Shown here piece after piece: positions 1-51,455 of a stretch of DNA of 51,455 nt. The first letter of the stretch is position 1. Every line of letters begins with the position of its first letter. Below the pieces are notes generated by a model. It worked only from the letters and a program-made list of their open reading frames with translations. It did no database searches and was not told the origin of the DNA. Location: the NCBI GenBank assembly GCA_030649205.1, contig JAUSGE010000014.1:92717-144171 (forward strand). The letters are read 5' to 3'. Both the position numbers and the translations under genes were made by a program. Source of the DNA: a bacterium (GTDB taxonomy: Bacteria > Patescibacteriota > Patescibacteriia > Patescibacteriales > GWC2-42-12).

Positions 1-1
1 C

Positions 2-571
2 GTTGGATTGAAAGACAGCATAAAAAAAGTTATTTATATAAGCAATGAAACTAATTTAAAAACGCAAGTGAACACGATCGTTTCCTCGCTAGGTTTCAAA
101 TCGTTGTTTTCCATAGTGGATGCTCTCAGGGGAGCTAAAAAACTTTCGCTTCATACCATACCTCTTTTTGAAACTCAACAATGTCGAGACGCGGGCGTTA
201 GGAGGGTTTCAGACGAAGAATATAAAGCTTTGTTAACTAAAATAAAAACTGACATAGATAAATATAATTTAGATTGGCAAATGTTTCCTTCTCCGGTTGG
301 TTCAGTCATAGATCCGGTTATAGAAATGAAAAAGAAAAAGAATATCTGCTTCAGTTGTTTTGAAGATCCTTATATAAGCGAAATAGGCGAATTTGTGTCA
401 TGCGGCAGGACAAAACCATTTGGCGGAATAGATGCTACTATTGGTTTTGAGAGAGCTTGGAATGGCAAAAAATTATTAGAGTTTAGGCAAAATATGCTTA
501 AAGGAAATTATCCGGCTTTGTGCGGCCAGCTTTGCTATTTAAAAGAGAAAAATATTAAGAGAAAAAAATAA
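2..571 (+). CDS. Radical SAM/SPASM-type protein, C-terminal part (5' partial)
   Basis: The frame is open to the left edge of the window, so the TTG at position 8 is probably internal and the gene begins outside. The visible ~189 residues end in a cysteine-rich segment (CFSCFEDPY, then VSCGR, an aromatic-Asn WNGKK, and CGQLC) that resembles a SPASM domain. Such domains bind an auxiliary iron-sulfur cluster in radical SAM enzymes. The CX3C radical SAM motif would lie upstream and is not visible. The gene is followed after 4 nt by a PIG-L deacetylase and the sugar cluster, so a role in modifying a sugar or surface molecule is plausible but inferred. The substrate is unknown. Confidence 0.65.
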   Translation, partial: VGLKDSIKKVIYISNETNLKTQVNTIVSSLGFKSLFSIVDALRGAKKLSLHTIPLFETQQCRDAGVRRVSDEEYKALLTKIKTDIDKYNLDWQMFPSPVGSVIDPVIEMKKKKNICFSCFEDPYISEIGEFVSCGRTKPFGGIDATIGFERAWNGKKLLEFRQNMLKGNYPALCGQLCYLKEKNIKRKK

Positions 572-575
572 TAAT

Positions 576-1229
576 ATGAAAATTTTAGTAATTGCTCCCC
601 ATCCTGACGATGAAGTTATGGGTTGCGGAGGAACTGTCAAAAGATACGCCAAAGAAGGCAGCGATGTTTTTCTTTGTATCGTGACTAAAGCTTATACTCC
701 CGAGTGGAGCGAAGATTTTATTAAAAATAGAAAAAAAGAAATAGCAGGCGCCAATAAGGTTTTGGGCATTAAAAAAACGTTTTTCTTGGATTTGCCGACG
801 GTTAGATTAGATACTTTACCGCAAAAGGAATTAAATGAAAAGTTAACCGCGGTGATAGAAAAAGTAAGGCCGGAAATGCTTTTTATTCCCCATTGTGGTG
901 ATTTAAATAATGACCACCGCCTGATTTTTGAATCATGTTTAGTAGCGGCTCGGCCTATTAATAATTCAATTAAATCGATATTAGCGTACGAAACGCTTTC
1001 AGAAACAGAATGGGGATTGCCGAATATTCCTTTTGTGCCCAATGCATATAGTGATATTTCGTCAACTTTAAAGAAAAAAATTGAAGCCATGCGTTGCTAT
1101 GGGAGCGAATTAAGAAAAACGCCACACCCCAGGTCTCTTGAAATTATTAGCGCTTTAGCTAAAAAACGTGGCTCGGAAATCGGCTTGGTCGCCGCTGAAG
1201 CTTTTATGCTAATTAGAGAAATATTATAA
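576..1229 (+). CDS. PIG-L/LmbE family deacetylase
   Basis: 217 aa. The N-terminus has the family zinc motif APHPDDE (residues 7-13), and a second histidine occurs in NNDHR near residue 112. Members are zinc-dependent N-deacetylases of GlcNAc-containing glycoconjugates or sugar nucleotides. No signal peptide or membrane segment is seen, so it should be cytoplasmic. It lies 4 nt after the SPASM protein and 6 nt before an acyltransferase. A deacetylase next to an acyltransferase suggests that an N-acetyl group is replaced by another acyl group on an amino sugar (inference). No Shine-Dalgarno precedes the ATG. Confidence 0.85.
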   Translation: MKILVIAPHPDDEVMGCGGTVKRYAKEGSDVFLCIVTKAYTPEWSEDFIKNRKKEIAGANKVLGIKKTFFLDLPTVRLDTLPQKELNEKLTAVIEKVRPEMLFIPHCGDLNNDHRLIFESCLVAARPINNSIKSILAYETLSETEWGLPNIPFVPNAYSDISSTLKKKIEAMRCYGSELRKTPHPRSLEIISALAKKRGSEIGLVAAEAFMLIREIL

Positions 1230-1235
1230 AAATTT

Positions 1236-1646
1236 ATGGACAATAGATTTAAGAATTGGCGCGCGCCTAAAATAGAAGAAAGCACATTGACTAAATGGCA
1301 TTGGCTGGTGCAGTACAAAAATAATTTAATGTTAGGTAAAAATACCGATATAGGTGCTTTTACTTATATAAACGCTAAAAATGAGGTAGTGATTGAGGAG
1401 GGAGTGCAAATCGGGTCTCATTGCTCTATTTATTCCGTCTCCACGATTGATAATAAAGAAGGAAAAGTAATCTTGAAAAAAAACTGTAAAATCGGTTCGC
1501 ATAGCGTAATTATGCCCGGAGTTACTATCGGCAATAATTCTGTCGTCGGCGCATTTAGTTTTATAAACAAAAATATTCCGCCCAATGTAGTCGCTTGCGG
1601 CGTGCCTGTTAAAATGATAAAGAAAATAAAAGTTAGGCGTAAATAG
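1236..1646 (+). CDS. Hexapeptide-repeat (left-handed beta-helix) acyltransferase
   Basis: 136 aa. Imperfect hexapeptide repeats of the type [I/V]G-x4 run from about residue 30 to 120 (VQIGSH, CKIGSHSVIMPGVTIGNN, SVVGAFS), followed by the usual closing segment VVACGVPVKMIKK. This is the left-handed parallel beta-helix fold of trimeric acetyl- or acyltransferases that use acyl-CoA. It is short compared with full-length NeuD or PglD proteins and lacks their N-terminal nucleotide-sugar-binding domain, so it resembles WbbJ/maltose-acetyltransferase-like enzymes. It sits in the sugar operon between the deacetylase and a CapD-like dehydratase. The acceptor sugar is unknown. Confidence 0.8.
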   Translation: MDNRFKNWRAPKIEESTLTKWHWLVQYKNNLMLGKNTDIGAFTYINAKNEVVIEEGVQIGSHCSIYSVSTIDNKEGKVILKKNCKIGSHSVIMPGVTIGNNSVVGAFSFINKNIPPNVVACGVPVKMIKKIKVRRK

Positions 1647-1668
1647 AAAATAATATAATAATAAACAT

Positions 1669-2724
1669 ATGATTAATGAATTTAAAAATAAAAAAATTTT
1701 AGTAACCGGTGGAACCGGCTCTATCGGCTCCATTATCGTTAAAAAATTACTCGAGCTAAAACCGCTTCAAATTAGAATTTTAAGCAGAGATGAAACTAAG
1801 CAGTATAATTTAGCCCAGGAATTGAAATTTAATCCTCGGGTAAGATTGTTGATCGGCGATATTAGAAATAAAGACAGAGTTATGAGAGCCATGGAAAATA
1901 TTGATATTGTTTTCCACGCCGCCGCCATGAAACATGTGCTGGCCTGCGAAAACGATCCGTTTGAAGCCGTAGAAACGAACGTTAGAGGCATGCAAAATAT
2001 TATAGATTGCGCCATGGCTAATAATGTAAAAAAAGTTATCGGAATTTCGACTGATAAGGCGGCTGATCCGATTAGTGTTATGGGTTGTACTAAATTATTG
2101 GCCGAAAAGATAATGTTAGCCCATTATAAGGGCACGCATCCGACCAAATTTTGTTTTGTCCGCTTTGGCAATGTTTTGAATTCTCGCGGTTCGGTTATTC
2201 CTTTATTTTATAAGCAAATTAAGGCTGGCGGTCCGGTTACGGTAACGGATAAAAATGTTTGTCGTTTTTTTATGTCAATTGATGAAGCAGTCAGCTTAAT
2301 ATTTAAAGCCTCCAGCTTAATGCAAGACCGGGAAATATTTATTTTAAAAAATATGTCAGTCTTGAAAATCAGCGATTTGGCCAAAGCCATGATAGAATTG
2401 TATGCCCCAAAGCTAGGATTTGATCCTCGAAAAATAAAAATTAAATTTATCGGGTTAAAGCGAGGCGAGCGCCTGCATGAAAAGTTATTGACCGAAGACG
2501 AATCAATCTATGCTTTAGAAAATAAGGACATGTTTATTGTTACTCCGGTTATAAATTTCGGCGGCCATAAGAATATTTCACTGAATAAATATGCTAGCGC
2601 TCAAAAATGCCAAACCGGAGATTTTACAACCGAGGAAAAAAATTGCTTGACCGTTCGTCAGATAAAAAAAATGTTGAAAAAAGAAAACAATAAATTGTTT
2701 GGAACTTTAAATAATTATAATTAA
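1669..2724 (+). CDS. CapD/FlaA1-type nucleotide-sugar 4,6-dehydratase/epimerase (SDR)
   Basis: 351 aa, soluble. The Rossmann motif GGTGSIG is at residues 14-20. The active-site segment is STDKA...VMGCTK: where typical extended SDRs have YxxxK, this has M138 and K142. This Met variant is characteristic of the CapD/FlaA1 group of UDP-GlcNAc (or UDP-Glc) 4,6-dehydratases and C5-epimerases. The second dehydratase of this cluster (4168-5172) keeps Tyr, so the two are not simple duplicates. A C-terminal LKRGERLHEKLL segment is also typical of the family. It probably makes a 4-keto-6-deoxy UDP-sugar; the exact product is not determined by sequence. Confidence 0.8.
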   Translation: MINEFKNKKILVTGGTGSIGSIIVKKLLELKPLQIRILSRDETKQYNLAQELKFNPRVRLLIGDIRNKDRVMRAMENIDIVFHAAAMKHVLACENDPFEAVETNVRGMQNIIDCAMANNVKKVIGISTDKAADPISVMGCTKLLAEKIMLAHYKGTHPTKFCFVRFGNVLNSRGSVIPLFYKQIKAGGPVTVTDKNVCRFFMSIDEAVSLIFKASSLMQDREIFILKNMSVLKISDLAKAMIELYAPKLGFDPRKIKIKFIGLKRGERLHEKLLTEDESIYALENKDMFIVTPVINFGGHKNISLNKYASAQKCQTGDFTTEEKNCLTVRQIKKMLKKENNKLFGTLNNYN

Positions 2725-2727
2725 AAT

Positions 2728-4161
2728 ATGAAGCTATTTATGATAGGTTGGGATACCAACGAGGAATTTATAGATGTTGCCCTTAAATTGCAAGACCAAG
2801 GGCATGAAATATTGTATTGGGTTGGAGTGGGTAATGATAGAAAATATAATTTTGAAAAATTCAAAAATAAAGTTATATTTCACCGGTTTTATGATGCGGC
2901 TTCAGGCATACCGCCGACAGAGTTGGCAAATACAAATTTCACGCCCCCCGGAGAAGATTTGATCAGGCAATTTCATGAAACAGAATCCATTTTATCCACT
3001 ATGAAATTTTTTGAAAAATTTTTAAAGTCTACTCTGGAAAAAAAGCGTCTTTTCCATTATTTTTTAGAGTATTGGCTCGGAGTCCTTGAAAAATTTAAGC
3101 CGGACGCGATTATCTTTTCTTTATGTCCTCACGCCGGGTTCGATTTCGTGATATATTCTTTGGCCAAATATTTAAAAATAAAAACCATCATGTTTGAATA
3201 CGTTAGAGCGGCCAATAGATTATTATTAATTAATGATTATAAAATCGGCAGCCTTAAGCTAAGAGAAGAAATCAGTAATAATAAAAAATATAAATTAGAA
3301 GATTTAAGCTTGGATATTCAAGAATATTATAAATTCTATGCTCGGGGCGGTGGTGATAAAGTTACTACGCCGGATTTTAAAATTCAAAAAAAGAAGTATT
3401 TGGGAGTTAATCTGTTAATTATAAAAATAAAAATGATTATTAACAGCATATTAGACTTTTCTATTATTAAAAAATCGTTTCTTTTTATATTAAAAAGATT
3501 TAAATCAAATTTAAAAAAAGAATATTGTAAACTGCAAGTTAACCCGGATTTTAACAATAAATATATTTATATAGCTTTGCATTTTCAACCGGAATTAGCG
3601 ACTAGCCCGCTGGGCGGGATATTCATTGATCAAATTTCAATGATAAAAATTTTGTCGGCGTCCCTGCCTAAAGATTGGTTTATTTACGTGAAAGAGCATC
3701 CAGCCCAATGGCTGCCCAGCGGCTTATCTTTTTCAAGTTTTCGCTATGAAGGCTTCTATAAAGAAATCGCAAAACTTAAAAATGTTAATTTAGTGCCAAT
3801 TAATACTGACAGTATTGAATTAATAAATAACTCGCGGCTAGTCGCAACCGTCACCGGTTCAGTCGGCTGGGAGGCGGCTATGAGGTTAAAACCGGTCCTG
3901 GCGTTCGGCTATCCCTGGTATAGGGATTGCCCGGGAGTTTTTAAGGTAAATAATGTTGATTTATGCAAGCAGGTTATTGATTCCGTAAATTCTGGCCTTA
4001 AATTAAATGAACAAGATATTATTAATTATTTAGCGAGCATTGATAAGATAAGTTTTTTCGGTTATTTTATGCAATGGATAAAGGAGCAATCAAAGATAAC
4101 CGGAGCGGAACACTCAAATAATTTTTTTAAGGCGATAGTTTGTGATTTAAATAATAAATAA
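2728..4161 (+). CDS. Capsule-polysaccharide-type glycosyltransferase (probable GT-B)
   Basis: 477 aa. The N-terminal half contains no motif I recognise. The C-terminal half has a segment reading YIALHFQPE...SPLGG, then VKEHPAQ, and later VTGSVGWEAAMRLKPVLAFG. This pattern resembles the nucleotide-sugar domain of capsule synthesis/export proteins and CMP-sugar transferases. The gene starts 3 nt after the CapD-like gene and ends 6 nt before pseB. It may transfer the nonulosonic acid made by the cluster, but the donor is an inference. It does not look like PseG (MurG-like UDP-sugar hydrolase), which the pathway also needs. Confidence 0.6.
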   Translation: MKLFMIGWDTNEEFIDVALKLQDQGHEILYWVGVGNDRKYNFEKFKNKVIFHRFYDAASGIPPTELANTNFTPPGEDLIRQFHETESILSTMKFFEKFLKSTLEKKRLFHYFLEYWLGVLEKFKPDAIIFSLCPHAGFDFVIYSLAKYLKIKTIMFEYVRAANRLLLINDYKIGSLKLREEISNNKKYKLEDLSLDIQEYYKFYARGGGDKVTTPDFKIQKKKYLGVNLLIIKIKMIINSILDFSIIKKSFLFILKRFKSNLKKEYCKLQVNPDFNNKYIYIALHFQPELATSPLGGIFIDQISMIKILSASLPKDWFIYVKEHPAQWLPSGLSFSSFRYEGFYKEIAKLKNVNLVPINTDSIELINNSRLVATVTGSVGWEAAMRLKPVLAFGYPWYRDCPGVFKVNNVDLCKQVIDSVNSGLKLNEQDIINYLASIDKISFFGYFMQWIKEQSKITGAEHSNNFFKAIVCDLNNK

Positions 4162-4167
4162 AATAAT

Positions 4168-5172
4168 ATGAGCTTAAATTTTTTAAAAGATAAAGCAATT
4201 TTAGTAACCGGAGGAACCGGTTCTTTCGGGAAAAATTTCGTTAAGTATTTATTGGAGAATTCTCAGGCAAAAAAAATTATAATTTTTAGCCGGGATGAGT
4301 TTAAGCAATCGCAAATGCAGGCGGAAATTAAGGATGACCGGATTAGATTTTTTTTGGGAGACGTTAGGGATTTACCTCGGCTCCAGCGGGCTTTTCATGG
4401 CGTGGATATAGTGGTGCACGCCGCCGCGTTAAAGCAAGTGCCGACCCTAGAATATAATCCTTTTGAAGCAGTAAAAACTAATATTTTAGGCAGTCAAAAT
4501 GTCGCTGAAGCGGCTATTGACCAAAGTGTTAAAAAAGTTTTATTGATTTCAACGGATAAAGCCGTACAGCCGATAAATCTTTACGGTTCCACCAAGCTTT
4601 GCGCCGAAAAACTATTTATTAATAGTAATTTATATTCAGCTGATAAAACGCTTTTTAGCTGTGTCCGTTATGGTAATGTGGTTGGGAGTCGGGGAAGTAT
4701 CGTGGAATTTTTATTAAAAAATAAGGATGTTAGAAAAGTTTCAATAACCGATGAGCGGATGACGCGTTTTTGGATATCCCTGGAGCAAAGTTTTAAGTTG
4801 GTTTTATTCGCTTTGGAAAATATGGGGGGCGGAGAAATTTTTGTTCCTAGAATTCCCAGTATGAAGTTAATTGATTTATTTGATGCCTTAGCTCCTAAGT
4901 CAGCCAGAGAGATAATCGGCATAAGGCCGGGAGAAAAATTGCATGAGGTTTTATTGACCGAGCAGGAATCAAGGCATACTTTATCTTTGGGAAATTATTA
5001 TGTGATTTTGCCGGAAAATGAAAAAATCTTCGCTGTCAAAGATAGATTTAAAAAAATTCTTAAAAAAAGCGAAAAATTATCGCTAAATTTCTGTTACGCC
5101 AGCGATACTAATAAAGACTGGCTGGTTAAAGAGCAGCTAGCCGCGATTGTTAAACAACTAAAGAAAACATAA
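4168..5172 (+). CDS. pseB: UDP-N-acetylglucosamine 4,6-dehydratase (inverting), PseB-like
   Basis: 334 aa. It has an NAD(P)-binding GGTGSFG near residue 15 and the active-site block STDKA..INLYGSTK, with Tyr139 and Lys143 forming the YxxxK pair. PseB converts UDP-GlcNAc to the 4-keto-6-deoxy-L-arabino sugar, the first step to pseudaminic acid. PseC follows after 4 nt, which is the standard gene order and strongly supports the call. Length matches PseB (about 330-345 aa). The start ATG is preceded by AT-rich sequence without a Shine-Dalgarno. Confidence 0.88.
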   Translation: MSLNFLKDKAILVTGGTGSFGKNFVKYLLENSQAKKIIIFSRDEFKQSQMQAEIKDDRIRFFLGDVRDLPRLQRAFHGVDIVVHAAALKQVPTLEYNPFEAVKTNILGSQNVAEAAIDQSVKKVLLISTDKAVQPINLYGSTKLCAEKLFINSNLYSADKTLFSCVRYGNVVGSRGSIVEFLLKNKDVRKVSITDERMTRFWISLEQSFKLVLFALENMGGGEIFVPRIPSMKLIDLFDALAPKSAREIIGIRPGEKLHEVLLTEQESRHTLSLGNYYVILPENEKIFAVKDRFKKILKKSEKLSLNFCYASDTNKDWLVKEQLAAIVKQLKKT

Positions 5173-5176
5173 AATT

Positions 5177-6280
5177 ATGATACCTTACGGGCATCAATCA
5201 ATAGATAAAAAAGATATTAAGAGCGCGGTAGATGTTTTAAAATCCGATTGGCTGACTCAGGGGCCGAAAATTTTGGAATTTGAAAAATTGCTGGCAAGAT
5301 ATTGCGGCGCTAAGTATGCAGTGGTCTGTTCTAACGGTACAGCCGCTTTGCATTTGGCTTATTTGGCTGCTCGCTTAAACTCTGGTGATGAAGTAATAAC
5401 TACTCCCAATACTTTTGCGGCTACGGCTAATATGCTGCTTGCCGTCGGCGCTAAACCGGTTTTTTGCGATATTAGATTAGACACCTATAATATTGACGAG
5501 AAAAAGATAGAGAGTCTGATTACTGCAAAAACTCGGGCGATTGTACCGGTTCATTTTGCCGGGCAAGCCTGTGAGATGGAAAAAATAAAACAAATTGCGC
5601 AACGGCATAAATTAACGGTGATTGAGGACGCTTGCCACGCGCTGGGCGCCAAGTATAAAAATTATAAAATGGGAAATTGCCGGTATTCTGATCTGGCGGT
5701 TTTTAGCTTTCATCCGGTTAAATCCATTACTACGGGCGAGGGCGGGGCAGTATTGACTAATCGAGAAGGCTTTTATAAAAAAATGCTGGCTTATGGAAAT
5801 CACGGAATACATAAAGATGATCAGGGTAAAAATGTAATGACTGATCTCGGGTACAATTATCGGCTGACCGATATCCAGGCGGCTTTGGGAATTTCACAAT
5901 TGAAAAAGCTGGATAAATTCATTAAATTGCGCCGGCAAGTTGTTAAAGCCTACGAGCAAGGACTGGCCGGGTGCCAAGAAATAATTTTGCCGAAAGAAGC
6001 GCCCGGTGCGTATTCCGGCTGGCACATATATGTAATTTTGGTTAAAGCCGCTGATCGGCGCGATGCTTTGGCGGCGCATTTAAAAAGAGAAGGCATCGGC
6101 GTTAATTTTCATTATCCGGCGGTTTATTCGCATCCTTATTATCGCTATAATGGCTTTAAAGATTTTAGTCTTACTCAGGAAGAGATTTATCATAACTCTT
6201 GTTTAACCTTGCCTTGTTTCCCCGGGCTAAAACAAGCCGAACAGAAATTCGTGATTAAAAAGATTAAAGAATTTTTTTAA
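5177..6280 (+). CDS. pseC: UDP-4-amino-4,6-dideoxy-N-acetyl-L-altrosamine transaminase, PseC-like
   Basis: 367 aa, DegT/DnrJ/EryC1/StrS aminotransferase family. The PLP lysine is K182 in HPVKSITTGEGG, and the upstream EDACHALGA and CSNGTAALHLA segments are the usual cofactor contacts. PseC aminates the product of PseB using glutamate. Full length for the family. It lies 4 nt downstream of pseB and 10 nt upstream of a methylase gene. LegC and other sugar aminotransferases are alternatives, but adjacency to pseB favours PseC. Confidence 0.88.
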   Translation: MIPYGHQSIDKKDIKSAVDVLKSDWLTQGPKILEFEKLLARYCGAKYAVVCSNGTAALHLAYLAARLNSGDEVITTPNTFAATANMLLAVGAKPVFCDIRLDTYNIDEKKIESLITAKTRAIVPVHFAGQACEMEKIKQIAQRHKLTVIEDACHALGAKYKNYKMGNCRYSDLAVFSFHPVKSITTGEGGAVLTNREGFYKKMLAYGNHGIHKDDQGKNVMTDLGYNYRLTDIQAALGISQLKKLDKFIKLRRQVVKAYEQGLAGCQEIILPKEAPGAYSGWHIYVILVKAADRRDALAAHLKREGIGVNFHYPAVYSHPYYRYNGFKDFSLTQEEIYHNSCLTLPCFPGLKQAEQKFVIKKIKEFF

Positions 6281-6290
6281 AAATTATATT

Positions 6291-6965
6291 ATGGAAAAAA
6301 CCATCCAAGAAAAATTCTGGCAGTCAAATTTCGGCAAAGATTATATTAAAAGAAACTATTATACCAATAAAGCTTTGAACGTTTTTTATCTGAATAATTT
6401 TGGCATAACCAGAGCTGACATAAATGCGGAGTTTTTAAAAAATTTGAAAATTAATAACCTGCTGGAGGTTGGCTGTAACGTCGGGAATCAGTTATCTTTA
6501 TTGCAATCACAGGGATTTAAAAACCTTTACGGCATGGATATATCGCCCCTGGCCGTGGAATTTTCTAAAAAAAGAACTAAAAACATAAACGTCATTCTGG
6601 GCAGCGCCCTGGATATTCCCTTTAAAGACGCGTATTTTGATTTAGTTTTTACCTCGGGAGTTTTAATTCACATCAGCCTAAAGAATATGGCCGCGGCAAT
6701 GAAAGAAATTTATCGGACAAGCAGCCGTTATATATTCGGCTATGAGTATTTCAGCGAGAAATATGAAGCAATCAATTACCGCGGCCATAAAGATCGCCTT
6801 TGGAAAGGTAATTTTCCGCAGATGTATCTGAATCTATTTCCCGATTTAAGGCTGGTTAAGGAAAAAAGATTGAAATTTAAGGCAAATGGTTCGAGCGGCA
6901 AGAATGGCCGGAGAGAAAATGAATTATTATCAACCGTATTTTTATTGAAAAAAATAAAAACATGA
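6291..6965 (+). CDS. SAM-dependent methyltransferase, pseudaminic-acid-associated type
   Basis: 224 aa, class I methyltransferase fold. The SAM-binding motif LLEVGCNVGNQL is at about residues 55-66, with an acidic post-II residue in GMDISPLAV and a motif-IV-like FDLVFTSGVLIHI. The C-terminal part (YRGHKDRLWKGNF) resembles methylases annotated as pseudaminic acid biosynthesis-associated. It may methylate the sugar or an intermediate. Its stop codon overlaps the start of the downstream gene (ATGA at 6962), so the two are likely translationally coupled. Confidence 0.75.
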   Translation: MEKTIQEKFWQSNFGKDYIKRNYYTNKALNVFYLNNFGITRADINAEFLKNLKINNLLEVGCNVGNQLSLLQSQGFKNLYGMDISPLAVEFSKKRTKNINVILGSALDIPFKDAYFDLVFTSGVLIHISLKNMAAAMKEIYRTSSRYIFGYEYFSEKYEAINYRGHKDRLWKGNFPQMYLNLFPDLRLVKEKRLKFKANGSSGKNGRRENELLSTVFLLKKIKT

Positions 6966-8743
6966 AAACTTATTTATTATTTGAAATCGCCAATGCCCAC
7001 GGCGGTTCGCCTGATTATATCTATAAACTGATTGATCGGCTGCCGAGCGGAAAAAATATGGGAATTAAATTCCAAGTATTTAAATATGATGAAATAGCCC
7101 TAAAAGATTATCAATGGTATCCGGCATACGAAAAACTTTTTATCAGCGGCTCGCGCTGGAAAAAGATTATTATTTATGCCAAACGGGCCGGGCTTGATGT
7201 CTGGCTGGATATTTTTGATTCTTACAGCCTCAAGGTTCTAAAAGAAAATTTCGCGCGAGTCCGCGGCGTTAAGCTCCAATCTTCAGTTTTAGAAAATTTA
7301 AAAGTGCTGAATGGCCTGGCGGAAATTATCAGCGGCCGGAAAATAAAAATAATTATAAATGTCGCCGGCCGAACCATGAAAAATATAAATAACATCTACG
7401 ATAATTTTCGCCGGGATTATTTGGGCAATGAAATAATTATTCAGACAGGATTTCAGGGTTATCCGACAAAAAAAGAAGATTTGCTCCTCTGGAAAATAGC
7501 CAAATTAAAAGAACATTTTCCGAAATTAGCCGTTTCTTTCGCCGATCATGCCGCCGGCGATAATCCTTTGGCCCTGGAAGTTCCTCCAGGCGCCATTTTA
7601 GCCGGGGCGGAATATATTGAAAAGCATGTTTGTTTGGACCGAAAAAATGCTAAGTATGACTATCAGTCGGCCATCGAGCCGTCAGAATGCGAGCGGCTGA
7701 TTGGTTTGATCAATGACACTGAAAAAATGTTAGGCCAAAAGTTCATTGCTAAAAATGAACAAAAGTATCTAAGTTCAACCATTGAAAAGCCGGTGGCGGC
7801 TGAAAATTTTTTTGCTCAAGACGTGGTTAGATTTAAAAAGCTTGATTTTAAGCGAACCGCTCAAGACGGAATCAGCATTCAGGAGCTGAAAAAAACGCCC
7901 AATCAGCATTTCATTATGAATAAGGACGTGGCCAGAGGCCAAACATTGAAAAAAAATGATTTGCGCAAGGCCCGTATAGGCGTGATTATCGCCTGCCGGA
8001 TGAAATCAACGCGCCTGAAAAACAAAGCTGTTCTGCCGATTGGCCAATATAATTCAATTGAGCGCTGTATCATGAATTGCAAAAAAATTAAATCAGCTGA
8101 TGAAATAATTTTAGCCACCTCGGCGCTTAAGGAAGACCAGATTCTTAAGCAATACGCTTTAAAACATAAAATTAAATTCTTTGCCGGGGATCCCGAGGAT
8201 GTAATGCAGCGATTTTTGGGCGCGGCTAAAAAATATAAAATAGATATTATTATTCGCGTTACCGGGGATTGCCCCATAGTTTCTTACGAAATGGCCGAAC
8301 ATCTTCTTCTAAAGCATTTTCAAATCGGAGCTGATTACAGCGGTCCAAAGGAATTTGCCGTCGGACAAAACAGCGAAGTCTATAATGTCCACGCGCTTAA
8401 TAAGATAATTGAATATTTGGGAGACGCGAGATACTCTGAATATATGACCTGGTATATGTTTAGCAATAAAGATATTTTTGACGTTCAGCTGGTTGATCTG
8501 CCTAAAGACTGGGTCCGTCCATATCGCCTGACTCTTGACGAACAGTCTGATCTGGACATGTTTAATGAACTTTTTAGAAAATTAGGCAGCCGGGAGGCCA
8601 GTCTTAAAAATATATTTAAGGTTCTTGACAGTAATCCTTATATTTCGCGGATCAATCATTTTACCCGTCTTAAATATAAGGCTGATAAAAAATTAATTAA
8701 AATGCTGAATAAAAAAACAAGAATTAGATTGCCAAAAAAATAA
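6962..8743 (+). CDS. Fusion: NeuB-like nonulosonate synthase + SpsF/PseF-like cytidylyltransferase
   Basis: 593 aa with two enzyme parts. Residues ~1-335 resemble NeuB/SpsE: EIANAHGG at the start, the metal/phosphate-site block SFADHAAGDNPLA, GAEYIEKHVCLD, and a C-terminal antifreeze-like (SAF) stretch ending in GQTLKKNDLRKARIG. Residues ~337-593 are a nucleotidyltransferase of the CMP-sugar/SpsF type: IACRMKSTRLKNKAVLPIG, then RVTGDCPIVS and DWVRPYRLTLDE. The protein could condense PEP with a hexosamine and activate the product with CTP. The NeuB part is more divergent than the PseI gene at 11681 and may be specialised or catalytically weak. Separate SpsE and SpsF proteins are the usual arrangement. 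Confidence 0.8.
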   Translation: MKTYLLFEIANAHGGSPDYIYKLIDRLPSGKNMGIKFQVFKYDEIALKDYQWYPAYEKLFISGSRWKKIIIYAKRAGLDVWLDIFDSYSLKVLKENFARVRGVKLQSSVLENLKVLNGLAEIISGRKIKIIINVAGRTMKNINNIYDNFRRDYLGNEIIIQTGFQGYPTKKEDLLLWKIAKLKEHFPKLAVSFADHAAGDNPLALEVPPGAILAGAEYIEKHVCLDRKNAKYDYQSAIEPSECERLIGLINDTEKMLGQKFIAKNEQKYLSSTIEKPVAAENFFAQDVVRFKKLDFKRTAQDGISIQELKKTPNQHFIMNKDVARGQTLKKNDLRKARIGVIIACRMKSTRLKNKAVLPIGQYNSIERCIMNCKKIKSADEIILATSALKEDQILKQYALKHKIKFFAGDPEDVMQRFLGAAKKYKIDIIIRVTGDCPIVSYEMAEHLLLKHFQIGADYSGPKEFAVGQNSEVYNVHALNKIIEYLGDARYSEYMTWYMFSNKDIFDVQLVDLPKDWVRPYRLTLDEQSDLDMFNELFRKLGSREASLKNIFKVLDSNPYISRINHFTRLKYKADKKLIKMLNKKTRIRLPKK

Positions 8744-8778
8744 GGCTGTCGGAAGCGGGAGGTTTAAGCAAGAATTAT

Positions 8779-8969
8779 ATGAAAATCAGACCAATAAAAA
8801 TTAAGACGCCAAAAGGGTGGCGATTAATCTGACCCAGTTAGCCGACTTTTATAATCGCCGAGATGTCGGGCAATCATAACCAAAATATTACTAAAAAATT
8901 ATCGGTAAAATAGCTGCTAATAATATAGATAAGGGTACACCGCTTAGAGCGTCTAAATATATTATATAA
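8779..8969 (+). pseudogene. Decayed pseI/neuB copy (both ends kept, middle deleted)
   Basis: Not an open frame, but the bases read as the two ends of a PseI gene. The beginning gives MKIRPIKIKTPKGWRLI, then a stop, then FIIAEMSGNHNQN. This matches the start of the intact pseI at 11681 (MKIKPLKIKTPKGIRLI...FIIAEMSGNHNQD). The end gives IGKIAANNIDKGTPL, matching its C-terminus (IGQTAKENIARGTPL). About 330 codons between them are gone, and at least two stops lie in the remaining N-terminal part. It fills the gap between the NeuB fusion and hisH. A simple reading is an older pseI made redundant and then deleted. Confidence 0.8.
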
Positions 8970-8991
8970 AATTAGCAATTATGAATATTTT

Positions 8992-9603
8992 ATGATCGGC
9001 ATAGTTAATTATGGAGCTGGCAATTTGCAATCTGTGAAAAATTCACTAGATTTTTTAAGTATTCCCAATATAGTTATTAACAAATCGGAGGAAATTAAGA
9101 ATTGTGATCGGTTAATTTTGCCTGGAGTAGGCGCTTTCGGACCGGCCATGAAAAAGCTTAATAAACTGGGGTTTTCTCAAGAAATAAAAAATTTCGTCGG
9201 CCAAAAAAAACCGATTTTAGGAATTTGTTTAGGCATGCAATTACTTTTTGAGGTAAGTGAAGAACTTGGATCGCATCAAGGTTTGGGATTGATTAAGGGA
9301 AAAGTTTTACCATTAAATAAAAAAGTGAAAGATTTACCCATTCCCCATATTGGCTGGAATAATATTATCATGAAAAAGAGTTCGCCACTTTTAAAAAACA
9401 TAGAAGATGGTTCTTGTTTTTATTTTAATCATAGTTTTTACTGCGAACCGGTCGATGAGCTAGCGGTTACGGCAGACGCTGATTATTATATAAAAATCAG
9501 TTCTGTCGTTGAAAAAGATAATGTGTATGGTTGTCAATTTCATCCGGAAAAAAGTCAATCCCGCGGTTTAACGTTATTAGATAATTTTCAGAAACTCATA
9601 TGA
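8992..9603 (+). CDS. hisH: HisH-like glutamine amidotransferase of the sugar-amidation trio
   Basis: 203 aa, class I glutaminase. The nucleophile is Cys79 in GICLGMQLL, and the His-Glu pair is H184/E186 in CQFHPEKS. It hydrolyses glutamine to feed ammonia to the HisF-like partner encoded directly downstream with a 4-nt ATGA overlap. No other histidine biosynthesis genes are present, and the next gene is a WbuX-type sugar amidotransferase. It is therefore most likely the HisH2-type subunit of acetamidino-sugar synthesis rather than of histidine synthesis. Confidence 0.88.
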   Translation: MIGIVNYGAGNLQSVKNSLDFLSIPNIVINKSEEIKNCDRLILPGVGAFGPAMKKLNKLGFSQEIKNFVGQKKPILGICLGMQLLFEVSEELGSHQGLGLIKGKVLPLNKKVKDLPIPHIGWNNIIMKKSSPLLKNIEDGSCFYFNHSFYCEPVDELAVTADADYYIKISSVVEKDNVYGCQFHPEKSQSRGLTLLDNFQKLI

Positions 9604-10385
9604 TTAAGATCAGATTAATTCCAGTGTTATACATTAAAAATGGGCTAATCGTCAGAAGCGAAAATTTTTCTTATCATCAAAATATCGGCAATGTAATAAA
9701 TGAAGCCAGCCGTTATAATGAATGGAACGTCGATGAATTAATATATATTGATATTAGCCGGGAGAAGTGTTACGATTTACGTCGAGACGATCTTTATATA
9801 AAGTCGCATGATTCAATTGAAAAAATTATCAGCGAAATAGCTAAAGTTTGTTTTATGCCCTTGACCATTGGCGGAGGCGTTAGAAATATTAACGATATTA
9901 GTTATCGAATTAAAAATGGCGCTGATAAAATCACCTTAAATACCGGGGCGTTTGAACATCCGAAATTGATTTCACAAGCTGCCAATAAATTTGGTTCTCA
10001 ATGCGTGGTAATATCAGTAGATTATAAAATTATTGACAATCAACCGATAGTATTTACGAATTTCGGGCAAAAAAATACAAAAACAACAGCATTTTCTTGG
10101 ATAAAAATTTGTGAAAATTTAGGCGCCGGTGAAATTTTTCTCAATTCTATTGACCGCGATGGAAGGGCAAACGGCTATGATATTGATACGATAAGCAGGG
10201 TTGTTGAATCGACAAAACTACCCGTGGTTGCCTGCGGCGGCGCTGGTGGTCTGTATGATTTTGTTAATTTGGCTAAAAAAGTGAACATATCGGCTATAGC
10301 GGCCGGAAATATATTCCATTTCACGGAGCTTAGCTACCCTCGGGCTAAAATATTACTCAAAAAAGAAAAATTAAACTTTAGATAA
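9600..10385 (+). CDS. hisF: HisF-like ammonia-channel subunit lacking the first catalytic Asp
   Basis: 261 aa, TIM barrel of the HisF family. GGGVRNI and GAGEIFLNSIDRDG are well conserved. The residue that aligns with catalytic Asp11 of imidazole glycerol phosphate synthase is Tyr11 (IPVLYIKNG instead of the usual CLDVKDG), while the second Asp is kept (D141 in ISVDYK). A true cyclase should therefore be impaired. This fits a HisF2 role, passing ammonia from HisH to a sugar amidotransferase as in the Pseudomonas O-antigen system. It overlaps hisH by 4 nt and precedes the WbuX-like gene by 17 nt. Confidence 0.85.
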   Translation: MIKIRLIPVLYIKNGLIVRSENFSYHQNIGNVINEASRYNEWNVDELIYIDISREKCYDLRRDDLYIKSHDSIEKIISEIAKVCFMPLTIGGGVRNINDISYRIKNGADKITLNTGAFEHPKLISQAANKFGSQCVVISVDYKIIDNQPIVFTNFGQKNTKTTAFSWIKICENLGAGEIFLNSIDRDGRANGYDIDTISRVVESTKLPVVACGGAGGLYDFVNLAKKVNISAIAAGNIFHFTELSYPRAKILLKKEKLNFR

Positions 10386-10402
10386 TTAAGTTAAAATTAA
10401 TT

Positions 10403-11629
10403 ATGAACAAAAATATCAATAAAGTAATCTATTGCAAAAAATGTGCTTATCCATCCAGTTCAGCTGTTCCTCTGGCTTTCGGCGAGGACGGTATTTGCTC
10501 GGGCTGTAAAACCAGTAGCCAAAGCCGTGGAATAGATTGGGAAAGCCGCAGAAAAGAATTCGAAAGATTAATTGAAGAATATCGAAATAAAGACGGTAGC
10601 GGATATGACTGTATTATTCCGGTGAGCGGCGGTAAAGACAGTTATTTCCAAATTCACTTAATCAAAAAGATTTATAACCTCAATCCCTTGTTGGTCACTT
10701 ATAATGGGAATAATTATACCCCGACGGGAATGAAAAATCTTATTAATATGCGGAATGTATTCGGCGTTGATCATATTTTTTTTACGCCAAGCGTTGATAC
10801 TTTGAAAAAATTAAATAGGTTAGGAATGCGTATTATGGGCCGCGTTAATTGGCATTATGCCGCCGGAATTTTTACTTATCCGATCAGAGTGGCCGTTGAA
10901 ACAATGACGCCGTTAATGATTTGGGGAGAACACGGCTTTATGGATCTGGGTGGAATGCACTCTTATGATGATTTTGTTGAATTTACTTATCGTTTTCGCC
11001 ATGAACATGCCTTAGGAGGTTATGAATGGTTTGACTTTCTAAAATTAGCCCCGAAATTTGATGAGAAATTAACCAAACAGGAATTAATTTCTTTGATGTA
11101 TCCGTCGGATCAGGAAATTGCCAAGGCGGGAGTGAGAGGCATTTACATTTCCAACTATTTTCAATGGGATGCAAATGTGCATGGCCCGATGATGGTTAAA
11201 AAATATGGATTCAAAGTATCTGAAGAACCGTTTGAACGAACATATCGCTTGATGTCAAATTTAGATGATATGCATGAAAATGGAATTCATGATTATATGA
11301 AATTTGTAAAATTCGGTTATGGCCGGGCTACCGATCACACTAGTAAAGACATTCGTTCTGGTATTATGACTCGACAAGAAGCAATTGAAATCGTCAAAAA
11401 AATGGATTGTATTAAATCCAAAGATTTGCGCCGTTGGTTAGACTATGTGGGTTGGACCGAAAAAGAATTTGATAGAGTAGCCGATACTTTTCGTGATCCG
11501 CGGGTATGGTGGATAAAAAATGGCGAATGGTGGAAAGACAATGTTTGGGGAAAGCCGTCTTCTTACGGCAAGGTTAATTTATCGCCGGCTATGCAAGAAA
11601 AGTATCGCCAGAATAAAAAAGCCGTTTAA
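10403..11629 (+). CDS. N-acetyl sugar amidotransferase (WbuX/WbpG/PseA-like)
   Basis: 408 aa. An N-terminal four-cysteine site (C11, C14, C32, C35) probably binds metal. An ATP-pyrophosphatase PP-loop SGGKDS follows at residues 75-80. This is the architecture of enzymes that turn an N-acetyl group into an acetamidino group with ammonia from HisH/HisF. PseA in Campylobacter and WbpG in Pseudomonas are related. Together with pseB, pseC and pseI it points to a 7-acetamidino derivative of pseudaminic or legionaminic acid; which one is not settled by sequence. Confidence 0.88.
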   Translation: MNKNINKVIYCKKCAYPSSSAVPLAFGEDGICSGCKTSSQSRGIDWESRRKEFERLIEEYRNKDGSGYDCIIPVSGGKDSYFQIHLIKKIYNLNPLLVTYNGNNYTPTGMKNLINMRNVFGVDHIFFTPSVDTLKKLNRLGMRIMGRVNWHYAAGIFTYPIRVAVETMTPLMIWGEHGFMDLGGMHSYDDFVEFTYRFRHEHALGGYEWFDFLKLAPKFDEKLTKQELISLMYPSDQEIAKAGVRGIYISNYFQWDANVHGPMMVKKYGFKVSEEPFERTYRLMSNLDDMHENGIHDYMKFVKFGYGRATDHTSKDIRSGIMTRQEAIEIVKKMDCIKSKDLRRWLDYVGWTEKEFDRVADTFRDPRVWWIKNGEWWKDNVWGKPSSYGKVNLSPAMQEKYRQNKKAV

Positions 11630-11680
11630 GACATAAAGTTAGCATCCGCTATGTTGTAGCTTGATTGAAAAACTATTTTT

Positions 11681-12751
11681 ATGAAAATAAAACCGTTAAA
11701 AATTAAAACACCTAAAGGCATAAGATTGATCGGCCCGGGCCAGCCGGTTTTTATCATCGCCGAAATGTCTGGCAACCATAACCAGGACATTGATCAGGCT
11801 TATAAAATTATTGACGCGGCTATTGAGGCGGGAGCCGATGCCGTAAAAATGCAAACTTATACCGCTGATACCATAACCATTGATTGCGATAACGAATATT
11901 TTCAAGTCAAAGCAAATGATGCTTGGAAAGGCCAGACTCTTTACAGTTTGTATAAGAAAGCTTATACGCCATGGGAATGGCAGGCTAAATTAAAAAAATA
12001 CGGCGAAGCCAAAGGAATTTTAGTTTTTTCCACGCCGTTTGACGCGACGGCCGTGGATTTTTTAGAAAAATTGAATGTCGCAATCTATAAAGTGGCTTCG
12101 TTTGAAGTGGTCGATATACCGTTGCTTAAAAAAATTGGGCAAACAAAAAAACCGGTAATTATGTCGCGGGGTATGGCCTCGGTGGAAGAAATAAAATTTG
12201 CGATTAAAACATTGATAGAAAATGGTTGTCCGCAGGTGGCAATTTTACATTGTGTCAGCGGCTACCCGGCAAAACCGGAAGAAATGAATTTAGCCACCAT
12301 TGCCGATATTCGCAAAAGATTTAAAGTTATTGCCGGTTTATCCGACCATACTTTGGGCATAACAAGTTCAATCGCTGCCGCGGCATTAGGCGCGTCAATT
12401 ATTGAAAAACATTTAACGATTAAACGCTCCGCCGGCGGTCCGGACGCCGGCTTTTCTCTTGAGCCGGATGAATTTAAAAATTTAGCTCGAGCGGTGCGTG
12501 AAGCCGAACAAGCCATAGGCCGAGCGGCTTATGGCGCTGGCAAAAAAGAAGCGGCAAACATAATTTTCAGAAAATCTTTATTTGTTGTGAGCGATATGAA
12601 AAAAGGTGAAAAATTTAATCCCCAAAATGTTCGTTCTATTCGCCCCGGTAACGGCCTGGCGCCGAAATATTTTGACCGGGTTATCGGCCAAACCGCCAAA
12701 GAAAATATCGCCCGAGGCACGCCTTTAAGCCGGCGCTTGGTAAAAAGATAA
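11681..12751 (+). CDS. pseI: Pseudaminic acid synthase, PseI-like
   Basis: 356 aa. It begins with the PseI-typical FIIAEMSGNHNQ (residues 24-35) and MQTYTADT, carries the synthase core (GLSDHTLG, IEKHLTIKR), and ends in a SAF/antifreeze-like domain (IRPGNGLAPKY, IARGTPLSRRL). The enzyme condenses PEP with 6-deoxy-AltdiNAc. The wording of the N-terminal motif favours PseI over NeuB or LegI. A decayed second copy lies at 8779-8969. The stop is followed after 1 nt by the start of the PseH-YdcF gene. Confidence 0.9.
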   Translation: MKIKPLKIKTPKGIRLIGPGQPVFIIAEMSGNHNQDIDQAYKIIDAAIEAGADAVKMQTYTADTITIDCDNEYFQVKANDAWKGQTLYSLYKKAYTPWEWQAKLKKYGEAKGILVFSTPFDATAVDFLEKLNVAIYKVASFEVVDIPLLKKIGQTKKPVIMSRGMASVEEIKFAIKTLIENGCPQVAILHCVSGYPAKPEEMNLATIADIRKRFKVIAGLSDHTLGITSSIAAAALGASIIEKHLTIKRSAGGPDAGFSLEPDEFKNLARAVREAEQAIGRAAYGAGKKEAANIIFRKSLFVVSDMKKGEKFNPQNVRSIRPGNGLAPKYFDRVIGQTAKENIARGTPLSRRLVKR

Positions 12752-12752
12752 T

Positions 12753-13805
12753 ATGCCGGAAAATAAATTTAAAATAGCAAAAGCCGAAGCAGGCGATGCT
12801 AAAGCGATTTGGCTGATTAGAAATAGCCGGCCGGTAAGGAAAAATTCCCTAACTGGCAAAGCCATAGATTTTAAGAGCCATAAGGCTTGGTTTGCAAATA
12901 AATATTTTAATCGTCCCGTAAATCATTGTTTTGTATTGAAAGAAAAAAAAGGGATAATCGGCTACTGCCGCTTTGATTTATGTAAAAATAAGTATGTCGT
13001 ATCAATCGCGGTTGGCCCGTCTTATCATGGCTCTGGGTTTGGCGATAGGCTGTTAAGCCGAGCGGTTGAATTCGTTGAAGCAAATAAGGAAATTATCGCG
13101 GAAATAAAGCTGAAAAATTTACAGTCAATAAAGTTATTTCAAAAAAACGGCTTTGAAATTTATCGGCAGGACAAAGAAATATTCCATTTAAAGCTCAATC
13201 GGCAAAAAAATAGTTTTTATAAAGACGCGGTTAAGCTATATTATCTTTTGCTGAAACAACCGCCGCGAAAGAGCCAGGCGATTATCTGGCCGCAAGGCGA
13301 TAGATATGACCGCGGCCGGAAGGTATTGGAGCTCTATCAGAGGAAATGGGCGCCGATAATTGCCATAACCGGCAACAATGCCTTAATTGGCGAAAATGAC
13401 AGAGCGGAAGAAAAAAATATATCAGTTGAAAGAATGGCAAGCTGGCTTATACGCCGCGGAGTAAGCCAGCAAGATATTATTATAGATAAAAATTCGTTAA
13501 ATACTAAAGAGCAGGCAGGAAATATAATGAATTTAGCAAAAAGCAAGAAGTATAAAAGCATAATTCTGGTTGGCTCGGCCTATTACCAGCCGCGGGCGTT
13601 TTTAACTTTTTTGAAATCCGCGGCAATAAGCGGGTGGCAAGGCAGAATTATCAATCAGCCGGCCGTTATGCCCTGGAATAAAGTGCCGGGCGGGAGAAAA
13701 AAATTTGTTTGGCAGTATTTTATGGAAGAGATGGAAAAGATTAGTAAATATAAGAAAGATTTGGTTAACATTAGACAGGGGATCAAGAATTTAACAAAAG
13801 CATAG
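12753..13805 (+). CDS. Fusion: PseH-like GNAT acetyltransferase + YdcF/ElyC (DUF218) domain
   Basis: 350 aa. Residues 1-~150 are a GNAT acetyltransferase: SHKAWFANKYF, SIAVGPSYHGSGFGDRLLSRA (the acetyl-CoA loop) and LFQKNGFEIY. This pattern is like PseH, which acetylates the 4-amino sugar made by PseC. Residues ~165-330 match the DUF218/YdcF fold: AIIWPQGDRYDRG, IAITGN, DKNSLNTKEQAGN, and VGSAYYQPRA. DUF218 proteins are often envelope-linked, but no signal or membrane segment is seen here. Fusion of these two domains is unusual. The gene ends 5 nt from the convergent sugar transferase. Confidence 0.8.
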   Translation: MPENKFKIAKAEAGDAKAIWLIRNSRPVRKNSLTGKAIDFKSHKAWFANKYFNRPVNHCFVLKEKKGIIGYCRFDLCKNKYVVSIAVGPSYHGSGFGDRLLSRAVEFVEANKEIIAEIKLKNLQSIKLFQKNGFEIYRQDKEIFHLKLNRQKNSFYKDAVKLYYLLLKQPPRKSQAIIWPQGDRYDRGRKVLELYQRKWAPIIAITGNNALIGENDRAEEKNISVERMASWLIRRGVSQQDIIIDKNSLNTKEQAGNIMNLAKSKKYKSIILVGSAYYQPRAFLTFLKSAAISGWQGRIINQPAVMPWNKVPGGRKKFVWQYFMEEMEKISKYKKDLVNIRQGIKNLTKA

Positions 13806-13810
13806 AAAAT

Positions 13811-15178
13811 TTACATGCCTTTTTGGCTTAAAACGGTGGCGATGGTTTTTAAAATTATTGACAGGTCTAAAAACAAGGATCTGTTTTTTATATAGAAGAG
13901 ATCGTATTGCAGTTTCTTTAAACTGTCCGCCGGCGAAGGCGAATGGTATTCGCCGGAAATTTGGTCCGGACCGGTCAAGCCGGGTTTGACCAAAGTTCTT
14001 TGGCCGTAAAAAGGGATAAGTTTTTCTAAATTGGCGGCTAATTCAGGCCGTTCCGGGCGCGGGCCCACGAAGCTCATTTCATGCTTTAGGATATTGATTA
14101 CCTGCGGCAGTTCGTCAATTCTGGTTTTTCTTAAGATATTGCCGAATTTGGTAATGCGCGCGTCGGCCGCCTGAGTGGGCGAGCGGTCATTGTTTTCTTC
14201 TTTCATGGTCCGAAATTTGATCAGCCGGAAAATTTTATTGTCGCGCCCCGATCGCTCCATAATAAAAAATGCCGGACCGCGGCTTTCCAGTTTGATAATG
14301 GCCGCGATCGCCAGCCAAAAGGGGAGAGTAATAATCAAAATAATCAGCGCCAGAATAAAATCGTAAATTAACTTTACGCGGTCAAACCACAATTTAGCGC
14401 TTTCATTCAGATTTTCCAAAAACCACATTTGATTAACCGTGTCCAAAGGAATTCTGCCGGTAATGGTTTCGTAAAAATTCGGCAGGCTGACATAGTTAAT
14501 TCGGTAGGGCAGGCAGTTAAATAAGGCGGTTCTTAAAGTTTCCGACTGGTGCGGGTCATGGGATAAAACAATCATATCAAGCTTATGGCCGGAGATTAGT
14601 TTTTCCAGATCGGCGATTGGCTTGATGTCCTGCCCGTCCGGCAGACAGGCGGTTTGCTCAGCCGTTTTATCGTCAACTATAAAACTTATGTTAAAACCCA
14701 GATGCGGCTTTTGCCTGAACTCCGCGATAATTTCCCGAACCAGATTGTTATAACCGACAATGCCGATGTTTATTTTCGGCAAGTATGATTTTAACGACCA
14801 GTTGTAAAAATGGCGCCAAAGATAAAATAAGGCGGAAAAAATTATGATATAAAGAAACAAATTTGTTTTTGGCGCGATGCCAACGCCGGGAATTAAGTAG
14901 AAAAAGGCTACCGAGGCCAAGGCCGCGACGGCTAGCGCCCGGCCGCCTAATTGATAAAATTTGGAATTATTCACCGCCAGGTTTAGATTGTAAAGATTTG
15001 AAATATAAAAAATTATCAGCCATAAAAAGAAAATCGCGGTGAACGGCCAAAAATGCGCCGCCCAGATTTCGGCCTTGTAGCTGCCCCAATACCTGGCCGT
15101 TAAAGTTAAATATAGGGTAAAATAAAGGACAATTATATCGCCGGCGATTAGCGTAAATTTTTTGACATTATTATTCAT
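13811..15178 (-). CDS. Undecaprenyl-phosphate sugar-1-phosphate transferase (WcaJ/RfbP family)
   Basis: 455 aa. Several hydrophobic helices occur in the first ~130 residues, then a nucleotide-binding-like middle region. The C-terminal bacterial sugar transferase domain has one re-entrant/membrane helix and the motifs KFRTM, RIDELPQVINIL and MSFVGPRPERPE. It should load the first sugar phosphate onto the lipid carrier at the inner membrane. A short insert reading ACLPDGQ (near 14628-14655) is encoded by a small palindrome and looks like a repeat inserted in frame. The minus-strand promoter lies directly upstream with the -10 box 6 nt from the ATG. Convergent with the Pse cluster. Confidence 0.88.
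   Translation of the reverse strand: MNNNVKKFTLIAGDIIVLYFTLYLTLTARYWGSYKAEIWAAHFWPFTAIFFLWLIIFYISNLYNLNLAVNNSKFYQLGGRALAVAALASVAFFYLIPGVGIAPKTNLFLYIIIFSALFYLWRHFYNWSLKSYLPKINIGIVGYNNLVREIIAEFRQKPHLGFNISFIVDDKTAEQTACLPDGQDIKPIADLEKLISGHKLDMIVLSHDPHQSETLRTALFNCLPYRINYVSLPNFYETITGRIPLDTVNQMWFLENLNESAKLWFDRVKLIYDFILALIILIITLPFWLAIAAIIKLESRGPAFFIMERSGRDNKIFRLIKFRTMKEENNDRSPTQAADARITKFGNILRKTRIDELPQVINILKHEMSFVGPRPERPELAANLEKLIPFYGQRTLVKPGLTGPDQISGEYHSPSPADSLKKLQYDLFYIKNRSLFLDLSIILKTIATVLSQKGM
14628..14655. repeat. Small palindrome inside the sugar transferase gene
   Basis: CTGCC and GGCAG arms around a 5-nt loop, with CCTG/CAGG further out. On the minus strand it encodes the stretch ACLPDGQ between the Rossmann-like middle domain strands (after TAEQT). 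The surrounding protein is conserved in style but this peptide is not part of the family core, so it looks like a mini-element tolerated in a loop. Confidence 0.5.
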
Positions 15179-15184
15179 GAAAAT

Positions 15185-15213
15185 ATAATACTAATTTTAG
15201 AGTAAAAAGTCAA
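15185..15213 (-). promoter_or_regulatory. Promoter of the sugar transferase, leaderless type
   Basis: On the minus strand: -35 TTGACT (15213-15208), 17-nt spacer, -10 TATTAT (15190-15185), then only 6 nt to the ATG at 15178. Transcription should start at or next to the start codon. Confidence 0.75.
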
Positions 15214-15222
15214 ATGACGTTG

Positions 15223-15254
15223 GACGTCGGACGTCCGATTGGACGTCCGACGTC
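15223..15254. repeat. GACGTC inverted repeat between divergent promoters
   Basis: A perfect 14-bp inverted repeat (GACGTCGGACGTCC) around the loop GATT, preceded by one more partial GACGTT unit. It lies between the two divergent -35 boxes and overlaps the -35 of the rightward gene. Related copies occur at 28990-29015 and 44130-44160. It could be an operator or a mobile palindrome. Confidence 0.8.
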
Positions 15255-15268
15255 TTTTGAGCTATAAT
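15239..15268 (+). promoter_or_regulatory. Promoter of the delta-prime gene, leaderless type
   Basis: -35 TTGGAC (15239-15244, inside the GACGTC repeat), 18-nt spacer, -10 TATAAT (15263-15268), then 6 nt to the ATG at 15275. The predicted transcription start falls on the ATG. Confidence 0.65.
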
Positions 15269-15274
15269 ATTTTT

Positions 15275-16294
15275 ATGAAAACCCATAAAAATAAACTCAA
15301 CTGGCCCATCGTCGGCAACAGTCATATTTTTGATTTTTTAGAAAAAAGTTTGGCCAATAAGAAGGTTGCCGGGAGCTATATTTTTACCGGTCCGGCCAAT
15401 ATCGGTAAAACTACGGCCGCTTATTTTTTTGCGCGCAGCTTGGTTTGCGAAGCTGAAGGCGCGCCGGCTCTGCCTTGCGGCCAGTGCCCGGCCTGCTTGG
15501 CCGCGGCCAAAGGAATCCATAGCGACATTTATTTAATAAAAAAACCGGCTGATAAAAAAAATATTTCCATTGATCAGGTCAGGGATTTTATCAGAAGCCT
15601 AAGCTTGAGCTCATTTTTAAATTCATATAAAATCGGCATTATAAAGGGCGCGGAAAATTTGAGCGAAGGCGCGGTTAACGCTTTGCTCAAAACTTTGGAA
15701 GAGCCGAAGATTAAGGTGGTGATAATTTTGACCGCCGCCGACATTGATGTTTTGCCAAAAACTATTTTATCGCGCAGCCAGATTTTAAATTTTTCGCCGG
15801 TTAAGAGCGCCGCGATTTACGACGATTTGATTAAAAATTATCAGGCCCAGAGGAGCCAGGCCAAGAATTTTTCGCGCTTGGCGGCCGGCCGGCCGGCTCT
15901 GGCAATAAAATTTTTGCAAAACCGTGAATATTATGAAGATTATCAGCGGCTGGCGCGATCGTTTATCGGGCTGTTAAGCCCTGACATCAACTCGCGCTTC
16001 AGCGCCATTGAAAATATCATCGGCAAGGAAGCGAGCGGGCAGGAGGCGGTAAAACTGGCTTTGGGCGCGCTTCAGGTTTGGCAAAATTTAGCCAGGGATT
16101 TGATGCTCCTGGATTTGAATCTGGCCGATTTGGCCCAGCATGAAGCTTTCGCCGAAGAATTGTCCGCGGCCAAAGGCAGATTTAACCTAAAATCGCTATT
16201 AAGCCTAATTAATGTTTTAAAGCAAAGCCGAGACTATTTGGCGGCCAACGTTAATCCCAGGCTGGCGCTGGAGAATGTGGCGGTGAGTTTTTAA
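15275..16294 (+). CDS. holB: DNA polymerase III delta-prime subunit (clamp loader)
   Basis: 339 aa from the ATG at 15275. This start is preferred to the in-frame TTG at 15239, which lies inside the promoter. Walker A GPANIGKTT is at residues 39-47, a four-cysteine zinc module (CGQCPACL) follows, and the sensor/SRC-like region reads KTLEEP...LSRSQ. Delta-prime opens the sliding clamp together with DnaX and delta. The Walker A is more intact than in E. coli HolB, so a DnaX/gamma-like paralogue is possible, but the short length without a tau extension favours delta-prime. Confidence 0.8.
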   Translation: MKTHKNKLNWPIVGNSHIFDFLEKSLANKKVAGSYIFTGPANIGKTTAAYFFARSLVCEAEGAPALPCGQCPACLAAAKGIHSDIYLIKKPADKKNISIDQVRDFIRSLSLSSFLNSYKIGIIKGAENLSEGAVNALLKTLEEPKIKVVIILTAADIDVLPKTILSRSQILNFSPVKSAAIYDDLIKNYQAQRSQAKNFSRLAAGRPALAIKFLQNREYYEDYQRLARSFIGLLSPDINSRFSAIENIIGKEASGQEAVKLALGALQVWQNLARDLMLLDLNLADLAQHEAFAEELSAAKGRFNLKSLLSLINVLKQSRDYLAANVNPRLALENVAVSF

Positions 16295-16296
16295 CA

Positions 16297-16401
16297 TGTC
16301 ATTGCGAGCGTAGCGAAGCAATCTCACGGATGGAAAGTTTAAATTAAAGTTTTTTGTTCGTGAGATTGCTTCGCCCCGCATCCGCGGGGCTCGCAATGAC
16401 A
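16297..16401. repeat. Intergenic hairpin repeat, family A, copy 1
   Basis: Begins TGTCATTGCGAGCG...GAAGCAATCTC and ends GAGATTGCTTCG...GCTCGCAATGACA. The outer arms are inverted repeats, while the middle differs from the other copies. A GC-rich sub-hairpin (CCCCGC...GCGGGG) is nested in the right arm. It lies exactly between holB and the next gene. Confidence 0.9.
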
Positions 16402-16409
16402 AATAATAT

Positions 16410-17489
16410 ATGCCAATAAAAAAATTTAAAATTATTTTTTTAGCCTTAATGCTGACTTTAGTCTTGTCCGGCTGCGGCCTAACGGTCAATACCGGCAGCA
16501 ATATCGGCGTTGGCGCCGGCGGAGCGACTGACGGCGGCATCTATCAGTCGGTTGATAAAGGAACCACCTGGCAGCAGAAAACTTTGATTCAAAGCGTCGG
16601 CGCCAGCAGGAGTTTCGCATCCGTTGATATCGCCTCTTTGGCCTTTGATCCGGGCGATAGCCAGGCAATTTACGCCGGTAGTTTGGATAATGGCTTATTT
16701 TTTAGCTACAACAGCGGAGATAGCTGGCAAATAGCCGCTAGTTTGGGAAAAATCAGCGTGGCCGCTATTGCCATAGATCCGGCGGATAAGTGCGTTATTT
16801 ATGCCGCCGCCGCTAACAAAGTCTATAAATCAGCTGATTGCAATCGCAGCTGGTCGCAGGCTTATTTTGATAATGATCTGCAAGCAAAAATAACCTCGCT
16901 GGCCATAGATAGTTTTTCCAGCGCCAATATTTTCATCGGCACTTCGCGCGGCGATATAATAAAAAGTTCGGACCGAGGCTTAAGCTGGCGGGTGGCGGGC
17001 AGATTGGACAGCCAAGTGGAAAAAATCGTAATTAGCCCGGCCGGCGGCAAGGCGGTGTTTGCCGGCACAGTTTCCCAAGGCCTGTTCCGCTCTCTTGATG
17101 GCGGCGCGACTTGGGCGAGCTTGTCGGATAAATTAAAAAATTTCGGCGATAGCCAGCGCTTTCGCGATTTGGTTATGGTAAAGAAAGAAAAGACCGAAAT
17201 ATTTTTAGCCAATAACTATGGCTTGATAAAATCAACCGACGGAGGCAATGCCTGGTCCAGCATAGCGCTGTTGACTCCGCAGCAGCGAGCCAGAATCAAT
17301 ACAATCGCGGTTAACCCTAATAATACCGCGGAGATTTATTACGCAACCGACACGACCTTTTATCGTTCTTTGGATGGGGGTAAAAATTGGTCCGCGAAAA
17401 AATTGCCCACCAACCGCGCCGGCTGGCGGCTCTTGCTTGATCAGAAAAATCCGAGTATTATATATTTGGCGGCTAAAAGTTTAAAATAA
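16410..17489 (+). CDS. Lipoprotein with a BNR/sialidase-like beta-propeller
   Basis: 359 aa. An N-terminal signal peptide ends in the lipobox LSGC (around residues 19-22), so the mature protein should be lipid-anchored outside the membrane. About seven repeats contain the Asp-box-like pattern S-x-D-x-G-x-x-W: SVDKGTTW, SYNSGDSW, SADCNRSW, SSDRGLSW, SLDGGATW, STDGGNAW and SLDGGKNW. This makes a sortilin/Ycf48-type propeller likely. No sialidase catalytic residues are apparent. The function is unknown, possibly a scaffold or assembly factor. frr follows after 13 nt. Confidence 0.8.
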   Translation: MPIKKFKIIFLALMLTLVLSGCGLTVNTGSNIGVGAGGATDGGIYQSVDKGTTWQQKTLIQSVGASRSFASVDIASLAFDPGDSQAIYAGSLDNGLFFSYNSGDSWQIAASLGKISVAAIAIDPADKCVIYAAAANKVYKSADCNRSWSQAYFDNDLQAKITSLAIDSFSSANIFIGTSRGDIIKSSDRGLSWRVAGRLDSQVEKIVISPAGGKAVFAGTVSQGLFRSLDGGATWASLSDKLKNFGDSQRFRDLVMVKKEKTEIFLANNYGLIKSTDGGNAWSSIALLTPQQRARINTIAVNPNNTAEIYYATDTTFYRSLDGGKNWSAKKLPTNRAGWRLLLDQKNPSIIYLAAKSLK

Positions 17490-17502
17490 TGATCTAAAAA
17501 AT

Positions 17503-18057
17503 ATGAATCAATACATCCAAGCAAAACAAAATGATTTTAGTAAAATTATTGATTTTTTTAAGAAAGACATCGCCGGCTTGCGCACCGGCCGGGCCAATCC
17601 GGGGATTTTGGACGGAATTTTAGTGGAAGCGTATGGCGCCAAAACTCCTTTGGTTGGATTGGCTTCAATCAGCGTGCCGGAAGCCCGCAGTATTTTAGTA
17701 GCGCCATGGGATAAAACTACCGCCAAAGACATAGAAAAAGCCATTGTAGCCGCCAACTTGGGAATCAATCCGGTCAATGAAGGCGATAAAATCAGGCTGG
17801 TGGTGCCGCAATTAACCGAAGAAAACCGCAAAGAACTGGTAAAAAAATTAAACGAAAAAATGGAAACAGCCAGAATTGCTTTGCGCCAGACGCGCGATGA
17901 GATTAAGGAGTCAATTGAAGAGGCGTTTAAAAGCAAAAATTTGAGCGAGGACGATAAATTCAGGTTTATCAAGGAGCTGGACGAAGAAATTTCCCGCCAG
18001 AACGATGAACTGAAAAAAACCAAAGATAAAAAAGAAGAAGAGATTATGACGATCTAG
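17503..18057 (+). CDS. frr: Ribosome recycling factor
   Basis: 184 aa, the normal length for RRF. It has the conserved LRTGRANPGILDGILVEAYG near residues 26-45 and the C-terminal helical region RQTRDEIKESIEEAFK. RRF acts with EF-G to split post-termination ribosomes. No Shine-Dalgarno is visible before the ATG. It is followed by a family A repeat and then rseP. Confidence 0.95.
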   Translation: MNQYIQAKQNDFSKIIDFFKKDIAGLRTGRANPGILDGILVEAYGAKTPLVGLASISVPEARSILVAPWDKTTAKDIEKAIVAANLGINPVNEGDKIRLVVPQLTEENRKELVKKLNEKMETARIALRQTRDEIKESIEEAFKSKNLSEDDKFRFIKELDEEISRQNDELKKTKDKKEEEIMTI

Positions 18058-18063
18058 ATCCGC

Positions 18064-18204
18064 TGTCATTGCGAGCCCCGCGGATGCGGGGCGAAGCCAT
18101 GGCTATGCCAGATCTGGCGTAGCCAGACAATCTCTGGTTCAACGGCATGTCTGTGGATTTTTACCGGAGATTGCTTTGGTCGCCGAAGCTCCCTCGCAAT
18201 GACA
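18064..18204. repeat. Intergenic hairpin repeat, family A, copy 2
   Basis: About 140 nt, bounded by TGTCATTGCGAG and CTCGCAATGACA. It contains extra inner palindromes, including an inverted AGATCTGG/GCGTAGCC-type segment. It lies between frr and rseP. Confidence 0.88.
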
Positions 18205-18250
18205 ATTCAGTTTCATTTAATCTTAACAAATTTCGCTTAATATAGTTAAT

Positions 18251-19414
18251 ATGCTTTTAACCATAATCATTTTCATTCTGGTTCTGTCCGTCTTGGTTTT
18301 CGCCCATGAGCTCGGCCATTTTATGATGGCGCGGCGCTTTGGCGTTAAGGCCGAGGAATTTGGTTTTGGTTTTCCGCCGCGCGCTTTCGGCATTTATAAA
18401 AACGCGGCCGGCCAATGGAAATTAGTTTGGGGAGCGAAAGAAGTGGCTGACGCGCCAGGCACGGTTTACTCAATCAACTGGCTGCCTTTGGGCGGATTTG
18501 TAAAAATCAAGGGGGAAAACGGCGATCAGAAAAATGAGCCGGATAGTTTTGCCTGCCGCCCGGTTTGGCAAAGGGCGGTTATTCTTTCCGCTGGCGTAAT
18601 CATGAACGTTATTTTAGCCTCGGTCCTGATTATTTCCGGCTACCTGGCGGGTTTGCCGCAAGCTTTGGATAATGGCATTGATCCGCGAGCTAATGTCAGA
18701 GATCAAAAAATTCAGATTGTCCAGGTTATTAAAGATTCCCCGGCTTCGGCGGCTGGTTTGCGGATTGGCGATGCAATATTAAGCATTGACAGCCAGCAGT
18801 TCTTGAACTTCGGCCAATTGCAAGCATACGTCGGTTCCAAAGCCGGGCAACAGCTTGATTATAAAATAAAGCGCGGCCGCGATGAGTTTAATGAAAAAAT
18901 TACTCCCGTAATAATCAAAGAAACCGGCCGTGGCGGCATCGGCATCGCTTTGAGCCAAACCGGCGTGGTCAGTTATCCTTGGTATTTGGCAATTTGGCAG
19001 GGCTTAATCACGACCTTTAGCTTAGTCTGGGCGATTATTTTGGCATTTTATGAACTGCTTAAGGGTTTGCTCGCCGGCCAGGGCGTGTCCGCTGACTTGG
19101 CCGGGCCGGTCGGCATTGCCGCTATCACCGGCCAGGTGGCGCGGATGGGCTTTATCTACTTAATGCAATTCACGGCTCTCTTGTCAATTAATCTGGCGGT
19201 AATAAATTTTTTTCCTTTTCCGGCGCTGGACGGCGGACGAGTGTTATTTTTAATCATTGAAAAAATCAAGGGTTCGCCGGTTAAAAAAGAAGTGGAAGGC
19301 GCGATCCATAATATCGGCTTCGCCCTGCTGATGGCGCTGGTGCTCTTGGTGACCCTGAAAGATGTTTCAAAATTTGGCGGAATTTTCAAGGCCATTTGGG
19401 ACAAAATATTTTGA
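18251..19414 (+). CDS. rseP: Site-2 protease RseP (M50 intramembrane metalloprotease)
   Basis: 387 aa. The zinc motif HELGH (H19, E20, H23) lies in the first membrane helix. A PDZ domain covers roughly residues 150-220 (QVIKDSPASAAGLRIGDAI), and the third zinc ligand is in FPFPALDGGRVLF near residue 325. It should cleave membrane-anchored regulators or signal-peptide remnants. A TAATAT box ends 7 nt before the ATG, which again suggests a very short leader. Confidence 0.92.
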   Translation: MLLTIIIFILVLSVLVFAHELGHFMMARRFGVKAEEFGFGFPPRAFGIYKNAAGQWKLVWGAKEVADAPGTVYSINWLPLGGFVKIKGENGDQKNEPDSFACRPVWQRAVILSAGVIMNVILASVLIISGYLAGLPQALDNGIDPRANVRDQKIQIVQVIKDSPASAAGLRIGDAILSIDSQQFLNFGQLQAYVGSKAGQQLDYKIKRGRDEFNEKITPVIIKETGRGGIGIALSQTGVVSYPWYLAIWQGLITTFSLVWAIILAFYELLKGLLAGQGVSADLAGPVGIAAITGQVARMGFIYLMQFTALLSINLAVINFFPFPALDGGRVLFLIIEKIKGSPVKKEVEGAIHNIGFALLMALVLLVTLKDVSKFGGIFKAIWDKIF

Positions 19415-19421
19415 CATTAAC

Positions 19422-19513
19422 TGTCATTGCGAGGAGCGTAGCGACGAAGCAATCTCTGGTTAAATTCCGAGTATGTGAGATTGCTTCGCTTCTTTCAGTC
19501 GCTCGCAATGACA
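19422..19513. repeat. Intergenic hairpin repeat, family A, copy 3
   Basis: 92 nt, bounded by TGTCATTGCGAGG and GCTCGCAATGACA, with the GAAGCAATCTC/GAGATTGCTTCG inner arms. It ends 10 nt before the hpf start codon. Confidence 0.9.
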
Positions 19514-19523
19514 ATATACGTAT

Positions 19524-19868
19524 ATGCAGCTAAACATCAAAGCCACGAATTTGGAACTGACGCCCAAGCTTAAAGATCATGTTCAGAAAAAAATGGACAT
19601 GCTGGATAAGTATTTGGGCAAGTTTAAAGTGATCAACGCGCGCTTGGAGGTCAGTAAAATCAGCAACCATCATCTTAAAGGCGAAATTTACCGCGCCGAA
19701 GCTAATTTGGCTATTGGCGGCGATTTATTGCGCGTGGCCAAAACGGAAAAAGATTTATTCAAGGCGATTGATAAAGTTAAAGACCATTTGGAGCTGGCGA
19801 TTAGAAAATATAAGGATAAAAAAATTGACCGGAAAAAGAAAGAGCAGAAGCTGGGCGCGCTGATTTAA
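19524..19868 (+). CDS. hpf: Ribosome hibernation promoting factor (short HPF/RaiA)
   Basis: 114 aa, the short form without the C-terminal dimerisation domain. The beta-alpha-beta fold is visible in MQLNIKATNLELTPKLKDHV, the basic stretch near the middle and KDLFKAIDKVKDHLELAIRK. It binds the 30S decoding site in stationary phase. It lies between rseP and secA. Confidence 0.88.
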   Translation: MQLNIKATNLELTPKLKDHVQKKMDMLDKYLGKFKVINARLEVSKISNHHLKGEIYRAEANLAIGGDLLRVAKTEKDLFKAIDKVKDHLELAIRKYKDKKIDRKKKEQKLGALI

Positions 19869-19931
19869 TCTAACTTTCTCTTGCTTTTTGAGAAGATTGG
19901 CGGTATAATTATTTGTATAATAAATTAATGC

Positions 19932-19945
19932 CACGCTATAGCGTG
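19932..19945. promoter_or_regulatory. Perfect palindrome upstream of secA
   Basis: The 14-nt palindrome CACGCTATAGCGTG is followed by a T-rich stretch and lies 11 nt before the secA ATG. It could fold as a 5-bp hairpin in a secA leader or act as an operator. A TATAAT at 19914-19919 upstream may be the -10 box, but no convincing -35 is seen. Confidence 0.4.
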
Positions 19946-19956
19946 TGTTTTATAAT

Positions 19957-22827
19957 ATGAGCATAATTGATAAAATTTTTGGCGATCCGAATGAAAAGGT
20001 GTTAAAAAATTTGCGGCCGATCGCTGGCCAGATTAATAGTTTGGAAAAAAAATATCAGGCTATGAGCGATGAAGAATTGCGGGCGCAAACAGGAGAGCTG
20101 AAGAAGAAGCTGGCAGTAAGCGAGGTTGAAAGAGGCTTAACCTCTATTCTGCCGGAGGCGTTCGCGGTGGCGCGCGAAGCCGCCAAAAGAGTTCTGGGCC
20201 AGAGGCATTACGACGTTCAGTTGCTGGGCGGACTGGCCTTGCATCAAGGGCAAATCGCGGAAATGAGAACTGGCGAGGGCAAGACATTGGTCGCGACCTT
20301 GCCGGCTTACTTAAACGCGCTCACCGGCCAGGGCGTGCATGTGATTACGGTCAATGATTATTTGGCCAAGCGCGACTGCGAATGGATGGGGCGGGTCTAT
20401 GATTTTTTGGGGTTGACGGTTGGATGTATAACGCATGAAACAGCGTATGTTTATCAACAAACAGAAACCCCCCCTATCCCCCTTTCAAAGGGGGGCGAAG
20501 GGGGGTTAATTCTGGTGCCGCGAAAACAGGCCTACGCTTGCGACATTCTCTATGGCACGAACAATGAGTTTGGTTTTGATTATTTGCGCGATAATATGGT
20601 GCCGGATTTGGCCTCCATGGCGCAGCGCGGCCTGAATTTCGCTATTGTTGACGAAGTGGATTCAATTTTAATTGATGAGGCGCGCACCCCGCTAATCATC
20701 AGCGCGCCAGCCGAAGAGTCAACCGAGAAATACTACCGTTTTTCCGAATTGGTGGAGCGCCTCACGGAAAACGATGATTATAATGTTGACGAGAAAATGC
20801 GCGCCGCCACTTTAACCGAAGCCGGCATCGCCAAGATGGAAAAAATGATGGGCGTGGAAAATATTTACACCTCGGCCGGCTTGGGCGACGTGCACCATAT
20901 TGAGCAGGCGTTAAAAGCGCGAGTGCTGTTTAAGCGCGATCGCGATTATGTGATTAAGGAGGGAGAGGTGATCATCGTGGATGAGTTCACCGGCCGTTTG
21001 ATGTTCGGCCGGCGCTACAGCGAAGGCTTGCATCAGGCGATTGAAGCCAAAGAGAAAGTGGAAATTCAGCGCGAGTCGCAGACTCTGGCCACCATCACCT
21101 TTCAAAATTACTTCAGAATGTATAAAAAATTGGCCGGCATGACCGGCACGGCCGTAACCGAAGCCGAGGAATTTGCCAAAATATATAAGCTGGAAACCGT
21201 GGTCATCCCGCCCAACCGGCTGATGGTTAGGCAGGATTTAAATGATTTGATTTATCGCACGGAAATGGGAAAATTCACGGCCGTGGTGGAGGAAGTTAAG
21301 CGCCGGCACGCCACCGGCCAGCCGGTTTTGGTGGGCACCATCTCCATTGAAAAAAATGAACTCTTGGGCGAACTGATGGAGCGCCAAGGCTTGCGCCCGC
21401 AAATTTTAAACGCCAAGCATCACGAAAAAGAAGCGCAGATTATTTCCCAAGCCGGCCGTTTAGGCGCGGTTACTATTGCCACTAACATGGCCGGACGAGG
21501 CGTTGATATTATTCTTGGCGGAAATCCCACCGACCCTGATGAACAGGTAAAAGTTAAACAGGCCGGCGGTATGCACATCATCGGCACGGAACGGCATGAA
21601 GCCAGGCGCATTGACAACCAATTGCGCGGCCGCGCCGGCCGCCAGGGCGATCCGGGCTCGTCGCAATTTTACGTTTCCATGGAAGACGATTTGATGCGGA
21701 TTTTCGGCGGCGACCGCATGAAAAATCTGATGTCGGCCCTTAAAGTGCCGGAAGACATGCCCATTGAAAACAGCCTGGTGTCGCGCTCCATTGAATCGGC
21801 CCAGCGCAAAGTGGAAGGCAATAATTTTGACATCAGAAAACATTTGGTGGAATACGATGACGTTATTAATAAGCATCGGGAAACGATTTATAAAAAGCGC
21901 CGTGAAATTTTGGAAATAGCGGAAGGGTTTATTCCGTCATCCTCGGGCGACCCCGCACTTGATGCGGGGGAGAACCCGGGGATCCAGAAAGAAGTTGAAA
22001 TGCAAAATCATCTTGATTCCCGCCTGCGCCCGCCTCGGCTTCGCTCCGGCGAGACGGGCGGGAATGACGGCAATAATCTGTCCGCCATAATTCTGGAAAT
22101 GATTGCCAATGAAATTGACCAGGCCGTGATTTTCCATACCGCGGCGGAAAGCGCAGGAGATTGGAATATCAAGGAAATTTATCAAATGACATCCACAATT
22201 TTTAACGTTGAACCGAAATTGCAGGATGAATTGGCCGGCTTCTTGAAAAACGGCGATAAATTGGACAAAGTAAAAGTCAGAACAAAAATATGCGAGCATT
22301 TGGTTGAGCTGGCGAAAGTTAATTATGAAAAAATATCTAAGCTGGCTCATGAAGCCGGCATAAATTGGACGCAGGTGGAAAAGGCCGTCTTAATCAGATC
22401 GATTGACATGCTCTGGGTTGAGCACTTGGAGGCCATGGACCATATGCGCGCCGGCATCGGCTTGCGCGGCTACGGCCAGCGCGATCCGCTGATAGAATAC
22501 AAAAAAGAAGCTTATATTTTATACAATGAACTGAATAATCTGATTCAAAAGCAGGTGGTCTACTCGGTTTTTAAAGTGGCGGATTTGGGCAATTTCGCGG
22601 CGCCTATTCTGAAAATCGGTCCGCAAAAGTTAAGCGCGCCGGCCAAGACCATGGAAAAAAACTCCGGCTCGTTTTCCGAGTTTAAAAAAACTGATGCCGG
22701 AAAAATAAATGAAACCATTGACTTGGTTCATGAAAAAGTAAAAGACGCTGAAGGCCAAAAAGTCGGGCGCAACGACCCTTGTCCGTGCGGGTCGGGTAAA
22801 AAATTTAAAAGATGCTGCGGGAAATAA
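19957..22827 (+). CDS. secA: Preprotein translocase ATPase SecA with palindrome-encoded inserts
   Basis: 956 aa from the ATG at 19957; an upstream in-frame codon at 19945 is less likely. Motor motifs are present: MRTGEGKTL (Walker A), VDEVDSILIDEARTPL, and TNMAGRGVDI; the C-terminus ends in the zinc/SecB-type tail DPCPCGSGKKFKRCCGK. Two regions do not belong to the family. Residues ~171-184 (TPPIPLSKGGEGGL) are encoded by a C-run/G-run palindrome. Residues ~661-705 are encoded by two further palindromic repeats. Both sit where SecA tolerates length variation (before AYACDILYGTNNE, and in the helical scaffold after KKRREILE). All reading frames are kept, so the protein is probably functional. 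Confidence 0.95.
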   Translation: MSIIDKIFGDPNEKVLKNLRPIAGQINSLEKKYQAMSDEELRAQTGELKKKLAVSEVERGLTSILPEAFAVAREAAKRVLGQRHYDVQLLGGLALHQGQIAEMRTGEGKTLVATLPAYLNALTGQGVHVITVNDYLAKRDCEWMGRVYDFLGLTVGCITHETAYVYQQTETPPIPLSKGGEGGLILVPRKQAYACDILYGTNNEFGFDYLRDNMVPDLASMAQRGLNFAIVDEVDSILIDEARTPLIISAPAEESTEKYYRFSELVERLTENDDYNVDEKMRAATLTEAGIAKMEKMMGVENIYTSAGLGDVHHIEQALKARVLFKRDRDYVIKEGEVIIVDEFTGRLMFGRRYSEGLHQAIEAKEKVEIQRESQTLATITFQNYFRMYKKLAGMTGTAVTEAEEFAKIYKLETVVIPPNRLMVRQDLNDLIYRTEMGKFTAVVEEVKRRHATGQPVLVGTISIEKNELLGELMERQGLRPQILNAKHHEKEAQIISQAGRLGAVTIATNMAGRGVDIILGGNPTDPDEQVKVKQAGGMHIIGTERHEARRIDNQLRGRAGRQGDPGSSQFYVSMEDDLMRIFGGDRMKNLMSALKVPEDMPIENSLVSRSIESAQRKVEGNNFDIRKHLVEYDDVINKHRETIYKKRREILEIAEGFIPSSSGDPALDAGENPGIQKEVEMQNHLDSRLRPPRLRSGETGGNDGNNLSAIILEMIANEIDQAVIFHTAAESAGDWNIKEIYQMTSTIFNVEPKLQDELAGFLKNGDKLDKVKVRTKICEHLVELAKVNYEKISKLAHEAGINWTQVEKAVLIRSIDMLWVEHLEAMDHMRAGIGLRGYGQRDPLIEYKKEAYILYNELNNLIQKQVVYSVFKVADLGNFAAPILKIGPQKLSAPAKTMEKNSGSFSEFKKTDAGKINETIDLVHEKVKDAEGQKVGRNDPCPCGSGKKFKRCCGK
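20466..20508. repeat. Palindromic repeat inserted in frame in secA (C-run/G-run type)
   Basis: Two runs of C (7 and 5) and two runs of six G form an inverted repeat centred on CTTTCAAAG, with flanking AA/TT. A degenerate relative occurs at 30895-30915 between genes. It encodes about 14 residues in SecA. Confidence 0.85.
21936..21988. repeat. Palindromic repeat inserted in frame in secA (GTCATCCTCGGG type)
   Basis: Outer arms CCTCGGG and CCCGGGG, inner perfect hairpin CCCCGCA-CTTGA-TGCGGGG, ending in GGATCCAG. This is the common GTCATCC...GGATCCAG repeat form. It encodes the SecA stretch beginning SSSGDPALDAGENPG. Confidence 0.85.
22013..22070. repeat. Palindromic repeat inserted in frame in secA (ATTCCCGCC type)
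   Basis: Arms GATTCCCGCC and GGGCGGGAATGAC, with an inner CCCGCCTC/GAGACGGG hairpin. The ends match the intergenic family B repeats at 23643, 25157 and 30859. It encodes SRLRPPRLRSGETGGND in SecA. Confidence 0.85.
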
Positions 22828-22834
22828 TTTTTAT

Positions 22835-22904
22835 TTCTGCCCGGCTTTAGCCGGAGTTATTTTAAATGTTGTCGCTCCCTAACGACCTGCTAAAGCAGGG
22901 TAGA
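22835..22904. repeat. CCGGCTTTAGCCGG repeat upstream of yfiH
   Basis: A CCGGCTTTAGCCGG palindrome, then GAGTTATTTTAAA, a variable part and a second hairpin ending GCTAAAGCAGGGTAGAA. The same layout occurs before murB (32979-33030). Each copy ends a short distance before the next start codon. Confidence 0.75.
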
Positions 22905-22914
22905 ATTAATTTAT

Positions 22915-23613
22915 ATGCGCCTTGCGTTTAATAATAATCCGCAAATAATCGCCGGTCTGTCCGAGTGGCCGGACAGGTCAATGGTTTGGTGGAACCGGTT
23001 GCCGGTGGACGAAGCTGTTCTGGCGAACAGAGACGGCTATTTTAAAAAGCAGGGGATTGATCCGGCGCGGGTAGCGGCTGGCGGCATTGCTCATGGCACT
23101 AACGTGGCGGTCGTTGGAGAGCTGGATGCTGGCAAATATCTCATGAACACGGACGCGCTGATTACTAATGCGCCAAATCTGTTTCTGTCAATTACCATAG
23201 CCGATTGTTTGCCTGTTTATTTTTATGACGCGGCGGCTAAAGGTGTCGGCTTGGCGCACGCGGGCTGGCGAGGCTTAATCGGCGGTCTACTGGAAAGCAC
23301 AGTTTCTGAAATGCAAAGATCATATAACTCAAAGACTGAAGATTTGAAAATTATTATCGGGCCGCATATCTGCGCTCGCCATTATGAAGTGGACGAAGAC
23401 GTAGCGGAGCAATTTGCCGAACAAAATATTGAGCGCCGTGACGGACGCCCTTATTTAAACTTAGCCGGTGAAGCCGAATCACGCTTACGTACGCTGGGCG
23501 TGAAACAGACCTCCGTTAGCCCGATCTGCACTTATGAAGACCAAAAATTTTTTTCCGCCCGGCGCGATAAGGTTGAGCCGTTACAGGGTATGGTAGCGTA
23601 TATTGGGATGTAG
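22915..23613 (+). CDS. yfiH: YfiH/PgeF family protein (purine nucleoside phosphorylase / laccase-domain)
   Basis: 232 aa. Family signatures are GGIAHGTNVAVV, TIADCLPVYFYD (Cys/Asp metal site), GLAHAGWRGLIGG and IGPHICARHYEV. The family was called polyphenol oxidase. Members act on purine nucleosides, and E. coli YfiH edits a peptidoglycan precursor error. The role here is unproven. It stands alone between secA and a Nudix gene. Confidence 0.88.
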   Translation: MRLAFNNNPQIIAGLSEWPDRSMVWWNRLPVDEAVLANRDGYFKKQGIDPARVAAGGIAHGTNVAVVGELDAGKYLMNTDALITNAPNLFLSITIADCLPVYFYDAAAKGVGLAHAGWRGLIGGLLESTVSEMQRSYNSKTEDLKIIIGPHICARHYEVDEDVAEQFAEQNIERRDGRPYLNLAGEAESRLRTLGVKQTSVSPICTYEDQKFFSARRDKVEPLQGMVAYIGM

Positions 23614-23642
23614 TCCTTGTCATTCCGGCCTCCATCTTATTT

Positions 23643-23671
23643 TGTCATTCCCGCGCAGGCGGGAATCCAGA
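23643..23671. repeat. Intergenic repeat, family B, copy 1
   Basis: TGTCATTCCCGC-GCA-GGCGGGAATCCAGA, a near-perfect hairpin. A truncated copy of its left end (TGTCATTCCGG) lies just upstream at 23618. Confidence 0.85.
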
Positions 23672-23749
23672 GTTTATTGAGTTGAAGATGTAACATAATC
23701 TAATTGCCAAATACCCATTTATCATTTAAATAATGACAGAGCTATATCT

Positions 23750-24283
23750 ATGACTAAAATTAAAAAATGGAAAATTTTAAAACGGGAAGATGTATTTAAA
23801 AAATATGGGCGAGGCTTGGAAAAAGTAATTTTTAAAATGCCGGACGGACGCGAGTCTGACTATTATCTATCTAAAGTTGAACAGCCGGTTTGTGTTTTAG
23901 CTTTGACTAAAGATAAAAAAGTTATTTTGGCCAAGCAATTCAGACCGGGTCCGAATAAAATATTACTGGGATTGCCGGGCGGCATGATTGATGGAGGAGA
24001 GAGTGCGAAACCGGCCATGGCCCGTGAATTATTGGAAGAAACGGGTTATCGGGGCAAATTGAAATTTATTACTCGCTGTTTTGAATGCGCATATTCAAAT
24101 GTTCATCGCTATTGTTTTGTGGCCACCGATTGCGTCAAAATTTCCGAACCCAAATCCGAGCCAGGCGAATATATAGAAGTTGTACTCTTGCCGCTAAATA
24201 AATTCAGACAATTATTAAGAAGCGGACAAATGACTGATATAGAAGCCGGCTATTTAGGGCTGGATTGTTTAAAATTGATTTAG
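23750..24283 (+). CDS. Nudix hydrolase (ADP-ribose pyrophosphatase-like)
   Basis: 177 aa. The Nudix box reads GGMIDGGESAKPAMARELLEETGY over residues ~78-101 with all catalytic Glu residues. The N-terminal half has the beta-rich region common to ADP-ribose/NDP-sugar pyrophosphatases (VLALTKDKKVILAKQFRPG). The substrate cannot be fixed from sequence. A possible promoter, TTGCCA (23704-23709) with a TAAATA box 17 nt later, lies upstream. Confidence 0.85.
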   Translation: MTKIKKWKILKREDVFKKYGRGLEKVIFKMPDGRESDYYLSKVEQPVCVLALTKDKKVILAKQFRPGPNKILLGLPGGMIDGGESAKPAMARELLEETGYRGKLKFITRCFECAYSNVHRYCFVATDCVKISEPKSEPGEYIEVVLLPLNKFRQLLRSGQMTDIEAGYLGLDCLKLI

Positions 24284-24495
24284 GATCGCTATGCTAAAGC
24301 CGGAAATTGATTTACAAAAATTTTATAAACAAAAACACCCTTGAAATTCAAGAGAGTTTTTATTGTGCCTGCTTATCGGCTTATGCTCCGTTGCCGGATT
24401 AGCCGAACGGGCTTGCGCCCGCAAGCACATTATTATGGTATACTATCTTTAATGTCTTGTCAACATCATGAATATGTTATACTTGTAGATAATTT
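24284..24495. other. Intergenic region with hairpins
   Basis: 212 nt without a gene. It contains an imperfect terminator-like hairpin (around CTTGAAATTCAAG, 24334-24365, followed by five T), a GCTTGC-GCCC-GCAAGC hairpin near 24410-24426, and a possible promoter (TTGTCA 24457-24462, TATACT 24478-24483) for the peptidase gene. Confidence 0.5.
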
Positions 24496-25128
24496 ATGAA
24501 AACCATATTATTAACCTCCAGCGGAAAATTTGTTACTGACGGCGATATGTCGTTTTTGGATAAGCCGATCAGCCGGATGAAAATTGCTTACATTACAACC
24601 GCGGCCAAGGGCGCGCGGGATAATAGTTATGTAACTGCGTGCAAACAGAGAATGACTGAATTGAATTTTGATTTTGAAGAAATAGACATTGAAGGAAAGA
24701 ATGAAGACAAATTAATGAAAATGCTGTCTGACAAAGAAGTTATTTTTGTTGAAGGCGGGAATACTTCTTATCTTTTAAAAGCCGTGCGTGAGAGCAGTTT
24801 TGATAAAGTAGTAAAAAATTTAATAGACAGGGGTGTAATTTATATCGGTTCCAGCGCCGGTTCATATATCGCTTGTCCGACAATAGAAGTGTCCACCTGG
24901 AAAAAGCCGGGAGAAGAAAAAGAAAGATTCGGAGTTACGGATTTAACTGCCATGAATATCGTCCCATTTTTGGTGAAAGCACATTACACGCCGGAGCAAA
25001 AAGAATTTTTAAAAGAAAAAATAAAGAACGCAAAATATCCGGTGAAAATTTTAACCGATGAACAGGCGTTACTGGTTAGGAATGGAAAAGTTAAGTTATT
25101 GGGACGAGGGGAGGAGATAAGGATTTGA
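24496..25128 (+). CDS. Peptidase E-like serine peptidase (family S51)
   Basis: 210 aa. The nucleophile Ser120 is in GSSAGS (residues 118-123), after the FVEGGNTSYLL segment typical of family S51 (aspartyl dipeptidase, cyanophycinase). The position of the Ser matches Salmonella PepE. It probably cleaves Asp-X dipeptides in the cytoplasm. It is followed by family B and family A repeats. Confidence 0.85.
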   Translation: MKTILLTSSGKFVTDGDMSFLDKPISRMKIAYITTAAKGARDNSYVTACKQRMTELNFDFEEIDIEGKNEDKLMKMLSDKEVIFVEGGNTSYLLKAVRESSFDKVVKNLIDRGVIYIGSSAGSYIACPTIEVSTWKKPGEEKERFGVTDLTAMNIVPFLVKAHYTPEQKEFLKEKIKNAKYPVKILTDEQALLVRNGKVKLLGRGEEIRI

Positions 25129-25156
25129 ATATTTTTTGTCTTCCTACCGCTGAAAT

Positions 25157-25184
25157 CTGGATTCCCGCCTGCGCGGGAATGACA
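25157..25184. repeat. Intergenic repeat, family B, copy 2 (reverse orientation)
   Basis: CTGGATTCCCGCCTGCGCGGGAATGACA, the reverse of copy 1. It is joined within a few bases to a half copy of family A. Confidence 0.85.
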
Positions 25185-25190
25185 AAAAAG

Positions 25191-25229
25191 TGAGATTGCC
25201 ACGCCGCGATTACGCGGCTCGCAATGACA
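25191..25229. repeat. Half copy of family A repeat
   Basis: Only the right arm is present: TGAGATTGCC...GCGGCTCGCAATGACA. Its terminal ATGACA overlaps the annotated start of the following Nudix gene, so it may donate a start codon. Confidence 0.8.
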
Positions 25230-25718
25230 ATGCATATGATCACCTGCGAATTTGAAGACCACGGCCGGGCCAAACTGCGGCACGTGACCGTGGGCGTGCT
25301 GGTGGTGAAAGATAATCAAATACTTTTAGGCTTGCGCGGCACCTATCATGGCCGGCCGATTTTGGAGTCGGGCAAATGGGGGCCGCTGGGCGGCTACATG
25401 GAACGGGATGAGAATTTAGCCGGAACCGCCAGACGGGAAGTCATGGAAGAAAGCGGCTGGGAAATTGCCAATCTGAAACTGTTAAGAATAAATGACAATC
25501 CAAACCGGCCGGCCGAGGACCGGCAAAATGTTGATATGATTTTTATGGCCGAGGCGGTTAGACAGGTTGGAACCGGCGATGAAGAAGTGGCCGAGCTTAA
25601 ATGGTTTGACTTGGATAATCTGCCGCCCAGGGAGCAGATTGCTTTTGATCACGCGGATAATTTTGAGCTTTATAAAAAATACCGGCAGGAGAGGTTTGAT
25701 TTGCCGGTAATCGGGTAA
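25224..25718 (+). CDS. Nudix hydrolase (MutT/8-oxo-dGTPase-like type)
   Basis: 164 aa. The Nudix box is GGYMERDENLAGTARREVMEESGW. The longest start (25224) lies inside the repeat end; ATG codons at 25230 and 25236 are equally possible, giving 162 or 160 aa. The C-terminal part has VDMIFMAEAV and ELKWFDLDNLPP, as in many sugar-nucleotide or dNTP Nudix enzymes. The substrate is unknown. Confidence 0.82.
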   Translation: MTMHMITCEFEDHGRAKLRHVTVGVLVVKDNQILLGLRGTYHGRPILESGKWGPLGGYMERDENLAGTARREVMEESGWEIANLKLLRINDNPNRPAEDRQNVDMIFMAEAVRQVGTGDEEVAELKWFDLDNLPPREQIAFDHADNFELYKKYRQERFDLPVIG

Positions 25719-25766
25719 TGGGAGGGGGTATTGATTTAATTGGAAAGATAATTTACTATTATATAT

Positions 25767-27944
25767 ATGTCTGACAATATCCTGCAGAAGCTGTCTAAGC
25801 CGACGGCGCGCGCCAAAGTTTGGTGGGTGTTTGTTTTAATTATGGTTTTGGCGCTGGCGGCCGGACTGCTGAATTTCGGCGCTTACTATAATAAAGCCGT
25901 GGATAAATTAAAAGCGCCATTGCCTAAAGTAAAAGAGATTCCTTTCAGGCTGGGGCTGGACCTGCTCGGCGGCACGCAGTTAACTTATCAGGCTGATGTT
26001 TCGGCCGTGGCGGCCGCGGAGAAAAATAACGCGGTGGAGGGCGTGCGCGAGGTGATTGAACGGCGCGTTAATGTTTTCGGCGTGAGCGAGCCCAATGTGC
26101 AGATCAATCGCACGGCCGGCGGCGATTATCGCGTCATCGTGGAATTAGCCGGCATTAAGGATATTAAACAGGCCATAAAAATAATCGGCGAAACTCCGCT
26201 TCTGGAATTTAAAGAGCAAAATGAGGCGGTCAGGCAGATGACGCCGGAAGAAGCCAAACAGCTGGCTGACTATAATAAAGCCGCGGAAAAGCAGGCCACT
26301 GAAGTTTTGGGCAAGGTTTTGTCCGGCGGCGATTTTAAGGCTTTGGCCGCGGCTTTCAGCCAGGATGATAAAACTAAAAATTCCGGCGGCGACCTTGGCT
26401 ATATAAACGAAAAAGATAATGCCGAATTATATAACCTGGCAAAAAATATTCCAGCGGGAAAAACCAGTACTGACTTGGGACGAATTGCCGGTGGTTTTGA
26501 AATTCTTAAAGTTGACGCTAAACAAGTAAAAACCGATCCATTTAACCAGACCGCGGAAAAGCAGGTTAAAGCCTCGCATTTGTTAATTTGCTGGACCGGT
26601 TTGAGCGGCTGTGAAAGCGGTCTGACGCGCCAGCAGGCCTTAGACAAAATTAATAAATTAAAAGCGCAAGCCACGCCGGCCAACTTTTCCGATTTGGTAA
26701 AGCAAAATTCCACCGAGCCGGGAGCCAAGGCGTCGGGCGGCGATTTGGGCTGGTTTGGCATTGGCGCCATGGTCAAACCGTTTGAAGACGCGGTTTTTAA
26801 ACAGGCCGCGGGCACGATTGTCGGACCGGTGGAAACTGATTTTGGTTGGCACTTAATTTATAAACAAGACGAAAAAAATATTGATGAAATAAAGGTGAGC
26901 CATATTTTCATTAAAACCAAGACCCAGGAAGATTTTATCGGCCAGCAGAGCGACTGGAAGAATACCGAGCTGACCGGCAGGAATTTGACTTCGGCTATCG
27001 TGGAATTTAATTCCAATTATGGCTCGCCCGAAGTGTCTCTGGCTTTTGACAGCCAGGGCGCGAAAATGTTTGAAGACATCACCGCGCGCAATGTGGGCAA
27101 GCCGGTGGCGATTTATTTGGACGGCTATCCTATCAGCATGCCGAATGTTAATGAAAAAATCAGCGGCGGCAAAGCCGTAATTTCCGGTAAGTTCAGCATT
27201 ACTGAAGCCAAGCTGTTGGCGCAGAGGCTGAATGCCGGAGCCTTGCCCGTGCCTATAAATTTGGTCAATCAGGAAACCATTGGTCCGAGCTTGGGGCAAA
27301 AATCAGTAGCCGACAGCTTAAAAGCCGGCCTGATTGCCTTCATTATCATCGCTTTATTCATGATAATTTTCTACCGTTTGCCCGGCTTAATGTCCGTATT
27401 TGCTCTGGCAGTCTACAGCCTGCTGGTCTTCGCTATGTTTAAGATCGGCTTTTCCATGGCGGCCTTGGTTTTGGTGGGCATATTTCTCTTGGTCGGCATT
27501 ACGATTAACGCTTGGTTTATTTTGTTCGCCTTTTTAAGTTATATATTATTATATTTCATTGGCGGCTTGTCGCCGGTGACTTTAACCTTGTCCGGCCTGG
27601 CCGGAGCCATCGTGTCCGTGGGCATGGCCGTGGATGCCAACATTTTAATTTTTGCCAGAATGAAAGAGGAAATAGCCAACGGCCGTCCGCTGACCAGCGC
27701 CATAGAAGAAGGCTTTAAACGCGCTTGGCCATCCATCAGGGACAGTAACTTTAACACCCTGTTGACTTGTCTAATCTTGATCGTGTTCACAACCAGCGCG
27801 GTCAAAGGCTTCGCGGTGACTCTGGGCTTGGGAGTCATTATATCCATGTTCACGGCCATTTTTATTACGCGCAATTTTTTAAGCCTGATACCGGCGGCCT
27901 GGCTGGAAAAAAGGCACGGGCTGATTACATCAGTGAAAAAATAA
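25767..27944 (+). CDS. secD: Protein translocase subunit SecD with an internal parvulin-like insertion
   Basis: 725 aa, longer than SecD of similar small genomes. Residues ~18-40 are the first membrane helix, followed by LGLDLLGGTQLTY and the P1 start (RRVNVFGVSEPNVQ). P1 is then interrupted from ~147 to ~388. This insert contains a parvulin/PpiC domain (~266-368: VKASHLLICW, FSDLVKQNSTEPGAKASGGDLGWFG, FGWHLIYK), preceded by a partial parvulin half (~174-252, SGGDLGYINEKD) and followed by a short VSHIFIKTK strand. P1 then resumes (LTGRNLTSAIVEFN), and five C-terminal membrane helices follow, with GMAVDANILIFARMKEE. It likely combines protein export with folding of emerging substrates (inference). 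Confidence 0.9.
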   Translation: MSDNILQKLSKPTARAKVWWVFVLIMVLALAAGLLNFGAYYNKAVDKLKAPLPKVKEIPFRLGLDLLGGTQLTYQADVSAVAAAEKNNAVEGVREVIERRVNVFGVSEPNVQINRTAGGDYRVIVELAGIKDIKQAIKIIGETPLLEFKEQNEAVRQMTPEEAKQLADYNKAAEKQATEVLGKVLSGGDFKALAAAFSQDDKTKNSGGDLGYINEKDNAELYNLAKNIPAGKTSTDLGRIAGGFEILKVDAKQVKTDPFNQTAEKQVKASHLLICWTGLSGCESGLTRQQALDKINKLKAQATPANFSDLVKQNSTEPGAKASGGDLGWFGIGAMVKPFEDAVFKQAAGTIVGPVETDFGWHLIYKQDEKNIDEIKVSHIFIKTKTQEDFIGQQSDWKNTELTGRNLTSAIVEFNSNYGSPEVSLAFDSQGAKMFEDITARNVGKPVAIYLDGYPISMPNVNEKISGGKAVISGKFSITEAKLLAQRLNAGALPVPINLVNQETIGPSLGQKSVADSLKAGLIAFIIIALFMIIFYRLPGLMSVFALAVYSLLVFAMFKIGFSMAALVLVGIFLLVGITINAWFILFAFLSYILLYFIGGLSPVTLTLSGLAGAIVSVGMAVDANILIFARMKEEIANGRPLTSAIEEGFKRAWPSIRDSNFNTLLTCLILIVFTTSAVKGFAVTLGLGVIISMFTAIFITRNFLSLIPAAWLEKRHGLITSVKK

Positions 27945-27953
27945 TATCAAAAT

Positions 27954-28046
27954 TGTCATTGCGAGCGACCGGAGGGAGCGAAGCAATCTCACATACCCGG
28001 ACATTAACCGTAGATTGCTTCGTCGCTAACGCTCCTCGCAATGACA
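27954..28046. repeat. Intergenic hairpin repeat, family A, copy 4
   Basis: 93 nt between secD and secF, bounded by TGTCATTGCGAGCG and CCTCGCAATGACA. It separates two genes that normally form one operon, without an obvious terminator T-run. Confidence 0.9.
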
Positions 28047-28055
28047 GAATGAGTT

Positions 28056-28967
28056 ATGACTAACTTCAAAATAATCCAAAAGAAAAATATCTGGCTGACT
28101 ATATCTTCGGCGCTGTTCATTGTTTTCTTGGCGGCGCTGATAATTTGGGGCTTTAAATACGGCATTGATTTTACCGGCGGCAGTTTGCTGGAAGCGCGGT
28201 ATGCCAGTGCGACCCCGACAGTTAATCAAGTAGAGCAAAGTCTGGCCGGTTTGAAATTAAACAGCCTGATAGTTCAGCCGGTGGGCAATCAGGATCTGCT
28301 GTTAAAGTTTCAGGAAACCTCCGAGGAAGTTCATCAGGCGGTGCTAGGCAAATTAACCGATCAGGCCAAACAGCTGGACAAAAATAATTCGCTGGAGGAG
28401 CTGCGTTTTGAATCGGTCGGGCCGTCAATTGGCGCGGAGCTAAAAGCCAAATCTCTGTGGGCCATTTTTTTTGCTTTAATCGCCATGCTGGGCTACATTA
28501 CTTACGCTTTTAGAAAAGTTTCCCGCCCGGTCGCGTCCTGGAAATTCGGTTTGGCCGCCATTATCGCCATGTTCCATGATACGATCATTACTATGGGCGT
28601 GTTCGCGGCTTTAGGGCATTTTTACGGCATTGAAATCAATACGCCGTTCGTGGCCGCGGTCCTTACCGTATTGGGCTATTCGGTTCATGATACGATCGTG
28701 GTCTTTGACCGCATCCGCGAGAATTTGCCGAAAAGCGATTTGAATTTTGAAGAGACAGTTAATTCCAGCTTAAACCAAACCTTAGTGCGTTCGCTTAATA
28801 CTTCCCTGACTGTACTCCTGGTTTTGCTCGCCATTATCATCTTCGGCGGCGCCAGCATCAGAACTTTTGTCCTGGCTTTAGCCGTCGGCATCTTTACCGG
28901 CACCTATTCTTCAATTTTCGTGGCTTCGCCCTTGCTCGTGGTCTGGGAGAAGCTGGGAAAAAAATAA
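28056..28967 (+). CDS. secF: Protein translocase subunit SecF
   Basis: 303 aa, normal length. An N-terminal membrane helix is followed by GIDFTGGSLLEAR, a short periplasmic domain and five further helices. The conserved stretch GYSVHDTIVVFDRIREN and the late LLVVWEKLGKK end match SecF. It partners SecD in proton-driven pulling of exported proteins. Unlike SecD it carries no extra domain. Confidence 0.94.
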   Translation: MTNFKIIQKKNIWLTISSALFIVFLAALIIWGFKYGIDFTGGSLLEARYASATPTVNQVEQSLAGLKLNSLIVQPVGNQDLLLKFQETSEEVHQAVLGKLTDQAKQLDKNNSLEELRFESVGPSIGAELKAKSLWAIFFALIAMLGYITYAFRKVSRPVASWKFGLAAIIAMFHDTIITMGVFAALGHFYGIEINTPFVAAVLTVLGYSVHDTIVVFDRIRENLPKSDLNFEETVNSSLNQTLVRSLNTSLTVLLVLLAIIIFGGASIRTFVLALAVGIFTGTYSSIFVASPLLVVWEKLGKK

Positions 28968-28989
28968 AGTTGATATACATTAAGCCGCC

Positions 28990-29015
28990 GCACGTCCATT
29001 GGCACGTCCGACGTC
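28990..29015. repeat. GACGTC repeat, degenerate copy
   Basis: GCACGTCC-ATT-GGCACGTCCGACGTC, a related but imperfect form of the inverted repeat at 15223. It overlaps the -35 box of the toxin-antitoxin promoter. Confidence 0.65.
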
Positions 29016-29028
29016 ATTGTGCTATAAT
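28999..29028 (+). promoter_or_regulatory. Promoter of the DUF6922/AbiEii pair, leaderless type
   Basis: -35 TTGGCA (28999-29004), 18-nt spacer, -10 TATAAT (29023-29028), 6 nt to the ATG at 29035. The -35 is embedded in the GACGTC repeat, which could serve as an autoregulatory operator. Confidence 0.75.
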
Positions 29029-29034
29029 ATATAC

Positions 29035-29265
29035 ATGATACAGTTCAGACAAGCCTTATTTTGGGACACTAACCCTGACAAAATAGACGTAAAGAAGAAC
29101 GCGCAATATATTATTGAGCGGATTTTGGATTTTGGCCATGATAATGAAGTAAAATGGCTTTATCATTATTATGAAAAGCCGCTATTAACAAGCGTGGTGG
29201 CTAAATCGCGCTCCTTAATGCCGGAAACAAAAAATTTATGGACGTTGATTTTAGAAAAAAAATAG
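29035..29265 (+). CDS. Small DUF6922-like protein, putative antitoxin
   Basis: 76 aa from the ATG at 29035; the longer frame from 28999 starts in the -35 box. The sequence FRQALFWDTNPDKIDVKKNAQYIIERILDFG resembles small DUF6922-type proteins that sit before AbiEii nucleotidyltransferases. The 3' end overlaps the next gene by 28 nt, the usual tight coupling of a toxin-antitoxin pair. The antitoxin role is inferred from context. Confidence 0.7.
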   Translation: MIQFRQALFWDTNPDKIDVKKNAQYIIERILDFGHDNEVKWLYHYYEKPLLTSVVAKSRSLMPETKNLWTLILEKK

Positions 29266-29915
29266 ACTCTAATTTTAAAATTATACCGCCGGAAACAAAA
29301 AAAGCTTTTATTTTTTTGTCCGAACAGCCGTGGCTTAGCCAGGTAGGCTGGTACCTGGCCGGCGGAACCGCTCTGTCTTTACAAACCGGAAATCGCAAGT
29401 CGGTTGATTTGGATTTTTTTACCACGGAAAAAGAATTTGACAGGTCGGAATTGCTTGATAATTTTCTAGGCAATAACAACTGGGCGACAACCATAAATAG
29501 AAAAAACACCATCTATGGCGAGTTGCTAAAAGCGAAAGTGAGTTTTATCGCTTATCCGTTTTTTGTGCCAAAGCAAGAATATATTAAATATGGCGCGATT
29601 AAAATTTTACAGCCGCTGGATATCGCCGTAATGAAAATTATCGCCATTTCCCAGCGCGGGCGCAAACGCGACTTTTTTGACCTTTATTGGTGCGCGAAAA
29701 ACATAGAGCCGCTGGAAAACTTGGTGAAAAGAATAAAAGCGCAATATCCTTTCGTGGCTCATGATTATCATCATATTTTAAAAAGCCTGATTTATTTTGA
29801 AGACGCGGAAAGCGACCCGGAGCCGCAAATATTCTTTGAAGCTGACTGGAAAAAAGTAAAGGCTTATTTTAAAAAAGAAGTTTTAGCTGTTACCAATGAA
29901 ATATTATTAAAATAA
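29238..29915 (+). CDS. AbiEii/AbiGii-type nucleotidyltransferase, putative toxin
   Basis: 225 aa. The nucleotidyltransferase core is WYLAGGTALSLQTGNRKS, then VDLDFF with the catalytic acidic pair, and KRDFFDLYW further on. AbiEii toxins transfer nucleotides, in some cases to tRNA. It is translated from a start inside the upstream small gene. The pair is a likely type IV-style toxin-antitoxin or phage-defence module; activity is not proven. Confidence 0.82.
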   Translation: MDVDFRKKIDSNFKIIPPETKKAFIFLSEQPWLSQVGWYLAGGTALSLQTGNRKSVDLDFFTTEKEFDRSELLDNFLGNNNWATTINRKNTIYGELLKAKVSFIAYPFFVPKQEYIKYGAIKILQPLDIAVMKIIAISQRGRKRDFFDLYWCAKNIEPLENLVKRIKAQYPFVAHDYHHILKSLIYFEDAESDPEPQIFFEADWKKVKAYFKKEVLAVTNEILLK

Positions 29916-29925
29916 TAAGCTCGTT

Positions 29926-30096
29926 GTAGGGCATCGTTTCGATAAAATTGAAAGTGAAATGAAAGAAGGTTTTAAAGAATCAAAGGACGACCACGAAAAA
30001 CTTTAATTGAAGGTATCCAACGTGGCTTACCGCTTTGAGCCGGTTGAATTGCAAAAACGAGTTGAACTATTGGAAAAGAAAGTTTTAAAAAGTTAA
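29926..30096 (+). pseudogene. Remnant of a small coiled-coil protein gene
   Basis: Two frame pieces read like one short coiled-coil protein: VGHRFDKIESEMKEGFKESK...DHEKL before a stop, then after a frame change a piece ending ELQKRVELLEKKVLKS. No continuous ORF remains. Such small coiled-coil proteins are common in this lineage in my experience, but no function is known. This explains most of the 29916-30222 gap. Confidence 0.6.
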
Positions 30097-30170
30097 CAAT
30101 GAATAACTTTAATATAGTCAATTTTACGAGAGAGAGAGTAAATTAAGCTCGGCTGATTTTTTTAATTTCA

Positions 30171-30205
30171 GACACTCGGTGTCCACGGGACACCGAGTGT
30201 CTTTT
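30171..30205. terminator. Terminator-like hairpin, GACACTCGG family, copy 1
   Basis: A perfect 14-bp stem (GACACTCGGTGTCC) with a 3-nt loop, followed by TTTT. It lies 18 nt before the start of the surface protein gene. A near-identical stem occurs at 30925 and a variant at 35393. Confidence 0.8.
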
Positions 30206-30222
30206 ACTATTAACAAAAACTT

Positions 30223-30837
30223 ATGCCTCAATCAAAACTCCTTTTACAAATCGCTCTGGCCAGCCTGATTGCCACTCTGGCCACGGCCGCTATTGTCAGC
30301 GCGGCTACGACGATCGGCAATAATATTTCTACGGCCGGTAATCTGGCGGTTACCAGCGCTACCGCCACTTCAACTTTTTCTACCGGCGGTTTAACCGTGG
30401 GTACGAATCAGTTCGTGGTTCAGCAGACTTCGGGCAATGTGGGCATCGGCACCACCACTCCAAATAATTTATTAACCATTTACAGCGCCACTAAAGCCGG
30501 CCTGGAATTTTCCGGCGCTTCAGGTTCAACCTATAAATGGACTATCGGTATGGATAAGAGCGACGCAGGGAAATTTAAAATCGCTTCATCCACGGCGCTG
30601 GGCACGAGTGATAGATTGATAATTGACGGGAATGGCAACGTCGGCATTGCCACCTCCACCCCGGCCGCGACTTTGGATGTGAACGGCTATATGAAATTAA
30701 ATAAAAATACCAGCCAGCCGGTAGCTTGCGGCGCGAACAATGCCGGGTCTATTGCCTTGAATAGCTTATATGCTTTTTGCGTCTGCAATGGCAGTAGTTG
30801 GATTAACGCGACTTCTACGCAGGCCTGCGTTTGGTAG
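30223..30837 (+). CDS. Secreted/surface protein with GNVGIGT repeats
   Basis: 204 aa. A hydrophobic N-terminal helix (LLLQIALASLIATLATAAIVSA) looks like a signal peptide or anchor. The body is Ala/Thr/Ser/Gly rich with two repeats of GNVGI(G/A)T(T/S)TP, and the C-terminal part has four Cys. The repeat style is seen in phage tail-fibre-like and cell-surface proteins. It is flanked by two nearly identical terminator hairpins, so the gene looks like an isolated cassette. The function is unknown. Confidence 0.7.
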   Translation: MPQSKLLLQIALASLIATLATAAIVSAATTIGNNISTAGNLAVTSATATSTFSTGGLTVGTNQFVVQQTSGNVGIGTTTPNNLLTIYSATKAGLEFSGASGSTYKWTIGMDKSDAGKFKIASSTALGTSDRLIIDGNGNVGIATSTPAATLDVNGYMKLNKNTSQPVACGANNAGSIALNSLYAFCVCNGSSWINATSTQACVW

Positions 30838-30858
30838 GAAATGATAAAAAATACATTT

Positions 30859-30886
30859 CTGGATTCCTGCCTGCGCAGGAATGACG
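30859..30886. repeat. Intergenic repeat, family B, copy 3 (variant)
   Basis: CTGGATTCCTGCCTGCGCAGGAATGACG. Compared with copy 2, the base changes in the two arms compensate each other (CCTGC/GCAGG instead of CCCGC/GCGGG), so the stem is preserved. A partial C-run/G-run repeat follows at 30895-30915. Confidence 0.8.
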
Positions 30887-30924
30887 AAAATAAAATTCCC
30901 CCTTTGGAAGGGGATAAATGTTAA

Positions 30925-30964
30925 GACACTCGGTGTCCACAGGGACACCGAGTGTCTGTTTTTT
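30925..30964. terminator. Terminator, GACACTCGG family, copy 2
   Basis: The same perfect 14-bp stem as copy 1 with a 4-nt loop, then TGTTTTTT. It terminates the surface-protein unit just before the mreB promoter. Confidence 0.85.
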
Positions 30965-30970
30965 CGCTTT

Positions 30971-31000
30971 TTGACAAACCGAACCTATTTAGGGTAGACT
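30971..31000 (+). promoter_or_regulatory. Promoter of mreB, leaderless type
   Basis: -35 TTGACA (30971-30976), 18-nt spacer, -10 TAGACT (30995-31000), then 6 nt to the ATG at 31007. The start of transcription should coincide with the start codon. Confidence 0.8.
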
Positions 31001-31006
31001 GAAAAC

Positions 31007-32050
31007 ATGCTAAATAAATTTTTTGGAAGATTCTCCAAAGATTTGGGGATTGATTTGGGTACGACTAACACTTTAGTCTATACGCCGGAAAAGGGGATAG
31101 TGATCAATGAACCATCGGTGGTGGCGGTCAATATGCGCACCGACGAAATTTTATGCGTGGGTCTGGAAGCCAAAAGAATGCTGGGCAAAACTCCGCCTCA
31201 TATCCAGGCCATTAAGCCGCTGGTGGACGGCGTGATTTCCGATTTTGAAGTCACGGAAAAAATGCTGAAGTATTTTATTGATAAAGTGCACTCCGAGTAT
31301 TTCACGCTGGTGCCGCGGCCGCGCGTGGTCATCGGCATACCGCTGGACATCACCGAAGTGGAAAAAAAAGCCGTGGAGGACGCGGCCAAATCCGCCGGCG
31401 CGCGCCAGGTTTTTTTAATTGAGCAATCAATGGCCGCGGCTATCGGCACTCGCGTGGATGTTACCGGGCCGCAAGCCACCATGGTGGTGGATATCGGCGG
31501 CGGCACCACGGAAATTGCCGTCATTTCTCTGGGCGGAGTGGTGGCTTGGAAAACGCTGCGGCTGGCCGGCAACGCTTTGGATAATGACATTATCCAATAC
31601 GTGCGCGAGGAGTTTAACATTTTAATCGGCGAGCAAGTGGCGGAAAATATTAAAATTAAAATCGGTTCGGCCGCCGCGCTGAAAGAACCGATTGACATGC
31701 CGCTCCGCGGCCGCGATTTGATCAACGGCTTGCCCAAAGAGGTAATGATTACCGATAGCCAAGTCAGGGAAGCGATGGCTAGAATCATCCGCCAAATTAT
31801 TGAAAATATTAAAATAACTCTGGAAACCACGCCTCCGGAATTGGTTTCGGATATTTATGAACATGGCATAATCTTAACCGGCGGCGTGGCTCTTCTGCGC
31901 GGCCTGGACAAAGAAATCGCCCAGGCCACAAAAATTCCGGTCAGGGTGGCCGAGGATCCGTTAACCTGCGTCGTCAGAGGAACAGGCATTTTGCTGGCTG
32001 ATCCAAAATTGCTGGCCAAAGTTTTGTCGCCGGTAACGGAAGAATACTAA
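31007..32050 (+). CDS. mreB: Rod shape-determining protein MreB
   Basis: 347 aa, actin fold. Phosphate-1 loop GIDLGTTNTLVY (residues ~14-25), phosphate-2 region DIGGGTTEIAVISLGG, and adenosine motif GIILTGGVALLRG. Forms membrane-bound filaments that guide lateral wall synthesis. It has its own strong promoter and is followed after ~90 nt by mreC. No mreD or rodA is in the window. Confidence 0.96.
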   Translation: MLNKFFGRFSKDLGIDLGTTNTLVYTPEKGIVINEPSVVAVNMRTDEILCVGLEAKRMLGKTPPHIQAIKPLVDGVISDFEVTEKMLKYFIDKVHSEYFTLVPRPRVVIGIPLDITEVEKKAVEDAAKSAGARQVFLIEQSMAAAIGTRVDVTGPQATMVVDIGGGTTEIAVISLGGVVAWKTLRLAGNALDNDIIQYVREEFNILIGEQVAENIKIKIGSAAALKEPIDMPLRGRDLINGLPKEVMITDSQVREAMARIIRQIIENIKITLETTPPELVSDIYEHGIILTGGVALLRGLDKEIAQATKIPVRVAEDPLTCVVRGTGILLADPKLLAKVLSPVTEEY

Positions 32051-32140
32051 GGAAAATATCTAATTACCAATTCCTAATTTCTAAATCAATTTTTTATTGG
32101 TCATTTGAAATTAGGCATTTTATTAGAAATTTTAATTAAT

Positions 32141-32971
32141 ATGATCAAGCTAAATGCCAGAAAATATCTTTATGTCATAATAGTTATTGCCTTGCTGATT
32201 TCTCTGCACGGCCTCGGGATTTTGAACCCGGTGGAATCCTTGATTAGCCGGTGGTTTAAGCCGATAGCCAGGATTTTTTATTCGGCCGGTTCTTCAGTGA
32301 GCCAAACTTACGGCGCTAAAACCAGCAAGCCGAATTTAGCGGAAGAGCTAATACGGGCGCGAGCGGATGTTAACCGCTTGACTGCCGAAAACGCCCAGCT
32401 GAAGTTTTTGCAGGATGAAAATTTGATATTGAGAAAACAACTGAATTTTTTAGATAAAAATACGGCCCATTATTTAATGGCAAACATCATTTCCCGCGGC
32501 GATTTGACCGGCGGCGCTCAAGACAGCCAGACAGTGGCGATTGATAAGGGGTTGAATGACGGTTTATTCCCCGGCTTGCCGGTTGTCAGCTCCGAGTCTT
32601 TTGGCACATCAAGCCGGGGGGTGGTTATCGGCAAGATTATTAGCGTAAAGGATAATCTTGCCGAAGCCTGCCTGATTACCAATAAAAACTGCAAGCTGGC
32701 CGTTTCTATTCTTGGTAAAAATATAACATCCGGCATCGCTCACGGTGAAATGGGCTTGACGGTTAAAATGGAATTTATTCCCCAGACGGAAAATATAAAG
32801 ATCGGCGATTTGGCCGCCACCTCCGGTCTGGAGCAATACATCGCTCGCGGCTTAGTCGTGGGCCGGGTGGGCAATGTTATTAAGGAAAACAATGAAGTCT
32901 GGCAAAGCGCCACCATTGAACCGCAGATAAATCTGGATAATTTGTCCATTGTCGCGGTGCTGCTGCCCTAA
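32141..32971 (+). CDS. mreC: Rod shape-determining protein MreC
   Basis: 276 aa from the ATG at 32141 (preferred because the hydrophobic helix KYLYVIIVIALLISLHGLGI follows directly; an in-frame TTG at 32105 would add 12 residues). A coiled coil (ELIRARADVNRLTAENAQLKF) leads to the beta-rich periplasmic domain with DKGLNDGLFPGLPVVS. It links MreB to the wall synthases. murB follows after a CCGGC-type repeat. Confidence 0.9.
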   Translation: MIKLNARKYLYVIIVIALLISLHGLGILNPVESLISRWFKPIARIFYSAGSSVSQTYGAKTSKPNLAEELIRARADVNRLTAENAQLKFLQDENLILRKQLNFLDKNTAHYLMANIISRGDLTGGAQDSQTVAIDKGLNDGLFPGLPVVSSESFGTSSRGVVIGKIISVKDNLAEACLITNKNCKLAVSILGKNITSGIAHGEMGLTVKMEFIPQTENIKIGDLAATSGLEQYIARGLVVGRVGNVIKENNEVWQSATIEPQINLDNLSIVAVLLP

Positions 32972-32978
32972 TAATATT

Positions 32979-33030
32979 TCTGACCGGCTTCAGCCGGAGT
33001 TAATTTAAAAGCCGGCTAAAGCCGGGTAGA
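32979..33030. repeat. CCGGCTTCAGCCGG repeat upstream of murB
   Basis: A CCGGCTTCAGCCGG palindrome, GAGTTAATTTAAAA, then GCCGGCTAAAGCCGG and GGTAGAA. Compared with the yfiH copy, the spacer is shorter but the order of motifs is the same. It ends 5 nt before the murB ATG. Confidence 0.75.
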
Positions 33031-33035
33031 AGCGA

Positions 33036-33980
33036 ATGCTAAAGGAAATAAAAATAAGTAAAAATTTTGATCTAACCTTCTTCAACACCTTTCGCCTTAG
33101 CGCCAAAGCGCAATTTTTTGTAATTGTAAAAAATGAGGACGAGCTTTTAGCGGCGGCAAGGTGGGCTAAGGCTAAAGGTCTGCCTTTAGCGGTTATCGGC
33201 GGCGGCAGCAATATTTTGCTGGCCGGCAAGCTTGTTAAAGGATTGGTAATAAAAATTTCCGGAGAAAAATACTCGGTTAATGGAAACTATTTATCTGCTT
33301 GGGCCGGCACCAGTTTAGCCAAACTGGTGAAGGCGGCCGAATCGGCCAGCTTATCGGGTTTGGAATGGGCCGTCGGCGTTCCCGGCCATCTGGGCGGCGC
33401 GGTTAGGGGCAACGCCGGAGCTTACGGCAGTGATATTGGAGGACAGGCCGCGGCGGTCAAAGTTTATGATTTAAACCGAGGCGCGTTTTTTAAATTGAAA
33501 AAGAGCCGGTGCGGTTTTGGCTACCGCGATTCTGTTTTTAAACAAGATAATAGCTTGCTAATTGTTGAAGCTGACTTAATGATGAAACCGGGGAATAAAG
33601 CGGAAATTAGGCGGCTGACGCGAAAAAACATGCGGCATCGCTTGCAAATTCAGCCGAAACAACCCAGCGCCGGCTGTGTCTTTAAAAATTTGGAGTATGA
33701 TAAATTGTTAAGCCTGAATAAAAATTTAGCTCTGGAACTGCGGACCAAAGGCTTGGTTAGAGCCGGAAAAATCGGTGTTGGCTATTTGATTAATCAGCTT
33801 GGCCTTAAAGGCCTAAGCCGCGGGCACGCTAAAATCAGTGAAACTCATGCCAATTTTATCGTCAACACCGGCCAAGCCAGCTCTGCCGACGTAGATAGGC
33901 TGATAAAGTTTGTTAAAAATAGGGTAAAAATTAAATATAAAATAAATTTAGAAGAAGAAATTCAACATTTTGGCAAATAA
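33036..33980 (+). CDS. murB: UDP-N-acetylenolpyruvoylglucosamine reductase
   Basis: 314 aa. FAD-binding motifs LAVIGGGSNILLAG and GVPGHLGGAVRGNAGAYG, and the C-terminal HANFIVNTGQAS. The proton-donor position, normally Ser in G-S-x-F-K-N, is Cys214 (SAGCVFKN). Cys could serve the same role, and the rest of the enzyme looks intact, so I treat it as active. It makes UDP-MurNAc for peptidoglycan. It ends before a good intrinsic terminator. Confidence 0.93.
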   Translation: MLKEIKISKNFDLTFFNTFRLSAKAQFFVIVKNEDELLAAARWAKAKGLPLAVIGGGSNILLAGKLVKGLVIKISGEKYSVNGNYLSAWAGTSLAKLVKAAESASLSGLEWAVGVPGHLGGAVRGNAGAYGSDIGGQAAAVKVYDLNRGAFFKLKKSRCGFGYRDSVFKQDNSLLIVEADLMMKPGNKAEIRRLTRKNMRHRLQIQPKQPSAGCVFKNLEYDKLLSLNKNLALELRTKGLVRAGKIGVGYLINQLGLKGLSRGHAKISETHANFIVNTGQASSADVDRLIKFVKNRVKIKYKINLEEEIQHFGK

Positions 33981-34004
33981 ACAGCTGGTTGTTTAATTTT
34001 AAAT

Positions 34005-34030
34005 AAAAAGGCTTATTTTAGCCTTTTTTG
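34005..34030. terminator. Intrinsic terminator after murB
   Basis: AAAAGGCT-TATTTT-AGCCTTTT with a T-run, about 25 nt after the murB stop. Confidence 0.85.
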
Positions 34031-34050
34031 TTTGTTATTTGTTTATTTTA

Positions 34051-34079
34051 TTGACTTATAAAAAAGAATATGTTAATAT
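34051..34079 (+). promoter_or_regulatory. Promoter of the sigma-4/HARE-HTH gene
   Basis: TTGACT (34051-34056), 17-nt spacer, TAATAT (34074-34079). The predicted leader is about 60 nt, longer than for the leaderless genes of this window, and may hold regulatory sequence. Confidence 0.65.
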
Positions 34080-34147
34080 ATTGCGATAAAATGCCTGGAC
34101 AAAAAATCAATACTCTTGCTTAATAAGCCAGCTGGCGGACTAATACT

Positions 34148-35374
34148 ATGGAAAATAAATCAATCTTAGATCAAATAATTGACAATCATCAGGCCGAAGA
34201 AGTGGCGCGGCTTGACGCGGTTGAGATTATAAACAATTTGTTTAATGAACTTGACCCCCGAGAGCGCGATGTTTTAGCCAGACGCTTTGGCTTGCGCCAT
34301 GAGCGCCGGGAAACCCTGGAAGAAATCGGTAAAATTCATAGTTTAACCAGAGAACGGATCAGGCAGATAGAAACTTTAAGCATTAAAAGATTAAAACAGC
34401 GGGAAAATTCGGATAATTACTTAAGCGGGCTCCGAAATGTGGTTATTCATTTGCTGGAAGAGCATGGCGGACTGATGGAAAAAGAATATTTATTTAAAAA
34501 TTTGGTTAATTTGTCTTTAGGCGCTGGCGCGAAAGGCGAAAACGAAGCCAAGCATAAGCGGCATTTTAGCTTCTTAATTTCCCGGCTCCTGCCTGATGAA
34601 TTTGAAGAAGTTAATGATTCCGAACTGTTTAAAGAGTCGTTTAAATTAAAATTCCAATCCTTGGAACATCTGGAGGTGTTAACTTTGGAGCTTTTAGAAA
34701 AAATTCGGCAAGCCAAGCGGGTGCTGATAACCGGCGATCTGATTGCCTTGTCAAAAGAGCTTGACGCTTATAAAATCAATCAAGCTAAATTCAGCCAAGC
34801 CGGCAATTTGGATATCTCCGGCGTTTTAACCAATGGTTTATTTTCCGAGCGCGCCGAAGTGGTTAATCAAAATAAAGCCATTTATTCCATTCTGCAAGCC
34901 GCGAAAAAAATTGAGCAGAATAAATTCGGCTATTGGGGTTTGGACGATTGGCGTGAAATCAGGCCGAAAACAATTAATGATAAAATTTATCTGGTGTTAA
35001 AGCACAGCGGCAAACCCCTGCATTTTGCCGGAATCGCCGACCGGATTAATCAAGTCAGCTTTGACGGAAAAATTGCCAACGCCGCCACCGTGCACAATGA
35101 ATTGATTTTGGACGGCAAATACATTTTGGTCGGCCGCGGCCTTTACGGCTTGAGAGAATGGGGCTACCAAAAAGGCACGGTTAGCGATGTGATTGAGCAA
35201 ATTTTGACGGAAGCCGGGCGGCCATTAAGCCGCGAAGAAATAATCAATAAAGTTTTAGGCCAAAGATTGGTAAAAAAGGCCACGATTAATTTAGCCTTGA
35301 TGAATCGGGAAAAATTTTCCATCACCACGGATGGCCACTATAACCTTAAGGCCGGCCAAACTGTGGTTTTATAA
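34148..35374 (+). CDS. Sigma-region-4-like DNA-binding protein with HARE-HTH domains
   Basis: 408 aa. Residues ~30-85 form a sigma-70 region 4: LDPRERDVLARRFGL, TLEEIGKIHSLTRERIRQIE. There is no region 2, so it cannot work as a normal sigma factor. Residues ~275-340 and perhaps ~345-400 look like winged-helix HARE-HTH modules (TINDKIYLVLKHSGKPLHF, VHNELILDGKYILVGRGLYG), as in the RNA polymerase delta subunit. It may bind RNA polymerase or the -35 region and modulate transcription. The combination is an inference from motifs. Confidence 0.78.
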   Translation: MENKSILDQIIDNHQAEEVARLDAVEIINNLFNELDPRERDVLARRFGLRHERRETLEEIGKIHSLTRERIRQIETLSIKRLKQRENSDNYLSGLRNVVIHLLEEHGGLMEKEYLFKNLVNLSLGAGAKGENEAKHKRHFSFLISRLLPDEFEEVNDSELFKESFKLKFQSLEHLEVLTLELLEKIRQAKRVLITGDLIALSKELDAYKINQAKFSQAGNLDISGVLTNGLFSERAEVVNQNKAIYSILQAAKKIEQNKFGYWGLDDWREIRPKTINDKIYLVLKHSGKPLHFAGIADRINQVSFDGKIANAATVHNELILDGKYILVGRGLYGLREWGYQKGTVSDVIEQILTEAGRPLSREEIINKVLGQRLVKKATINLALMNREKFSITTDGHYNLKAGQTVVL

Positions 35375-35392
35375 ATTGTCTCTAATCTTTTA

Positions 35393-35428
35393 GACACTCG
35401 GCCCCCGGCGGACACCGAGTGTTTTTTG
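35393..35428. terminator. Terminator, GACACTCGG family, copy 3 (variant loop)
   Basis: Stem ACACTCGG/CCGAGTGT with a 13-nt loop, followed by TTTTTT. The outer stem equals the copies at 30171 and 30925, while the inner part has diverged. Confidence 0.82.
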
Positions 35429-35439
35429 TTCATTTATAT

Positions 35440-35492
35440 TTGGCAAAATCGGATGAATATGGTAAAATAGTATCAGTTAATTGGTTAACCAA
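35440..35492 (+). promoter_or_regulatory. Promoter with palindromic operator-like site
   Basis: TTGGCA (35440-35445), 17-nt spacer, TAAAAT (35463-35468). The perfect palindrome TTGGTTAACCAA (35481-35492) lies just downstream of the expected transcription start and 5 nt before the ATG. It could be a repressor site or a small hairpin over the start region. Confidence 0.55.
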
Positions 35493-35497
35493 CTATC

Positions 35498-36946
35498 ATG
35501 GATATCGTCTTGAATTTACAACCGCTGATAGATTTTTTTAATTTGCCGCCGGATCAGTTTTTAGTAAGCTTATTTTTGTATGTTGGCTGGATTCCCATTG
35601 CCATAACGTTTATTTACGGAGTTTGCCAGGTTTGGCTAAGATATAAAAGATTGGCTTATGGCGCGGCGCAAAAGACAATTTTACTGGCCATTGACGTGCC
35701 GCGCGGCAACGCGCAAACGCCCATGGCCGTGGAAAATATGTTTTCCTACTTGGCCGGCGCGCACGGCACCAAAGATTTATATGAAAAATGGTGGCTGGGC
35801 GAGTGGCAGTTGTATTTTAGTTTTGAAATCGTCAGTATTGAGGGTTTTATCCAATTTTTAGTTTGGCTGCCGGAAAAATACCGCAATGTGCTGGAAGCGG
35901 CCCTATATTCCCAGTATCCGGACGCGGAAATTACCGAAGTTAATGATTATACCCAGGGTTATCCCACGCATTTCCCTGACGATCAGTATGATATTTACGG
36001 CACTGAATTCAAATTAGTGAAGAATTCGGTTTATCCCATAAAAACCTACAAGCATTTTGAACATATGATGGGCGAGCCGGAGACCCAGTATAAAGATCCC
36101 ATGGCCGCGCTGATGGATTTAATGGGCAGTATGAAGAAAGGCGAGCAGTTATGGTATCAAATTTTAGTTATTCCGACTGACAGCGCTTGGGCGGAAGAAG
36201 GTGAAAACGAGATTAAAAAAATTATCGGCGAAAAAGCCGCCAGGAATAATTTAGTTGATAAAATTTTAGACGGCCTGCTTAACGCCCTGGGCGCGGCCAG
36301 CGAGATGATTTACAGTATTTGGGGCGATATTAAAGAACAGAAAGCCGAGGACAAAGAGCCGCAATTCAAAATGATGAATTTGAAGCCCAGGCAAAAGAAG
36401 CAAGTTGAGGAAATTCAGGAAAAAGTCGGTAAACTGGGCTTCGCCGTAAAAATCAGATTTGTCTATATAGCCAAAAAAGAGGCTATGAATAAAAATAAAG
36501 TGTCCTACGGCATGACCGGCCATATGAAGCAGTTTAATTTTAACGACTTGAATTCTTATAAGCCGGATACGGGCGATGGCGGCACGCAAACCAAGCTCCG
36601 CTACGAAATTATTTTCGGCCATTATCGGCTCAACCTGCGCAAAATAAAATTAATGATAGCCTATAAATTCAGAAGCGATGCCAGGGGGCGCTCGCCGCAT
36701 ATATTAAATATTGAAGAATTGGCATCAATTTGGCACTTTCCGCTGGAAGCCGTGGTCAAGGCGCCATTGGTACAAAAAGCGCCTGGCCGCAAGGCCGAAC
36801 CGCCGTCCGGCCTGCCCGTTATCATGGAAAGCGCGGCCAAGGAGCTGGGAGCCGGCGCGGCCAGAACGGAAAATATTTTTACTTTAACTAATGGCGACAG
36901 CGCCAAACCGGCGGCCGGACCGCCGGCAAATTTGCCGGTAGTATAA
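35498..36946 (+). CDS. Membrane protein of unknown function paired with the TraG-like ATPase
   Basis: 482 aa. One or two hydrophobic helices lie near the N-terminus (LFLYVGWIPIAITFIYGVCQVWL, residues ~25-48). The rest is soluble and mixed alpha/beta, with QILVIPTDSAWAEEGENEI and a tail rich in Ala/Pro. I do not recognise a family function. It precedes the VirD4/TraG-like ATPase with only a family A repeat between them. A role as the ATPase's membrane partner is reasonable but inferred. Confidence 0.7.
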   Translation: MDIVLNLQPLIDFFNLPPDQFLVSLFLYVGWIPIAITFIYGVCQVWLRYKRLAYGAAQKTILLAIDVPRGNAQTPMAVENMFSYLAGAHGTKDLYEKWWLGEWQLYFSFEIVSIEGFIQFLVWLPEKYRNVLEAALYSQYPDAEITEVNDYTQGYPTHFPDDQYDIYGTEFKLVKNSVYPIKTYKHFEHMMGEPETQYKDPMAALMDLMGSMKKGEQLWYQILVIPTDSAWAEEGENEIKKIIGEKAARNNLVDKILDGLLNALGAASEMIYSIWGDIKEQKAEDKEPQFKMMNLKPRQKKQVEEIQEKVGKLGFAVKIRFVYIAKKEAMNKNKVSYGMTGHMKQFNFNDLNSYKPDTGDGGTQTKLRYEIIFGHYRLNLRKIKLMIAYKFRSDARGRSPHILNIEELASIWHFPLEAVVKAPLVQKAPGRKAEPPSGLPVIMESAAKELGAGAARTENIFTLTNGDSAKPAAGPPANLPVV

Positions 36947-36955
36947 ATTTTTTAT

Positions 36956-37056
36956 TGTCATTGCGAGCGACTGAAAGGAGCGAAGCAATCTCACGGATGC
37001 TTACAGAAATAATAGTTCGTGAGATTGCTTCGTCGCTAGCGCTCCTCGCAATGACA
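36956..37056. repeat. Intergenic hairpin repeat, family A, copy 5
   Basis: 101 nt, TGTCATTGCGAGCG to CCTCGCAATGACA. It occupies nearly the whole gap between the membrane protein and the ATPase and ends 7 nt before the ATG. Confidence 0.9.
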
Positions 37057-37063
37057 GAAAGTT

Positions 37064-38875
37064 ATGCCTCAAGATATTGCCGCGTTCGCGGAAGCCAATT
37101 TCCGCAACCAGCATAGAAAATTTGGAATTAAAACCGACGACCGGCGCCGGCATATGTATTTAATCGGAAAAACCGGCATGGGAAAATCCACCATCCTGGA
37201 AAATATGATTGTTGATGATATCAGGGCCGGCAAGGGCGTTATGGTGGTTGATCCGCACGGTGATTTAGCGGAAAAAATTGTTGAATACATCCCGGCCAGC
37301 CGAGTTAATGATGTAATCTATTTTAATCCGGCTGACATGGAATATCCGATTGCTTTTAACATCGTTGAGCAGGTGGAGCCGCATTTAAGGCACCTGGTCG
37401 CTTCCGGCTTAATCGGGGTGTTTAAAAAGCTTTGGGCCGATTCCTGGGGGCCGCGGCTGGAATATATTTTAAGGAACGCCATTCTGGCGATTTTGGATTA
37501 TCCCGGCTCAACTCTGTTGGCGGTTACCAGAATGCTCTCGGATAAAAGCTTTCGCAAAAAAGTAATAGAAAAAATCCAGGACCCGGTGGTTAAATCTTTT
37601 TGGGTCAATGAATTCGCCGGCTATGCCAATAATTTCGCCTCCGAAGCGGTTTCGCCAATCCAAAATAAAGTTGGCCAGTTTTTGTCCAGTTCGCTGGTCA
37701 GAAATATTGTCGGCCAGGTAAAATCATCAATTGATTTAAGGGAGGTGATGGATTCGGGAAAAATCTTGATTATGAATTTAAGCAAAGGCCGCATCGGCGA
37801 AGATAATTCGGCTCTTTTGGGGGCGATGATGATTACCAAGGTCCAACTTTCGGCTATGAGCCGGGTTGATATTTTGGAAAAAGAACGCCACGATTTTTAT
37901 TTATACATAGACGAATTTCAAAATTTTACCACCGACAGCTTTGCCAATATTTTATCCGAAGCCAGAAAGTACCGCCTGAATCTGATTATGGCCCATCAGT
38001 ATATTGAACAGCTGGGGGAAATAGTTAAGCCGGCCGTTTTTGGCAATGTCGGCACGATTATAGTTTTTCGCGTCGGCGCGACCGATGCCGAGGAATTGGT
38101 TAAAGAATTTACGCCCGTGTTCACGGAAGAGGATTTAGTTAATTTGCCGAAGTATGAATTTTATATAAAGTTGATGATTGAGGGCATATCCTCGGATCCG
38201 TTTTCCGCCCGCGGCCTGCCCCCTTTAACCGATGAAGAAAGAACCGGCAATAAAGAAAAAGTCATAAAAGTGTCGCGCGAACGCTATGCTAAGCAGAAAG
38301 CCGTGGTGGAAGATAAAATTTCTCGCTGGCATACCAATAATGAAGAAACTGATCAGGCGGCCGTGAAAGAAGCGGTTAGGCGCCAGCCTAGGGAAATCGC
38401 CCGCGCGCCCTTCGCGGCCAGGGAAGAAATCGCCAGACTGCCCAAGCCGCCGGCTCCGCCGGCGATTAAGGAAAGAGCGGCTGAACCGTGGCTGAATAAA
38501 AATAATCAGCCGGCGGCGTTAAAGCATGACGCAGTCTGCAGCCGTTGCGGCCAGGCGACCCAAGTATCGTTCGCGCCGGACGGCATCAGGCCGATTTTTT
38601 GTAAAAATTGCTTGACTTTGGCTAAACAGGAAAAAAACCAAGAAGTAGAATTAAGGCTGGAAGCGAAAAAACAGGAGCTGAACAAAATTAATCAGTCCGC
38701 GCCGGGGGCAATCAGCCTTAATCAGGCTATAAAAAGCGGGCCGGTTGATTTTCAGGGCAAAAGGATTCAGCCGCGGCCGTTTTCCGGCAAACGGGAAAAT
38801 TATAGCGAGGAGAATAAGCGTGATGCCGGAGCGGCTGGAGGAAATTTAAAAGAAGATGAAGCGGTTGTTTTATAA
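37064..38875 (+). CDS. TraG/VirD4-like type IV secretion ATPase with C-terminal zinc finger
   Basis: 603 aa. Walker A GKTGMGKST (~residues 35-43), VVDPHGDLAEKI, Walker B FYLYIDEFQNF (~280) and the arginine-finger/sensor region AHQYIEQL. The domain order fits a conjugation coupling or DNA/protein-pumping ATPase, but no relaxase, VirB4 or pilus genes are near. After ~residue 400 a Pro/Ala-rich linker leads to a CxxC...CxxC finger (CSRCGQ, then FCKNCL). No N-terminal membrane helix is seen, so the upstream membrane protein could supply anchoring. Confidence 0.82.
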   Translation: MPQDIAAFAEANFRNQHRKFGIKTDDRRRHMYLIGKTGMGKSTILENMIVDDIRAGKGVMVVDPHGDLAEKIVEYIPASRVNDVIYFNPADMEYPIAFNIVEQVEPHLRHLVASGLIGVFKKLWADSWGPRLEYILRNAILAILDYPGSTLLAVTRMLSDKSFRKKVIEKIQDPVVKSFWVNEFAGYANNFASEAVSPIQNKVGQFLSSSLVRNIVGQVKSSIDLREVMDSGKILIMNLSKGRIGEDNSALLGAMMITKVQLSAMSRVDILEKERHDFYLYIDEFQNFTTDSFANILSEARKYRLNLIMAHQYIEQLGEIVKPAVFGNVGTIIVFRVGATDAEELVKEFTPVFTEEDLVNLPKYEFYIKLMIEGISSDPFSARGLPPLTDEERTGNKEKVIKVSRERYAKQKAVVEDKISRWHTNNEETDQAAVKEAVRRQPREIARAPFAAREEIARLPKPPAPPAIKERAAEPWLNKNNQPAALKHDAVCSRCGQATQVSFAPDGIRPIFCKNCLTLAKQEKNQEVELRLEAKKQELNKINQSAPGAISLNQAIKSGPVDFQGKRIQPRPFSGKRENYSEENKRDAGAAGGNLKEDEAVVL

Positions 38876-38891
38876 ACTACCTTGACTTTTT

Positions 38892-39644
38892 ATGATGCTA
38901 AAAGCGAGTTTGCATATTCATACCTTTGAAGATAAGCTCGAAGGCCATCTTATTAAATACAATGTTTATGAGCTGATTGATTGGGCATCACAGCTCGGGT
39001 TTAAGGTTTTAGGCTTAACCTGCCATAAAAAATTCGTCTATCAGGACGATTATGTTAAATATGCCGCCGGCAAAGGCATTCTGCTTTTATTGGGCATTGA
39101 GCTGCAGATGAAAAAAATAATGCGCAATGATTTGGTGGTCTTAAATATTGACCCCAAAGAAGCCGGGGAGATTGAAAAAATAAACAGTTTTAAAAAATTA
39201 TCAGACTATAAAAAAAAACACCCGGGGATTTTCGTGCTGGCCGCCCATCCGCTGGCTGACCGCCGTTTTTCCATGGGACGGAAAAAATTGGTCAAAAATA
39301 TTGATCTGTTTGACAGCGTGGAGCATGTTTGGTTCTATTCGCGGCGGCTGTTTAATCCTAATAAAAAAGTCAAGAAAATAACCGAAAGATTCAATAAGCC
39401 GTTTCTGGCCACCTCTGATGCGCATTTTTTAAAATATTTTAATACCGATTACGCCTTAGTTGACGCTGACGATCTGGAACCGGCAAGTTTTTTCGCCGCC
39501 ATTAAGCTCGGCCGGTTTATCAACGTGACCAAGCCAAAAAAAATTCATCAGCTATTGTGGTGCGTGATTAATTTTCAATTGAAAAAAATCATTTTTTTCG
39601 CCAAAAAGCATAAGCGCGAAAAAAAACTTTTAAATTATGGATAG
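38892..39644 (+). CDS. PHP-domain phosphoesterase-like protein
   Basis: 250 aa. The first metal motif SLHIHT is at residues 6-11, with later LGLTCHKKF, AAHPLADRRF and ATSDAHFL, as in PHP metal-dependent phosphoesterases. The substrate is unknown. Its stop overlaps the start of the DUF1361 gene by 8 nt. Confidence 0.8.
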   Translation: MMLKASLHIHTFEDKLEGHLIKYNVYELIDWASQLGFKVLGLTCHKKFVYQDDYVKYAAGKGILLLLGIELQMKKIMRNDLVVLNIDPKEAGEIEKINSFKKLSDYKKKHPGIFVLAAHPLADRRFSMGRKKLVKNIDLFDSVEHVWFYSRRLFNPNKKVKKITERFNKPFLATSDAHFLKYFNTDYALVDADDLEPASFFAAIKLGRFINVTKPKKIHQLLWCVINFQLKKIIFFAKKHKREKKLLNYG

Positions 39645-40302
39645 AATAATTCACAACTCTATTTTCAGTCTGGACAAGGTCTACCTCCGCTACCGCTGGC
39701 TGGGCGATGTCTACATCAACGATTACCAGCTTTTTACGATTTTTTGGAATTTGATTTTAGCGCTGACTCCGCTGGCGCTTTATTTTATTTTAAGAAAATA
39801 CGCCGCCGAAACCAGATTGGCCGGCCTCGGGCAAAAAATTATCGCCATCGTTTTATTTTTTGTTTGGCTGCTATTTTTTCCCAATACCGCCTACATTATA
39901 ACTGACGTCAGGCACCTGTTGAATTATTGCCCGGCTGATTCGCCGTTTAAAGTTTGCGAAGAAAATGCCTGGATGATTATGCTCTTTTTCACATATTCAA
40001 GCCTGGGCTGGATTTCTTTTTATTATTTATTGAAGCAAATGGCGAAATTGGCGGGCGAAATATTCAGCAGATTTATTTCACGCGTTTTTATCGCTTTAGC
40101 CATACCCGTGACGGCGCTGGGAGTGCTCGTCGGCCTATTTAACCGTTTTAACAGTTTGGACGCGATTTTATTTCCCGTACAATTCATTAAAGTTATCGGA
40201 CTTTACTTTTCCGACATTAATTATTTTTTAAATTGGTTGATTTTTACGGTTTTTTTGTATTTGCTATATCTGGCCGGGGATGTTATATTCAGAAAAGTAT
40301 GA
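39637..40302 (+). CDS. DUF1361 membrane protein
   Basis: 221 aa with about six hydrophobic helices. Contains LFFPNTAYIITDVRHL, which is the signature of DUF1361 integral membrane proteins. The function is unknown. It overlaps the PHP gene by 8 nt and ends at a terminator-like hairpin. Confidence 0.8.
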   Translation: MDRIIHNSIFSLDKVYLRYRWLGDVYINDYQLFTIFWNLILALTPLALYFILRKYAAETRLAGLGQKIIAIVLFFVWLLFFPNTAYIITDVRHLLNYCPADSPFKVCEENAWMIMLFFTYSSLGWISFYYLLKQMAKLAGEIFSRFISRVFIALAIPVTALGVLVGLFNRFNSLDAILFPVQFIKVIGLYFSDINYFLNWLIFTVFLYLLYLAGDVIFRKV

Positions 40303-40384
40303 ACCCCGTTAGAAATTAGCTATTTAACGGGTATTTTTGTTAAAATATGCCAGAAGAAGGGAAAAACATAATTTCTAACGGGGT
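40303..40384. promoter_or_regulatory. Terminator and competing 16-bp inverted repeat over a start codon
   Basis: The strand ACCCCGTTAGAAATTA (40303-40318) can pair with TAACGGG at 40325-40331 to form a terminator (7-bp stem, then TATTTTTG). It can also pair perfectly over 16 bp with 40369-40384, which lies inside the next gene. The second structure would loop out the start codon at 40347. The two pairings exclude each other, as in attenuators. Confidence 0.6.
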
Positions 40385-41906
40385 GAATTATCATAAAATT
40401 AGCAAGGCAACCGATTTGACCGCAAAAAAAGATCGCTGGCTTTATCGTTTTTTGGAAATTTTACCGGGTTGGCTGTCATGGTCTACCTTGATAATTTTAT
40501 TGCTGTTTTCATGGCTAAGGCCGATCTGGGTGGCTTATTTTATTATTGCTTTTGATGTTTATTGGCTGTTATTGGTGATTTACTTGGGCATTAACCTTTT
40601 CGCCGCTTATATAACCATGAAAAAAAATATTAGCGTTGATTGGCGGGAAAAATGCGAAAAATTGGCCTGGACTGATATAATTCACTTAGTAATTTTTCCA
40701 ACATACAATGAAGGCTTGGAGGTCATCAGGCCAAGTTTTGAGGCCTTGATTAAGGACGGTTATCCAACCGACAAGATGATTATGGTTTTGGCGATTGAGG
40801 AGCGGGCAGGCGAGGCGGCCTATGCCAGAGCCGCCGCGATTGCCAGCGAATTTGGCGATAAATTTAAGCATTTTTTAATTACCGTTCACCCCGACGCCAT
40901 CGCCGGAGAGATTAAGGGGAAGGGATCTAACCAGGCTTGGGCGGCTAAACAGGCGAAACTGCTGATAGATGAGCATAATTATAATTATGACAAAATTTTA
41001 GTCAGCGTTTTTGACATGGACACAGTGGTCATACCCGGTTATTTTTTCTGTTTAACCTATAAATTTTTAACCGTGCCGCGGCCCTACCGCGCGAGTTATC
41101 AGCCCATACCGGTTTACCACAATAACATTTGGCAGGCGCCGTTTTTCGCGCGCGTGGCCGCGTCGTCCAATACTTTTTGGCAGATGATGCAGCAAATTAG
41201 GCAGGAAAAACTGGCGACTTATTCATCGCATTCCATGACCTGGCGCGCTTTGGTGGATATAGATTTTTGGTCAACCAACATGGTGAGCGAGGATTCGCGT
41301 ATTTTCTGGCATTGCTATCTTTATTACCGCGGCGACTATCGCGTTGAGCCGCTGTACTTTCCGGTTTCCATGGATGTTTGTATGGATGAGACTATCAGGC
41401 GCACCATGAAAAATTTATATAAACAGCAAAGGCGCTGGGGCTGGGGCGTGGAAAATCTGCCGTACTTGATGTTCAACGCTATCAAGCAGAGAAAAGATTT
41501 ACCGCTGGGGCGGGCAGCCAATAAAATTTTAATACAGCTTTACGGTTTTCATTCTTGGGCCACCAACGCGCTGATTATCGGCGTCATCGGCTGGATGCCC
41601 ATGATACTGGGCGGCAATCAATTTAATGTAACCGTGTTGTCCAGCAATCTGCCCGTGGTGTCGCGAACCTTAATGACCGTGGCCATGGTTGGCATGGTAT
41701 TTTCCGCCGTCATATCTACGATGCTTCTGCCCAAAAGGCCGCCCCATTATGGCCTTGGCAAAAGCATCGCCATGATTCTGCAGTGGCTTATTTTGCCGGT
41801 CAGCATCATAGTTTTCGGCGCCATTCCCGGACTGGACGCGCAGACTAGGCTAATGTTTGGAAAATATATGGGGTTTTGGGTAACGCCGAAGGCGAGGAAA
41901 AGCTGA
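40347..41906 (+). CDS. Cellulose-synthase-like GT2 glycosyltransferase (membrane)
   Basis: 519 aa. Two N-terminal helices are followed by a GT2 domain with FPTYNEG, the DxD motif in SVFDMDTVV, the acid SEDSR, and QQRRWGWG (QxxRW), then about three C-terminal helices. This layout fits processive or polymerising GT2 enzymes that extrude a polysaccharide. There is no PilZ domain. The donor is unknown. The first codons overlap the 16-nt inverted repeat at 40369-40384. Confidence 0.85.
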   Translation: MPEEGKNIISNGVNYHKISKATDLTAKKDRWLYRFLEILPGWLSWSTLIILLLFSWLRPIWVAYFIIAFDVYWLLLVIYLGINLFAAYITMKKNISVDWREKCEKLAWTDIIHLVIFPTYNEGLEVIRPSFEALIKDGYPTDKMIMVLAIEERAGEAAYARAAAIASEFGDKFKHFLITVHPDAIAGEIKGKGSNQAWAAKQAKLLIDEHNYNYDKILVSVFDMDTVVIPGYFFCLTYKFLTVPRPYRASYQPIPVYHNNIWQAPFFARVAASSNTFWQMMQQIRQEKLATYSSHSMTWRALVDIDFWSTNMVSEDSRIFWHCYLYYRGDYRVEPLYFPVSMDVCMDETIRRTMKNLYKQQRRWGWGVENLPYLMFNAIKQRKDLPLGRAANKILIQLYGFHSWATNALIIGVIGWMPMILGGNQFNVTVLSSNLPVVSRTLMTVAMVGMVFSAVISTMLLPKRPPHYGLGKSIAMILQWLILPVSIIVFGAIPGLDAQTRLMFGKYMGFWVTPKARKS

Positions 41907-41921
41907 AAATGTAAAGTTTTC

Positions 41922-42052
41922 TATCATTGCGAGGAGGAGCGCAGCGACGACGCGGCAATCTCCGGTAAGTCGCTAATAACCGGAGATTGTCATGGCTACG
42001 CCAGATCTCGCGTAGCGATTGACTTCGCTCCTTTCAGTCGCTCGCAATGACA
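41922..42052. repeat. Intergenic hairpin repeat, family A, copy 6
   Basis: About 131 nt, beginning TATCATTGCGAGG and ending GCTCGCAATGACA. It includes the same extra AGATCT-containing inner segment as copy 2, so these two may be more closely related to each other. Confidence 0.88.
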
Positions 42053-42076
42053 GTATATGCTATAATTACAATCAAT

Positions 42077-42529
42077 ATGATTAGCGGAGTAATTATAAAG
42101 AAAATTAATAAAAATGTTGATGCCAGGGGCTGGCTGGCGGAAATTTACCGCGCCGACGAGTTGAATTATCGGCCGATGATGGGTTATGTCAGCGTTACCA
42201 ATCCGGGGGTGATTCGCGGGCCGCATGAGCATAAACAGCAGAGCGACGCTTTTGTTTTTATCGGGCCGGGAAATTTTGAATTGCATTTATGGGACGGGCG
42301 TTCCGGCAGCGCGACCGAAGGAGAATATCTGAAAATTGAAGCCGGGGAGAATAATCCTGTTATGGCAATTGTGCCGCCCGGGGTGGTGCACGGCTATAAA
42401 TGCCTTGGGGCCGCCGCCGGCTGGTGCATAAATTTACCGGATAAATTGTACCGCGGAGAGGGTAAAGCTGGCGAAGTGGATGAAATCAGGTGGGAGGGCA
42501 ATTCAGAGTCGCCTTATAGAATAGAATAA
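42077..42529 (+). CDS. dTDP-4-dehydrorhamnose 3,5-epimerase-like cupin (RmlC family)
   Basis: 150 aa from ATG 42077; the longer frame from 42047 begins inside the repeat. A TATAAT lies at 42061-42066, 10 nt before the ATG. Cupin residues include RGPHEHKQQSDAF and VPPGVVHGYKCLG. It is shorter than classical RmlC (about 180 aa) and has RGPHEH where RmlC has RGLHYQ. It could be the missing RmlC of the dTDP-rhamnose set, or a related sugar 3,4-ketoisomerase. Confidence 0.72.
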   Translation: MISGVIIKKINKNVDARGWLAEIYRADELNYRPMMGYVSVTNPGVIRGPHEHKQQSDAFVFIGPGNFELHLWDGRSGSATEGEYLKIEAGENNPVMAIVPPGVVHGYKCLGAAAGWCINLPDKLYRGEGKAGEVDEIRWEGNSESPYRIE

Positions 42530-42543
42530 TAATTTTAAATTTT

Positions 42544-42942
42544 ATGGACTGTATCTTCTGTAAAATAATTTCCGGCGAAGTGCCAAGCCTTAAAGTCTAC
42601 GAAGATGAATTTACGCTGGCATTTTTAGATATTAACCCGGTCAACCCGGGCCATACATTAGTCGTGCCGAAAAAGCACCTGGTTAATTTTGAAGACGCGG
42701 ATGAAGAAACCTTATGCCGGCTGATAAAAATTGTTAAAAAAGTCGGTTTTAGCCTGAAAAATAATTTAAGCGCGCCTGGCTATAACGTCGCGGTAAATAA
42801 CGACCCGATTGCCGGCCAAGTGGTGCCGCATTTGCATTTCCATGTTATTCCGAGAAAGGAAAATGACAATATCAAATTATGGCCGCAAAGAAGCTACGCG
42901 GGCGGCGAGGCAACGGAAATTTTGAAGAAAATTAAAATTTAG
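42544..42942 (+). CDS. HIT-family nucleotide hydrolase/transferase
   Basis: 132 aa. CIFCKIISGEVPS at the N-terminus and the histidine triad HLHFHVIPR near the C-terminus (residues ~99-107). HINT/Fhit-like enzymes hydrolyse nucleoside phosphoramidates or dinucleotides. Placed 14 nt after the RmlC-like gene and 5 nt before a glycosyltransferase. Confidence 0.9.
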   Translation: MDCIFCKIISGEVPSLKVYEDEFTLAFLDINPVNPGHTLVVPKKHLVNFEDADEETLCRLIKIVKKVGFSLKNNLSAPGYNVAVNNDPIAGQVVPHLHFHVIPRKENDNIKLWPQRSYAGGEATEILKKIKI

Positions 42943-42947
42943 ATTTT

Positions 42948-44177
42948 ATGAGGATAGCTCTTTTTAGCGATCACTTTTATCCCGAGATCGGCGGCATTCA
43001 GGATTCCGTCGCCTGTCTGGGCCGCGAGTTAAATAAGCGGGGGCATCAGCTGAATTTTTTCGTGGCCCAGTGGTCGGAAAAAGATTTTGCCAAGGCTAAA
43101 TTGCCGGTTAAGGAAATTTATTTGGGAAATAATGTTAAGATAACGAGATTTTTTTCTCTGCCGGTTAAAAGCCCGACCCAGCAGTCAAGGCTGGTGATTC
43201 CTAATTTTCTGCGCTGGCTGGCCGTGAAAAAGTTTAAGCCGGATATCATCCACAGCCACACTTTTTTCGGCTTGGGCCTGGAGGCGGCCGCCGCCGCGCG
43301 AATTTTAAAAGTTCCTTTGGTCGGCACCAACCATTGGGTGATTACTGAATTTAACGGCTACAGCCCGGTGGCGGCTAAAGCGTTTGCCCGCCTAAGCCTG
43401 AAAGCGGTAATCTGGTATTATAATCATTGCGATTTTGTAACCGCGCCGTCCCGAACCGTGCTTGATGAAATGGCGGCCAACGGTTTTGTTAAGCCTCATC
43501 AGGTTGTTTCCAATCAAATTGATTTGGAAATATTCAAGCCAGACGCAAATTTGGATATTAAAAAAATTAAAGCCGAATTCGGCGTATCTCCGGCTACGGT
43601 CGCCTGCGCCGGCCGATTGGGACAGGAAAAAAATATTGACGTGGTTATCCGCGCTGTGGCCTTGGTAAAACAGCGCTTGCCCAATGTGAGGCTGGCGATC
43701 GCCGGCCACGGCAGCGCGGAATCAGGCTTGCGAAAATTGGCTAATGAATTGCGCCTTGAAGAAAACGTTAAATTTCTCGGCACTTTGACGCAGGCCGGTT
43801 TAGCCAGGCTTTACCGGGCCAGCGAAATTTTTACCATCGCCAGCACCTCGGAAAGCCAAAGCATGGTTCTCTTGCAAGCTATGGCCTGCGGTTTGCCGGT
43901 TATCGGCGCAAATTGGCGCGCTTTGCCCGAGTATATAAATAAGCAAAACGGCTTCTTGTTTAAGCCTTATGATCACCGGGAATTGGCCGAAAAAATAGTT
44001 TATCTGCTGGAGCATGCTGAAGCGAGAAAATCGCTGGGTCGCGGCGGCTTGGAATTTGTCCAAAGTTTTTCCGCGTCTGAAATCGGCAAAAAATGGGAAG
44101 AAATTTATGAACGAGTAATAGAAGATAAAGACGTCGGACGTCTTGGAGACGTCCGACGTCCGGCTAAAAATAATTAA
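42948..44177 (+). CDS. GT4-family glycosyltransferase
   Basis: 409 aa, GT-B fold. N-terminal HFYPEIGGIQDSVACL, the central VACAGRLGQEKNIDVVIRAV and the C-terminal SESQSMVLLQAMACGLPVIG with the E-x7-E donor site. The last ~17 residues (DKDVGRLGDVRRPAKNN) are encoded by a GACGTC inverted repeat at 44130-44160 and look like a foreign extension. Confidence 0.87.
   Translation: MRIALFSDHFYPEIGGIQDSVACLGRELNKRGHQLNFFVAQWSEKDFAKAKLPVKEIYLGNNVKITRFFSLPVKSPTQQSRLVIPNFLRWLAVKKFKPDIIHSHTFFGLGLEAAAAARILKVPLVGTNHWVITEFNGYSPVAAKAFARLSLKAVIWYYNHCDFVTAPSRTVLDEMAANGFVKPHQVVSNQIDLEIFKPDANLDIKKIKAEFGVSPATVACAGRLGQEKNIDVVIRAVALVKQRLPNVRLAIAGHGSAESGLRKLANELRLEENVKFLGTLTQAGLARLYRASEIFTIASTSESQSMVLLQAMACGLPVIGANWRALPEYINKQNGFLFKPYDHRELAEKIVYLLEHAEARKSLGRGGLEFVQSFSASEIGKKWEEIYERVIEDKDVGRLGDVRRPAKNN
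44130..44160. repeat. GACGTC inverted repeat inside the 3' end of a glycosyltransferase gene
   Basis: A perfect 13-bp inverted repeat (GACGTCGGACGTC) around the loop TTGGA. It is the third copy of the family seen at 15223 and 28990, here inside a coding region close to its stop codon. Confidence 0.85.
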
Positions 44178-44188
44178 AATTATAAATT

Positions 44189-44959
44189 ATGAAATTAAGC
44201 ATTGTTATTCCCGCCTATAACGAAGAGGCGCGCATCGGCGGCTGTTTAAATTCAATTTTGGCGGAAATGCATGGAAAAAAATACGACATGGAAATCGTGG
44301 CGGTAAATAATGCTTCTACCGACCGGACCAGAGAAATCATTTTGTCATTTCCCGATGTTAAGCTGGCTGACGAACCGAATAAGGGCTTGGTCAAGGCGCG
44401 CCGCGCCGGCTACTTGGCGTCAAGCGGCGAATTGGTGGCCAATATTGACGCTGATACCAGGATGACTCCGGGCTGGATTGATAAAGTACTGGATGAATTT
44501 TCCAAAAATAAAAAATTAGTGGCCTTAAGCGGGCCGTTTATTTATTACGATTTATCAAAAAACGCCCAGGCGGCCGTGCGGACATTCTATTACGCCGGTT
44601 TTTTTTCCTATTTGATTAACCGCTACATTCTTGGCGTGGGGTCCATGCTGCAGGGCGGTAATTTTGTGGTTAAACGCGCGGCCATGGAGGCGATCGGCGG
44701 CTTTAATTCGGATTTTGATTTTTGGGGCGAAGATACTGATTTAGCGCGGCGCTTGGTCAAGGTCGGGGGCGTTAAATTTACTTTTGATTTGCCGATTTAC
44801 GCCTCGGGCCGGAGGCTGGAAAAAGAGGGCATTGCCAAAACCGGCTGGCGCTACACTCTGAACTATTTTTCCACGATTTTTTTCAAAAAGCCTTACGCTA
44901 CGGTGGCGAAAAATTTTAAAGATAAATATGAAAAAACTTTGGCGAAAATTAAAGAATAA
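44189..44959 (+). CDS. GT2-family glycosyltransferase
   Basis: 256 aa. VIPAYNEEARIGGCLNSIL at the start, AVNNASTDRTRE, the DxD motif in NIDADTRMTPGW, and FWGEDTDLARRL as the catalytic-base region. One hydrophobic stretch around residues 130-150. It starts 11 nt after the GT4 gene and ends 9 nt before rmlB. The acceptor is unknown. Confidence 0.86.
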   Translation: MKLSIVIPAYNEEARIGGCLNSILAEMHGKKYDMEIVAVNNASTDRTREIILSFPDVKLADEPNKGLVKARRAGYLASSGELVANIDADTRMTPGWIDKVLDEFSKNKKLVALSGPFIYYDLSKNAQAAVRTFYYAGFFSYLINRYILGVGSMLQGGNFVVKRAAMEAIGGFNSDFDFWGEDTDLARRLVKVGGVKFTFDLPIYASGRRLEKEGIAKTGWRYTLNYFSTIFFKKPYATVAKNFKDKYEKTLAKIKE

Positions 44960-44968
44960 AGTAAAAAT

Positions 44969-45976
44969 ATGAAAATTATAGTAACCGGCGGCGCCGGCTT
45001 TATCGGCTCAAATTTTATTAGGTATTGGTTAAACAAATATCCGGATGACCGCCTTACAAATTTGGACGCCTTAACTTACGCGGGCAATTTGGAAAATTTA
45101 CGGGAGGTGGAAAAAAACAAGAATTATAAATTTATAAAAGGCGATATTTGCGACGAAAATTTGGTTAACGACGCAGTCAAGGGTATGGACGCAATAGTCC
45201 ATTTTGCGGCCGAGTCGCATGTTGATCGGTCAATTATGGATTGCCGCGATTTTATTCGCGCCAATGTGATGGGCACCAGAAATCTATTGGACGCGGCCAA
45301 AAATAACGGTTTTGTAAGATTCCATCATATTTCAACCGACGAGGTGTTTGGTTCGCTTGGGCCCCGCGATAAAGCGTTTAATGAAAGAACGCCATACGAT
45401 CCGCGCAGCCCTTACAGCGCCTCCAAGGCCGCGTCAGACCATTTAGTGCGCGCCTATTGGCATACGCATAAACTGCCGATCACCATTTCCAATTGTTCCA
45501 ATAATTACGGCCCCTATCAGTTTCCGGAAAAAGTTATTCCGCTGTTTATTACGAATCTCATGGCCGGAAAAAAAGTCCCGGTTTACGGGCAAGGCGAGAA
45601 TATCCGCGATTGGATTTACGTTGATGATCATAACGCCGGCGTTGATGCCATAATTAAAAAGGGCCAGATCGGCGAAACTTACTGTCTGGGCGGAAATAGC
45701 GAACTGACAAATTTGGAACTGACCAAGAAAATTTTAAATTTAATGGGCAAGGGCGAGGAAATGATTGAATACGTTGCTGATCGGCCGGGACATGACTTGC
45801 GCTATGCCATGGATTTTTCTAAAGCCGCCAATGAACTTGGCTGGCGGCCGGCCGTGAGCTTTGAGCAGGGCTTGAAAAAAACCATAGAATGGTATAAAAA
45901 TAATAATGGCTGGCGGCAGAATATTAAGAGCGGAGAGTATTTGGAGTATTATAAAAAGAATTATTTAGAACGCTAA
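44969..45976 (+). CDS. rmlB: dTDP-glucose 4,6-dehydratase
   Basis: 335 aa. Rossmann motif GGAGFIGSNF, the STDEVFG segment with catalytic Thr-Asp-Glu, and YSASKAASDH with the YxxxK pair. The second step in dTDP-L-rhamnose synthesis. rmlD begins 3 nt after the stop. Confidence 0.94.
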   Translation: MKIIVTGGAGFIGSNFIRYWLNKYPDDRLTNLDALTYAGNLENLREVEKNKNYKFIKGDICDENLVNDAVKGMDAIVHFAAESHVDRSIMDCRDFIRANVMGTRNLLDAAKNNGFVRFHHISTDEVFGSLGPRDKAFNERTPYDPRSPYSASKAASDHLVRAYWHTHKLPITISNCSNNYGPYQFPEKVIPLFITNLMAGKKVPVYGQGENIRDWIYVDDHNAGVDAIIKKGQIGETYCLGGNSELTNLELTKKILNLMGKGEEMIEYVADRPGHDLRYAMDFSKAANELGWRPAVSFEQGLKKTIEWYKNNNGWRQNIKSGEYLEYYKKNYLER

Positions 45977-45979
45977 AAT

Positions 45980-46843
45980 ATGGCAAAAATATTAATTTTA
46001 GGCGCCAAGGGAAATCTGGGCCAGCAGTTAGTAAAAGTTTTTTCGCCCGGCAACGAAGTTATCGCTTGGGACCGGGGAGAGATTGACATAACCGACCGCG
46101 AGCTGATATTAAAAAAAATGGCCGATTTGAGGCCGGAGCTGGTAATTAACGCCGCGGCCTATAACGCGGTTGATAAATGCGAGGCGGATGACGGCGAATA
46201 TGAACTGGCTAAAAAAATAAATATTGACGGACCGAAATTTTTGGCCGAAGCCTGCCGGCTGGGCGGAGCAACCTTGATTCATTATTCCACCAATTACGTT
46301 TTTGACGGCGAAAAAAAGGGCGGCTATCAGGAAACCGACCAGCCTAAGCCGGCCAATCGCTACGGCAAAAGCAAACACCATGGTGAAAAAAGGATTTTAG
46401 AATTAAGCGGCTCCGGGCTGAAATGGTATTTAATCAGAACCTCTAAGTTATTCGGCCCCAGGGCCGAAAGCGAAATGGCCAAACAGAGTTTTTTTGATTT
46501 AATGCTGGAATTGAGCCGGAAGCAGGACCGGCTGGAAGCGGTGGATGAAGAATTAAGCTGTTTTGCTTATACGCCGGATTTGGCCCGGGCGACCAAAGAA
46601 TTAGTTGATAAAAACAGCGGTTACGGCATTTACCATATAACGAACAGCGGGGCATGCACCTGGTACGAAGCGGCGCTGGAATTATTTAAGCTTGCCGGAC
46701 TTAACATAAAAGTTTTACCGATTGCTGGCGATCGGCTGATTAGGCCGGCCAAACGTCCGAAATACGCGGTTTTGCTGAATACCAAGCGGCCGCCGATAAG
46801 GGACTATCGAGAGGCCTTAAAAGAGTATCTAAAAAAAATGTAA
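45980..46843 (+). CDS. rmlD: dTDP-4-dehydrorhamnose reductase
   Basis: 287 aa. GAKGNLGQQLV nucleotide-binding loop, STNYVFDG and RYGKSKHHGE with the YxxxK pair, and a C-terminal substrate-binding half. It gives the last step to dTDP-L-rhamnose. Confidence 0.92.
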   Translation: MAKILILGAKGNLGQQLVKVFSPGNEVIAWDRGEIDITDRELILKKMADLRPELVINAAAYNAVDKCEADDGEYELAKKINIDGPKFLAEACRLGGATLIHYSTNYVFDGEKKGGYQETDQPKPANRYGKSKHHGEKRILELSGSGLKWYLIRTSKLFGPRAESEMAKQSFFDLMLELSRKQDRLEAVDEELSCFAYTPDLARATKELVDKNSGYGIYHITNSGACTWYEAALELFKLAGLNIKVLPIAGDRLIRPAKRPKYAVLLNTKRPPIRDYREALKEYLKKM

Positions 46844-46855
46844 AATATTAAAATT

Positions 46856-47650
46856 ATGCGCGGAATTATTTTAGCCGGAGGCACTGCTACTCGCCTGCTT
46901 CCTCTGACGGCCACCACTTCAAAACAGCTTTTGCCGATATATGACCGGCAAATGATTTTTTATCCGCTGAATGTTTTGGTTAAAGCCGGCATAAAAGATA
47001 TCTTGATTATTATCTCCCCGGAACATTCCGGCCATTTTTTAAATTTACTGGGGTCAATTTTTGATAAAAACGATATTCGCCTGGAATTTAAAGTGCAAAA
47101 AGCTCCGCGCGGCTTGGCGGATGCCTTTATTGTCGGAGAAAATTTTATCGGCCATGACAATGTTACCATGATTTTGGGCGATAATATTTTTGAGGATGAT
47201 TTTTCCGAAGATATAAAGCGCTTTAAAAGCGGCGGCAAAATATTCGCGGTTAAAGTGTCGGATCCGGAAAGGCTGGGCGTGGTGCAGTTTGACGAAAACA
47301 TGAAAGCCGTAAAAATAGTGGAAAAACCAAAAGAGTGGCTTAGCGATTATGCCATCCCCGGCCTGTATATTTACGACAATCAGGTGATTAAGGCGGCGAA
47401 ACTTGTCGCGCCGAGCGCTCGCGGCGAAATTGAGATTGTTGACATTAATAATTGGTATTTGGCCAAAGGCGAGCTGGAAGTCGGCATGGTGAAAGGCAAA
47501 TGGCTGGACGCCGGGACGTTTGACTCCCTGCTGGAAGCCGGAGTCTTCGTTAAAGAGAGCAAGCTGTATGAAAAATTTGACCCGATAATCAATCAGGCGA
47601 TAATGGAATTTAACGAGGAATTAAAAATATTAGCCAGAAAAAAATTGTAA
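46856..47650 (+). CDS. rmlA: Glucose-1-phosphate thymidylyltransferase
   Basis: 264 aa, short for RmlA (about 290). The nucleotide loop reads GGTATRLLPLT; Ala11 replaces the more usual Gly, as also happens in some related pyrophosphorylases. SKQLLPIYDRQMIFYPL and LGDNIF are typical of the family. It is the first enzyme of the dTDP-rhamnose route. Gene order here is B-D-A, with a RmlC-like gene 2.5 kb upstream. Confidence 0.92.
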   Translation: MRGIILAGGTATRLLPLTATTSKQLLPIYDRQMIFYPLNVLVKAGIKDILIIISPEHSGHFLNLLGSIFDKNDIRLEFKVQKAPRGLADAFIVGENFIGHDNVTMILGDNIFEDDFSEDIKRFKSGGKIFAVKVSDPERLGVVQFDENMKAVKIVEKPKEWLSDYAIPGLYIYDNQVIKAAKLVAPSARGEIEIVDINNWYLAKGELEVGMVKGKWLDAGTFDSLLEAGVFVKESKLYEKFDPIINQAIMEFNEELKILARKKL

Positions 47651-47654
47651 TATT

Positions 47655-48602
47655 ATGCGCTTATTTATCGGTTTTATAGCCTATGGCGAATCTACGGCAA
47701 AATACTTGCCGTATTTTTTACCAAGCCTGAAAAATCAGACTTTTAAAGATTATCAAATTTTAGCGGTGGACAATAGCGAAATTGAAAAAAATAAAAACGC
47801 TGATTATATAAAAAATAATTTTCCGGAGATTGATTTTAAATGGGCGGGAAAAAATTTAGGCTTTGCCAAGGCTTATAATTTAATGATCAGGCAAGCCGCG
47901 GAAGCACAAGCCGAATATTTTTTAGCCTTAAATCCGGACATGATTTTGGAGCCGGATATGCTGGAAAAATTGGCGGCGGCAGCTGAAAAAAACAACGGCG
48001 CGGCGGCCGTGGCGGCAAAAATTTTAAGATGGGATTTTGCCAATCAGAAAAAAACTAATATTATTGACAGTTGCGGCCTAAAATTACTGCCGGGGTTAAG
48101 ATTCGTTGATTATAAGGAGGGGGAGTCGGATAGCGCTAGTTGCGATGGTGAAATAATCGGCCCGTCTGGTGCCGCGGCGTTTTACCGATTAAGCGCGCTG
48201 GAAAAAGTAAAACAAAACGGCCAATATTTTGATGAACTTATGTTTATGTATAAAGAAGATTGCGATTTGGCTTATCGCCTTTTTTTAGCCGGTTTCAAAT
48301 CAAAGCGCGTGGCTGACGCTGTAATTTATCATGATCGTTCAAGCAGCGGAGCTGGCCAAGGTGATTTGGCCGTGGCCTTAAACCGCAAAAATAAAAGCCG
48401 ACAGGTAAAAAAATTATCTTTTTTAAACCAGCAGATTATTTTTATTAAATATTGGCGTCGGCAAAGCTTTATCAATAAATTGGCGATTATCTGGTTTGAG
48501 TTTAAAATGCTGGCCTTTGCCTTCTTTTTTGAGCCTTATCTGCTTAAAGAATTAGTAAATTTAAACAAAATCAGGCATAAAATTATAAAATACGAAAGAT
48601 GA
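47655..48602 (+). CDS. GT2 glycosyltransferase, rhamnosyltransferase-like
   Basis: 315 aa. LAVDNSEIEKN, GKNLGFAKAYN and LNPDMILEPDML are signatures of the rhamnosyltransferase (WbbL-like) subgroup. YKEDCDLAYRLFLAG gives the catalytic-base region. The C-terminal ~60 residues are hydrophobic (KLAIIWFEFKMLAFAFFFE) and may associate with the membrane. Overlaps the next gene by 4 nt. Confidence 0.85.
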   Translation: MRLFIGFIAYGESTAKYLPYFLPSLKNQTFKDYQILAVDNSEIEKNKNADYIKNNFPEIDFKWAGKNLGFAKAYNLMIRQAAEAQAEYFLALNPDMILEPDMLEKLAAAAEKNNGAAAVAAKILRWDFANQKKTNIIDSCGLKLLPGLRFVDYKEGESDSASCDGEIIGPSGAAAFYRLSALEKVKQNGQYFDELMFMYKEDCDLAYRLFLAGFKSKRVADAVIYHDRSSSGAGQGDLAVALNRKNKSRQVKKLSFLNQQIIFIKYWRRQSFINKLAIIWFEFKMLAFAFFFEPYLLKELVNLNKIRHKIIKYER

Positions 48603-49465
48603 GATATATGGATCTATCAATCATCATCGTTTCCTGGAAAGTCAGGGAAAAGTTGAAAGACAATTTAAAGGCTTTGTACGAGAGCCAAAATATTAATTTT
48701 GAAGTTTTTGTCGTAGATAATAATTCGGCGGACGGCACGGTTGAAATGGTGAAAAAATATTATCCGCAGGCGAAATTAATCGCGAACCAAGAAAATTTTG
48801 GTTTTGCCCGCGCCAATAACCAGGCGATTAAACTGGCAACAGGCAAATATGTTTTGCTACTAAATCCGGACATGCGAATTTTTGACGATACTTTATCCAA
48901 TATGATTTCTTGGATGAATCGGCACGAGCGAGCTTGGGCGGCCGGCTGCAAGCTGGTTGATGAAAATGCCAGCTTGATCAAGCAGGTGCGCCGCTTTCCC
49001 GGGTTTTGGGATCAGCTGGCCATAGTTTTAAAATTGCCGCATCTTTGTCCCGCGCTTTTAGACGGTTATTTGCGAAGCAATTTTGACTACGAAAAATCCG
49101 CTCCGGTTGATTCAATCCGCGGCGGCTTTTTTATGATCAGGCGCGAGACCATGGAAAAAATCGGCCTGTTGGACGAAAGATATTTTATTTGGTTTGAAGA
49201 AGTTGATTATTGCCGGCGCGTTAAGCTGGCCGGCGGAGAAGTCTGGTATTCAGCCGCGGCCGAATGCATTGATTTGGTCGGCCAAAGTTTTAAGCAGGTA
49301 GAGATGATGGCTAAGCAGAGATATTTTCGCGATTCCATGCTGAAGTATTTTGAAAAATGGCATCCGGGCTGGCAGTATCGGCTCTTAAAATTGGCCTGGC
49401 CGGCCGGATTGACGATTACCGGGCTGGGAGAAAGGCTGAAAATAAAGAGTAAGGCGAAAACATAA
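48599..49465 (+). CDS. GT2 glycosyltransferase, rhamnosyltransferase-like
   Basis: 288 aa. SIIIVSWKVREKL, VDNNSADGTVEMV, NQENFGFARANNQ, LNPDMRIF and WFEEVDYCRRVKLAG. Close in style to the preceding gene, so the two may add successive sugars. The start overlaps the upstream stop (ATGA). An ATG at 48608 would fit homologues equally well and give 285 aa. Confidence 0.85.
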   Translation: MRYMDLSIIIVSWKVREKLKDNLKALYESQNINFEVFVVDNNSADGTVEMVKKYYPQAKLIANQENFGFARANNQAIKLATGKYVLLLNPDMRIFDDTLSNMISWMNRHERAWAAGCKLVDENASLIKQVRRFPGFWDQLAIVLKLPHLCPALLDGYLRSNFDYEKSAPVDSIRGGFFMIRRETMEKIGLLDERYFIWFEEVDYCRRVKLAGGEVWYSAAAECIDLVGQSFKQVEMMAKQRYFRDSMLKYFEKWHPGWQYRLLKLAWPAGLTITGLGERLKIKSKAKT

Positions 49466-49502
49466 GAACGATAAGCAAGAAAATTTATTTTCATCCGCTC
49501 AG

Positions 49503-49660
49503 CCGGATACTTGTTGTTGTGCGATGTCGCTCGGTCTGCCCGAGAGGGCAGGCGAGCGGCGAGCGCAACGAGGGCTTGCCCGCGCGCGTTGCGCAAAATA
49601 GCGAGCGCCGAGCGTTAGTGAGGGCGAGCGATTTTGCACAACGTTTACGAGTATCCGAAG
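49503..49660. mobile_element. MITE-like inverted-repeat element
   Basis: Imperfect inverted ends: CGGATACTTGTTGTTGTGC at the left, and at the right GTATCCG preceded by GCACAACG. The interior is GC-rich with many GAGCG/CGCTCG motifs in both orientations and has no ORF. A copy of the left end also occurs at 50118-50142. It is probably a small non-autonomous element. Confidence 0.6.
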
Positions 49661-49798
49661 TTTTATTTATTCTACCTTATAATTGTTGATAATTAAAGAA
49701 TAAATAAAATTTGCGCGGAGCAGGTAAGGCTGAATTTTTAGTTTTTACCTTAAGTTAGCTGTTTTTTAATTTTTTATGTTTGTTATTAGAAATTTAAC
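49661..49798. other. AT-rich intergenic stretch
   Basis: No ORF, RNA or repeat recognised between the MITE-like element and the small RNA promoter. Confidence 0.6.
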
Positions 49799-49826
49799 TT
49801 GACATTTATGGCAGAAGTGCTATATT
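49799..49826 (+). promoter_or_regulatory. Strong promoter of a small RNA unit
   Basis: -35 TTGACA (49799-49804), 16-nt spacer, -10 TATATT (49821-49826). Nothing translatable follows before the terminator. Confidence 0.8.
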
Positions 49827-49832
49827 AGTAAC

Positions 49833-49908
49833 AGAGTATCAAGCCGCGGAAACCTCACCAAAGGTGGACCACTAAAAACATCTTCTTGTTCGCAAGAGGG
49901 TGTTTTTA
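49833..49908 (+). ncRNA. Candidate small RNA (~75 nt), unidentified
   Basis: Transcription from the promoter above should start near 49833. The RNA contains no ATG-initiated ORF. It has a CACC-AAA-GGTG hairpin near 49855-49866 and a strong 3' terminator. It matches no RNA family I know. The start is estimated from the -10 box. Confidence 0.55.
49878..49908 (+). terminator. Intrinsic terminator with TTCG tetraloop
   Basis: An 11-bp stem (ACATCTTCTTG with CAAGAGGGTGT, including G-U pairs) closed by TTCG and followed by T5. It should end the small RNA before the tRNA-like gene. Confidence 0.88.
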
Positions 49909-49923
49909 TTTTGGCTTTTTTCA

Positions 49924-49932
49924 TGCTATGAT
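49924..49932 (+). promoter_or_regulatory. Extended -10 promoter of the tRNA-like gene
   Basis: TGCTATGAT, an extended -10 element, lies 16 nt before the first acceptor base. The -35 region (TTTATT around 49904) is weak, as is common for extended -10 promoters. Confidence 0.45.
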
Positions 49933-49948
49933 TATTTAGCGGCGGAAC

Positions 49949-50033
49949 GGAGAGTAAAATGCCTCGGAGGCATCGCGGTTTGATACTCCGTTGGTTCGCT
50001 TTTGCGGATGAGGTTCGACTCCTCTGCTCTCCG
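49949..50033 (+). tRNA. Class II tRNA-like gene with 8-bp acceptor and 4-bp T stem
   Basis: 85 nt. Acceptor GGAGAGTA pairs with TGCTCTCC over 8 bp (49949-49956 with 50025-50032). The T arm is GAGG-TTCGACT-CCTC (4 bp). A fifth T-stem pair would be T-T, so 8/4 fits better than 7/5. The D arm has 6 bp with a CGG loop (49959-49973), as in selenocysteine tRNA, and there is no U8. The variable arm has 6 bp with a TTTT loop (49994-50009). The anticodon loop TTGATAC suggests GAU (Ile), with one mismatch in its stem; UGA (Ser) is a poorer reading. Discriminator G, as in Ser/Sec tRNAs; CCA is not encoded (CCG). Probably serine-like in shape. Confidence 0.6.
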
Positions 50034-50045
50034 CCGCGCTAAAGG

Positions 50046-50069
50046 CCATCTCACTGCGAGGTGGTTTTT
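50046..50069 (+). terminator. Intrinsic terminator after the tRNA-like gene
   Basis: Stem CCATCTC/GAGGTGG (7 bp, one G-U) with a 5-nt loop, followed by TTTTT, 13 nt after the tRNA-like 3' end. Confidence 0.85.
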
Positions 50070-50117
50070 GGTTACCAGTGATAAAATTAAAAAACTATGA
50101 ATTCAGCCTTATCTTCT

Positions 50118-50142
50118 CCGCCGGATACTCGTTGTTATACGC
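50118..50142. repeat. Solo end of the MITE-like element
   Basis: CGCCGGATACTCGTTGTTATACG resembles the left end at 49503 (CGGATACTTGTTGTTGTGC). No matching right end is seen nearby. Confidence 0.5.
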
Positions 50143-50203
50143 CGTCATAAAAAGCCGCATTTCATTATTCTGCATATAATTTTGGAAATTTATTTTTAGC
50201 ACC

Positions 50204-50548
50204 TTATGTACTTTTTGGCTCTTTAAGTTTAATAGCTGCGATTATCGGAATAATTAGCTGAAGCGTAAATACTAAAATATTAAAGAAAAATTGAGCGCCA
50301 ATTTTTGTTAATAATGCATCAATTATTGATACGGCTATTGCAACCGATATAGTTACTATTCCGAATGTATAAGTTTTTGGTCTCCTTAGCTCTGATTTTT
50401 TTGTAATAGCTATGCTTTTTTTGAATAAAGCTACTGTCCCAATAATTATTACTATGATTTGAATCATAAAGTTTATATTAAATATTAATACTATTTTTAG
50501 GGTGTAGAAAAATACCTCTTTAAAAAGAAATATTTTTCTAAAATTCAT
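50204..50548 (-). CDS. Small hypothetical membrane protein
   Basis: 114 aa with three or four hydrophobic helices (FFYTLKIVLIFNINFMIQII, YTFGIVTISVAIAVSII, ILVFTLQLIIPIIAAI), separated by a short basic loop (KKSELRRPK). AT-rich compared with the core genes. No family is recognised. It lies between the tRNA-like unit and the IS, so it may be accessory. Confidence 0.5.
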   Translation of the reverse strand: MNFRKIFLFKEVFFYTLKIVLIFNINFMIQIIVIIIGTVALFKKSIAITKKSELRRPKTYTFGIVTISVAIAVSIIDALLTKIGAQFFFNILVFTLQLIIPIIAAIKLKEPKST

Positions 50549-50561
50549 TCATTAATACCGG

Positions 50562-50596
50562 TAGGGCGGCAAAACGCGTTTTACAGCCCTGCCCGT
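50562..50596. repeat. Palindrome beside the IS transposase
   Basis: AGGGC...AAAACGCGTTTT...GCCCT, a nested inverted repeat ~50 nt beyond the transposase stop codon. It may mark the end of the insertion sequence or be a hairpin upstream of the small membrane protein gene. No target-site duplication can be tested in this window. Confidence 0.4.
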
Positions 50597-50645
50597 GGCA
50601 GTGAATTTGATATTATTTGATTGATTTTTGAATGTTCTTTCGATT

Positions 50646-51455
50646 TTAAACTGTTTTGGGAATTAAAAGATTGACTATTCGCTTAAGATTGACGGTTAGG
50701 TAGATGAGCAAGCTCCGTAAATGCACTCTCCATTTTCCCCGATGCTTGGCCTTGCCCAATCCGTGCCGATTTTTTACTTCCGCGAATTTCTGTTCGACTT
50801 TGTAGCGTAAGTTTCTCAAATGCAAGTAATGTTTGTTTTTGTCTTTCTTGATTTTAACTGTTCTCATGTTGTTCCGAGGGATAGTGTAATCCAGAATATT
50901 CCGCTTTTCCAGTTCGTCCGCATGGCCGACATAGCCTTTATCTCCTCCTTGTTTCCGGATGGCATCTTGTCCGCGGTGATCGCGTTCTTTGCCTGCGAGG
51001 GGAATAAGCTGAGATTCGTCGGTTCGGTTCGCTCCAGTGGTAATCACCGCCGTCACTAGTTCGGTTTCCGCATCGTCATTAGCATGGCTTTTGTAGCCGT
51101 ACCAGCCTTGGCCGTTTGATTCTTTTCTGCCGAATTCAGCTTCCGGGTCGGAAGTGTTGCGATCAATGTAGGTTTTATCGTTTTTATCCCGCTTAGCCTT
51201 GGCGCACCTTTTTAAGTCAACATTAGCCTCCAGGCCGGTGGCGTCCGCGTTCCGCTTGTCTGATATTTTAATGCCCAGCCGCTCCGCTTCGTCCAGCAAT
51301 ATTCTGTATGACCCATGAAACCTGGCGATAGAAATCAGCGAGACCGGATTCTCTTCCGCCGTCTTCTTTTAAAAAATCGGCGAATTCTTTCTCGAGTTGG
51401 GTGCCGGGAAAATTCAATTGGATGTCCCTCTTTAATAATTCTTTTTGCCCTACAA
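50646..51455 (-). pseudogene. IS5/IS1182-like DDE transposase, frameshifted, 5' end outside the window
   Basis: The main frame runs from about 51368 to the stop at 50646, beyond the TTG at 51299. It reads KKTAEENPVSLISIARFHG and includes NADATGLEAN (first Asp region), WYGYKSH, GGDKGYVGHADE (second Asp) and RYKVEQKFAEVKNRHG (Glu region). The N-terminal part from 51455 to ~51369 is in another frame (...EKEFADFLK). Removing one A from the run at 51367-51370 (read on the minus strand) joins them as DFLKKTAEE. So either the IS is inactive or the run holds a sequencing error. Confidence 0.8.

Follow-up and report, generated by a model that had tools for sequence, protein, structure and literature searches.

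A tRNA-like gene with a covarying antisense RNA: a candidate RNA-RNA toxin-antitoxin-like module in Patescibacteria

T-box riboswitches are cis-acting leaders with a specifier loop and a T-box motif, located upstream of the gene they regulate, and they recognize tRNAs via the anticodon region. To our knowledge, no natural RNA is devoted to silencing a single tRNA through base pairing with the anticodon arm, and the openly licensed literature that was searched contains no precedent for an antisense RNA specific to one tRNA. The allo-tRNAs of Mukai et al. (2017), as presented in a 2020 review, have 8/4 or 9/3 acceptor branches and have been reported from Clostridia, Proteobacteria and Acidobacteria (PMC7609411). 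Two-RNA systems include SdsR and RyeA, which are mutually cis-encoded RNAs (PMC6610125), and CreT/CreA, whose CreT toxins likewise target the supply of tRNAs (PMC8501985). Regarding tRNA charging in bacteria, SerRS recognizes the variable arm, G73 and the acceptor pairs G1-C72 and G2-C71, and AlaRS uses G3:U70, A73, G2-C71 and G4-C69, neither of them depending on the anticodon (PMC9976931).

The window, i.e. the whole 51,455-nt stretch of DNA analysed here, is part of contig C49 of a 1.22-Mb genome in 50 contigs, called G000. It harbours a tRNA-like gene at 49949-50033, as the first-pass annotation had observed, and this gene is real. The proposed 8/4 class II fold was reproduced by RNAfold on these positions alone, with an 8-bp acceptor, a 6-bp D stem with a 3-nt loop, a 6-bp variable arm and a 4-bp T stem, and the folding energy has a z-score of -3.0 relative to shuffles. 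The finer details of that description also hold: the anticodon reads GAU (49982-49984), G is the discriminator base, U8 is missing, and T would face T at the fifth position of the T stem. The anticodon stem is made of 4 bp and closes a 9-nt loop, because pair 31:39 is T-T. CCA is not encoded, as for many ordinary tRNAs of G000.

ARAGORN reported a tRNA-Ile(GAT) at 49949-50035, and the best Rfam model was tRNA-Sec, below threshold (40 bits versus a cut-off of 47). A tRNA-Ile(GAU) is a class I tRNA with A73, whereas this gene encodes a class II tRNA with G73. Normal tRNA-Ile(GAU) and tRNA-Ile(UAU) genes are present elsewhere in G000, and the former makes the tRNA-like dispensable for Ile decoding. 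tRNA-Sec, which is characterized by a UCA anticodon, a 13-bp 8/5 branch and the presence of SelA, was rejected given the GAU anticodon, the 12-bp branch, the sub-threshold Rfam score and the fact that SelA was not found in G000.

A second predicted transcription unit is located about 115 nt upstream of the tRNA-like gene on the same strand. Promoter and terminator signals point to two separate units, each of which would be transcribed on its own, and the locus is organized as follows.

49715..49746, no strand: left arm of an inverted repeat, 32 nt, 88% complementary, flanking the whole two-RNA unit
49799..49826, + strand: antisense RNA promoter, TTGACA, 16-nt spacer and TATATT with extended TG (from sequence; layout near-universal among homologous loci)
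49832..49913, + strand: putative antisense small RNA of about 80 nt (start deduced from the promoter, end set by its own terminator)
49834..49849, + strand: antisense RNA segment 1, complementary to tRNA 49973-49988 (anticodon arm), 16 nt including 2 G-U
49853..49872, + strand: antisense RNA segment 2 (hairpin), complementary to tRNA 49991-50013 (variable arm and 5' T-stem strand)
49874..49913, + strand: intrinsic terminator of the antisense RNA (fold and T run)
49924..49932, + strand: extended -10 of the tRNA-like gene, TGCTATGAT (from sequence; a TGnTATAAT-like element is at the equivalent place in most homologues)
49949..50033, + strand: 8/4 class II tRNA-like (allo-tRNA) with a serine-type body, anticodon GAU and discriminator G73 (ARAGORN, fold, 15-sequence alignment)
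49982..49984, + strand: anticodon GAU (ARAGORN, alignment), with flanking U33 and A37 invariant in 15/15 aligned members
50046..50069, + strand: intrinsic terminator of the tRNA-like gene (fold, sequence)
50090..50121, no strand: right arm of the inverted repeat, partner of 49715..49746

The tRNA-like gene has promoter and terminator signals of its own, as the first-pass annotation had stated, namely the extended -10 element at 49924-49932 and the terminator at 50046-50069; the strong TTGACA at 49799 is not part of it but of the antisense RNA. The 5'-most 16 nt of the latter, GAGTATCAAGCCGCGG, can pair with the anticodon-arm sequence TCGCGGTTTGATACTC (49973-49988), and the predicted duplex energies at this locus are about -27.5 kcal/mol for site 1 and about -26.5 kcal/mol for site 2. 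The two segments do not follow each other in the order expected of a plain antisense RNA but are permuted, which means that the RNA is more than an inverted copy of the tRNA. Its promoter is near consensus in almost all loci and, as judged by eye, looks stronger than the tRNA-like promoters.

The antisense RNA, with its terminator, directly precedes the tRNA-like gene in most loci. The upstream RNA might then be the 5' leader of the tRNA gene, a T-box-like attenuator sensing the tRNA anticodon and controlling read-through of the first terminator. Several features make this very unlikely. The antisense RNA is downstream of the tRNA-like in L157, L160, L301 and two pairs of G000, most of them with a clear promoter of its own, the tRNA-like of the window has its own extended -10, and no Rfam T-box match was reported at the locus. 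Moreover, the predicted pairing is not confined to a specifier the size of a codon but spans the whole anticodon arm. A cis-acting leader was thus rejected as a general model.

BLAST searches, in which the first query carried short flanks of the tRNA-like, revealed homologues in 13 of 192 genomes, including the source genome. Homologous loci are on contigs labelled Patescibacteria, Parcubacteria, Uhrbacteria or Magasanikbacteria, which places the host within the Patescibacteria (candidate phyla radiation). Fifteen 8/4 tRNA-like sequences were aligned and used to build a covariance model. In the order, the model matched 13 of 111 genomes; the corresponding counts were 13 of 381 for the class and 4 of 380 for a sample drawn across the phylum. 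In the alignment, 96.1% of the cloverleaf cells are paired, with double-sided changes at 24 of 29 pairs (83 such cells), and none of 500 shuffles matched any of these values. Helices 1 and 5 are paired at 99.2% and 100%, respectively, in the 15 homologues. The eighth acceptor pair, whose covariation the first-pass annotation had proposed as a check, is formed in 15/15 homologues and changes from A-U to G-C in one Ala-type member. The T-loop TTC, U33 and A37 are kept in all 15 members, and pair 31:39 is broken in 10 of them. Judging from these comparisons, the tRNA-like fold is not due to chance.

All 30 distinct 8/4 tRNA-likes that we collected in Patescibacteria, i.e. a 27-member set and three more, have an antisense partner nearby on the same strand. 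This partner was not a criterion for finding them, save for the short flanks in the first BLAST query. The sole covariance-model match without a partner, L161, reads as an ordinary tRNA-Ser(GGA). A distant pair was detected in another family of the phylum (L301, genome G630, near 1501-1640), with an ambiguous anticodon, AAC or UAA, and a downstream antisense RNA complementary to the anticodon and variable arms. L084 (G175:C7) harbours a class I 7/5 tRNA of the alanine type (GAU, G3:U70, A73) with an antisense RNA upstream, indicating that the design extends beyond 8/4 tRNAs.

The anticodons of the 27-member set are GAU (24), GCG (2) and GAC (1). Twenty-five members have G73 and a long variable arm, and G1-C72 and G2-C71 are kept. 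The two GCG members (L159 and L166) have A73, G3:U70, G2-C71 and G4-C69, which is the bacterial alanine set. The acceptor GGAGAG/CTCTCC-G matches those of the host tRNA-Ser(GCU) and tRNA-Ser(CGA). As SerRS and AlaRS ignore the anticodon, a Ser or Ala body combined with an anticodon for Ile, Arg or Val is expected to give a missense tRNA, and the family would place Ser or Ala at common codons of these three amino acids. Allo-tRNAs are characterized by a 12-bp branch in the 8/4 or 9/3 form, together with serine or alanine identity and a non-matching anticodon, and both features are seen here. The serine-accepting tRNA for Ile codons put forward in the first-pass annotation fits these predicted identity elements and their conservation; that reading had overlooked the linked antisense RNA, with which the odd tRNA becomes one half of a two-RNA module.

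The complementarity between the two RNAs was analysed across loci. At site 1 (tRNA positions 26-39), 371 of 378 intermolecular cells pair, among sequences that are related and hence not independent, from loci that span many genera. At the variable positions of this site 236 of 243 cells pair, versus a mean of 150 and a maximum of 177 after shuffling, and none of 5000 shuffles reached the observed value. The mean predicted duplex energies are -25.9 kcal/mol for cognate versus -12.1 kcal/mol for non-cognate combinations at site 1, and -25.5 versus -15.4 kcal/mol at site 2 (0/10000 permutations for each site). Substitutions at positions 27-32 generate up to six pair types per position. The loci thus compared display a conserved, covarying two-site complementarity between the tRNA-like and the predicted antisense RNA. 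With covariation both within and between the RNAs, chance and decay are excluded, which makes it extremely improbable that the gene encodes an Ile or Sec tRNA, be it ordinary or unusual, or is a pseudogene, and that its complementarity is fortuitous, in spite of the Ile and Sec labels given by ARAGORN and Rfam.

With two RNA genes, one antisense to the other, the locus has the layout of an RNA-RNA toxin-antitoxin system, and we lean, without great confidence, towards a module of this type in which a missense tRNA is silenced by a dedicated two-site antisense RNA. The toxin would be a body with serine identity (alanine elsewhere) and the anticodon for a common codon of another amino acid, here AUC/AUU for Ile. 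If charged and free, the tRNA-like would insert serine at isoleucine codons and harm the cell. AUY represents 5.6% of the codons in nearby genes, and hence a missense tRNA that was always active at Ile codons would be expected to do damage; even low activity would be costly. The 5' end of the antisense RNA would mask the whole anticodon arm, and its hairpin the variable arm and the 5' T-stem strand. These parts are those needed for decoding, SerRS recognition and folding, and their masking would keep the tRNA-like silent. As a rule, tRNAs are long-lived and small RNAs short-lived. Upon loss of the module or arrest of its transcription, the antisense RNA would decay before the tRNA, which would be released. 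An antisense partner of this kind best explains how a missense tRNA can be tolerated.

We scanned the G000 genome for T-arm-like motifs with a nearby same-strand antisense match and found exactly four pairs behind a TTGACA/TTGACG promoter. The first one is the window locus, and the second is an 8/4 GAU copy at C24:14259, whose anticodon stem differs from that of the window copy, with an antisense RNA that differs to match. The third, at C24:9314, comprises a class I alanine-type tRNA-like with G3:U70, A73 and a GUC-like loop, and the fourth, at C24:2952, a class I tRNA-like with U73 and an altered T-loop; in both, the antisense RNA is downstream. Two of the four pairs have degenerate tRNA-likes, one of which has U73 and no Ser or Ala identity, and this counts against the toxin-antitoxin reading.

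The degenerate copies speak for a decoy, i.e. a tRNA-like that never decodes but soaks up the antisense RNA, or else a synthetase, a tRNA-modifying enzyme or a toxin that cuts anticodons. The pairing is two-sided and does not indicate which RNA is the effector, so that the complementarity would look identical, and the anticodon stem is often broken at 31:39. The tRNA-like may decode poorly, given the 31:39 mismatch, the 9-nt anticodon loop and the lack of U8 and of an encoded CCA, and this too counts against the toxin-antitoxin reading. Nevertheless, the conserved U33, A37 and T-loop TTC are what a working tRNA would keep, and together with the acceptor and the Ser/Ala identity they exceed the needs of a mere sponge. 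Moreover, the predicted pairing of segment 1 is much stronger with its own tRNA-like than with the best ordinary tRNA, both for the window copy (-31.3 versus -21.1) and for the C24 copy (-27.3 versus -14.8). We therefore consider a decoy function unlikely.

None of the 43 ordinary tRNAs of G000 has a same-strand antisense match with a score of at least 11 within 400 nt; the antisense-looking matches at ordinary tRNAs are on the opposite strand and mostly correspond to neighbouring tRNA repeats. Chance complementarity is ruled out by these control tRNAs and by the shuffles. We also scanned one genome for each of 84,980 species with a DNA pattern for the GGAGAGTA...TGCTCTCCG body. The GAU tRNAs collected in this manner all have the antisense RNA; they are on contigs labelled as Patescibacteria lineages, except for one contig with no label beyond 'bacterium'. 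This partner is absent from nearly all the tRNA-Ser(GCU) of Bacteroidota and Cyanobacteria that share the same acceptor and body. The one exception is a tRNA-Ser(GCU) of Hyunsoonleella (L205), with a 15-nt complementary stretch downstream; we took it as a chance match since it has no TTGACA-type promoter. A partial direct repeat behind a tRNA-Thr(CGT) (L022) was discarded as an antisense site, as its orientation is wrong and it looks like the remnant of a tRNA copy. A phage or plasmid origin was rejected because no similar sequence was found in plasmid or phage collections. In viral contigs, the acceptor pattern yielded 68 loci, none with GAU plus an antisense partner, and a second pattern yielded none.

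The location of the tRNA-like in an accessory zone, also proposed at first pass, was supported by the 32-nt inverted repeat around the two-RNA unit, which is also found in G005 and G007, and by the nucleotidyltransferase and HEPN genes on C24; the neighbours of the pair loci are mostly non-shared. A 127-bp stretch upstream of the unit (49516-49642) has a 97% identical copy in contig C42 (L127) and is an interspersed repeat of G000. Downstream of the unit, an ORF for a DDE transposase (DDE_Tnp_1) is found on the opposite strand (50646-51299). On C24, the L033 stretch (G000:C24:1-16000) contains the three further tRNA-like/antisense pairs within 12 kb (2798-14350), along with two nucleotidyltransferase genes, one of them followed by a HEPN gene, and genes for a helix-turn-helix protein and a protein of the 23S rRNA intervening-sequence type. 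This stretch is accessory and rich in toxin-antitoxin genes. The nucleotidyltransferase-type gene and its downstream partner at 5280-6260 of L033 are next to a tRNA-like pair, and their homologues (50% and 57% identity) are next to the pair of L164 (G012:C2). A run of 4680 N (9404-14083 of L033), which may be an assembly gap or masking, separates two of the pairs.

A MITE-like mobile element would be expected to have terminal inverted repeats and different insertion sites; the 32-nt repeat around the unit and the mostly non-shared neighbours no more than hint at mobility. As mobile elements are where killing after segregation would be most useful, this counts against the toxin-antitoxin reading. 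The missense tRNA might instead be a useful regulator, placing Ser or Ala at Ile codons at a low level or under stress, with the antisense RNA as its control. This regulated mistranslation would account equally for the identity and pairing data, the independent promoters of the two RNAs would permit regulation, and allo-tRNAs are translation-competent in E. coli (PMC7609411). However, the module is patchy in the order, the class and the phylum-wide sample, its gene neighbours mostly differ between loci and one genome may hold several unlike copies, all of which is more reminiscent of a selfish or addictive element than of a core regulator. The cost expected at the AUY frequency of the nearby genes also argues against it, and we regard it as improbable. 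The toxin-antitoxin-like module itself may serve to make a mobile unit addictive, to defend the cell or to regulate mistranslation. Whether it represents a new class of RNA-only addiction modules, patchily distributed through Patescibacteria and composed of a code-corrupting tRNA toxin (Ser or Ala body, foreign sense anticodon) and a two-site antisense antidote, is in our view evenly balanced.

If the module works in this way, bacteria carry a toxin directed at the genetic code itself and kept in check by an RNA antidote. Allo-tRNAs, whose role the 2020 review describes as speculative (PMC7609411), would thereby gain a function, and antisense partners would be predicted for the allo-tRNAs of other phyla as well. 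Taken alone, the tRNA-like would add a new member to a known kind, the allo-tRNAs, whereas the two-RNA module matches no known kind that we could find. It shares with the allo-tRNAs, as described in that review, the 8/4 branch, the long variable arm, serine or alanine (G3:U70) identity and foreign anticodons. It differs from them by its occurrence in Patescibacteria, its mostly GAU anticodons and the antisense partner of every 8/4 member found; no such partner is mentioned in the section devoted to allo-tRNAs in that review (PMC7609411).

Like T-box riboswitches, the module would involve recognition of a tRNA by RNA through the anticodon region, but here a separate small RNA, sometimes encoded downstream, would pair with the whole anticodon arm and with the variable arm and T stem. 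As in type I toxin-antitoxin systems, an antisense RNA antidote would be encoded beside the toxin gene; in contrast with them, there is no toxin peptide, and the target is a tRNA rather than an mRNA. The closest systems in logic are SdsR/RyeA and CreT/CreA, with RNA on both sides. Unlike CreT/CreA, the scheme proposed here involves no CRISPR machinery, and it is distinguished from both systems in that the toxin would be the miscoding tRNA itself and the antidote would pair with it at two sites, in permuted order.
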